Assembly (NCBI RefSeq): GCF_001270965.1
Contig: NZ_LGIA01000069.1
Coordinates: 1 to 37,003 of the forward strand
Length of the DNA stretch: 37,003 nucleotides
Reading direction: 5' to 3'
Origin: Sunxiuqinia dokdonensis
GTDB taxonomy: Bacteria > Bacteroidota > Bacteroidia > Bacteroidales > Prolixibacteraceae
Shown here: piece by piece, positions 1 to 37,003 of the stretch
How positions within the stretch are numbered: position 1 is the stretch's first letter
How the letters are laid out: each line of letters begins with the position of its first letter
Translations under genes and position numbers: made by a program
Notes under the pieces: generated by a model
Told to the model about the DNA's origin: nothing
The model's input: the letters and a program-made list of their open reading frames with translations, nothing else
Database searches by the model: none

Positions 1-113
1 AGCTTTACCTACGCCATGGAAACTATTTGGGCGCGTATCAGCTTCGGCAGCAGTCGTAGTCCGTGTCAGCAAACGATCGTAAAAGCAAATGAAATTCGGC
101 GAAAATAGCTCAT

Positions 114-194
114 GCCATTGGGTAGCCATTCATAGTCATTGAGTGGTCATTAAATTACTATTGAATCGATCCAAGATAATATTTGACAGTCATT
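114..194. repeat. Phased GTCATT/GCCATT repeat element, copy 1
   Basis: Hexamers GCCATT or GTCATT begin at 114, 125, 135 and 146, so they recur every 10-11 bp, about one helical turn; another lies at 189. A related array lies at 10114-10149. Apart from this element and the terminator at 228-258, bases 1-279 hold no gene I can recognise. A frame open from base 1 to a TAG at 106-108 could be the end of an upstream gene but matches nothing I know. Confidence 0.45.
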
Positions 195-227
195 AAATCA
201 TGTGAGCCCGCTATGATTCAAAAACAA

Positions 228-258
228 AAACCCTCCGCGAAGTCAATCGGGAGGGTTT
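228..258 (-). terminator. Rho-independent terminator of pfp
   Basis: The inverted repeat AAACCCTCC (228-236) / GGAGGGTTT (250-258) flanks a 13-nt loop. Read on the minus strand it is followed by a T-rich run. It lies about 20 bp past the pfp stop codon, as expected for its terminator. Confidence 0.8.
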
Positions 259-279
259 CTTTTTAGTATTGTTTTCCAC

Positions 280-1935
280 TTACTTTGCTTGTTCCAACTG
301 CAAAGTCACCGTTGTCCGGTCGCAAACTTCGGTTGGTCCCCAGTACTGAATCGGGCCCGGGTACAGGTAGCTGGTTTCAATCGCCCACTTGTCGCGGTTT
401 TCCGCAAAGTATTTAAACGGAGCACCATCCAACTCAACCAATGCTTTTTGGATCACCGGCTTCATGTGTCCATGGCGTTTTTCCATGTTCATCATTTGCG
501 TAATTGGCACACCTCCGGCAATCCATTGGTCAGCCGGAGCGGTGGTGTTCCGCACGCTCGACATGTACCCGGTTTTGCCGGCGCCAATCAACACAGACGC
601 TGTAAAGCCAAGCGAATAACAGTAATCAGCATCAAAGTTTGAAGGAGCAGCACAACGGCCTTCGTATCCGAAGAAGTGGTATTGTGTTCCAAATTTTCCT
701 TTGAAATCACCACTCTCCTTCATATCTGCCAATTTAGTTTTCACCATTTCACCCAACAACTTTTCAGTTTCAATCAGCGAAACCTGAACGTTTCCGTGTG
801 GGTCGCGATCCAAAGTCAGCTGGTTGGCAATTCCGGTTGGCAGTGACTGGAATACAGCAGCCGACTCGGGAGAAAGTTGTGTCGCCAGCCATTCCAAACG
901 GTGGCTCTTTTTCATCATCTTGAATTCTTGTTCAATAGCCGAACCTTCAGCCAGCAAGTCGTTCAACTCGGCAATTAGCTTCTTCATTTCGGGAACAAAC
1001 TCAACCAAGCCTTCGGGAATGAGGGCAACACCAAAATTATTGCCATTGGCAGCACGCTTAGCAATCACCTGGGCCATTGAATCCACAATCTCCTGCAGCG
1101 TTTGCTTTTTCTCGGCTACCTCTTCCGAAATCAGGGTAATGTTTGGCTGTGTTTGCAGGGCGGCTTCCAAACCGATGTGTGACGCGGACCGGCCCATCAA
1201 TTTGATAAAGTGCCAGTATTTTTTGGCCGAGTTGGCGTCGCGCTGGATGTTACCAATCAATTCAGAATAAACTTTCACGGCGGTATCGAAACCAAACGAC
1301 GTTTCAATCATTTCGTTTTTCAGATCACCGTCAATTGTTTTTGGACAACCAACCACTTGTACTCCTGCTTTTTTGGCGGCATAGTACTCGGCCAAAACAC
1401 AGGCATTGGTGTTGCTGTCGTCGCCACCAATAATAACCAGCGCCTTGATATCGAGTTTTTTAAGAACTTCCAGTCCTTTATCAAACTGGGCTTCTTCTTC
1501 CAGCTTGGTACGACCCGAGCCAATAATGTCGAAACCACCGGTGTTGCGATAGGCTTCCAGGAAATCGGCTGTAATTTCTTTGTATTCGTGATCGACCAAT
1601 CCGCCCGGCCCCCCTAAAAAGCCATACAACTTACTATCGGGATTCAGCTTTTTAATGCCGTCGAAGATACCGGAAATCACGTTGTGTCCACCCGGCGCTT
1701 GTCCGCCCGAGAGAATTACACCGACATTTACCGCCGGAATGTTGGCCGATTCTGCACCTTCTTCGAAAGTCAGCAGCGGCATTCCGTAAGTGTTTGGAAA
1801 CAGTTTCTGAATGTCTTCCTGATCAGCAACTGATTCGGTTGCAGCGCCGTCAACAATTTTCACGGCACCTTTCAGTGATTTTGGAAGTTTAGGCTGATAA
1901 TCAGCCCGGGCTTTTTGTAATGCGCTAATGGTCAT
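280..1935 (-). CDS. pfp: Pyrophosphate-dependent 6-phosphofructokinase (PFP)
   Basis: Diphosphate:fructose-6-phosphate 1-phosphotransferase, which reversibly phosphorylates fructose-6-phosphate using PPi in cytoplasmic glycolysis and gluconeogenesis. The protein has 551 residues, typical of the long PFP class. The phosphate-binding loop GGQAPGGHN lies near residue 77. The diagnostic GGDDS motif lies near 170; ATP-dependent enzymes have GGDGS, and the extra Asp disfavours ATP. PKTIDGD lies near 198, where ATP enzymes have PGTIDND. I chose the ATG at 1935, because the longer frame begins with TTG at 1944. A TAnnTTTG promoter box lies upstream and a clear terminator follows. It appears monocistronic. 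Confidence in PPi specificity is high, based on the two motifs. Confidence 0.96.
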
Positions 1936-1988
1936 GTTATTCAATTTTTAGGATCGTATTATTATTCATTTTATTGCGTAATCTGATG

Positions 1989-2036
1989 CAAAATTAACCG
2001 AAAAAGCTTGGTTTAAATAGCTTGTTTAAACGAGCT
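1989..2036 (-). promoter_or_regulatory. Probable pfp promoter with adjacent palindrome
   Basis: On the minus strand TAATTTTG (1989-1996) matches the Bacteroidota -7 consensus TAnnTTTG exactly, about 54 bp before the pfp ATG. Just upstream, AGCTTGTTTAAACGAGCT (2019-2036) is an 18-bp palindrome with one mismatched pair, preceded by a half copy AGCTTGGTTTAAAT (2005-2018). The placement overlaps where a -33 element would lie, so it could be an operator. No -33 TTTG is obvious. The box is seen; the regulator is unknown. Confidence 0.45.
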
Positions 2037-2103
2037 GTCCTAATTTAAGGTAAATTTAAACCGTTTATGCCCAATCTTTCCTGCCGGCCTTTATTGACCG
2101 GAA

Positions 2104-2928
2104 TTAGTTGGACGATTCGAAAAAATCATAAAAAAACAGCAAGTGATATTTCACGGCATTGGTCCAGTACTCCCAGTTGTGTGCTCCGGGGCGTTCGGTG
2201 TATTCATGTGGAATATTGCGCTCCAGCAATTTTTCGTGCATCCGCCGGTTGTCATCATAAAAGAAATCATCCACGCCACAGTCGAAAATCAGCTTGAGAT
2301 TTCGCCCATCAAGCAAATGAACCAGGTTAATGACCGTGTTCTCTTCCCAATTTGCTTTGTTTTCGGCGTAGGTTCCCAATCGCTTCGACAGGTCCCAATT
2401 GTTTGGAAAAGGCCGGATATCAACTCCGCCACTCATGCTTCCGGCAGCGCCCCACACATCCTGGTGACGAAAAGCCAGGTAAAACGCACCATGCCCGCCC
2501 ATACTTAAGCCTGTAATTGCACGTCCGCCGGGCAATTCAATCGTCCGGTACTTTTGATCGATGGCTTGAACCAACTCGCGTGAGACATAGGTTTCGTATT
2601 GCATGGTTTCATCTACCGGACTATCGAAATACCAACTGGTGAAACCGCCGTCGGGGCATACGATGATCATGTCATATTGATCGGCGTAGGTTTTAATTGC
2701 CGGAACTTTCGTGACCCAATCGCGATAGTTTCCGGTTGCGCCATGCAAAAGGAACACGACCGGCAGGTTTTCTGACGCCGTTTCATATGAATCGGGCAAA
2801 ATAACCACATTGGGAATAGTCTTTTTCATCGCCAGGCTTTCAACGTGCAGCGTGTCAACCCGTGCCGCAAAAGCTCCGGTTGCCGCCAGTAGCGAAATGA
2901 CGAGTGTGAGTGTGAGTTTAAGTTTCAT
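2104..2928 (-). CDS. Secreted esterase, FrmB/esterase D-like alpha/beta hydrolase
   Basis: A 274-residue alpha/beta hydrolase of the putative esterase (esterase D / FrmB / antigen 85-like) family. A signal peptide is evident at residues 1-21 (hydrophobic run ending GAFAA), so it acts in the periplasm or outside. The nucleophile elbow GLSMGGHG places Ser142. Candidate triad partners are Asp220 or Asp221 in CGVDDFF and His250 in GAHNW. An oxyanion-type LLHGATG lies at 60-66. Proteins of this family in Bacteroidota often cleave acyl or feruloyl groups from polysaccharides, but no carbohydrate-binding module or neighbouring polysaccharide gene supports that here. The substrate is unknown. The ATG at 2928 is clear. 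Confidence 0.88.
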   Translation of the reverse strand: MKLKLTLTLVISLLAATGAFAARVDTLHVESLAMKKTIPNVVILPDSYETASENLPVVFLLHGATGNYRDWVTKVPAIKTYADQYDMIIVCPDGGFTSWYFDSPVDETMQYETYVSRELVQAIDQKYRTIELPGGRAITGLSMGGHGAFYLAFRHQDVWGAAGSMSGGVDIRPFPNNWDLSKRLGTYAENKANWEENTVINLVHLLDGRNLKLIFDCGVDDFFYDDNRRMHEKLLERNIPHEYTERPGAHNWEYWTNAVKYHLLFFYDFFESSN

Positions 2929-3046
2929 TGGTTTAAAGCTTTATTTTTTGAATCAGTACAAAAATAAGAAGTCATTCCAATTCTGGCAGTACAAATCCGG
3001 GGAATCTTCAAATAAAGGTCAGCCCAAAACGACCCAGGAAAAAATT

Positions 3047-3172
3047 CTTCCGCTTGGGTGCTGGACTCTTCCGCCTTCGTGGAGAAGCTTTCCGCCTGAC
3101 TTGCGGACCCTTCCGTCTGACTTGCGGAGCCTTCCGTGTGTATGGAGGAGGTTTCCGCTTGGGTTAAGGGGG
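3047..3172. repeat. Six-copy 21-bp degenerate tandem repeat
   Basis: Six consecutive 21-bp units begin CTTCCG or TTTCCG at 3047, 3068, 3089, 3110, 3131 and 3152; the third and fourth differ at only three positions. On the minus strand a frame with its first ATG at 3209 reads through them as heptapeptides such as TEGSASQ and AEESSTQ, and its TGA overlaps the esterase ATG as ATGA. The rest of that frame resembles nothing I know, so I do not call a gene. The stretch 2929-3333 holds no other recognisable feature. Confidence 0.85.
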
Positions 3173-3333
3173 CGTTGAAGAAGGGGTTTGGGAGTGCAGC
3201 GAAGCGCATGCGTTTTAACACCTGTATCTTATCGAATTGTAAAGAGATGAACCCCACTTCTAGCAAAATGTTGTTGATTTAGAGATGAACACTATCTTAA
3301 TGACGCATAAAACACAAAAATTCGTTTAGCACC

Positions 3334-4236
3334 ATGAAAACATCGTTCCTGAAGAAACTCGAACCTTTTATAAGGCAGCTGCAACCGATGGCTGTTCAAC
3401 CAACCCCTGCTGTCGCTGATTACCGAAAAGATGAAAGCATCAAAGCTGTCATTTTCGATATTTACGGCACCTTGCTTATTTCGGCTTCGGGCGACATTAT
3501 GCAGGATTCTTACGACGCCAGCATGTTTTGCCAGGCACTTCTGGGCGCTGATTACAATATAAAAGTAACGGAAGAGGCCTTGATGGCTATTCACCCCATG
3601 TTTGAACAGCAAGTTTTGAACGGAAAACAACAGGCCAGGGATGGCGGCACACCCTTTCCTGAACTGGATTTGGTTGACATTTGGAGCAAAACACTGGCCC
3701 GGGCCGAAGCCGAAGGGCTGATTGCTGCTACTGATGAGGCCGACATTAAACTGTTTACCATTCTGTTTGAGCTGAGCAGCAACCGGGTATGGCCCATGCC
3801 GGGGATGAAGGACACACTGGCCGGTTTAAAAGAAAAGGGATACCCCTTGGGAATTGTTTCAAACGCCCAGTTTTACACGCCAATCATCATGAATTATTTT
3901 TTGCATGGCCAACTGAAAGAAACGGAATGGCTAGATGGTTTTGAAAAAGATTTGTCGGTTTTCAGCTATAAATTACTAAAAGGCAAACCCGACCCGGCGA
4001 TTTTTGCAGGGCTGATTGCTCCCCTGAAACAACGAGGATTGGCGCCGCACGAGGTTTTATATGTTGGAAACGACATGCTGAAAGATATGTATGCCGCGGC
4101 TCAGCATGGTTTTAAAACCTGCTTTTTTGCAGGCGACCAGCGAGCCTATCGGCTACGGAAGAACCATCCGGAAGCTTCCGGTATGAAACCCGATTACACG
4201 ATCACAACATTAAGTCAGCTCAACGAGATTTTGTAA
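3334..4236 (+). CDS. HAD-superfamily hydrolase, candidate glucosyl-3-phosphoglycerate phosphatase
   Basis: A 300-residue HAD hydrolase with motif I FDIYGTL (near residue 42), motif II IVSNAQ, the conserved Lys/Pro of KGKPDP, and motif III/IV YVGNDMLKDM. The second Asp of the usual DxD is Tyr (DIYGT), as in haloacid dehalogenases and some subfamily I phosphatases, so the family assignment is firm but the reaction is not. It lies 19 bp upstream of a GpgS-like glycosyltransferase, and the phosphatase step after GpgS is the missing enzyme of glucosylglycerate synthesis. That role is an inference from position. The ATG at 3334 is the first in frame. Confidence 0.85.
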   Translation: MKTSFLKKLEPFIRQLQPMAVQPTPAVADYRKDESIKAVIFDIYGTLLISASGDIMQDSYDASMFCQALLGADYNIKVTEEALMAIHPMFEQQVLNGKQQARDGGTPFPELDLVDIWSKTLARAEAEGLIAATDEADIKLFTILFELSSNRVWPMPGMKDTLAGLKEKGYPLGIVSNAQFYTPIIMNYFLHGQLKETEWLDGFEKDLSVFSYKLLKGKPDPAIFAGLIAPLKQRGLAPHEVLYVGNDMLKDMYAAAQHGFKTCFFAGDQRAYRLRKNHPEASGMKPDYTITTLSQLNEIL

Positions 4237-4255
4237 ACAATTAAATTATCAGAAT

Positions 4256-5479
4256 ATGGGAGATTTTCATCAGAACGGCAGTATTACCACCCTTCACAAC
4301 CTGAACTATTCAACCCTGGAATACCTGGAAAAGAAGCTCATGAAGTTTTCGAGACGCCGAAAAATGGGTTTAATTATTCCGGCTTTGTATTCCGAACTTG
4401 AGAAACCCGCCTTGCAAAACATTGTCGATATTCTGAAAGATGTCCCCTACATTACGGAAATTACCATTGGACTTGATCGGGCCAATTCGGAACAATACCG
4501 ACATGCCAAGCAGTATTTTTCTGTTTTAAATACACCCAAAAGGCGATGCCGGATCATTTGGAATGATGGGCCGCGCATGCAGAAAATTCAAAAGTTGTTT
4601 GAAGAAAAGAAGATCTACACCGGCGACCCCGGCAAAGGACGCAACGTGTGGTTTTGTTTCGGCTACATGATTGCATCGGGACGCTCCGAGGCCATTGCCC
4701 TGCACGATGCCGACATCATTACGTATAACCGGGAGATGCTGGCCCGTTTGCTTTATCCGGTGGCCGATCCCACTTTCAACTACAAATTTTGCAAAGGCTA
4801 CTATTTCCGGTCTGACGGGACCAAACTTAACGGGCGCGTAACCCGCCTCATGGTAACACCACTGATCCGTTCGCTGAAAAAAATATTCCCGGCCAACGAC
4901 TACCTCGATTTTCTGGATCATTTCCGCTATATCTTAGCTGGTGAGTTCTCCATGCGAGCCGACATCATGAAAACCGTCCGGATTCCTTCTGATTGGGGGC
5001 TCGAAGTGGGAATCCTGTCCGAAGTGCAGCGAAACAACGCCATCAACCGCATTTGCCAGGTTGAAATTGCCGACGGCTACGACCACAAACACCAGCCCGA
5101 GTCGCACGATGATCCCAATGCAGGCCTCTCAAAAATGAGTTTCGACATTGCCCGAAGTATTTATGCCAAGCTGGCTACCCAGGGTTCGGTGTTCAGCAAA
5201 GGCATCTTCCGCACAGTGCGGGCCACCTACCTTCGGCTGGCCCTCGACATGGTTGAACAATACGCAGCCGACGCATCGATCAATGGGCTTAGCATGGATC
5301 GGCACAAGGAAGAACAAACCGTTGATGTGTTTGCGGGTAACATTTACCGGGCCGGCATTGAGTACCTTGACAATCCAAACCTGATCCCTTTCATCCCTTC
5401 GTGGAAACGTGTGATGGATGCCATTCCTGAAGTTTTAGACCGCTTTAATGAGGCCGTCGAAGAAGACAATAAAATATGA
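4256..5479 (+). CDS. gpgS: Glucosyl-3-phosphoglycerate synthase-like glycosyltransferase
   Basis: A 407-residue GT-A glycosyltransferase resembling glucosyl-3-phosphoglycerate synthase, which transfers glucose from a nucleotide sugar to 3-phosphoglycerate. The N-terminus has LIIPALYSELEKPAL, as in the GpgS donor-binding loop. A metal-binding DAD lies at 151-153 within HDADI. KGYYFR, AGEFSMR (from 228) and the acceptor/metal region DHKHQ (276-280) occur in the order found in the family. The protein is longer than mycobacterial GpgS by a C-terminal helical tail after about residue 300. Downstream neighbours are a GH13_18 phosphorylase and a glycerate kinase, which suits glucosylglycerate metabolism. 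A mannosyl-3-phosphoglycerate synthase or another GT81-like activity is the main alternative. Confidence 0.8.
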   Translation: MGDFHQNGSITTLHNLNYSTLEYLEKKLMKFSRRRKMGLIIPALYSELEKPALQNIVDILKDVPYITEITIGLDRANSEQYRHAKQYFSVLNTPKRRCRIIWNDGPRMQKIQKLFEEKKIYTGDPGKGRNVWFCFGYMIASGRSEAIALHDADIITYNREMLARLLYPVADPTFNYKFCKGYYFRSDGTKLNGRVTRLMVTPLIRSLKKIFPANDYLDFLDHFRYILAGEFSMRADIMKTVRIPSDWGLEVGILSEVQRNNAINRICQVEIADGYDHKHQPESHDDPNAGLSKMSFDIARSIYAKLATQGSVFSKGIFRTVRATYLRLALDMVEQYAADASINGLSMDRHKEEQTVDVFAGNIYRAGIEYLDNPNLIPFIPSWKRVMDAIPEVLDRFNEAVEEDNKI

Positions 5480-5621
5480 GTATTCGTGCGACTGGCTCAT
5501 GCCTTGAAAGTGATTCAGTTGTTTCGAAGCGATCAATGAACCGGATTGATAACACATCACAGCCGCTACAAAGCAAATAGAAATGTGAGCAATCAATCAT
5601 ATCGTAAAATTCAATTTGCCT

Positions 5622-7328
5622 ATGGATATCCGACTGAAAACAAAACTGATTAATCGCCTGAACCGAATATACCGGAAAAAGCTAGCGGCTGACTGGCTCG
5701 ATGATTTTATTGCTTTTGTTGAAGCACATAAGAACCCGAATCCCAGGCGGCAGCAAATCTGGAATGAGCGCAAAGTGATTTTAATTACTTATGGCGACGT
5801 GGTAAAAAAGGAAGGAGAGTCGCCACTTGAAACCCTGCGCCATTTTTGCGATAGCTATTTGCGAGGCTGCATTTCAACAATCCATATTTTACCATTCTTC
5901 CCATACAGCAGCGACGATGGATTTTCGGTGATGGACTTTTACGAAGTCAATCCTGCTTTAGGTGATTGGAAAGATATTGAAGCCCTGGAAAAAGACTTTA
6001 TTCTGATGGCTGATCTGGTTGCCAACCATGCCAGCGCGCAGGGCGTTTGGTTCAATCAATTTTTAAACAACGTAGCACCCGGCAACGATTTTTTCTTTTG
6101 TCCGCCTACCAATTTCGACACTTCGAAGGTGATCAGGCCCCGCAGCAGCCCATTGCTAACCACATTTCAAACAGCAACCGGCCCGAAAAAAGTGTGGACG
6201 ACCTTCAGTGCCGACCAGGTTGATTTGAACTATGCCAATCCGGAAGTCTTAAAGGAAATGCTCGGCGTCTTTCTTTTTTACCTGTCAAAGGGAATTCGGG
6301 TGGTGCGGCTTGATGCCATCGCATTTCTGTGGAAGACTTCAGGAACCGCTTGTATCCACGAGCCCGAAACACACGAAGTGGTGTCGCTCTTTCGCGAGAT
6401 TATGGACTATTGCTATCCCGGTGCTTTGCTGCTCACGGAAACCAACGTGCCGCACCAGGAGAACATCACCTACTTTGGGCTGGGTGACGAAGCACACCTC
6501 ATTTACCAGTTCGCCCTCCCACCCCTGCTTTTGCATGCCCTGCATTCGGGCAACGGAACTTACCTGACCCAATGGGCCAAAGAGCTGAGCGGCACACAGG
6601 AAGGAATGACCTACTTGAACTTCACTTCTTCGCACGATGGCATTGGTGTCCGTCCCTTGGAAGGAATTATTCCTGAAGCCGAAACCGTGGCGATGATTGA
6701 AAAACTAAAAACCTATGGAGCGCGCGTGACCACACGTCAACTAGGCGGACGTGAAGTGCCCTATGAAATCAATGTCACCTATTTCGATGCATTAAAAGGT
6801 ACTGCCAACGGCCCTGATGAACACCAGGTAGCCCGATTTCTGCAATCGCAAACCCTGATGCTATCATTACAAGGCGTACCGGCTTTTTATTTTTTAAATT
6901 TGTTTGGGATTGAAAATGACGAAAAAGGTGTTGAAGCGACGGGAATTAACCGATCGATCAACCGGCGTAAGTTTATGCTTGAGGAATTGGAACACTTGAT
7001 TCAAGGCCAACCTGTTCATCAGGCTATTTTGCGAATACTCACCCACCGAACTGGGATCAGGCGCAATATGGCAGCTTTTTCGCCCGACACACAGCAGATT
7101 GTATTGAAACTGGGAAGCTCCTTTTTTGGTATCTTGCGAAAAACAAATCGGATGGAGAACTCGGTGGTCTGCATTTACAACCTGACCAACCGAACGCAGC
7201 AACTGGCTTTGCCCCCGGGCTTGATGGAGTTCAGCCGCGATCTGCTCACACGGACCCTTCTCGATACCGAAGAAATTGAAATGAAACCATACCAAAGCAT
7301 GTGGCTCATTACGCGTTTTATTGCTTAA
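5622..7328 (+). CDS. GH13_18 sucrose-phosphorylase-family enzyme, candidate glucosylglycerate phosphorylase
   Basis: A 568-residue GH13 enzyme of the sucrose phosphorylase type. The catalytic residues are visible: nucleophile Asp231 in VVRLDAIAF, acid/base Glu273 in LLTETNVPH, and stabiliser Asp339 in SSHDGIG. FFPYSSDDGFSV near residue 93 and DLVANHAS are typical of subfamily 18. Members phosphorolyse sucrose, sucrose 6'-phosphate, glucosylglycerol or glucosylglycerate. No signal peptide is seen, so it is cytoplasmic. The glycerate kinase starts 11 bp downstream and the GpgS-like gene lies upstream, which favours glucosylglycerate + Pi giving glucose-1-phosphate + glycerate. I use ATG 5622, because the frame opens with TTG at 5616. 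The 142 bp before it hold no clear promoter. Confidence 0.88.
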   Translation: MDIRLKTKLINRLNRIYRKKLAADWLDDFIAFVEAHKNPNPRRQQIWNERKVILITYGDVVKKEGESPLETLRHFCDSYLRGCISTIHILPFFPYSSDDGFSVMDFYEVNPALGDWKDIEALEKDFILMADLVANHASAQGVWFNQFLNNVAPGNDFFFCPPTNFDTSKVIRPRSSPLLTTFQTATGPKKVWTTFSADQVDLNYANPEVLKEMLGVFLFYLSKGIRVVRLDAIAFLWKTSGTACIHEPETHEVVSLFREIMDYCYPGALLLTETNVPHQENITYFGLGDEAHLIYQFALPPLLLHALHSGNGTYLTQWAKELSGTQEGMTYLNFTSSHDGIGVRPLEGIIPEAETVAMIEKLKTYGARVTTRQLGGREVPYEINVTYFDALKGTANGPDEHQVARFLQSQTLMLSLQGVPAFYFLNLFGIENDEKGVEATGINRSINRRKFMLEELEHLIQGQPVHQAILRILTHRTGIRRNMAAFSPDTQQIVLKLGSSFFGILRKTNRMENSVVCIYNLTNRTQQLALPPGLMEFSRDLLTRTLLDTEEIEMKPYQSMWLITRFIA

Positions 7329-7339
7329 TTCAATTTGAA

Positions 7340-8479
7340 ATGAAAATACTTCTGGCCCCCGATTCATTTAAAGACTGCCTTTCTGCAACGGAGGTGGCTC
7401 GCCATCTTGCCGAAGGAATCAGGCGGGTGTATCCCGGCGCCCATCTCACAGGCATTCCGGTAGCCGACGGTGGCGAAGGCTTTGTCCAAACCATGCTTTC
7501 GGCATTGGGTGGCGAAGCGGTGACCTGTCGGGTTTTTGACCCGCTGGGCCGGGAGATTGATGCGACCTACGGAATTTTGGCTGATCAACGAACAGCAGTG
7601 ATTGAAATGGCAGCCGCATCAGGCATCGAGCTACTAAAACCCAACGAGCGCAATCCGCTTGTGACGAATACTTTCGGCACGGGTCAACTGATGCGGGATG
7701 CTTTGGAACACGGCTGCCGCAAATTAATCATTGGTATTGGCGGAAGCGCGACCAACGATGGTGGAACCGGCATGGCCAAAGCGCTGGGATATCGTTTTTT
7801 GGACAGCAAAAACCGGGAAATCCACTTGGGAGGCGGAAGTTTAAATGGGCTCATCCGTATTGATGATTCTTCAACTTTTCCAATTCTGAAGGAAACCGAG
7901 GTTCTAACCGCCTGCGATGTCAGCAATCCGCTCACTGGCACACAAGGTGCATCGGCTGTTTACGGTCCGCAAAAAGGCGCAACGCCTGAGATGGTTAAAA
8001 GGTTGGATCAAAACCTGGCGCATTTGTCTCATATCATTTTGAAAGATCTGAAGATTGATGTCTTAAAACTTGCCGGTGGCGGGGCTGCCGGAGGTTTGGG
8101 AGCCGGGCTGGTTGCATTTGCCGGTGCGAGCCTGCAAGCCGGATTTGACATTGTCAAGGCCCAAACCGGCCTGGAGCTAGCGGTTCAACAAGCCGACATC
8201 GTACTTACCGGCGAAGGAAAAATGGATCATCAAACCAAACAAGGAAAAACGCCCTGGGGTGTTGCTCAACTGGCTTTAAAGCATGGTAAACCTTGTATCG
8301 GCGTAGCCGGATTTTTGGGTGAAGGTTATCGCGAACTGTACCAGGAAGGGTTTACATCGTTGTTTGCCTTACCCAACGGACCGCTGAGTCTGGAAGAGAG
8401 CCTCGCCCAAGCACCGCAATTGTTGGCCGATACCGCCGAGCAAATCTTCCGGATCATCCAGCTGAGCAAACCGGAGTAG
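7340..8479 (+). CDS. glxK: Glycerate kinase (GlxK/GarK family)
   Basis: A 379-residue glycerate kinase of the GlxK/GarK family, phosphorylating D-glycerate to a phosphoglycerate (usually 2-phosphoglycerate in this class). It opens with MKILLAPDSFKDCLSA, the classic N-terminus, and carries GIGGSATNDGGTGMA near residue 131 and TGEGKMDHQTKQGKTPWG in the C-terminal half. Its length matches the family. The ATG at 7340 gives this N-terminus; an in-frame ATG at 7301 would overlap the previous gene and add an unrelated 13 residues. The 11-bp gap suggests co-transcription with the phosphorylase, whose glycerate product this enzyme would return to glycolysis. Confidence 0.95.
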   Translation: MKILLAPDSFKDCLSATEVARHLAEGIRRVYPGAHLTGIPVADGGEGFVQTMLSALGGEAVTCRVFDPLGREIDATYGILADQRTAVIEMAAASGIELLKPNERNPLVTNTFGTGQLMRDALEHGCRKLIIGIGGSATNDGGTGMAKALGYRFLDSKNREIHLGGGSLNGLIRIDDSSTFPILKETEVLTACDVSNPLTGTQGASAVYGPQKGATPEMVKRLDQNLAHLSHIILKDLKIDVLKLAGGGAAGGLGAGLVAFAGASLQAGFDIVKAQTGLELAVQQADIVLTGEGKMDHQTKQGKTPWGVAQLALKHGKPCIGVAGFLGEGYRELYQEGFTSLFALPNGPLSLEESLAQAPQLLADTAEQIFRIIQLSKPE

Positions 8480-8606
8480 ATCGGATCGCTTTTTCAAGGT
8501 ATTTTGCACAACACATGGCCATGGGCGGTTCTGCTTTAAAAGATTCGTACTTTAACCCCATAAGCATCTTTTCAGACAGATGATTGTTTAAAGCAAAAAT
8601 TAAGAC

Positions 8607-10052
8607 ATGAAAATTCTGCTGACCGGTATTACAGGTTATGTGGGCAAACGTATTTTGCCCCTTTTGCTCGAGCAGGGGCACGAGGTGATCTGCTGCGTTC
8701 GTAACCTCGACCGGGTAGAGGAAAAATGGATCAACCATCCGCAGGTTCAATTGGTGGAGATTGACTTTCTTAAAACTGACCGGCACCATGATTTTCCACA
8801 CGCTATTGATGTGGCATTCTACCTGATTCATTCCATGGCGTCCACCTCAGGCGATTTTGAAGAACTGGAACTTCAGGCCGCACGAAACTTTCGCCATTTG
8901 ATCAGCCAGTCAACGGCGCGACAGGTGATTTACCTGGGCGGAATTTCGAATGATCAATACCTTTCCAAGCATCTTCGCTCGCGGCTCAATGTTGAAAAGG
9001 AATTGCAAAAAGGCACTTACGCTTTAACGGCGCTGCATGCCGGCATCATCATCGGATCTGGCAGTGCGTCGTTTGAGATTATTCGGGATATGGTGGAGAA
9101 ATTGCCCGTCATGATCACGCCCAAATGGGTGTTGACCTTGTCGCATCCCATCAGCATTCGCGATGTTTTAAGTTTTCTGATTGGCGTGATGAACAATGAA
9201 GCCTGTTTCAACAAAACCTTCGACATTGGCGGGAAAGACGTCCTGTCGTACGCCGAGATGTTGCTGCAATATGCTGAAATCAGAAAACTGAAACGCCGCA
9301 TCGTCACCTTGCCCATTATGACCCCACGGCTGTCGTCATATTGGTTGTTTTTCATCACTTCCACCTCCTACAAACTGGCCATCAACCTGGTCAATAGTTT
9401 AAAAGTTGAAGTGATTGCAAAAGACAACTCTCTGGCTGAATTGCTAGATATTGAGCCCATGACTTATCGCGAAGCGGTAGAAGCGGCTTTTACCAAAATC
9501 AGGCAAAATCAGGTTTACTCCAGTTGGAAAGATGCTTTAAGTTCAACTGAATTTGATCCGAACTATGCCGACCAGATTGATGTGCCACAGTATGGCTGCT
9601 ATTGGAACAAGCAGTCGGTTGTATTTACCGCAGATCCGCAGAAAGTGCTGAGTGTCATTTGGTCAATCGGCGGCGACAACGGCTGGTATTACGGCACCTG
9701 GCTGTGGCAAATCAGAGGATACCTCGACAAACTTTCCGGGGGCATTGGTTTGCGGCGCGGACGCACCAATGCTGATGAAATTATGAACGGCGACGCCTTG
9801 GATTTTTGGCGCGTTTTGCTGGCCGACAAACACAAAAAACGTTTGCTACTTTATGCCGAAATGAAACTTCCGGGCGAAGCGTGGCTCGAATTTAAAATTG
9901 TTGAGAGCAACAACGAAAACCGGCTGATCCAAACAGCCACCTATCGTCCGAAAGGAGTTTGGGGCCGATTTTATTGGGGCTTGTCCTGGCCATTCCATTT
10001 ATTTATTTTCCGCGGAATGGCCCGAAATATCATTAAAAAAGCCAGCAGCTGA
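8607..10052 (+). CDS. NAD(P)-binding SDR/epimerase protein with C-terminal DUF2867
   Basis: A 481-residue two-domain protein. Residues 1-300 form an NAD(P)H-binding Rossmann domain of the atypical SDR type, with the dinucleotide loop GITGYVG at 7-13. Residues about 330-478 resemble DUF2867 (WSIGGDNGWYYGTWLW, FWRVLLAD, EAWLEF), a START-like fold often fused to such domains. The catalytic YxxxK is not evident, so it may bind cofactor without classic dehydrogenase activity. Its function is unknown; related proteins have been linked to stress or quinone/lipid binding without firm assignment. It lies 127 bp after the glycerate kinase, so it may share that operon or have its own promoter. A hairpin overlaps its stop codon. 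Confidence 0.88.
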   Translation: MKILLTGITGYVGKRILPLLLEQGHEVICCVRNLDRVEEKWINHPQVQLVEIDFLKTDRHHDFPHAIDVAFYLIHSMASTSGDFEELELQAARNFRHLISQSTARQVIYLGGISNDQYLSKHLRSRLNVEKELQKGTYALTALHAGIIIGSGSASFEIIRDMVEKLPVMITPKWVLTLSHPISIRDVLSFLIGVMNNEACFNKTFDIGGKDVLSYAEMLLQYAEIRKLKRRIVTLPIMTPRLSSYWLFFITSTSYKLAINLVNSLKVEVIAKDNSLAELLDIEPMTYREAVEAAFTKIRQNQVYSSWKDALSSTEFDPNYADQIDVPQYGCYWNKQSVVFTADPQKVLSVIWSIGGDNGWYYGTWLWQIRGYLDKLSGGIGLRRGRTNADEIMNGDALDFWRVLLADKHKKRLLLYAEMKLPGEAWLEFKIVESNNENRLIQTATYRPKGVWGRFYWGLSWPFHLFIFRGMARNIIKKASS

Positions 10053-10068
10053 TTTAGCTACTGGCTTT
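10038..10068 (+). terminator. Hairpin terminator overlapping the SDR gene stop
   Basis: AAAGCCAG (10038-10045) pairs with CTGGCTTT (10061-10068), and an inner AGCT/AGCT pair extends the stem with one mismatch. The left arm lies inside the last codons and the T-rich end follows. It would terminate the plus-strand cluster before the convergent ccsBA gene. Confidence 0.6.
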
Positions 10069-10113
10069 CAATTCATTCGATTAACGCTTCTCAGATTACT
10101 AATATTTATGGTT

Positions 10114-10194
10114 GTCAATTGTTGTCATTCGTAGTCATTTTTAGTCATTGATCGTTTCCAAACAACAAAATCACTATTAATGACTACGAATGAC
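10114..10194. repeat. Phased GTCATT repeat, copy 2, with 16-bp inverted repeat
   Basis: Four 10-bp units start at 10114, 10124, 10134 and 10144 (GTCAATTGTT, GTCATTCGTA, GTCATTTTTA, GTCATTGATC). The 16-mer GTCATTCGTAGTCATT (10124-10139) is repeated exactly in inverted orientation at 10179-10194, 39 bp away, allowing a large stem-loop. It lies between convergent genes and resembles the element at 114-194. Confidence 0.7.
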
Positions 10195-10248
10195 CTTCAA
10201 TAACTTCTCATCCACTCAGGAATCCATCAATGTCAATCGAGTTGTACC

Positions 10249-13200
10249 CTACTTCTCTTCCCGAGCCTCAAGCTTAACCACTTGCTCGGCACCGCCGTAT
10301 TTATTCTCGGAACGGGCTGCCAAAATAATAGCAACGACCACAACAGCGATGGTAACAAACACAAAGTTTGGCACTTCCGGCGCATCGCCCGAAGCATAGG
10401 AGTGCATGCCCGACAAGTAGTAGTTCACACCAAAAAAGGTCATCATGACTGAAGCAAAACCAACCAAGCCCATGGCACTCAATGAGAAATGGGTGTACAT
10501 TCCCGGTACTTTACGCAAATGAATGATAAACGAGTAAACCAGAATGGTGACCAGCGCCCAGGTTTCCTTCGGATCCCAGCCCCAGTAGCGGCCCCACGAT
10601 TCGTTGGCCCAAACACCACCGATGAAGCAACCAATTGTCATGAGCACCAACCCAACGATGAGCGCCAATTCAATAATCAGAGCAAGTTCAACAATGGTGA
10701 ACGAAGCTTTTTTCAGGTTCTTTGGTGTACGGAACATCATGATGATCAGGTTTAGAAAACCAAGCAATGCAGCCACACCAAAAAAACCATAACTTGCGGT
10801 AATGACCGCCACATGAACAATTAGCCAATAGGACTTCAGCACGGGAACAAGATTCGTAATTTCCGGATTCATCCAACTCATGCCAGCCACCATCAAAATT
10901 AGCGAAGCCAAAATCGTGTTGACAGCCAGGGTGATATGAGATTTTTTCAGAAAAACAAAACCCGACAGTAAAGTGGCCCAACCAATGTACAACATGGTTT
11001 CGTAGCCGTTACTCCAGGGCGCATGGCCCGAAATATACCAACGAATTGCCAAGCCTGCGGAGTAAGCCAAGAACAGCAAAGCGACCAAGGCGGTACCAAC
11101 CGTTAAAAATTTCTTCGCTTTAAAATGATTACTGAAGATTCCGACGAGATGAATGATTAAGAGGAAGAATCCGACAACGCCACAAATTTTTGACAGCAAG
11201 CCAAAAATGTTCCAGTTATTGTAGCGAATTTCCCATTTAATTTTTGCCTGGCTTGGCATAATCTCACTGCCATGCGTCCGCTGGAAATCTTTCAGAACCG
11301 CCAATTTTTGATTGGCTAAGCGATAGTCGTCTTGACTGATGGCCACGTTAACCGCTTGAAAATAATCAGTCAGCAAATGAGCGTGGTCTGCTTGATGTTC
11401 CGGCTTGGCGTAAAATTCCTTTTCGGTGACCCATTTATTATTCTCATCATTTAATATCGGGAATACTTTTAGAAAATCGCCTTGAAAAATTTGATATACG
11501 ATATTCATGCGTTCGTCTAAACTGAGTACTTCCTTGTCGTATTTATTTCGCTGGGTAGGCTGCTTTTTATAGGTCTCATCCACCAGTTTCTGCAGCTTGT
11601 AAACGCCAGTTTGCGGATCGAGCATTTGGTTGAACGACACCATGTTGTCTCTAAAACCAAGTTGCTTCTGCAGTTCACTGTTCGAAATGCGTATGATGGG
11701 CACATTTCCCCAGGCAGCCGGGCGAACGCTCATACCCAGGAAAACTTCGGTAGCCGACATGCCTTCAAACTTACTCTTTTTATTGATTTTTCGAAGCACC
11801 TTATCAGCCAGCGTATTGACCGGCTCCACACGGCCTTTGGGATCCTGCACAAGCAAAGTCTCAAACTCGGCAAGATGGCTCTTGTCGATAGAAAACTGCT
11901 GGCTGTTTTGCGCAATGAGCGCTGTTGGTAAAACCAGCAGAAAACCCAAAACGACAGTGGCGAATGCTTTATTCTTCAATTCTTTCAGCCGGTTGCCGGA
12001 ACGCAGTAAGGCTTGAAAACGGCTCTTCTTATTGAAAAACATGAAAATCATCCCCAGGGTCATCAAAAAGTAGCCAATGTAAGTGACTACCGTTCCCAAA
12101 TAATCGTAGCTCACCGACAGTACGGTTCCCCTTTCATCCGTATCGTACGATGACTGGAAAAAGCGAAATCCTTCGTAGTCTAAAATATTATTCATAAAAA
12201 TCCGGTAGGGCATTTCCACCTGGCTGCGTTCATCAATCAAGGTAACCTCGCTGGCGTACGACGATGGACTCATACTTCCCGGGTAGCGTTCGAGCTGAAA
12301 ATCATTCAGATGAATCTTGAAGGGCAGTTCAATCAGCTTCGGCCCAAAACTCAGCTCAACATCCACATTTCCATAGCTGATTCGGGATGGTCGGGCTTGT
12401 TCTCCCGAGTTTTTGTAAACCACCACCTGCTTTTGCTGCCCATCCAGTTCTACGCCAAGCATAATGGCGTCGCTGGCCTGCGAAGCCTGATTGCCAGTGG
12501 CAGTTGCCAGTACTTTCCGGCCATGAGGAATATAAGATTTCATGGCAAAAATATGATTCCCAATTTGGTACATTCCGCGCGAATTGACCGCAATTTCCTG
12601 TTCCGGAGCAACCACCTGCTCAACCGTTCCGCTCATAGCCACGACCTGCACGCTGTCCTTTGCGGTCATCACCAATCCATTGTTTGAACGCCGAAAATAC
12701 AAGGCTGAATTTTGACTTTCGCCTTCGAAACTGATTCGAAATGAACCGAAAGACATTTCTTCATTCAAAGCCATCACCACATCATCGCGCGACGCGTTGC
12801 GATTGACCAGAATAAATGAAATCAGCGGGATGCCGCCTTCGTCGGCCACAATGTTTTCGACTGCCGACGGCACATAATCCAGCATCTCAATCTCCAGTTC
12901 CTTGCCGCCAAGCTCCAGCTCTTTGCTGAAAGCATTGCGGGTGTATGGCGAAAACATGACTTTCCACTCATCCTGAGCAACTTGACTATCGGCCCGGGCT
13001 TCAACATTGATGTAGGTATCTGAGGAAATAAGCTTATTTGAGGCCTGCCCTTCGCGAATGTGCATCATGCCTTCATAGCTGTAAAAACGCGTAATTCCGG
13101 ACCCCACCAGGATGATGATAAACGCCAAGTGGAACAAAACCATACTCCACCGCTTCAACTGGAACGATTTGTAATACAGCAGACTTCCCACCAGGTTGAT

Positions 13201-13374
13201 GGCTGTAACTCCCAACAAAATATTGAACCACCAGGCATTATAAACCAAAATTTTGGCGGTCTGGGTACCATAATCATTTTCAATAAAGGTTGCATAGGCA
13301 ATGGCAACTGCAAAAATTACAACCAGGCAAGAGCTGGTTAACATGGAAAACATAGCCGACTTTATTCTTTTCAT
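10249..13374 (-). CDS. ccsBA: Fused cytochrome c synthase ResB-CcsA (CcsBA, system II)
   Basis: A 1041-residue membrane protein that carries heme across the inner membrane and ligates it to CXXCH apocytochromes. The N-terminal part (about 1-460) is ResB/Ccs1-like with paired membrane segments and a large periplasmic domain. A central periplasmic region (about 490-720) follows, then a CcsA domain with several membrane helices. The tryptophan-rich WWD heme-handling signature WGRYWGWDPKETW is at 927-939. The fused form is common in Bacteroidota and epsilonproteobacteria. It lies directly downstream of the multiheme cytochrome genes, but a strong terminator separates them, so it probably has its own promoter. 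The ATG at 13374 is clear. Confidence 0.95.
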   Translation of the reverse strand: MKRIKSAMFSMLTSSCLVVIFAVAIAYATFIENDYGTQTAKILVYNAWWFNILLGVTAINLVGSLLYYKSFQLKRWSMVLFHLAFIIILVGSGITRFYSYEGMMHIREGQASNKLISSDTYINVEARADSQVAQDEWKVMFSPYTRNAFSKELELGGKELEIEMLDYVPSAVENIVADEGGIPLISFILVNRNASRDDVVMALNEEMSFGSFRISFEGESQNSALYFRRSNNGLVMTAKDSVQVVAMSGTVEQVVAPEQEIAVNSRGMYQIGNHIFAMKSYIPHGRKVLATATGNQASQASDAIMLGVELDGQQKQVVVYKNSGEQARPSRISYGNVDVELSFGPKLIELPFKIHLNDFQLERYPGSMSPSSYASEVTLIDERSQVEMPYRIFMNNILDYEGFRFFQSSYDTDERGTVLSVSYDYLGTVVTYIGYFLMTLGMIFMFFNKKSRFQALLRSGNRLKELKNKAFATVVLGFLLVLPTALIAQNSQQFSIDKSHLAEFETLLVQDPKGRVEPVNTLADKVLRKINKKSKFEGMSATEVFLGMSVRPAAWGNVPIIRISNSELQKQLGFRDNMVSFNQMLDPQTGVYKLQKLVDETYKKQPTQRNKYDKEVLSLDERMNIVYQIFQGDFLKVFPILNDENNKWVTEKEFYAKPEHQADHAHLLTDYFQAVNVAISQDDYRLANQKLAVLKDFQRTHGSEIMPSQAKIKWEIRYNNWNIFGLLSKICGVVGFFLLIIHLVGIFSNHFKAKKFLTVGTALVALLFLAYSAGLAIRWYISGHAPWSNGYETMLYIGWATLLSGFVFLKKSHITLAVNTILASLILMVAGMSWMNPEITNLVPVLKSYWLIVHVAVITASYGFFGVAALLGFLNLIIMMFRTPKNLKKASFTIVELALIIELALIVGLVLMTIGCFIGGVWANESWGRYWGWDPKETWALVTILVYSFIIHLRKVPGMYTHFSLSAMGLVGFASVMMTFFGVNYYLSGMHSYASGDAPEVPNFVFVTIAVVVVAIILAARSENKYGGAEQVVKLEAREEK

Positions 13375-13424
13375 TCTCTTCTCACTTAAATAATAAATAC
13401 CTGTTCCATTTATTCAGTCACAAA

Positions 13425-13461
13425 AAATTACTTCAGCCTAAATTGAAGGCTGAAGTAATTT
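13425..13461 (-). terminator. Strong rho-independent terminator of the cytochrome operon
   Basis: A perfect 15-bp stem (13425-13439 with 13447-13461) encloses a 7-nt loop. On the minus strand it is followed immediately by a T run. It lies between the NapC-like cytochrome gene and ccsBA. Confidence 0.88.
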
Positions 13462-13526
13462 CAATTCGTTCTTCAGACTGAAATCTGATACAATCAATTT
13501 GTTCTCAAAATAACCAAATATTACAC

Positions 13527-15029
13527 TCAATACAAACTAAAATGACACTCAGAGCAGAATGTCGTCCGCCACTGCTCGTTAATATCGACCGGGTGTTTAA
13601 ATTCCAACGGATTTTCTGTTGTTCCATAGGCCAGTTGGTCTACAGTTCCCTGGGCCAGAATATCATGGCACAAATTACAGTCACGCGAAATGACCTCACC
13701 TGCAGCCGTCTCGTGCTTATCGTTGTGGCATCGGTAACAACCATCGGTTTCCAAATGCCCAAGATGATTGGGATAAACAGTCCAGTTCACTTTCATTTCA
13801 GGAAAAATGTTTCGCTTGTATCCTGTTTTTATCGCATCCATCGCCTGATCGTATAGTGCCTTCTTTTCGGTGAGCACCTCCGGATACATAATTTCGTAAT
13901 ATTCGCGGGCATAGGCTTCAATCCCAATCATCGCGCTATCCACTGTTGCATATTCCGTACTGAGGGCGTCCATGGCCACCACCTTAATATCAGGCAATTT
14001 GTTGGAAATGGCTCCTGAGGTAATGTAATCATCAACAAAATTGGCCGGCGACTGATAGTTATGCGATGGGCGGTTATGGCAATCCATGCAATCCATCGTT
14101 CGCATTTCAACTGCATCCAGGTCTACGCCTTCGGTATCAATTGTTCGGTCTTCGTAAATCTTTACTTCCCCGGTTTTCAAATTGGTGTACCGCACCCATG
14201 GAATGGAGTGACGCCCTTCATCAATGGCCCGATATTCAATTTTGATATCCGGATTGATATGCCAGTGAATTCCCTCTTGCAAGCCTTGAGCACTATAGGT
14301 TGCACTCGTTTTCATCATCAGGTGAATATCCCACTCAGTGGTGTTTTCATCAGCCAAATACGATCTTTTTGTATTGATTTTCCGGGCATAGAATTTTTCG
14401 GTCCAGTGACATTCCTCGCAGGTTTCGCGTGCCGGACGCAAACTGTGAATTGGAGTTGGAATGGGCTTTGGGTATTTGTTAAACATGACCGAGTAGACCT
14501 GATATAAACCCGAGAGTTTGCTTTTCACATACCAGCCTGCTCCGGAACCCACGTGACATTCGACGCAGCCAACCCTTTCGTGAGCCGATTCCTGATAAGC
14601 TGTGTACTCCGGCTCCATAACCTGGTGGCACAGCTTGCCGCAAAACTCATCCGATTCGGTCAGATGAAAGGCTTCGTAACTCCCGATAGCAGATAAAATA
14701 AGGAAACAAATTGTTCCGGCTACAAAAATAATGGTGGCGTTGCGTACCGATGGCTGATTGAAGTCAATGATCGGCCAATCTTTCAATCGATCCTGTTCCG
14801 GGTGCTCTCTTAAACGCCTTTTTTCTCTCAGGATTCCAACCGGAATCAGGATTAGGCCAAGCACCAACACCATTGGTAACGCGATGTAAATAAAAATCCC
14901 CAGGTAAGAACTGCCGATGTCGAAAACGGCTGAAACGATAAACAGAAACAGGATAATCAATAAACTAATCAGGGCAATGGAGGCTCCGATGATGGATGTC
15001 AAATTTCTAACGGCTTGTGGTAATTTCAT
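13527..15029 (-). CDS. NapC/NirT-like membrane multiheme cytochrome c (seven heme sites, first CX3CH)
   Basis: A 500-residue inner-membrane cytochrome, probably a quinol-oxidising relay. The N-terminus has hydrophobic segments at about 12-34, 43-66 and 98-117; the rest is periplasmic. Six standard heme sites are CVECH (155), CEECH (204), CMDCH (314), CYRCH (431), CNLCH (451) and CSECH (492). The first site, CGKLCH at 130-135, has three residues between the cysteines and is followed by a Met, as in NapC/NrfH first hemes. NapC normally has four hemes and about 200 residues, so this is an enlarged relative. No CXXCK site is present, so it is not NrfA. I chose the ATG at 15029, which gives a NapC-like N-terminus; an in-frame ATG at 15083 is possible. 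Confidence 0.85.
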   Translation of the reverse strand: MKLPQAVRNLTSIIGASIALISLLIILFLFIVSAVFDIGSSYLGIFIYIALPMVLVLGLILIPVGILREKRRLREHPEQDRLKDWPIIDFNQPSVRNATIIFVAGTICFLILSAIGSYEAFHLTESDEFCGKLCHQVMEPEYTAYQESAHERVGCVECHVGSGAGWYVKSKLSGLYQVYSVMFNKYPKPIPTPIHSLRPARETCEECHWTEKFYARKINTKRSYLADENTTEWDIHLMMKTSATYSAQGLQEGIHWHINPDIKIEYRAIDEGRHSIPWVRYTNLKTGEVKIYEDRTIDTEGVDLDAVEMRTMDCMDCHNRPSHNYQSPANFVDDYITSGAISNKLPDIKVVAMDALSTEYATVDSAMIGIEAYAREYYEIMYPEVLTEKKALYDQAMDAIKTGYKRNIFPEMKVNWTVYPNHLGHLETDGCYRCHNDKHETAAGEVISRDCNLCHDILAQGTVDQLAYGTTENPLEFKHPVDINEQWRTTFCSECHFSLY

Positions 15030-15155
15030 AAGGATAGCTTTTAGAGTAAATGTTATTTCAATTGCTGATATATCCTTGCTCATTCAGACCTAATCCTAGC
15101 CCGAACTACTTAAACACCAAACAAAAAACTACCCTTTTATCCCCCAGTCGACTAC

Positions 15156-15806
15156 TTAGCTTTTTTTGTTCTTTTCAGACGGGTGAACATCATGATATCC
15201 ATTAACGATACTCCGGAAATTGTCCAACGGATTTTTACCAATTGATGCCACATAAATATGAATCAACAGGAAGATTGAAATCAAAAATCCAACAGAACCG
15301 TGCAAAATGGCCGTTAAAAAGACCCCGCTAACGGAGTAGACCTGTTCAATAATCAATTCGGGAAACAAAAGGGCAATCCCTGTAACAATTGCCACAGGAA
15401 CAAACACGTACATCACAAAAATATAAGCATACTTCTGCAATGGGTTAAACTTCCTCTTTTCAGAAATCGGAAACGGACTCTCCTCGCCTTTAAACAAACC
15501 TGAGATGTAATAATTGACTTGTTTGGTTACCCGTTTAACCAATCCTTTTGGTTTGATTTTGTAGTATTTTTTATTTGGTGTAACCAGATTTCCAACGAAA
15601 AAGATAAAATAGTTGACCGTGACAATGATACCGAAAATATTGTGCAGTTGTACGGCTAAACTAAAATCCATGGGCATCAGGCTCAATTCAGAATATTGAA
15701 GCCGAATCCCGGTTAAAATCAATAAAATAATCCCGATGGCGTTAATTCCATGCCAAATGCGCAGCCACACCGGATAGAGGTATATTTTGTTATTCTCAGC
15801 AGTCAT
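15156..15806 (-). CDS. Di-heme cytochrome b/b561-type membrane subunit
   Basis: A 216-residue membrane protein with four hydrophobic segments, resembling the cytochrome b subunits of hydrogenases and thiosulfate reductases, which pass electrons between quinones and periplasmic partners. Candidate heme-b ligands are His19 (RIWHG), His55 (QLHNIFG), and the two histidines of ILHGSVGF and LIHIYVAS near the C-terminal half. A positively charged loop (KYYKIKPKGLVKR) sits mid-protein. It starts 2 bp after the stop of the seven-heme gene, so the two are probably translationally coupled. The 126 bp before the NapC-like gene show no terminator. Its partner is inferred from position. Confidence 0.85.
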   Translation of the reverse strand: MTAENNKIYLYPVWLRIWHGINAIGIILLILTGIRLQYSELSLMPMDFSLAVQLHNIFGIIVTVNYFIFFVGNLVTPNKKYYKIKPKGLVKRVTKQVNYYISGLFKGEESPFPISEKRKFNPLQKYAYIFVMYVFVPVAIVTGIALLFPELIIEQVYSVSGVFLTAILHGSVGFLISIFLLIHIYVASIGKNPLDNFRSIVNGYHDVHPSEKNKKS

Positions 15807-15808
15807 AA

Positions 15809-16753
15809 TTACTTACTTTTTTTGACGATCCGGAAAATCCAGTGAATGGCGATTCCGATTACAGCCAACCCAAAAATAATAAAGCTTAATAGTTTCAGCA
15901 AGGGATTTTGGTTCGCACCTATAATATAGGCTTCGTTGGTAATCAAAGCTCCCAGTGCTCCATCTTCCGAACGAGCCTGCAAATTTTCGTATTTGTATAA
16001 CGATGCTTTCAACATCGAATTTGACGAGTGACAATCGTTACAATTTCTTAATGCCTCTTCTTTAGGCAAAATATTATGCGAAACCATGAATGAGTCAACC
16101 ACAACGGTATGACATTCGATACAACGAACCTTATCGAAGTGTAGTTTCTGATTTGGCAACCAGTCGTGCACCTGACTAAGTTTCGGACTTTCTTCGGAAG
16201 ACATGGTTTCGAATCTCAGTGCGTTGTCGTGACAAGACAAACACATGTTGTTATTATAAGAAACGATTTCAGAAACGTTGCTGCTTGTTCGTGCCGTTGC
16301 CCGGTAGTAGTGTTGGTCATGGCACTTGGAGCAGGTAAAACTCTCGCCACTTTTCTGAAAGTGAATGCTCTTTTGAAATTCTTCTTCAATTTTGTCGAAC
16401 TGGTAGTCGGCATAGGTATCATCGCCTCCATGGCAGTCAATACAAGTCGCCAAAGGTTCCAGTTTCAATTCGGCGTTGTGTGGGTAAGTTTCATAATCAG
16501 GCGAATGACAATCAGTACAGCTAAACCCTCCATGAACGCCGGCCACGTAATTAATCGAATCTAAAACATAAAAAGGATTCATCATCCTTTTGGTTTCAAC
16601 TTCCAACCACTCATTAAAAAACGAATACGTATGATTGGCATGACAGTTTAAACAATGGCTATTTTCGGCGGGCATTTCTTTATCCTGCCCACTGGATAAA
16701 TTCCCTACTGAAAGAAATGCAATGAGTAAAAAACTCCTAAGAAAATTTGACAT
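15809..16753 (-). CDS. Anchored seven-heme c-type cytochrome
   Basis: A 314-residue periplasmic cytochrome with a signal peptide (1-22) and a C-terminal membrane anchor (about 285-309) followed by a basic tail. Seven CXXCH sites start at residues 34, 79, 104, 141, 171, 211 and 238, with many extra histidines suited to bis-His ligation. No CXXCK or other catalytic heme motif is seen, so it looks like an electron carrier rather than a reductase. It is coupled to the cytochrome b gene by a 2-bp gap. A GC-rich hairpin separates it from the monoheme cytochrome upstream. I cannot assign it to a named family beyond multiheme cytochrome c. Confidence 0.88.
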   Translation of the reverse strand: MSNFLRSFLLIAFLSVGNLSSGQDKEMPAENSHCLNCHANHTYSFFNEWLEVETKRMMNPFYVLDSINYVAGVHGGFSCTDCHSPDYETYPHNAELKLEPLATCIDCHGGDDTYADYQFDKIEEEFQKSIHFQKSGESFTCSKCHDQHYYRATARTSSNVSEIVSYNNNMCLSCHDNALRFETMSSEESPKLSQVHDWLPNQKLHFDKVRCIECHTVVVDSFMVSHNILPKEEALRNCNDCHSSNSMLKASLYKYENLQARSEDGALGALITNEAYIIGANQNPLLKLLSFIIFGLAVIGIAIHWIFRIVKKSK

Positions 16754-16770
16754 TTGTTTGTGGAGATTAA

Positions 16771-16796
16771 AAGCCGGAAGTTAAGGCTTCCGGCTT
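16771..16796 (-). terminator. Intercistronic hairpin within the cytochrome locus
   Basis: AAGCCGGAAG (16771-16780) and CTTCCGGCTT (16787-16796) form a perfect 10-bp GC-rich stem with a 6-nt loop. On the minus strand only TTTTAATC follows, so it may be a leaky terminator or a transcript-processing or stabilising element between the monoheme and seven-heme genes. Confidence 0.55.
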
Positions 16797-16805
16797 ATCA
16801 AGTTC

Positions 16806-17234
16806 TTACTTCAGTGTTTTGATATAATTAACCAAAGCCCAACGGTCTTCTTCGTCCGGGATTTTGCTTTCGTAGTTTGGCATTTCGTCACGACCAATAA
16901 TGGATTGATAGTAGATCACGCCATCCGACTGTTTTTTAAAGGCTTCAGCAGTCATTGAATGAATTTTGGTTTTCATACTGGCTGCTTTTGGTCCGTCACC
17001 TTCTCCATTGTTTCCGTGGCACGAACGACAATGCTTGATATAAAGAATTTTTCCTACCCGATCCAATGATTCATCACCGGCATAAGGATTTTCCATCTTC
17101 ACATACTTTTCAGGCACATCCCATGGTGCCGGGTCTTTTTGATCTTGAACAGTTACAAAGGACAGCAACAAACTGCCTACAAATACGACGACTGACAAAG
17201 TCAATAAATTTCTGTACTTTTTCATTTCCTTCAT
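16806..17234 (-). CDS. Monoheme cytochrome c (class I)
   Basis: A 142-residue cytochrome c with an N-terminal hydrophobic segment (about 9-27, signal peptide or anchor). One heme site, CRSCHGNNGEGDG, starts near residue 69 and is typical of class I cytochromes. A distal Met ligand is probable in GRDEMPNYESKIPD, and the C-terminal helix is WALVNYIKTLK. It would shuttle electrons between the inner-membrane cytochromes and outer-membrane partners. It starts 13 bp past the DUF5777 gene. A second in-frame ATG at 17225 is an alternative start. Confidence 0.92.
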   Translation of the reverse strand: MKEMKKYRNLLTLSVVVFVGSLLLSFVTVQDQKDPAPWDVPEKYVKMENPYAGDESLDRVGKILYIKHCRSCHGNNGEGDGPKAASMKTKIHSMTAEAFKKQSDGVIYYQSIIGRDEMPNYESKIPDEEDRWALVNYIKTLK

Positions 17235-17247
17235 TTTTTATTTATTA

Positions 17248-18192
17248 TTAGAAACTCCACAAACGGGTAATTGTAAACCCTATCGCAAAGTTATCAAAAT
17301 CGATGCCAGTATTATTATTAATCATCATGTCCTGCAACAACATAGCTGGCGAGTTACCCATATAAATCTGGAAAGCATGTGTACTGGTAGACACTTCGTA
17401 TCCAAATGACAAGTTTGGTTCCGGGTGGTAAGGTCCATCCCATCCTGGCGTGTTCGTTGAGTTCCAGTCCGGATGCTGTTCCGAAATACCGTCAATTTGC
17501 AGAGGAACGTCATAATTAAAAATAATGGCCCCTTGAGGACTTACTTTTAACCGGCCATTAAAATGCAGGCCTACACGATCGTGGTCGTGCCACTGAGGTA
17601 CAAAATTGGCATGCGAAAAACTAACTGCTCCTTGCACTGAAAGGGCATTGGTAACTTTTCGGCCAATAATCAACTGTGCAAAATAAGATAACCGATTGTT
17701 AAATTTGTAATCAAATTTTTGTCCCGGCTCTTCAAAATTGAACAGTTCAACATCATCCCGATTCATCCCGTCAATAGCCGCATTGGCATAAACGGTCACA
17801 AAAACAGGTACCTGGTTTTTTCTTGTTTGCTCAAAAATGGTCCATTTGGCATTAAAATCGTTGTACATGTTTCTTTTGGAAATTCCCCAGCCAATCTGCA
17901 CATTGTTGGCCACGACGTAGTTCAGTCCAAGTCTGATGTTTCCTGCTGGAGCATAAATCCCCCAAAGGTCCGAGCTACCATTGTCAATTGAGCCAAATTT
18001 GTGCTGAATAACCATCTCCAAGGTCTTTACCGTTGGAATATGCGAAGTCTGTTGATCAATCAGCATTCCACTTTCCCAGGCAAACCGAACAGGTTTATCT
18101 TTTTCTACAACGTCAGCTGATTCTTCATCCTGAGCAAACAAATTAGTGCAAACAAACAGACCTAAGAGGATATATAATATTGTCTTCTTCAT
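17248..18192 (-). CDS. DUF5777-type beta-barrel protein
   Basis: A 314-residue protein with a clear signal peptide (1-20, ending LFAQ) and amphipathic strands ending in the aromatic ITRLWSF, as in outer-membrane barrels. The features RFAWESGMLIDQQT, VIQHKFGSIDNG and LGLNYVVANNVQIGWG match the DUF5777 family of Bacteroidota from memory. The family has no proven function; genes of this type often sit beside c-type cytochromes. Here it is flanked by a monoheme lipoprotein (22-bp gap) and a monoheme cytochrome (13-bp gap). A role as the porin part of an electron conduit is therefore a reasonable inference, not an observation. Confidence 0.8.
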   Translation of the reverse strand: MKKTILYILLGLFVCTNLFAQDEESADVVEKDKPVRFAWESGMLIDQQTSHIPTVKTLEMVIQHKFGSIDNGSSDLWGIYAPAGNIRLGLNYVVANNVQIGWGISKRNMYNDFNAKWTIFEQTRKNQVPVFVTVYANAAIDGMNRDDVELFNFEEPGQKFDYKFNNRLSYFAQLIIGRKVTNALSVQGAVSFSHANFVPQWHDHDRVGLHFNGRLKVSPQGAIIFNYDVPLQIDGISEQHPDWNSTNTPGWDGPYHPEPNLSFGYEVSTSTHAFQIYMGNSPAMLLQDMMINNNTGIDFDNFAIGFTITRLWSF

Positions 18193-18214
18193 AGTAGATT
18201 TCTTTTTATTTTCA

Positions 18215-18592
18215 CTAATTATTTTGTGCTCCCTGCTGGATCCATACTAAAATATACTGCCCTTGGGCTCCTGTATACTGGGCGTGAGTGTGTGTTGAAG
18301 CTCCCGCCTTAACGTACGAGTAGATCAGGCTTGATTCCGGATTGTCGCGGTTAATATATTTTGCGGTATTGATGCTCTGGTAGGCATTGGCAGCAGATAA
18401 ATCCGGCGCTCTTCCTCCCGAGTTGTGGCAACTGGCACAATTTGCCGTAAAGATTGGAAGTACGTCTGTCGCAAAACTTAGATCCTCCTCAACCGGGATA
18501 TCTGGAATTTCCTCCGGGGCAACAAAATCATACTCGCAAGCACCAACGGCCAGAACAAGGAAAAGACCCAGTAATAGTTTCAAATTTTTCAT
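18215..18592 (-). CDS. Monoheme cytochrome c lipoprotein
   Basis: A 125-residue lipoprotein. A signal peptide ends in the lipobox AVGAC, giving lipidated Cys19. One heme site, CASCH, follows FTANC. The stretch DVLPIFTANCASCHNSGGRAPDL is of the PSCyt/cytochrome c-like type found in many Bacteroidota surface proteins. The acidic segment EEIPDIPVEED after the lipobox could act as a spacer or export signal. It begins an operon with the DUF5777 protein, which it precedes by 22 bp, and is separated from the six-heme gene upstream by a terminator. Outer-membrane placement is inferred. Confidence 0.88.
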   Translation of the reverse strand: MKNLKLLLGLFLVLAVGACEYDFVAPEEIPDIPVEEDLSFATDVLPIFTANCASCHNSGGRAPDLSAANAYQSINTAKYINRDNPESSLIYSYVKAGASTHTHAQYTGAQGQYILVWIQQGAQNN

Positions 18593-18621
18593 ATTGCGTG
18601 GTGTTTAGCTTATAAACGATT

Positions 18622-18654
18622 AAAAAAAAGCTTCCTCGTCAGAAGCTTTTTTTT
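18622..18654 (-). terminator. Bidirectional-type terminator between cytochrome modules
   Basis: An A8-GCTTC arm (18622-18634) pairs with GAAGC-T8 (18642-18654) around a 7-nt loop. It lies 17 bp past the six-heme gene stop and before the monoheme lipoprotein gene. It implies separate transcription or partial read-through. Confidence 0.85.
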
Positions 18655-18671
18655 ATTTATAATTCCTGTGA

Positions 18672-19697
18672 TTATTGCAGTGCTTCGATTGAGTTCTGAA
18701 GTAGAGCTTTAGTGTAAGCTGGGTTGTGAACACCCGCACTCTGATCTTCGGTGATGTGCATGTAGTTCCAAGCAGCACCCAAAACTTCAAGAGAAACGTT
18801 CGCCCCTGTAACAAGACTACCATCAACCATAGCGCCTTCGGCTTCCAACAGATCTTCCAATTGCTCAAGTAAACCAGCAATTTCTGTTAATCGTCCGCCT
18901 ACGTCAAAGTTGGTAGCACTACCGTGACATTCTGTACAAGCGTCAATTGCAGGGGTAGCAAAATGGTGATTTGATTCATCCATATGACAAGAAACACAAC
19001 CAAGCTCGGCATGTCTGCTTGCGGTACTACCTGATTCAGGATAGGCAACACTACCAGCAAATTCACGGCCACCGGTTCCAACCAGCATATTGGCTTGCGA
19101 AGAATAGTGAGGGCCATAGCGGTTAGGAATAGAAGTGATTACATTGCCATCGCTATCAGTATCGGAATAAGCACGCCTGGACTGGTGGCAGTTAACGCAC
19201 ATATTTGAACCGCCTTCAAGGTTTACCTCTACGGTGTTGTCAGCGATCAAACTAACAGCTTCATCGATTCTGAAATAAACGGCATTGCCCGCTTCATCTT
19301 CAAATACAGGAGTTTCACCATGAGTATGGCAGGTTGTACAGTTAATTGGTGATCCTGACACATCATCACCACCTTTCAGATACGCAACAAATCCCACTCC
19401 TGAGTGACAATCAGCACAGCCAGATCTGGTACCAGCATATCCTAAAGAGCTTCCTGTAGCATGACCTGAAGATGCCCACTGGGCTTCAAATCCGTCCATG
19501 GTTTCGGTATTGTGACAATCAATACAAAATGCAGAACCATCGGCACCTGCAGCGCCGTCTGTTCCGTCAACACCATCTATTCCATCAGCACCATCGGCAC
19601 CATCAATTCCCGGAGGGCCTTCCTTAACACACGCGGGGATAATAAACAATACCAGCGAGGCTACAAACAACAACTTGGTTATTTCTCTGAGTTTCAT
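18672..19697 (-). CDS. Six-heme c-type cytochrome lipoprotein with collagen-like stalk
   Basis: A 341-residue lipoprotein. The signal peptide ends IIPAC, giving lipidated Cys23. Residues 27-54 are uninterrupted Gly-X-Y triplets, mostly G(A/I/V/T)D, a collagen-like stalk. Six CXXCH sites follow: CIDCH (58), CADCH, CTTCH, CVNCH, CVSCH and CTECH. The C-terminal 70 residues are helical with no heme site. The heme arrangement resembles decaheme-like surface cytochromes only in general terms. Triple-helical stalks imply a trimer and would project the heme domain from the membrane; this is inference. An FNR-box-like site lies about 125 bp upstream of its ATG, and a terminator follows the gene. Confidence 0.9.
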   Translation of the reverse strand: MKLREITKLLFVASLVLFIIPACVKEGPPGIDGADGADGIDGVDGTDGAAGADGSAFCIDCHNTETMDGFEAQWASSGHATGSSLGYAGTRSGCADCHSGVGFVAYLKGGDDVSGSPINCTTCHTHGETPVFEDEAGNAVYFRIDEAVSLIADNTVEVNLEGGSNMCVNCHQSRRAYSDTDSDGNVITSIPNRYGPHYSSQANMLVGTGGREFAGSVAYPESGSTASRHAELGCVSCHMDESNHHFATPAIDACTECHGSATNFDVGGRLTEIAGLLEQLEDLLEAEGAMVDGSLVTGANVSLEVLGAAWNYMHITEDQSAGVHNPAYTKALLQNSIEALQ

Positions 19698-19822
19698 ACG
19701 CTTATAAATTTAGTACATTCATATAATCTGGAATCTCTTCCAATTCTTTAGTTTGAGCGTAAAAGTATAATTGAAAGCACTAATTTCGAAGACCTGAGAG
19801 GTGACATAATTCGAGAGAAAAA

Positions 19823-19836
19823 TTGACATATATCAA
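19823..19836. promoter_or_regulatory. FNR/CRP-type operator candidate
   Basis: TTGACATATATCAA matches the FNR consensus TTGAT-N4-ATCAA with a single mismatch, and the flanking bases extend the palindrome to 18 bp (19821-19838). It sits at the 3' edge of the FNR-like gene, about 125 bp upstream of the six-heme cytochrome ATG. The binding protein is not shown; the adjacent regulator is the obvious candidate. Confidence 0.55.
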
Positions 19837-20562
19837 TTAGCCATTTTTGCTGATTTTTGTCAGCTCCGGCTCATTCAAAATCTCAATTTCACTGCGGCTT
19901 TGCTTGATGATGCCGGAGACTTCCAACTCCTTCATATTTCGAATGAAACTCTCTTTGGTCATGCCTGACATCTCAGCAAATTCTTGCTTGCTGAGTTTGT
20001 AGCGAAAAGGATTTGATTTGTAGATTTCGTTTTTCAAATATAGCAAGGTATCGGCCACCCGACCGGGCATATATTTTTGAGTCAAACCGATCAGGGTATT
20101 GAGCATCTCAATATTTTGCTTGTTGTTATATTTAAGCAGTTCGTAGGCAAATTTACTATTCCGGGCTAAAATGGTATGCAAGCGGGTTGAATCGATAAAA
20201 CAACATTCAACTGTAGTCAAGGCTGTCACCGTAAAGTGTCTTATATCATCACTAATCACTCCCCCGGCAGTCACCAAGCTGTGGGTTGAGATCAGTTTTA
20301 AAATCACATTCTTGCCATTGGCTCCTTCTGCCACCACTTTTGCCAAGCCTTCTTTCATGCACACAAAATGAGTTGTAGACGTGTTTTGCTTAATGATGGT
20401 CTCTCCGGGATTAAAAACAACATTGCGTTTGCAAGTCATCAAATAATCCATATCCTCCTTCGACAAACACTCAAATATGCTTGACTCCGCCTCGGGCAAA
20501 CACCGCATACAACACGACTTGGCGCAGTTGATACAATCTTCTATTTGTGATTCTTTAAACAT
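19837..20562 (-). CDS. Crp/Fnr-family regulator with cysteine-rich N-terminus
   Basis: A 241-residue regulator with a cyclic-nucleotide-binding-like sensor domain (about 25-140) and a C-terminal winged helix with the HTH segment LSKQEFAEMSGMTKESFIR. The N-terminus carries Cys at 10, 13, 17, 18, 21 and 32. A CysCys pair at 120-121 aligns by position with the fourth cluster ligand of E. coli FNR (Cys122). This suggests a redox-sensing [4Fe-4S] cluster, though the N-terminal spacing is not that of FNR. I chose the ATG at 20562; the longer frame starts with TTG. It lies immediately upstream of the cytochrome locus on the same strand and probably controls it. Confidence 0.9.
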   Translation of the reverse strand: MFKESQIEDCINCAKSCCMRCLPEAESSIFECLSKEDMDYLMTCKRNVVFNPGETIIKQNTSTTHFVCMKEGLAKVVAEGANGKNVILKLISTHSLVTAGGVISDDIRHFTVTALTTVECCFIDSTRLHTILARNSKFAYELLKYNNKQNIEMLNTLIGLTQKYMPGRVADTLLYLKNEIYKSNPFRYKLSKQEFAEMSGMTKESFIRNMKELEVSGIIKQSRSEIEILNEPELTKISKNG

Positions 20563-20892
20563 CCCTGTCAAAACTCGCTAATTAAAGAATAGTATATTTT
20601 CGCATAAATATATATATTAATATTCTCATGCTTCAGGTTTTCATATCCTATTTTAATAGTCGGATAATTGCCTGCAAAAATAAAACGCTTTAATATACTG
20701 ACAATAGGCTAATTAAAAAAGTGATGGATTAAAAAAAATGTTGTAGAATATCCCTTCTTTATTTTCGAACCAAAAACAGAGATTCCGAAGAAATACCCGA
20801 GGAGGTTGAAGCAGGAAAACAAACCTAGAAACCGCGTCTTATTGCCAGCTACAATCCCCAAAATCCCACGAAGTAAACAATACATAACATGA
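20563..20892. other. AT-rich intergenic region, no gene seen
   Basis: These 330 bp upstream of the FNR-like gene are AT-rich, with an alternating AT run near 20607-20620. I see no open frame of plausible content, no RNA gene, and no FNR-like palindrome. It probably holds the regulator's promoter. Confidence 0.5.
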
Positions 20893-21102
20893 TTAATTGG
20901 TCATGAAATCGAGCACACTGCTTGCTCCCGAGGACCGGACTCCTTTGTACAACTCGGTATAACCGCAAGCGGCACATGAAACAGCCGTAAAACGTCGGTT
21001 TTGAATATTGAAGTACTTTGTAAATCCTGATCCGGTCGTTCTTATTTCATCGATATCGACTTTCTTTCCGCCACATTTTGGGCAAACATAAACTTTTCTC
21101 AT
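20893..21102 (-). CDS. Small zinc-ribbon protein (COG3478-like)
   Basis: A 69-residue protein with two CxxC knuckles: CPKC (Cys7, Cys10) and CAAC (Cys43, Cys46), the latter followed by GYTELYK. This is the pattern of the predicted nucleic-acid-binding zinc-ribbon family COG3478. The spacing fits one zinc ion. Its function is not known. It stands alone on the minus strand, 60 bp past the ribbon-helix-helix gene, and may be transcribed with it. The ATG at 21102 is the only good start. Confidence 0.85.
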   Translation of the reverse strand: MRKVYVCPKCGGKKVDIDEIRTTGSGFTKYFNIQNRRFTAVSCAACGYTELYKGVRSSGASSVLDFMTN

Positions 21103-21162
21103 AAGTATTGACTTTTTGTGATAATAACAGAATTTTTTTAGTTCAGAAAAGCACCGAATAAC

Positions 21163-21333
21163 TTAATCGCTGTCTGGCTTCTTTGTTCTTTTCCGACCTG
21201 CATCCTGCAGTGCCTTATTAATGATCCATTCCAGCTGGCCGTTGATACTCCGAAAATCGTCGGCCGCCCATCGCTCCAGCGCCTCATAGTCATCCGGATT
21301 GAGACGTAATACAAATGTTTTTTTCTTTGGCAT
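21163..21333 (-). CDS. Arc-family ribbon-helix-helix DNA-binding protein
   Basis: A 56-residue protein reading KKKTFVLRLNPDDYEALERW then INGQLEWIINKAL, the beta strand and two helices of Arc/MetJ-type ribbon-helix-helix repressors. The basic tail is AGRKRTKKPD. I use the ATG at 21333, preceded by a purine-rich AGAGGAGAGG that would be a good Shine-Dalgarno; a longer frame to 21480 adds unrelated residues overlapping the previous gene. It follows the SPFH and DUF5808 genes. SPFH proteins and small Arc-like proteins occur together in many genomes, and it may autoregulate this operon. Confidence 0.85.
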   Translation of the reverse strand: MPKKKTFVLRLNPDDYEALERWAADDFRSINGQLEWIINKALQDAGRKRTKKPDSD

Positions 21334-21395
21334 AATATCCTCTCCTCTACCATTCCTATTTATTCTGATTTTCTCACCCCATAACTTAGGGTGCT

Positions 21396-21641
21396 TTAGA
21401 TTTTCGAGACCAGCCAGCCTAAAGCAAAAATGAGAATCAGGAACAGGTAGGTTTCCGTTTTTGCAAAATTCAGTGTCCACCCCAAAAGTTTATTCCGCTT
21501 TGGCAGGATGGTCCGATCATCTCTCGGGTTAAAATAAAAGATTCCCCAGATATAGTTATCCGGATCGTTTCGCATGCGATCCAGGTCAAACCGATCAAAT
21601 GAATCCTTCATATTCCATATTTTTTTCGTTTCTGGTATCAT
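21396..21641 (-). CDS. DUF5808-type small membrane protein
   Basis: An 81-residue protein with the pattern WGIFYFNPRDDRTILPKR followed by LGWTLNFAK, which I recognise as DUF5808, and a C-terminal membrane helix (about 62-79). Its ATG at 21641 overlaps the SPFH stop codon by one base (TGATG), implying translational coupling. The frame extends to a TTG at 21644, which I reject as the start. The function is unknown; a physical link to the SPFH membrane protein is suggested by the coupling. Confidence 0.82.
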   Translation of the reverse strand: MIPETKKIWNMKDSFDRFDLDRMRNDPDNYIWGIFYFNPRDDRTILPKRNKLLGWTLNFAKTETYLFLILIFALGWLVSKI

Positions 21642-22486
21642 CAATAAATACTACCGGTATTGACGACCGGAGTGGCCTCTTTATCACCACAAAGTACCAC
21701 CATCAGGTTGCTAACCATGGTGGCTTTTTTCTCTTCATCCAACTCCACAATTCCCTTTTTACCCAACTCATCCAAGGCCATTTCAACCATACCAACAGCC
21801 CCTTCCACAATTTTGAAACGGGCAGCAACAATGGCTGTCGCTTGTTGGCGCTTCAGCATGGCCTGTGCAATTTCCTGCGCATACGCCAGGTAATTTATCC
21901 GCGCTTCCATGACCTCAATGCCGGCAATCGCCACACGTTCAGCCACCTCCCGTTCCAGTTCTTCATTCACTTCTTCACCACCACTCCGCAAAGTAATCTC
22001 GGCCTCGTGATCTTCAAAATTGTCATACGGGTAGAGTCCGGCCAGTTTTCTGATTGCTGCTTCTGTTTGAATGGTTACAAAATGTTCAAAATCATTCACA
22101 TCAAAAGCTGCTTTGAACGTTTCACGGACGCGCCAAACCAGCACGACTCCAATCATGACCGGATTCCCAATTTTATCGTTGACTTTGATTGGTTCACTGT
22201 CCAGGTTTCGCGCCCTCAGCGAAATTTTTTTCCTGATAAAAAAAGGATTCACCCAGCGAAATCCGTTATTCTTGATCGTTCCGCGATAATCGCCAAAAAG
22301 CACCAAAACCGCGCTTTCGTTTGGGTTGACAATGATAAATCCTTTGGCGAAAAACACAAAAAGCAGAATCAGCACAACAGCCGGAATAGGATTCCCGCTG
22401 ATAAAGCCCAGCACAATAAGCGCAAGCAGAACGATTTCTACCGCAACAAAAGCATAGCCAGAACCGGCACGATACATTTTTTCCAT
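21641..22486 (-). CDS. SPFH-domain (stomatin/prohibitin-like) membrane protein
   Basis: A 281-residue protein with two N-terminal hydrophobic segments (about 10-30 and 34-52) followed by an SPFH domain: GFIIVNPNESAVLVLFGDYRG, then WRVRETFKAAFDV, then a coiled-coil stretch rich in Glu and Ala (LEREVAERVAIAGIEV, AQEIAQAMLKRQQATAIVAA). SPFH proteins form membrane-bound oligomers and organise membrane domains. It is the first gene of an operon with DUF5808 and ribbon-helix-helix genes. A doubled palindrome lies just upstream. The exact role is unknown. Confidence 0.92.
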   Translation of the reverse strand: MEKMYRAGSGYAFVAVEIVLLALIVLGFISGNPIPAVVLILLFVFFAKGFIIVNPNESAVLVLFGDYRGTIKNNGFRWVNPFFIRKKISLRARNLDSEPIKVNDKIGNPVMIGVVLVWRVRETFKAAFDVNDFEHFVTIQTEAAIRKLAGLYPYDNFEDHEAEITLRSGGEEVNEELEREVAERVAIAGIEVMEARINYLAYAQEIAQAMLKRQQATAIVAARFKIVEGAVGMVEMALDELGKKGIVELDEEKKATMVSNLMVVLCGDKEATPVVNTGSIY

Positions 22487-22501
22487 TGTTTTATAATTTA
22501 G

Positions 22502-22523
22502 ATTGATATCATATTGATATCAC
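22502..22523 (-). promoter_or_regulatory. Tandem palindromic operator candidate upstream of the SPFH operon
   Basis: ATTGATATCA occurs at 22502-22511 and again at 22513-22522, spaced 11 bp; each contains the self-complementary TTGATATCA(A) core. It lies 16 bp before the SPFH ATG. Ribbon-helix-helix repressors bind such tandem sites, and this operon encodes one. Confidence 0.45.
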
Positions 22524-22537
22524 TAAATTACAGAAAA

Positions 22538-22560
22538 AAAGCATCTCGAAAAGATGCTTT
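22538..22560 (-). terminator. Terminator of the small hypothetical gene
   Basis: AAAGCATCT (22538-22546) pairs perfectly with AGATGCTTT (22552-22560) around a 5-nt loop. On the minus strand a T7 run results. It lies 21 bp past the stop at 22581. Confidence 0.85.
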
Positions 22561-22580
22561 ACAACTCATTTTTATAAAAA

Positions 22581-22823
22581 TCAGTTTTTAATGACTTCAA
22601 TGCGGCTTGTCAGATGAGAGTCTAAAACCTCGTAGGATTTGGAAAAGTTAAGTATTTTCTGCACTGACTTTTCAGATGGAGAAAATAAGATTTCACCCAA
22701 CTCCTGCTTCAGCGTAGCTTCCTTTTCCTTAATCGAATTGATTTCGCGGGGAGCAAACTGATCATATGGACAGGCATGAAGAAAATGAATCAAAGTATAA
22801 TTTTTCATCATAGGCATTATCAT
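22581..22823 (-). CDS. Small hypothetical protein next to sigma factor
   Basis: An 80-residue protein that I do not recognise. It is hydrophilic and mostly helical after an aromatic N-terminus (TLIHFLHACPYDQFAPREIN), with many Lys and Glu and no membrane segment. An internal ATG at 22808 (KNYTLIHF) is a likelier start and would give 75 residues. It lies 58 bp downstream of the ECF sigma gene on the same strand and ends in a strong terminator, so it is probably co-transcribed and genuine. It could be linked to control of the sigma factor, but nothing in it shows an anti-sigma domain. Confidence 0.6.
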   Translation of the reverse strand: MIMPMMKNYTLIHFLHACPYDQFAPREINSIKEKEATLKQELGEILFSPSEKSVQKILNFSKSYEVLDSHLTSRIEVIKN

Positions 22824-22881
22824 GTAGTTTTAAATTCAAATAAAAAACGCCCATGAAGAAAGTTTATTGTTTGCCGAAAGC

Positions 22882-23475
22882 TTAAATTTTGGTCAGATTC
22901 AGCCCGTTTTTCTCAATCAGCTTTCGCAAATTAATCAGCGCATAGCGCATCCGCCCCAAAGCGGTATTGATACTGACGTCGGTTTGCTTGGCAATTTCCT
23001 TGAAACTCAGCCCCATGTAATGTCGCATAACAATCACCTGCCGCTGATCTTCAGGCAATAAATCGATTAATTTGCGAACGTCTTCCGTAATTTGATCATA
23101 CACCAGCTTGTCTTCAATATTATCCTCAGCAAATTTTTGTGAGTTGAACAAATCAATTTCTGTTTCATCGTTCGAGGTGGTGTTCAACAGCTTTTCTTTA
23201 CGAAAATGGTCAATAATGAGGTTATGGGCAATACGTAAAACCCAGGAAACAAACTTCCCGTTCTCTGTATATTTGCCATTTTTCAACGAGCGAATAACTT
23301 TTATAAATGTGTCCTGGAAAATATCTTCGGCGAGCTGGTGATTTTTAACAATCAAAACAATGTACGTAAATACTCTGTTTTTATGCCGTCCGACAAGCTC
23401 TTCAAGAGCGGTCTGATCACCTTGTATAAATTTTTGAACGAGCAAATTGTCGTTCAATGTTTCAGTCTTGAACAT
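22882..23475 (-). CDS. ECF RNA polymerase sigma factor
   Basis: A 197-residue sigma-70-family factor of the ECF type. Region 2 includes LAEDIFQDTFIKVIRSL and FVSWVLRIAHNLIIDHFR. Region 4 begins LPEDQRQVIVMRHYMGLSFKEIA and ends NTALGRMRYALINLRK. No anti-sigma gene with a membrane segment lies beside it, and no TonB-dependent receptor is nearby. The gene is divergent from uvrA, sharing a 160-bp intergenic region. The target genes are unknown. Confidence 0.94.
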   Translation of the reverse strand: MFKTETLNDNLLVQKFIQGDQTALEELVGRHKNRVFTYIVLIVKNHQLAEDIFQDTFIKVIRSLKNGKYTENGKFVSWVLRIAHNLIIDHFRKEKLLNTTSNDETEIDLFNSQKFAEDNIEDKLVYDQITEDVRKLIDLLPEDQRQVIVMRHYMGLSFKEIAKQTDVSINTALGRMRYALINLRKLIEKNGLNLTKI

Positions 23476-23560
23476 TACTTTCTATTTATGTTTTCTTAGA
23501 TAAACAAAAGTAAAATTCTCCTATAGGCAATCAGATTTATGTATGAGTAAAACAATTTGT

Positions 23561-23568
23561 TAATTTTG
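23561..23568 (+). promoter_or_regulatory. Probable uvrA -7 promoter box
   Basis: TAATTTTG matches the Bacteroidota TAnnTTTG -7 consensus exactly, about 70 bp before the uvrA ATG. No clear -33 element is seen. Confidence 0.45.
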
Positions 23569-23636
23569 CACGTCGTAAAAATGACAGTTTTTTGGTAGAA
23601 AAACAAATTTATACCGGCGAAAATCACCACAGATCC

Positions 23637-26438
23637 ATGACAGACAATAAAATCACAGCAGCAGAAATACATATTAAGGGGGCCCGAGTGCACAACCTGC
23701 AAAGTATTGAACTCAAAATACCGCGCAATAAACTTATGGTGATTACCGGATTGTCGGGATCTGGAAAATCGTCGTTGGCTTTCGATACGCTTTATGCCGA
23801 AGGCCAGCGGCGCTACGTTGAAAGCCTCTCATCCTATGCCCGCCAGTTTTTGGGCAGAATCAACAAACCCGAAGTGGACTTTATCAAAGGAATTCCGCCA
23901 GCCATCGCCATTGAACAAAAGGTAAACACACGCAATCCCCGGTCAACGGTGGGAACTTCGACCGAAATTTACGATTACATGAAACTGTTGTATGCTCGAA
24001 TTGGCAAAACAATTTCACCAGTATCAGGACAAGAAGTGAAACGCCACCGGGTAACTGATGTGGTCAATTACATGTCTTCTTTTCCGGCTGAAACCCGGAT
24101 ATTGATTGCTGCGCGGCTGGCTGCTAAAAATGGCCGTTCGGTTTTGGAGGAAGCGGAATTGCTGCTCCAACAAGGATTTTCGCGAATTGAAACGCCGAAT
24201 GGCATTCAACGCATTGACCAATTGTTGGCCGATCAAAACACTGATTTTTGCTCGGGGCAGTGCAACATTGTGATTGACCGCCTGCAGGCCAGCCAGGACG
24301 AAGACAATGTAAGCCGGATGGCTGATTCGGTCGAAACCGCTTTTTTTGAAGGACACGGCTCCTGCATCATCAAAGTTTACGAAGGCGAAACGGTAACGGA
24401 GCAGACTTTTTCAAACCTGTTTGAAGCCGACGGAATGGAGTTCGAAGAGCCATCAGAGCACCTGTTCAGCTTTAACAACCCGGTGGGCGCGTGCACAACT
24501 TGCGAAGGCTATGGCAAAGGAATTGGCATTGATGAAGACCTGGTCATTCCGGATAAGTCGCTTTCCATTTACCAGGATGCGGTCGCTTGCTGGAAAGGCG
24601 ACAGTATGCAAAAGTGGAAGCTGGAGCTGATTCAGCATGCCTCAAAATTTGATTTTCCCATACACAAACCGTATTATGAGTTGAACGACGAACAGCGTCA
24701 ATTGCTGTGGGAAGGAAATCGTTATTTTGAAGGGCTGAATGCTTTTTTCAAGATGCTGGAATCGAACAGCTACAAAATTCAATACCGGGTGATGCTTTCG
24801 CGATACCGTGGAAAAACAAACTGTCCCGATTGCCGCGGAACCCGGCTAAAAAAGGAAGCCGGCTATGTTAAAGTTGCCGGACAATCCATTCAGGATTTGG
24901 TTTTAATGCCGGTCAATGAGCTGAAAGATTTTTTCAAACAGCTTGAGCTCAGTGAGCACGAGCAAAAAGTTGCTAAACGTATTTTAATTGAAATCAGTAA
25001 CCGGCTCGATTTTTTATACGATGTTGGATTGGGTTACCTCACGCTGAACCGGCTCTCCTCTACCCTCTCTGGTGGTGAGTCACAACGCATTAACCTGGCC
25101 ACATCGCTGGGCTCAAGCCTGGTTGGTTCGTTGTACATCCTGGATGAACCCAGCATTGGCTTGCACCCCAAAGACACCGAACGCCTGATTGGTGTCTTAC
25201 GCAAACTCCAGCGAATTGGCAATACCGTTTTGGTGGTGGAACACGATGAAGAAATTATTCGCGCTGCCGACGAGATTATTGACATCGGCCCCGAAGCCGG
25301 TATTCATGGCGGGAAACTCGTTTTCCAGGGAGATCACAAACAATTGTTGCAGGCCAAAAACAGTTTGACCGCCGACTACCTCAATGGCACCAGAAAGATT
25401 GAACTACCCGAACGACGCCGAAAATGGAATAACTTCATTGAGATAAAGGGTGCCCGCGAAAACAACCTGAAAAACATCAGCGTGAAGTTTCCGCTGAACA
25501 CGATGACGGTGGTCTCCGGTGTGAGCGGATCGGGAAAATCGACCCTGGTGAGCCGGATTCTATACCCGGCAGTAGCCAAGCTTCTTGGGGGCTATGGCGA
25601 AAAAACCGGGCAGCATGATACCATCACAGGCGACATGAAACGCCTGACTTCCGTCGAATTTGTCGATCAAAATCCCATTGGAAAGTCTTCTCGCTCCAAC
25701 CCCGTGACCTACCTGAAAGCCTACGATGAAATACGCAAGCTGTATGCCGATCAGCAGGCATCGAAGTACCAGGGATTCAAACCCTCACACTTTTCATTCA
25801 ACGTGGACGGCGGACGATGTGAAGAATGCCAGGGCGAAGGCGAAATCAAAGTGGAAATGCAGTTTATGGCCGACATTCATTTGCAGTGCGAAAGCTGCCA
25901 TGGCAAACGATTCAAGGATGAAATTCTGGAAGTACAATTCAAAGGAAAGAACATTCACGACATCCTGGAAATGACCATCAACCAATCCATCGATTTTTTC
26001 GGGGAATGCAAAGGCAGCACCGAAAAAAAGATTGCCAAAAAGCTGCAACCCCTGCAGGATGTTGGGCTGGGCTATGTCAAGCTGGGGCAGAGCTCATCCA
26101 CCTTATCGGGTGGAGAAAGCCAGCGGGTCAAACTGGCCGCATTCCTCGCCAAAGAAAAAGACTCGCCAGCCCTGTTTATTTTTGATGAGCCAACGACCGG
26201 GCTTCACTTCCACGATATCAAAAAATTGCTGGATTCGTTCAATGCCCTGATTTCACGTGGACACAGCATCATCATCATCGAGCACAACCTGGATGTCATC
26301 AAGTCGGCCGACTGGATTATTGACCTGGGCCCCGAAGGCGGAAAAAATGGTGGCCATGTACTGTTTGAAGGAACACCGGAAGAAATGATTAAAAATTCAA
26401 AATCATACACGGCACTTGCATTGGCTGAAAAATTGTAA
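23637..26438 (+). CDS. uvrA: Excinuclease ABC subunit A
   Basis: A 933-residue UvrA, the damage-recognition ATPase of nucleotide excision repair. It has two ABC modules, with Walker A loops [13 protein letters not shown] near residue 35 and [10 protein letters not shown] near 627, and signatures [12 protein letters not shown] and [12 protein letters not shown]. The zinc module CEECQGEG with CESCHGKRF is intact in the second half. In the first half only CTTC remains before CEGYG; the preceding CxxC pair is absent, as I recall for other Bacteroidota UvrA. I use the ATG at 23637; the frame extends to a TTG at 23592. Many Bacteroidota have two UvrA paralogs, so this may be one of them. Confidence 0.96.
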
Positions 26439-26471
26439 ATGCCCATTTGCGACCATCCGAGAATTGGCCTA

Positions 26472-26506
26472 TTTTCTTTCAAACGAAAGAAAAATCGATA
26501 TCTTTA
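26472..26506 (+). promoter_or_regulatory. Hairpin and candidate -7 box between uvrA and the next gene
   Basis: TTTTCTTTC (26472-26480) and GAAAGAAAA (26485-26493) form a perfect 9-bp AT-rich stem soon after uvrA. TATCTTTA (26499-26506) differs by one base from TAnnTTTG and lies about 100 bp before the next ATG. Confidence 0.3.
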
Positions 26507-26609
26507 CACCCGCACAAATGCGTGAACACTGGAAGTTTAAACAGACGGTTTTAGAATTAGAATGTAGCCCGAAGAACACAACTTTCCAATAACAATAAAT
26601 AAGTATCAA

Positions 26610-28391
26610 ATGAATTTAAACAAACACACATTCAGCATTCCGGTCATGGGACTGGGATACACCATAGACACACCAGTCCGTGTGGCGCACTTCGGAATTT
26701 CGTCGGTCATTTCTTTGGTCGATGATATTTTGATGGAGAAAATGCGTGAATTTTACAGCCAGAAGTTCGACATTCCTTACCAAACAATTAGCAATAAGGT
26801 GGAAGACTTTCGGGCAAAACGCATTACGGCGTACCTGAATTTGGTCGATGAACTGGTCAACAGGAAATACGACGAGCTGGTTGAAAACCTGCACAAGAAG
26901 GAGGGCGAACTGGAAAAATATTTGGACATGCTCCCCTATTCCAAACAGATTCGCGAAAAATTCAACCATTTGCTGGAGAATAAAAGCCTGACCGATGTGA
27001 AAAACTGGCTGCGCACGACCTTGCGCCCGGGCAGTATCGATGTCAACATCATGACCAAGCTGGACAAGGCAAACTACCTGAACCGCGAACAACTACCGGT
27101 AGAATACAATGATGCACACGCTGCCCTGCGTGGATTTGCCAACAGCAAATTAAGCTCTTCGCTGGTGCTTTCGGCCGGAATGAACCCAAGATTGTACAGC
27201 TACCTTGAAAATTTCAGCGATTTTTATCCGGATGAAAATGGCCAGCTTCGCAAAAAAATCACCTTAAAAGTGAGCGATTTCCGTTCGGCTATGGTTCAGG
27301 GACGCTTTTTGGCAAAAAAAGGAATCTGGATTTCGGAATACCGCGTTGAATCGGGTCTGAACTGTGGCGGACACGCTTTTGCTACCCAAGGTTACCTGCT
27401 CGGCCCCATTCTACATGAATTCAAAGAAAAAAGACAAGAGCTGATTGACTCAACTTTCGAAGTTTATCAATCAGGATTAAAAGAAAAAGGACTGGAAGAA
27501 CTGAGCCAGGCACCCGAAATAAAAATTACGGCCCAGGGTGGCGTTGGAACCAACGAAGAACACCAGCTGCTACTCGAAGAATACAATTTGGACAGCGTAG
27601 GCTGGGGCAGCCCGTTCATGCTGGTTCCGGAGGCCTGCAACATTGACGAGGAAAGCTTAAACCTGCTAAAAAATGCGGGAGAGGAAGATTTGTATTTGAG
27701 CGACGCATCGCCGCTTGGTGTGCATTTTAACAATGTGAGAGGTGCCAGCCAGCAAAAGGCCATTCAGAACTACCTGGATGAAGGAAAACCTGGTTTTCCC
27801 TGTACCAAAAAATACCTCATTTTCAACACCGAATACACGGAAATACCGATCTGCACCGCTTCAAAACAATACCTGAAAAAGAAATTGAAAGAAGTAGATG
27901 AATCGGAAATGACTCCAGATGAAAAGCTCTACAAAAAAAGCAAACTAACTGAAAAGGAATGCCTTTGCGAAGGGCTGACCAATTCCACTTACCTGGCCAA
28001 CGGGCTGGAAACCGACAGCAAACGCACCGGTGTCAGCATTTGTCCCGGGCCAAACATTGCCTATTTCAAACAAGTGGTTTCGCTGAGGGACATGGTTGAC
28101 CACATTTATGGAAAAATCAACTTGCTGAAAGGTGTCAAACGACCAAACTTATTTTTGAAAGAGTTGCATATGTATGTTGAATTTCTTGAGAACAGGCTGA
28201 AAGAGGCACGCGAAGCAGAGGACAAAAAACAACTGATTTATTTGCGGAAATTCCAGGCCAACCTGAAGGACGGAATCAACTACTATCAGGAGTTTTTCAA
28301 GAAATACGAAAACAAGCTTCAAGAAATGAAACGCGATGTTTTCAGCGAATTGGAAGGTTTCACTCAGAAACTGGAAAGAAACAACATCTAG
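26610..28391 (+). CDS. Conserved hypothetical protein with nitronate-monooxygenase-like motifs and a Cys-rich C-terminal part
   Basis: A 593-residue protein that I cannot name. The N-terminus FSIPVMGLGYTIDTPVRVAHFG and the segment ITAQGGVGTNEEHQLLLEEY, followed by WGSPFMLVPEA, parallel the FMN phosphate-binding loops of nitronate monooxygenase/IMPDH-like TIM barrels. Residues 30-150 form a helical insertion. Cysteines at 252, 398, 415, 451, 453 and 478 could bind a metal or Fe-S cluster, with CLCEG and ICPGPN the most striking. The last 90 residues are a charged coiled coil. No signal peptide is seen. It is monocistronic, ending in a strong bidirectional terminator. Flavin binding is inference. 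Confidence 0.75.
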   Translation: MNLNKHTFSIPVMGLGYTIDTPVRVAHFGISSVISLVDDILMEKMREFYSQKFDIPYQTISNKVEDFRAKRITAYLNLVDELVNRKYDELVENLHKKEGELEKYLDMLPYSKQIREKFNHLLENKSLTDVKNWLRTTLRPGSIDVNIMTKLDKANYLNREQLPVEYNDAHAALRGFANSKLSSSLVLSAGMNPRLYSYLENFSDFYPDENGQLRKKITLKVSDFRSAMVQGRFLAKKGIWISEYRVESGLNCGGHAFATQGYLLGPILHEFKEKRQELIDSTFEVYQSGLKEKGLEELSQAPEIKITAQGGVGTNEEHQLLLEEYNLDSVGWGSPFMLVPEACNIDEESLNLLKNAGEEDLYLSDASPLGVHFNNVRGASQQKAIQNYLDEGKPGFPCTKKYLIFNTEYTEIPICTASKQYLKKKLKEVDESEMTPDEKLYKKSKLTEKECLCEGLTNSTYLANGLETDSKRTGVSICPGPNIAYFKQVVSLRDMVDHIYGKINLLKGVKRPNLFLKELHMYVEFLENRLKEAREAEDKKQLIYLRKFQANLKDGINYYQEFFKKYENKLQEMKRDVFSELEGFTQKLERNNI

Positions 28392-28418
28392 TAAGGATTT
28401 CAAAACCTAAAGTAAACT

Positions 28419-28455
28419 AACAATGTCCGTTGAAGCCTATTCAACGGACATTGTT
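28419..28455. terminator. Bidirectional terminator between convergent genes
   Basis: A perfect 16-bp stem (28419-28434 with 28440-28455) closes a 5-nt loop, flanked by a T-rich end on the plus strand and by TTAGTTTACTTTAGG on the minus strand. It serves both the 593-residue protein gene and the convergent MATE gene. Confidence 0.88.
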
Positions 28456-28464
28456 GTTTTCATC

Positions 28465-29799
28465 TCAGTCAAATTTTCTCCATTCCCTCGAGATAAAATA
28501 AGTCACAATCAAGGCCGAACAAGTGTCGGCAATGGGCATGGAAATCCAGATTCCGGTTAATTCCAAAAAATCAGGAAGAATATAAAGCAGCGGAATTAAG
28601 ACGATGACCTGTCTCAGCAAAGTTAAGAGCGTGGCAATTTGCGCTTTTCCAACCGATTGGAAAAAGTTGCCCACCACCACCTGGAATCCAACCAAAGGCA
28701 AAGCCAACATGGCCAGGCGCAAGCCTTGTTTCCCAATGGTCAGCAGCTCAGGATCCGACGAATTGAATAGTCCGACAATCGCTTCGGGAAAAGCCTGAAC
28801 CAGTACAAATGCCACCAACGAGATGACCGTTGCTGAAATCATGGCCAGGCGCAAGGTTTCCTTGACCCGGCTGCCGGCATTGGCGCCATAATTAAAGCCA
28901 ATAATGGGCTGTGTGGCCATATTGATCGCCACGATCGACATCACAATCAGGGTGATCACCGAATTGATGATGCCCATGGCTCCAACCGCCAAATCGCCCC
29001 CAAAGCGAATCAGCTTGGTATTGATGAGCGCCTGCACCGCAGAGTTGGCCGTTTGCATAAAGAACGGGGCCATACCAATGGCCAGAATTTCGTTCATAAT
29101 CGGCACTTCAATTCTGAAGTATTTGGGACGCAGTTTCACAATCGACCGGCTGCTTCGAAAATGAAACAGCACCCAAACCGTGAGCGCGATCATGGAGATG
29201 ACCGTCGCATAAGCCGCGCCCTTCACCCCCAAATCGAACACAAAAATAAACAGCGGGTCAAGGACGATATTCAATCCCGCACTCAGAATCATGGAGTACA
29301 TGGCAATCCGGGCATTCCCTTCGCTTCGAATCACATTATTCAGTGAAAAACCCACCACCTGAAAGACTGTGCCGAGCAAAATGATATTCAGGTAGTCGTT
29401 GGCATACTCAATGGTTTCGGGCGTAGCGCCAAACATTTCCAGCATGGGCATCTTTATGGCAAACCCAATCAGGGTAATCAGCCCCGATGCCAGGATCATC
29501 AATATAAAGCTATTCCCCAACACCCGTTCGGCCTTTTCCATGTCGCGGCGGCCCATGTTGATGGACACCAGCACGCCGGCGCCAATGCCAATCAGCATGC
29601 CAAAAGCCATCACAATCAACATGACCGGGAAAATCACCGACACCGCGCTCAGGGCCACGGCACTCACCCCCTGGCCAATAAAAATACGGTCGACAATATT
29701 GTACAGGGCATTCACAAACACCCCAATAAAGGCAGGTATAAAATATTTCAGCATCAGACGCGGAATACTCCCCTCGCCCAACTCTTTGGTTTTATCCAT
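28465..29799 (-). CDS. MATE-family efflux transporter
   Basis: A 444-residue inner-membrane protein with about 12 hydrophobic segments and MATE features: FIGVFVNALYNIVDRIFIGQ in the first helix, GVLVSINMGRRDMEKAE, and in the second half a repeat with MATQPIIGFNYGA. The family exports drugs or metabolites by Na+ or H+ antiport. I use the ATG at 29799 (MDKTKELGEG); the frame runs to a TTG at 29820. An A10 run directly precedes it on the plus strand. No regulator is adjacent, so the substrate cannot be inferred. Confidence 0.94.
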   Translation of the reverse strand: MDKTKELGEGSIPRLMLKYFIPAFIGVFVNALYNIVDRIFIGQGVSAVALSAVSVIFPVMLIVMAFGMLIGIGAGVLVSINMGRRDMEKAERVLGNSFILMILASGLITLIGFAIKMPMLEMFGATPETIEYANDYLNIILLGTVFQVVGFSLNNVIRSEGNARIAMYSMILSAGLNIVLDPLFIFVFDLGVKGAAYATVISMIALTVWVLFHFRSSRSIVKLRPKYFRIEVPIMNEILAIGMAPFFMQTANSAVQALINTKLIRFGGDLAVGAMGIINSVITLIVMSIVAINMATQPIIGFNYGANAGSRVKETLRLAMISATVISLVAFVLVQAFPEAIVGLFNSSDPELLTIGKQGLRLAMLALPLVGFQVVVGNFFQSVGKAQIATLLTLLRQVIVLIPLLYILPDFLELTGIWISMPIADTCSALIVTYFISREWRKFD

Positions 29800-29882
29800 C
29801 AAAAAAAAAATTGTCTGCAAATGTACGGATTCGATTCAACAAATCAGCCATGGCGCCGTTCCCATTATTCTTCAGGAAATAC

Positions 29883-29890
29883 TAAATTTG
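29883..29890 (+). promoter_or_regulatory. Candidate -7 box of the HEAT-like gene
   Basis: TAAATTTG matches TAnnTTTG exactly, 13 bp before the first ATG at 29904 and 19 bp before that at 29910. No clear -33 TTTG is seen. Confidence 0.35.
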
Positions 29891-29903
29891 CAGCTTAAAG
29901 TAA

Positions 29904-30458
29904 ATGCTCATGACCACAGAAAACTCAAAAAAGATCAGTATACGTACCGTCGAACGCCTAAATTCAGCCGATACAAGCCTGGCGGTTCAAGCCATTACGG
30001 ACCTCAAGGAAACGGGAAATGTCAATTACATTCCGGTTTTGGTTGAGTTGTTACATACCTCCAGTGATCAGGAAGTGAAATCGCAGGTGCGCGTGCTGCT
30101 CGCCGAAATAAAGCAAACCGATGCCATTCCTTTGTTAATTCAGGCCATTGAGAATAAAAAATACGCCGGCGAACTACAACCATTGGTTTCGGCTTGCTGG
30201 GAAAACGGACTGGACTACAGCATGCACCTGTCGCTGTTTATCGATCTGGTGATTGAGCAGGAATTGCTGGTTGCCTTCGAAGCCTACACGGTGATTACCA
30301 ACATGTCGGGAAAAATTTCAAAAGAAATTGTTGAAAAAGAAAGTCGCAAGCTGAAGGAAGCCATGCTAAAGTCGGATGACCAAAAGAAAGAACTCATGCA
30401 CGATTTACTACATTTCCTTCCGGAGTTTGAAAGGGGAATCGAGCCCCAGGCCTACTAA
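29904..30458 (+). CDS. HEAT-repeat-like protein
   Basis: A 184-residue all-helical protein. Residues 15-90 read as HEAT-like pairs (SLAVQAITDLKETGNVNYIP, then EVKSQVRVLLAEIKQTDAIP), consistent with a small scaffold or adaptor. The second half is acidic and helical (EIVEKESRKLKEAMLKSDDQ). No catalytic motif or signal peptide is seen. An internal ATG at 29910 is an equally good start. It precedes two PorP/SprF genes by 18 bp, and could share their transcript. Its function is unknown. Confidence 0.8.
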   Translation: MLMTTENSKKISIRTVERLNSADTSLAVQAITDLKETGNVNYIPVLVELLHTSSDQEVKSQVRVLLAEIKQTDAIPLLIQAIENKKYAGELQPLVSACWENGLDYSMHLSLFIDLVIEQELLVAFEAYTVITNMSGKISKEIVEKESRKLKEAMLKSDDQKKELMHDLLHFLPEFERGIEPQAY

Positions 30459-30476
30459 TCCTTAAAATAACAAACT

Positions 30477-31439
30477 GTGAATCGATTTGGAATGATCTTG
30501 ATCCTTCTTGCGTTCACCAGCCTCCTTCATCCAGGCAAGGCTCAAGAGTTTATTGATATCCAGCGATACACCACGCCCATATTGCTCAATCCCTCATTCG
30601 TTGGAGCTACCCGTGGCGACCGACTGATGGTGACCCTGCAAAGTACCCGCCGCCAGGATACACAAGCTTTGGCAAAAATGGCCAGTCACGACTTTTTCAT
30701 TCGGAAGAACTCGTTTGGCCTGGGCTTTTTGGGTGGGGTCCGCATGGATTATACCCAAGAGGTATTTGCACCATTTGCCGAAGCGTCCTACGCAAAATAT
30801 CTTCCCGGGGCCAACCGGAAATATTTGGTTCCGTCGCTTACCTTCGGTTTTCAACAACCGCTACGCGAGCTGAGTACCTTCGTGTCGGAGCGCATCCGGC
30901 AATCGGGAAGCGGCACACCCATCGGCGGATTTTTTGGAACCACCGAGCTTGTTGCCGGGGCCGGTATCCTGTACTCCGACTACCATGGCTCGGTGGGAAT
31001 TTCAAGTAAATTCAGACGATCGTACAAGAAAAATCCACAAACCGAGGACTTCAACACATCGATTTTTGACCTGCTGCTGCATGCCGAAAAGATTTTCACC
31101 TGGCACCAGCGCGGCTTGCTTTCGCGAAGCTTCCTGATCCGGCCCCGCGCGGTGCTGCACTACAGCAACGAGTTTGCGCAGGCCTTTGCCGAAGTCACCG
31201 TTCAGCGCAAGCAGTTTGAAGCCGGGCTCGGTTTTCTCCCAAATTTTGATACCGGGAACAGCCAGGTTTCACTTAACCTGGGCTACAATTTCAAGCTGTT
31301 AAAAGTGAATTACCTGGGAGCCATTTTAAACCAGCATGGCGAATTCAGCCACCCCATGCACAGTTTGACCATCTCCGTCATTTTTCCAGAGCTCACCCGT
31401 TTTGGCGAAGCTGTTCCGGCGCTGATCCGCAATCTTTGA
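30477..31439 (+). CDS. PorP/SprF-family type IX secretion membrane protein
   Basis: A 320-residue outer-membrane protein of the PorP/SprF family. Members anchor or assist export of gliding/type IX secretion substrates. A signal peptide ends near GKAQEF, and the family start (RYTTPILLNPSFVGA, normally Q(Y)-x-x-P-x-x-x-NPA(F/Y)-x-G) is present. The C-terminal half shows repeated amphipathic strands and an aromatic end. The frame begins with GTG at 30477; an ATG at 30492 lies inside the signal peptide. A second PorP/SprF-like gene follows 112 bp downstream. No SprB-like adhesin is in the window. Confidence 0.88.
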   Translation: MNRFGMILILLAFTSLLHPGKAQEFIDIQRYTTPILLNPSFVGATRGDRLMVTLQSTRRQDTQALAKMASHDFFIRKNSFGLGFLGGVRMDYTQEVFAPFAEASYAKYLPGANRKYLVPSLTFGFQQPLRELSTFVSERIRQSGSGTPIGGFFGTTELVAGAGILYSDYHGSVGISSKFRRSYKKNPQTEDFNTSIFDLLLHAEKIFTWHQRGLLSRSFLIRPRAVLHYSNEFAQAFAEVTVQRKQFEAGLGFLPNFDTGNSQVSLNLGYNFKLLKVNYLGAILNQHGEFSHPMHSLTISVIFPELTRFGEAVPALIRNL

Positions 31440-31551
31440 ACCTGCTCAATTGCTGTTTTGCAGCACGAACTTGCTTTCTATCTGCCAGTTTCAAACTTAA
31501 ATGTTAATTTTACTGCCCGTTTAATCGAACAACCCAAAATCTGATCGTTGC

Positions 31552-32528
31552 GTGAAAAAGGCTTTCGTCGTCCTTATCCTACTAAATATCTGCATGCTGA
31601 CCAATGGCCAGGATGCCAACTATTCACAATTTTACGCCAACCCACTCTATCTCAACCCAGGGTTTACCGGAACTTCGGCAGCGCCAAGGCTGGTTGTCAA
31701 CTACCGCAACCAATGGCCTCAAAAAGGAAACACCTACGTCAATTACAGCTTATCGTGCGATCAGTATTTTAAAAAGATGAAAGGCGGAGACTGGGTGCGC
31801 AGTTTCAAAACAGCACCGAATTGAACGGGCTGATCGAAACTTCCTCAGGATACCTCTTTTATTCGCACCACGTTAAAATGAACGAGCGCCTTTTCTTTGA
31901 TCTGGGTCTTCAGGTCGGCATGACGTATAAGAAATTGGATTACGGACGGCTCATCTTTCCGGACATGATTGATCAACTCACGGGCATTACTTTTCCCGGA
32001 AATGGCGAACAGCCCGAAAACGCAAGCCTGCTGTATCCTGATTTTGGGGTGGGTGCCCTTGGGCAATACGATGCTTTTTATTTTGGATTCAGCCTCATGC
32101 ATCTCACCCAGCCGGATGAATCGGTTTTTGTGGGTGATCAGAAAGGCCGCCTGCCCATGAAAATCACCCTGCACGCCGGATCGCGAACCCGAAAGTGGCA
32201 CCGCGGCTTGCTGTCGCGCGAATTTACCCTATCGCCAAACATCATTTACCAACAGCAGGGCGCATTCAAGCAAATCAACCTGGGCATGTATATCCTGGAA
32301 AAATCGCTGGCTGGCGGACTTTGGTACCGGCAAAACCTGGGCGTACAACCCGATGCGGTGATCGCCATGATTGGCATTATGAAAGACCGCTTCAAAATTG
32401 GCTACAGCTACGATTATACCTTGTCAAAACTATCGAATTACGCCAGCGGATCGCACGAATTTTCCCTGACTTTTTTCATTGGCGAAAAACACACCAACCG
32501 CGATGCACTGATGATTCCTTCGCTTTAA
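31552..32528 (+). pseudogene. PorP/SprF gene broken by an apparent GA duplication
   Basis: The first frame (31552-31824, GTG start) has a signal peptide and ANPLYLNPGFTGT, then KKMKGGDWVRSFKTAPN and a stop. The second frame (to 32528) supplies the rest, YLFYSHHVKMNERLFFDLGL onward. Removing one GA from GAGA at 31787-31790 joins them as KGGLGAQFQNSTELNGLIET, which fits the family's GGLG turn, giving a 324-residue protein like its 320-residue neighbour. The frames are offset by exactly two bases. It is a recent pseudogene, a phase-variable gene, or a sequencing error. Confidence 0.85.
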
Positions 32529-32584
32529 GCAAGCGGGAACTTGCTGGTCATTGGTGTTGCGAATGGAATTTGAAACTTGGAATT

Positions 32585-33886
32585 TCACTTTTTCGATCCA
32601 AACGGAGCAAACCGATATTGAAAGCTAAACTGAATATCGGGGGCGTTATTCACCAAAAACAAATCTTCGCCACAATAAATATTGAATTCGTTGCCGTTTT
32701 TCTGAAAGCCGAGGATAAAATAAGTTTTCAGCGAAAAATGGTACAAAGATGCGGGCGTAATTTTCGACAAATAGAATTCCTGCGAAATCGGTTCACCTTC
32801 CCAAACATCGCCTTCTTCCAATACGTCCACGCCAATTTCGTAGTATCCGGTTTGATCCCACGAAAATGAATTGCCTTTCATTAAAGGATCCTGATAATTC
32901 AGCAATAAACCAATCACCACCGTATTTTTCTTTTGCGACATCAGGTTTAGGGCCAGCAAACTTCGGCCATGTTTGCGGTACTTCCAATCGATTGCCCGAA
33001 TGCCATCGCCCACTTTCAGCGCGCGTTGGTCAGTGATTACGCCATCAATGGCCCAGGTCAAGCTGCTTTTAGGCCCCAGCCTGAAATCGTTTCGAATGCC
33101 AGCTGAAAATCCTGGAATAATATAGCGGTGAAGCTCATTCAGCGGGATAGACAGGTGAGCCCCGACTTGCGTATCGACATGCCATTTTTCGGTCTTTCGG
33201 CTCAAAAGCTGACGATAATAGTGGGCATCAACAATGGAGGTAAACACGTCGCCTTTGTCTTTCCGAAACGACTTACCCGTTTCATCATCAAACTGAATGG
33301 ATGCCCGGTTGAATGGAAATAAACGCCGTCCGTAGTTATCTTCGATGGCAAAGTTGGAATGAAACGCCTCGATGAAGCTGTCGCTCACCAAAAAGGTAAG
33401 CGGCGATTGCCCTCCCGACAACTGGTGAACATTGAAATTTACAATGAAACTGTGTTTGCTGGTCCAGGTATTGAGGTATGAAAACTTTAGATGGTGCAAC
33501 ACCCCGTCCGACTGAAACAACTTATCCTTTGTTTCAATGTTCATGGCTTCGAAATACTCCGGACGCCACGACATGTAAATATCTTTCAGCTCATTTTGCT
33601 GGCTGCCCGTCAGGTTTTGCGGATATAAAAAGCGGGCTTGCGGGTGCCAGACGTTGGCCATGGTATAACCGATAGACAGTTGGTGTTTCCGGGGGCTTGC
33701 CGAAGGAAAATAAAACGGCAGATCGAGGGCAAAGATGCCAATCGGGCTTTCGGGATTGATTTCAGGATAATAGATGGGAACCTGCAGGACTTCTTCAAAA
33801 TCATTTTCTGACTGGCAAAAGGCAGGAGCAAAACCATAGCCGACCAACAACAAAAAGATGATTAATCGCTCCCCCATTTTTCTCAT
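32585..33886 (-). CDS. Predicted outer-membrane beta-barrel protein
   Basis: A 433-residue protein with a signal peptide (about 1-24, ending APAFCQ) and alternating amphipathic strands throughout, ending in the aromatic-rich QFSFQYRFAPFG typical of barrels. Several segments (HQLSIGYTMANVWHPQARF, GDGIRAIDWKYRK) resemble DUF3187, but I am unsure of that. No TonB box or plug domain is seen, so it is not a TonB-dependent receptor. It is convergent with the PorP/SprF pair. I use the ATG at 33886; the frame begins with TTG. The function is unknown. Confidence 0.75.
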   Translation of the reverse strand: MRKMGERLIIFLLLVGYGFAPAFCQSENDFEEVLQVPIYYPEINPESPIGIFALDLPFYFPSASPRKHQLSIGYTMANVWHPQARFLYPQNLTGSQQNELKDIYMSWRPEYFEAMNIETKDKLFQSDGVLHHLKFSYLNTWTSKHSFIVNFNVHQLSGGQSPLTFLVSDSFIEAFHSNFAIEDNYGRRLFPFNRASIQFDDETGKSFRKDKGDVFTSIVDAHYYRQLLSRKTEKWHVDTQVGAHLSIPLNELHRYIIPGFSAGIRNDFRLGPKSSLTWAIDGVITDQRALKVGDGIRAIDWKYRKHGRSLLALNLMSQKKNTVVIGLLLNYQDPLMKGNSFSWDQTGYYEIGVDVLEEGDVWEGEPISQEFYLSKITPASLYHFSLKTYFILGFQKNGNEFNIYCGEDLFLVNNAPDIQFSFQYRFAPFGSKK

Positions 33887-34092
33887 TTTCAACTTTAGCC
33901 AGCTAATTTAGAATTTTACACAGAAAGTGACAACCGGCTGAAAATCTTTTCAGAATATTTAACGATTGAAACGGATACCCAGACACAACCAACGAATTAT
34001 TCGATTCAGGATTAAACAGGCGCGAATCATTTCATGAAAAACGATCGTAAGCTTCGGGTAAAATTCCTTTTTTTTGATGAACTTTGAGGCCA

Positions 34093-34920
34093 ATGAAATC
34101 AGAAAAAATCCACCAAAACGACTTCATTGTCAACAGTTGGGAAGAGTTGTGCGAAGAAGTGTACCGCGATTCATGGAAACCACACCTGACGCGATACCGA
34201 TCGGATTATGCATTTCGCGGATTGTCGGATGCCGGCTACGAACTAAAAAACAGCTTTCTGCGCAACTGTGGACAGCGTCCCGAACTGGAATATCACCTGC
34301 TACGGAATTTTCGCAAGTACAGTATTTCCAAAGACGCCCAGCTGACGGCTTCGTTCTGGCGATCACTGGTCATGGCGCAACACCACGGACTCCCCACCCG
34401 CTTGTTGGACTGGACTTATTCGCCCTTTATTGCCATGCATTTTGCCACGGCCAATACCGAAAAGTTTGATTTGGACGGCGTGATTTGGAAAGTGGATTTT
34501 GTGAAAGTAAACCGACTGGTTTCCGAACCGCTCAACCATTTGCTGCGCGAAGAAAGATGCAATGCGTTCACCATCGAAATGCTGGAAGAAAGCATCATGT
34601 CCTTGTCTGACTTCGACAAAAAACTAAACAAGGAGCAAGTCATCTTTTTCGAGCCACCCTCTATCGATCAGCGCATTGTAAACCAGTATGCTTTCTTTTC
34701 GGTGATGACCCAGCCCACAAGCATCATGGACGAGTGGTTGGTCGATCATCCTGAACTCTACCGAAGGATTATCATTCCAAAGGAATTGAAATGGGAGGTG
34801 CGTGACAAGCTCGACCAGGCCAACATTACCGAGCGGGTGCTGTTTCCCGGGCTGGACGGACTGGCTACCTGGCTAAAGCGGCACTACAAACCAGCCACCA
34901 ATGACCTGGCCGGCGAATAA
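34093..34920 (+). CDS. FRG-domain protein
   Basis: A 275-residue cytoplasmic protein with an FRG domain: YAFRGLSDAGYELKNSFLR near residues 36-55, then MAQHHGLPTRLLDWTYSPF near 95-115, the two hallmark segments. The conserved Phe-Arg-Gly and the Thr-Arg-Leu-Leu-Asp-Trp are intact. The domain's biochemical role is unknown, although FRG proteins recur in phage-defence and toxin-like settings. Here it is a lone gene between a barrel protein and metabolic genes, so no defence island supports that. I use the ATG at 34093, since the frame begins with TTG at 34084. Confidence 0.9.
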   Translation: MKSEKIHQNDFIVNSWEELCEEVYRDSWKPHLTRYRSDYAFRGLSDAGYELKNSFLRNCGQRPELEYHLLRNFRKYSISKDAQLTASFWRSLVMAQHHGLPTRLLDWTYSPFIAMHFATANTEKFDLDGVIWKVDFVKVNRLVSEPLNHLLREERCNAFTIEMLEESIMSLSDFDKKLNKEQVIFFEPPSIDQRIVNQYAFFSVMTQPTSIMDEWLVDHPELYRRIIIPKELKWEVRDKLDQANITERVLFPGLDGLATWLKRHYKPATNDLAGE

Positions 34921-34927
34921 AACCAGC

Positions 34928-35758
34928 CTATAAATACTTCTTCAAACTGTGACTAAAAGCACTGTTTTCGTTGGAAACGGCTTTTCTGAAATGAGGTTTT
35001 AGCTCATCGGGGCCATTTTCAACCAAGTAGGAAAAAGAGGTGAAGTTCAGCAAGTCCAAATCATTATAATCATTGCCAATCCCAAAAGTCATGTAGTGAT
35101 GGATGTCTTTCTGTTCGCATAAAAATTTGACGGCGTTCCCTTTCGATACGTCTTTGTGAAAAATTTCCATCCAAATGTAGTCGGTATCCAAAGGCGAACT
35201 GGTGCGTACTACTTTAATGTCGTCAAACTGACTTTCCAGTTGCTGCTTCATCATCAGGAACGCGTCCGGCTCATTTGGGAAAATAACCAGAAACTGGCAG
35301 GCATCATCGGTTAGCTTCTGTTTTATTGGCAGCAGTTCGGACGCCGAATTGTGAAAGTCGAAATACCGCTCAAATTCCTCGCACAACTTTTTCCCCCGAT
35401 AATACCAACACCTGAAATTATCTGGAACCGCGCGGAACAGATGGAAATTCATGTCTTTTTCAACAAAAAACTGAATGATGTCATTCGCGGTTTCCCGATT
35501 CAGGTTTTGGCGATACACCAGCTCGCGTTTGTTCCAGTCGTAAATACCGGCTCCCGACGAAAAAGCCACATAATCGAACGGCAAATGATCAGGCAATACT
35601 TCCTGTACTTTTTTAAAGTTCCGGCCAGTCGCCACTACCCGAATCACTCCCCGCTGACCCAAAAGCTCCAGCATTTGCAGGTCTTCTTCACTAATCGACT
35701 TATCATTTTTCAAAAAGGTGCCATCCAAATCGGTGGCCACCAAACGAATATCTTTCAT
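34928..35758 (-). CDS. Cof-type HAD-IIB phosphatase
   Basis: A 276-residue HAD hydrolase of the Cof/IIB type. Motif I is TDLDGTFLK with both Asp intact; motif II is VVATGR; the Lys lies in KGNAVKFL; and motif IV is GIGNDYNDLDLL. The cap domain spans about 85-200. Members dephosphorylate sugar phosphates or pyridoxal 5'-phosphate. It begins 5 bp after the pyridoxal kinase stop, which hints at a role in vitamin B6 turnover, but this is only context. I use the ATG at 35758; the longer frame starts with TTG. Confidence 0.93.
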   Translation of the reverse strand: MKDIRLVATDLDGTFLKNDKSISEEDLQMLELLGQRGVIRVVATGRNFKKVQEVLPDHLPFDYVAFSSGAGIYDWNKRELVYRQNLNRETANDIIQFFVEKDMNFHLFRAVPDNFRCWYYRGKKLCEEFERYFDFHNSASELLPIKQKLTDDACQFLVIFPNEPDAFLMMKQQLESQFDDIKVVRTSSPLDTDYIWMEIFHKDVSKGNAVKFLCEQKDIHHYMTFGIGNDYNDLDLLNFTSFSYLVENGPDELKPHFRKAVSNENSAFSHSLKKYL

Positions 35759-35763
35759 ACTTT

Positions 35764-36636
35764 TCAATCCAATAACTGATAACTACTCATTTGCACCGGA
35801 GCATTGAGCGACGGCAACACCTTTTCGAGTAAAATACCTTCGTTAGCTTTGTGATTATGCCCAAAGGTTGCCCGGACTCCCAGCGAAATAAACTGCACCG
35901 CCCGGTCTAGTGCGATGGGCAAACTGTCGCCCTGCAACAGCGACCCAACCATGACACTGGAAAAAGCATCGCCGGTGCCCGGATAATGCGCCGGAATATA
36001 ATCGCAGCCCACCCGCCAAAAGCGGTGATCTGTTTTATTAAACGCCACAACCGACGTATTGTTATTTTTCGTTTGATCGGGCACACTGGTGATAATCACT
36101 TTCTCGGGACCCATTTCTGCCAGGCGAAGAGCCCATTCCTTCAAGGCTTTCAGCTCAATATCGGGATTGTGTTTTTCGCCAAGCAAGTAGGCTGCTTCCG
36201 TCAGGTTTGGGGTAATCATATCGGCCAGGGTGACCAACTTTTTCATTTTGGCCACCATCGCGGGCGTGTAGGCCGAATACAGCCTGCCGTTGTCGCCCAA
36301 AACCGGATCGACCACCACCAATGGTTTGTTGCCTGAAAAATCGTGTATAAAACGGGCCACCGTATCCACTTGTTCTGCTGCGCCCAGATAGCCCGAGTAA
36401 ATGGCATCAAAACTAAGCTCCAGCTTTTTCCAATGATCAATCATGGGTTGCAGGTGCGGACTCAAATCAACAGCATGAAAATCGTCGAACGCACTGTGCG
36501 ACGACAATACGGCTGTTGGCAACGGACAAACCTGAATGCCCATCGACGAAAGAATAGGAATAACCACTGTTAAGGAAGCGCGTCCAAAACCACTTAAATC
36601 ATGAATGGCAGCCACTTTGGGAACTGGATTTCTCAT
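35764..36636 (-). CDS. pdxY: Pyridoxal/pyridoxamine kinase
   Basis: A 290-residue kinase of the PdxY/PdxK branch of the ribokinase family, phosphorylating B6 vitamers. It has the N-terminal IHDLSGFGRASL, VVDPVLGDNGRLY, the ADMITPNLTEA segment, and the anion-hole catalytic motif GTGDAFSSVM. I use the ATG at 36636, preceded at 8 bp by AGAGGAG, one of the few good Shine-Dalgarno sequences here; the frame extends to a TTG at 36678. It forms a two-gene operon with the HAD phosphatase. Confidence 0.94.
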   Translation of the reverse strand: MRNPVPKVAAIHDLSGFGRASLTVVIPILSSMGIQVCPLPTAVLSSHSAFDDFHAVDLSPHLQPMIDHWKKLELSFDAIYSGYLGAAEQVDTVARFIHDFSGNKPLVVVDPVLGDNGRLYSAYTPAMVAKMKKLVTLADMITPNLTEAAYLLGEKHNPDIELKALKEWALRLAEMGPEKVIITSVPDQTKNNNTSVVAFNKTDHRFWRVGCDYIPAHYPGTGDAFSSVMVGSLLQGDSLPIALDRAVQFISLGVRATFGHNHKANEGILLEKVLPSLNAPVQMSSYQLLD

Positions 36637-36831
36637 GTAAATCTCCTCTTTTGATGATTCGGATTCAAATTTAATCAATTATTGGGGACTGAATGGCTGA
36701 CCACACTATTTCATAAAAAACCACTAATCATTTTGCCCACGCGTTTCGGGGTCTTTGACCATGAATTTTCCCTGTTCAGCGAAAATTGTTTCATCCGCTC
36801 AACCAGAATTATACATTTATCCTGTAATTTA

Positions 36832-36839
36832 TATCTTTG
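36832..36839 (+). promoter_or_regulatory. Candidate -7 box of the 3'-edge gene
   Basis: TATCTTTG matches TAnnTTTG exactly, about 125 bp before the last ATG. The surrounding 36637-36963 contains no gene I trust. Confidence 0.4.
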
Positions 36840-36963
36840 TATGCTTTCAAAAAAAATGAAAGAACATGAAACGAACATGTTGCTCCACACACAAACACGA
36901 ATGAAAATAATTTTCAGCAACATGTGAGTTCCATCAGACCATTAAAAAACAAATTACTTACTG

Positions 36964-37003
36964 ATGAAATTGATCATTGACCACCAGAGTCCGGTTCCGC
37001 TGC
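36964..37003 (+). CDS. 5' end of a probable GntR-family regulator (runs off the window)
   Basis: Thirteen codons read MKLIIDHQSPVPL. Many Bacteroidota GntR-family regulators begin with an (I)IDHxSPVPL segment just before the winged helix, so I expect one here. The rest lies beyond the window, so this is a suggestion from a short N-terminus. Confidence 0.45.
   Translation, partial: MKLIIDHQSPVPL

Follow-up and report, generated by a model that had tools for sequence, protein, structure and literature searches.

The conduits of Shewanella and Geobacter are built on large outer-membrane barrels, and genome screens for electroactive bacteria mainly seek MtrB-like and Cyc2-like proteins. MtrCAB and the Geobacter porin-cytochrome systems share a common logic: quinol oxidase, periplasmic carrier, outer-membrane unit, and surface cytochrome. 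At the inner membrane, ImcH of Geobacter is described by three N-terminal helices, an adjoining CX3CH motif, six CX2CH motifs, and a length of about 495–519 amino acids (PMC6295460), while CbcL, MtrH, and MtoC join a multiheme periplasmic part to a PF01292 cytochrome b. Five CbcL-type homologues and one ImcH homologue are already counted for the Bacteroidetes in the same survey (PMC6295460). Cyc2 comprises one heme and a 16-strand barrel as the outer-membrane unit, with the motif AXPXFAR[Q/K][T/Y] reported before its CXXCH (PMC8406198). OcwA of Thermincola is a Gram-positive surface reductase for which weak nitrite reduction has been reported (PMC6703420).

The DNA analysed here (the window) is a 37,003-nucleotide stretch of Sunxiuqinia dokdonensis. 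It carries a cytochrome cluster that follows the MtrCAB logic, but no 26-strand barrel, periplasmic multiheme plug, or above-cut-off MtrB homologue was found here. We read the cluster as a putative anaerobic, FNR-type-regulated pathway of electron export from menaquinol to the outer surface, with a probability of roughly 0.6. The final acceptor is possibly iron or manganese minerals.

Gene content and regulation

The cluster consists of eight open frames on the minus strand (13527–20571), followed by a cytochrome c synthase gene. The features are as follows.

19837–20571, minus strand: CRP/FNR-family regulator (PF00027, PF13545) with N-terminal and central cysteines, adjoining the operon
19823–19836, unstranded: FNR-box-like palindrome TTGATATATGTCAA (consensus TTGATNNNNATCAA), upstream of c6LP
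18672–19697, minus strand: c6LP, six-heme lipoprotein with a collagen-like Gly-X-Y stalk (six CXXCH; profile matches OcwA/NrfA)
18621–18655, minus strand: hairpin (15-pair stem, consensus scan) and U-rich stretch between c6LP and monoLP
18215–18592, minus strand: monoLP, monoheme c-type lipoprotein (one CXXCH, VGAC lipobox)
17248–18192, minus strand: predicted DUF5777 outer-membrane beta-barrel of about 12 strands (PF19089, 4e-64; AF2 model)
16806–17234, minus strand: mono, putative periplasmic monoheme cytochrome c carrier, optional (PF00034/PF13442)
15809–16753, minus strand: c7, seven-heme periplasmic cytochrome with a C-terminal membrane helix (seven CXXCH; TM helix 285–303)
15156–15806, minus strand: cytb, cytochrome b561-family subunit, probably quinol-binding (PF01292, 2e-25; four TM regions)
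13527–15083, minus strand: NapC7, putative ImcH-type inner-membrane quinol oxidase with seven hemes (three N-terminal TM helices, heme motifs)
10249–13374, minus strand: ResB/CcsA-type cytochrome c synthase (Ccs) for heme attachment (PF01578, 1e-35; PF05140, 3e-23)

Open frames, a motif scan, and Pfam bear out what the earlier note described, namely eight genes sharing a strand, 22 heme c sites among them, and the synthase behind them: c6LP carries six motifs, monoLP and mono one each, and c7 and NapC7 seven each, those of NapC7 being six CXXCH and one CX3CH (CGKLCH). Beyond the DUF5777 and cytochrome b561-like matches listed, Pfam gives NapC/NirT (5e-9) on NapC7, CRP/FNR domains on the regulator, and matches to cytochrome c and c7 families. 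The same motif scan found no CX2–5CK site in the cluster proteins, in agreement with the claim that CXXCK hemes are missing. The genes all lie where they had been placed, but the end given for the locus, 20562, is only an internal ATG of the regulator, whose longest frame begins with TTG at 20571. An Rfam scan of the window returned nothing above gathering scores.

Among 43 close homologues of the regulator, Cys13, 20, 21, 24, 71, 123, and 124 are 86–100% conserved and Cys16 65%; across a wider set of 77, conservation above 90% is confined to Cys21, 24, and 124. These residues would suit a role as an Fe-S sensor. The palindrome is the sole site in the window with at most one mismatch to TTGATNNNNATCAA, and 48 sites lie within two mismatches, against 33.9 expected. 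Zero or one mismatch occurs in 68 of 88 homologous upstream regions, where shuffled sequences lead one to expect about three. Such FNR-type boxes suggest that the pathway is used anaerobically. The hairpin and U-rich stretch downstream of c6LP form a possible partial terminator, the evidence for which is weak because the whole region scores 10 sites in the consensus scan against 6.8 expected.

Inner-membrane half and conservation in relatives

NapC7 corresponds closely to the published description of ImcH and is classed by that description as a putative ImcH-type protein. Hydropathy peaks at residues 36–54, 67–85, and 116–134 mark three N-terminal membrane helices, the CX3CH at 148 adjoins them, six CX2CH follow the ImcH pattern, and the length is 500–518 amino acids (about 500 in ImcH). 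The true start is probably Met19 (about position 15029), which 91% of 47 sequences share. NapC7 differs from ImcH in standing with a cytochrome b and c7. Three loci from a distant group (L222, L225, and L226) have its homologue and the cytochrome b joined in one chain without internal stops.

The neighboring c7 and cytb pair is a split CbcL-like module. Across 95 sequences c7 has seven extra invariant histidines as well as His304 (98%) beside the helix, and His19, 55, 169, and 183 of cytb are invariant in 87. CbcL, MtrH, and MtoC are single chains, whereas the window has two adjacent genes and seven hemes; in one homologous locus (L219) c7 and cytb are fused, again with no internal stop. As judged from sequence, cytb would be the quinol-binding subunit of a quinol dehydrogenase and c7 its electron outlet. 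The fusions in relatives suggest that the ImcH-type protein, cytb, and c7 may form one complex. The pathway would thus begin with quinol oxidation in the inner membrane by the ImcH-type protein and the split module, two recognized families. The seven-heme arm and the monoheme carrier would then relay the electrons to the outer membrane.

The gene order is conserved in other genomes, a check that the earlier note had called for. A c7-type cluster was found in 29 of 40 stretches around DUF5777 matches in relatives and the organism's own genome. In 80 named loci with c7, cytb is present in 78 (and follows c7 in 78), DUF5777 in 78, monoLP in 76, and c6LP in 71, and all five core genes in 69. The cluster is therefore not a chance arrangement, and the claim that its order fits a path from quinol to the surface is upheld. 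The remaining genes are less constant: mono occurs in 46 of the 80 loci, the cytochrome c synthase in 30, and ImcH is absent from 42, some loci being incomplete.

The surroundings of c7 were also searched for a known terminal reductase. Open frames of at least 130 amino acids lying up to 8 kb from c7 in these 80 loci (405 in all) fell into 73 clusters present in at least two loci and 123 singletons. The 73 cluster representatives were scanned jointly, 20 of them picked for length or frequency were rescanned singly, and ten accessory genes were scanned too. No molybdopterin enzyme, NrfA, or other terminal reductase appeared among the matches listed (25 of 140 families from the joint scan, the 20 single rescans, and the ten accessory genes). 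A link to a known reductase was rejected, none recurring near c7 among those matches, which agrees with the earlier statement that the cluster lacks one.

Proposed outer-membrane step and six-heme lipoprotein

DUF5777 was proposed earlier as a barrel candidate, and this holds: PF19089 scores 216.7 bits against a curated cut-off of 23.1, and the AF2 monomer (pLDDT 83) is a barrel with 12 strands of at least three residues. Foldseek places the model near FapF, which supplies the best matches, and near COG4313 channels, NanC, KdgM, and OmpG. Calculated by the usual formula for an assumed shear number, the backbone radius is about 12 Å; with 12 strands such a barrel is too narrow to sheathe c6LP or to hold the monoLP domain, making an MtrAB-like conduit unlikely. 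The idea of a porin-sheathed cytochrome is therefore abandoned, a 12-strand model being the kind of outcome that the earlier note itself had named as speaking against it. An MtrB-like conduit was rejected on the strand count and on TIGR03509 (the MtrB/PioB-type barrel), which is above cut-off in none of 61 genomes (the organism's own and 60 relatives), with two weak matches below cut-off in other genomes. The proteins had also been called unrelated to MtrABC. This is too strong for the cytochromes, since PF22113 (MtrC/MtrF domains II/IV; cut-off 30) scores 33.9 bits on c7 and 32.8 on c6LP, and the c6LP profile reaches MtrC chains at 5e-6, behind its better PDB matches, OcwA and NrfA.

DUF5777 belongs to a wide Bacteroidota family. 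In a phylum sample of 46 distinct loci (with L168 and L198 of genome G268 counted once), it lies near YceI in 36 and near a monoheme gene in 26. The family thus has other roles, and on its own DUF5777 is no signal of a conduit. In loci with c7 the pairing is strict: monoLP immediately precedes DUF5777 in 77 of 79, the other two lying at contig ends. The presumed distal heme ligand differs as well. Among 91 distinct monoLP sequences taken from c7-bearing loci, 90 have His and two have Met near the ligand column, whereas partners of a second, YceI-linked DUF5777 type have Met in 27 of 27. The monoheme protein of the outer membrane therefore looks bis-His rather than His-Met. Among all DUF5777 genes scoring best to the window copy, 92 of 95 have a His partner; partners from four loci lacking c7 divide into two His and two Met. 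The switch thus does not follow c7 strictly, as L063 and L065 lack c7 yet have His-type partners.

A distant group adds a further element. In four of nine stretches from distant genomes (L222, L224, L225, and L226), the slot between c6LP and the c7 homologue holds, in place of monoLP and DUF5777, a single chain that bears a heme at its N-terminus and continues as a long tail. This replacement protein has no Pfam or PDB match and is at most a putative barrel; it shows no sequence relation to DUF5777 (hhalign probability 5%) and a weak one to monoLP (29%). Strict pairing, the ligand switch, and the heme-bearing replacement point to a redox role for DUF5777. The layout recalls Cyc2, in which one heme and a barrel likewise make up the outer-membrane unit, in a single chain; the relatives in the slot also join their N-terminal heme and long tail in one polypeptide. 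In the window, by contrast, the unit is two genes and the barrel has 12 strands rather than 16. The Cyc2 motif is absent, by eye, from monoLP and from the four relatives in the slot, the latter having, for example, ARPQYSILQ.

A tentative proposal, which we hold to be rather less probable than the pathway as a whole, is that monoLP and DUF5777 together make up an outer-membrane electron conduit smaller than any other known to us, with one bis-His heme and a 12-strand barrel, as the split counterpart of the heme-carrying chain of the distant group, feeding a stalked, OcwA-like surface cytochrome with six hemes in many marine Bacteroidota. In the pathway as a whole, the crossing would be aided by monoLP and DUF5777 acting as a split version of a fused cytochrome-porin. 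How a 12-strand barrel would pass electrons is unexplained, since the model does not account for tunnelling through the membrane over 14 Å or less. If this step is real, crossing takes far less protein than in MtrCAB; the range of barrels recognized as conduits would then change, and genome screens for electroactive bacteria of marine sediments would become broader.

The last component would be c6LP, a member of the NrfA/OcwA superfamily and candidate terminal cytochrome, its placement at the surface suggested by lipobox, stalk, and homology. Cys23 and six extra histidines are 90–100% conserved in 72 distinct homologues, 71 of which have a Gly-X-Y run of at least four triplets. The best PDB match of its profile is OcwA (6i5b, 6.6e-14), followed by NrfA (5e-10). 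Both align with c6LP in heme spacing, in the C-terminal helices, and over a conserved "S-x-G-x-HN" segment, so that the heme core and C-terminal helices of the superfamily are recovered by profile, the fold model being poor (pLDDT 67.5). The two differ from c6LP, which has six hemes, a lipid anchor, a collagen-like stalk, and no CXXCK. Through this stalked protein electrons would be delivered to Fe(III) or Mn(IV) oxides, chelates, humics, or shuttles.

The claim of an undescribed conduit can now be narrowed. The inner half is of known kinds (ImcH and a split CbcL-like module), and therefore only the outer half looks undescribed. No paper on DUF5777 was found in the literature collection searched, and among the listed matches on extracellular electron transfer, ImcH/CbcL, or Cyc2 in Bacteroidota no title or abstract start describes the cluster.

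Alternative readings and the terminal acceptor

A periplasmic respiratory reductase is improbable but is the most serious competitor. Here c6LP would face the periplasm and reduce a small nitrogen, sulfur, or metal compound admitted by DUF5777, whose resemblance to the small solute channels NanC and KdgM suits such a role. The c6LP profile matches NrfA and octaheme nitrite reductases, and the first 23 of 34 Foldseek matches are titled cytochrome c or octaheme nitrite reductase, none reaching E 0.001. PF02335, the NrfA family model, touches c6LP genes in five relatives (three above cut-off), and OcwA itself is reported to reduce nitrite weakly (PMC6703420). Against this, c6LP lacks CXXCK, and its six conserved extra histidines for six hemes, a count consistent with bis-His ligation, leave no obvious open site. 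The genuine NrfA of this organism is encoded on another contig, and no NrfA match occurs in four cluster-bearing relatives (G013, G021, G033, and G050) whose genomes are at least 90% complete. A collagen-like stalk is judged unusual for a periplasmic enzyme, and the matches listed include no recurring reductase gene nearby.

It is distinctly less probable that DUF5777 is an assembly or export channel, comparable to FapF or Slam, that places the lipoproteins or the stalk on the surface while electrons cross elsewhere. With twelve strands the barrel is too small to serve as a sheathing conduit, the FapF export barrel is the best structural match, and two lipoprotein genes lie upstream. A mere exporter would fit poorly with the strict pairing to a cytochrome in c7 loci (77 of 79), the ligand switch of that partner, and the heme carried within the replacement chain. 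Least probable of all, and very improbable in our estimation, is an inward path in which Fe(II), minerals, or partner cells supply the electrons and quinone or oxidases receive them. Cyc2 proteins of similar layout are iron oxidases (PMC8406198), and CbcL-type proteins are reported to occur in both directions, but the ImcH homologues of that survey are confined to Fe(III) reducers (PMC6295460). The FNR-type boxes and the bis-His appearance of monoLP also argue against inward flow, as does the only carrier whose phenotype is reported, which ferments and reduces metals (PMC5760507).

That carrier is Labilibaculum manganireducens (locus L123), reported to reduce both Fe(III) and Mn(IV) while fermenting, by a gene route that its description does not establish, NrfHA and a ferric reductase being proposed there as candidates (PMC5760507). 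The link between metal reduction and the cluster rests on this one genome. For metal reduction in Bacteroidota, which that account leaves with no known gene route (PMC5760507), the cluster supplies an operon open to experiment, complete with a regulator and a likely binding site.

Further genes accompany the cluster in some relatives. CbcL-like 19-heme proteins occur in 18 of the 80 loci, and the L105 copy, the one scanned, carries a PF01292 domain. In L150 cytb is followed by a ferredoxin/NrfD module, to which genes in five loci are related, and one relative encodes, next to Ccs, a 16-heme cytochrome that carries a T9SS sorting domain.

A conserved cytochrome gene cluster

The window belongs to a 4.96-Mb draft genome and carries, on one strand, a set of genes that together probably (about 0.6) form an FNR-controlled anaerobic electron export pathway.

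Genes of the cytochrome cluster (window coordinates)
19837-20571, minus strand, FNR-type regulator
18672-19697, minus strand, six-heme lipoprotein (c6LP)
18215-18592, minus strand, monoheme lipoprotein (monoLP)
17248-18192, minus strand, DUF5777 protein
16806-17234, minus strand, monoheme carrier
15809-16753, minus strand, seven-heme anchored cytochrome (c7)
15156-15806, minus strand, cytochrome b (cytb)
13527-15083, minus strand, NapC-like seven-heme protein (NapC7)
10249-13374, minus strand, ResB/CcsA cytochrome c synthase (Ccs)

A motif scan confirmed the 22 hemes counted in the earlier note, one CX3CH motif included. Elsewhere in the window are a PorP/SprF-family protein (31821-32528) and an FRG-domain protein (34084-34920), neither related to the cytochrome cluster; FRG domains are present in some phage-defence proteins.

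DUF5777 is present in 38 of 61 genomes (the source genome and 60 relatives; E <= 1e-10). Gene order is largely kept in the c7-type clusters found in 29 of the 40 stretches fetched around these hits; c7 is absent from the other 11, and YceI adjoins DUF5777 in nine of those. A c7 profile search returned 243 relatives, the best 80 of which were taken as named loci and are not a random sample. Within these best 80, cytb and DUF5777 each occur in 78, monoLP in 76, c6LP in 71, the FNR regulator in 59, the carrier in 46, NapC7 in 38 and Ccs in 30. The cluster is thus real and conserved, with all five core genes (c7, cytb, DUF5777, monoLP and c6LP) in 69 of these 80; the 11 incomplete loci are mostly on short contigs or at contig ends. 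The cytb gene comes after c7 in 78/80, and DUF5777 lies immediately downstream of monoLP in 77/79, the remaining two being contig ends. Carriers include Sunxiuqinia, Gaoshiqia, Tangfeifania, Mangrovibacterium, Mariniphaga, Maribellus, Draconibacterium, Carboxylicivirga, Marinifilum and Labilibaculum. Across a phylum-wide sample only 9 of 395 genomes, the source included, have a c7 match at E <= 1e-30, and the system is therefore lineage-bound.

The inner-membrane half

NapC7, with three N-terminal helices, an adjacent CX3CH, six CX2CH motifs and 500-518 residues, fits in helices, heme motifs and size the ImcH homologues as described in PMC6295460. The c7 protein has seven hemes, seven more invariant histidines outside the motifs, and a single C-terminal helix with a conserved histidine, while cytb has four invariant histidines. 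Since c7 and cytb are joined in one chain in L219, a locus from a distant genome, and cytb and the ImcH homologue in three others (L222:9348-11561, L225:9265-11472, L226:9338-11545), we argue that c7, cytb and the ImcH-type protein would function together.

A 19-heme protein lies near the cluster in 18 of the 80 best c7 relatives (of 243); the one case scanned (L105:11698-14529) has a b561-type cytochrome b domain, and the protein is predicted to be an additional CbcL-like quinol oxidase. A small tetraheme c554-like protein occurs in 22 of the same 80; the two proteins appear to vary the same system, one as a further quinol oxidase and the other as a further carrier. At L150:11530-14782 ferredoxin and NrfD genes follow cytb, as does a third gene that matches nothing; related genes occur in five loci, and the group may be another kind of quinone module. 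The earlier note had proposed an undescribed conduit. The inner-membrane half is not new in kind, because CbcL-type and ImcH homologues are already listed from Bacteroidetes in PMC6295460; the outer-membrane part looks undescribed, no description having been found among the papers listed by searches on DUF5777 and on extracellular electron transfer in Bacteroidota.

The outer-membrane half

In c6LP the lipobox Cys23 is conserved and followed mostly by T/V-K-E-G-P and then a collagen-like Gly-X-Y run (at least four triplets in 71/72 distinct homologues). PF22113, an MtrC/MtrF domain, scores over cut-off in both c6LP and c7. The OcwA paper contains the code 6i5b and describes OcwA as an NrfA-related surface terminal reductase (PMC6703420). 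Among solved structures the c6LP profile matches 6i5b best, followed by NrfA and octaheme reductases and then by MtrC chains at 5e-6. We take 6i5b to be the structure of OcwA. The AF2 model of c6LP is poor (pLDDT 67.5), and by title each of its first 23 Foldseek matches is a cytochrome c or an octaheme nitrite reductase, none reaching E 0.001. The NrfA and octaheme matches favor the main rival to export, in which c6LP would be a reductase of the NrfA superfamily working in the periplasm, but the scan lists no CXXCK in any cluster protein, as the earlier note had said, and six extra histidines of c6LP are kept in 90-100% of homologues; this rival is considered unlikely.

The AF2 model of DUF5777 is good (pLDDT 83) and has 12 strands; its top Foldseek matches are FapF, COG4313, OmpG, NanC and KdgM. 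Their TM-scores are modest, at most 0.48 over the query length for the 50 matches listed. By the standard formula and assumed shear numbers, the backbone radius would be about 12 A, vs about 23.5 A for 26 strands. Because of this radius the modeled barrel cannot hold c6LP or a folded cytochrome domain, and the MtrAB-like arrangement suggested earlier, with DUF5777 holding a cytochrome, is ruled out on the model, at least for a single barrel.

A crossing by a two-piece minimal conduit is a tentative reading. On whether the monoLP-DUF5777 pair takes part in redox chemistry there is evidence on both sides. One column of monoheme cytochromes usually has Met as a heme ligand. Of the 91 distinct monoLP proteins whose loci include c7, 90 have His near this column and two have Met, one having both; partners of a second DUF5777 type have Met in 27/27, with YceI in the locus for 26/27. 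The His-for-Met change would be expected if the potential had shifted from high to low. The four monoheme sequences found ahead of window-like DUF5777 genes in loci lacking c7 are divided, two His vs two Met. In L063 and L065, DUF5777 with a His-type partner and no c7 or YceI stands beside other small-cytochrome genes, a third DUF5777 context. The comparison was extended to nine stretches of distant genomes (L219-L227); c6LP was recognised in four and not in L219-L221, L223 and L227. Each of the four has, at the start of the slot that separates c6LP from the c7 homologue, one protein of 394-431 residues, with one N-terminal CXXCH and a long tail that ends in aromatic residues.

Replacement proteins in the four distant loci
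L222:5537-6736
L225:5528-6712
L226:5278-6546
L224:10565-11860, minus strand

Next come a smaller gene, which in L222 (the one scanned) encodes a Rieske domain, and a small monoheme gene. The replacement protein resembles Cyc2 in layout, but the Cyc2 motif, as given in PMC8406198, is absent. Length, composition and the aromatic end suggest a barrel; this is just a guess, because there was no Pfam match (three scanned), no PDB match and no sequence relation to DUF5777, and the relation to monoLP is weak. The ligand change and the heme-bearing replacement protein argue that the monoLP-DUF5777 pair has a part in redox chemistry. Against it counts the tie to YceI: DUF5777 occurs in 110/296 genomes of a phylum sample, and among 50 stretches from it (30 short and 20 more; one locus present twice and counted once, three lacking a recognised DUF5777) YceI is found in 36 of 46 distinct loci and a monoheme gene within three ORFs in 26, so that across the phylum DUF5777 is more tied to YceI. 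Alternatively, DUF5777 may be a small channel or an export barrel, with electrons crossing by another route.

The source genome's second DUF5777 locus (L067, G000:C190) is of the second type, with YceI and a monoheme lipoprotein, and has no multiheme genes in its neighbourhood; loci related to it occur widely across the phylum. YceI binds isoprenoids or quinones. A cytochrome with 16 hemes adjoins the cluster at L085:11122-13812 (the same locus as L228); it has a C-terminal domain for type IX secretion and is apparently exported to the surface by that system. Among 61 genomes it has a full-length match only at its own locus and partial matches in two more genomes (fragments L229-L231).

Phenotype and regulation

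One carrier, Labilibaculum manganireducens (L123), is reported to reduce Fe(III) and Mn(IV) while fermenting glucose; the authors suggest that NrfHA and a ferric reductase may be responsible and urge more study (PMC5760507). The link between cluster and metal reduction is a correlation in one species. No c6LP was seen in L123, whose locus ends at a contig end right after cytb; in L. euxinus (L128) c6LP is next door on the opposite strand.

The palindrome TTGATATATGTCAA lies directly past the regulator's stop codon, 126 bases ahead of the c6LP start, and is the sole site in the window with at most one mismatch to TTGATNNNNATCAA; at two or fewer mismatches there are 48 sites vs 33.9 expected, a mild excess. 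Upstream of 88 distinct c6LP genes there are 34 perfect and 34 one-mismatch sites, vs 0.2 and 2.9 from shuffles of the same regions, and upstream of 95 monoLP genes five and five vs 0.1 and 2.0, counts that are not independent as the sequences are related. Several monoLP genes with a site stand first in their operon, and the site also occurs without an adjacent regulator gene, e.g., in L112 and L113. Between c6LP and monoLP in the window, a long hairpin (18621-18655) with T-rich tails on both strands may give different expression levels inside the operon.
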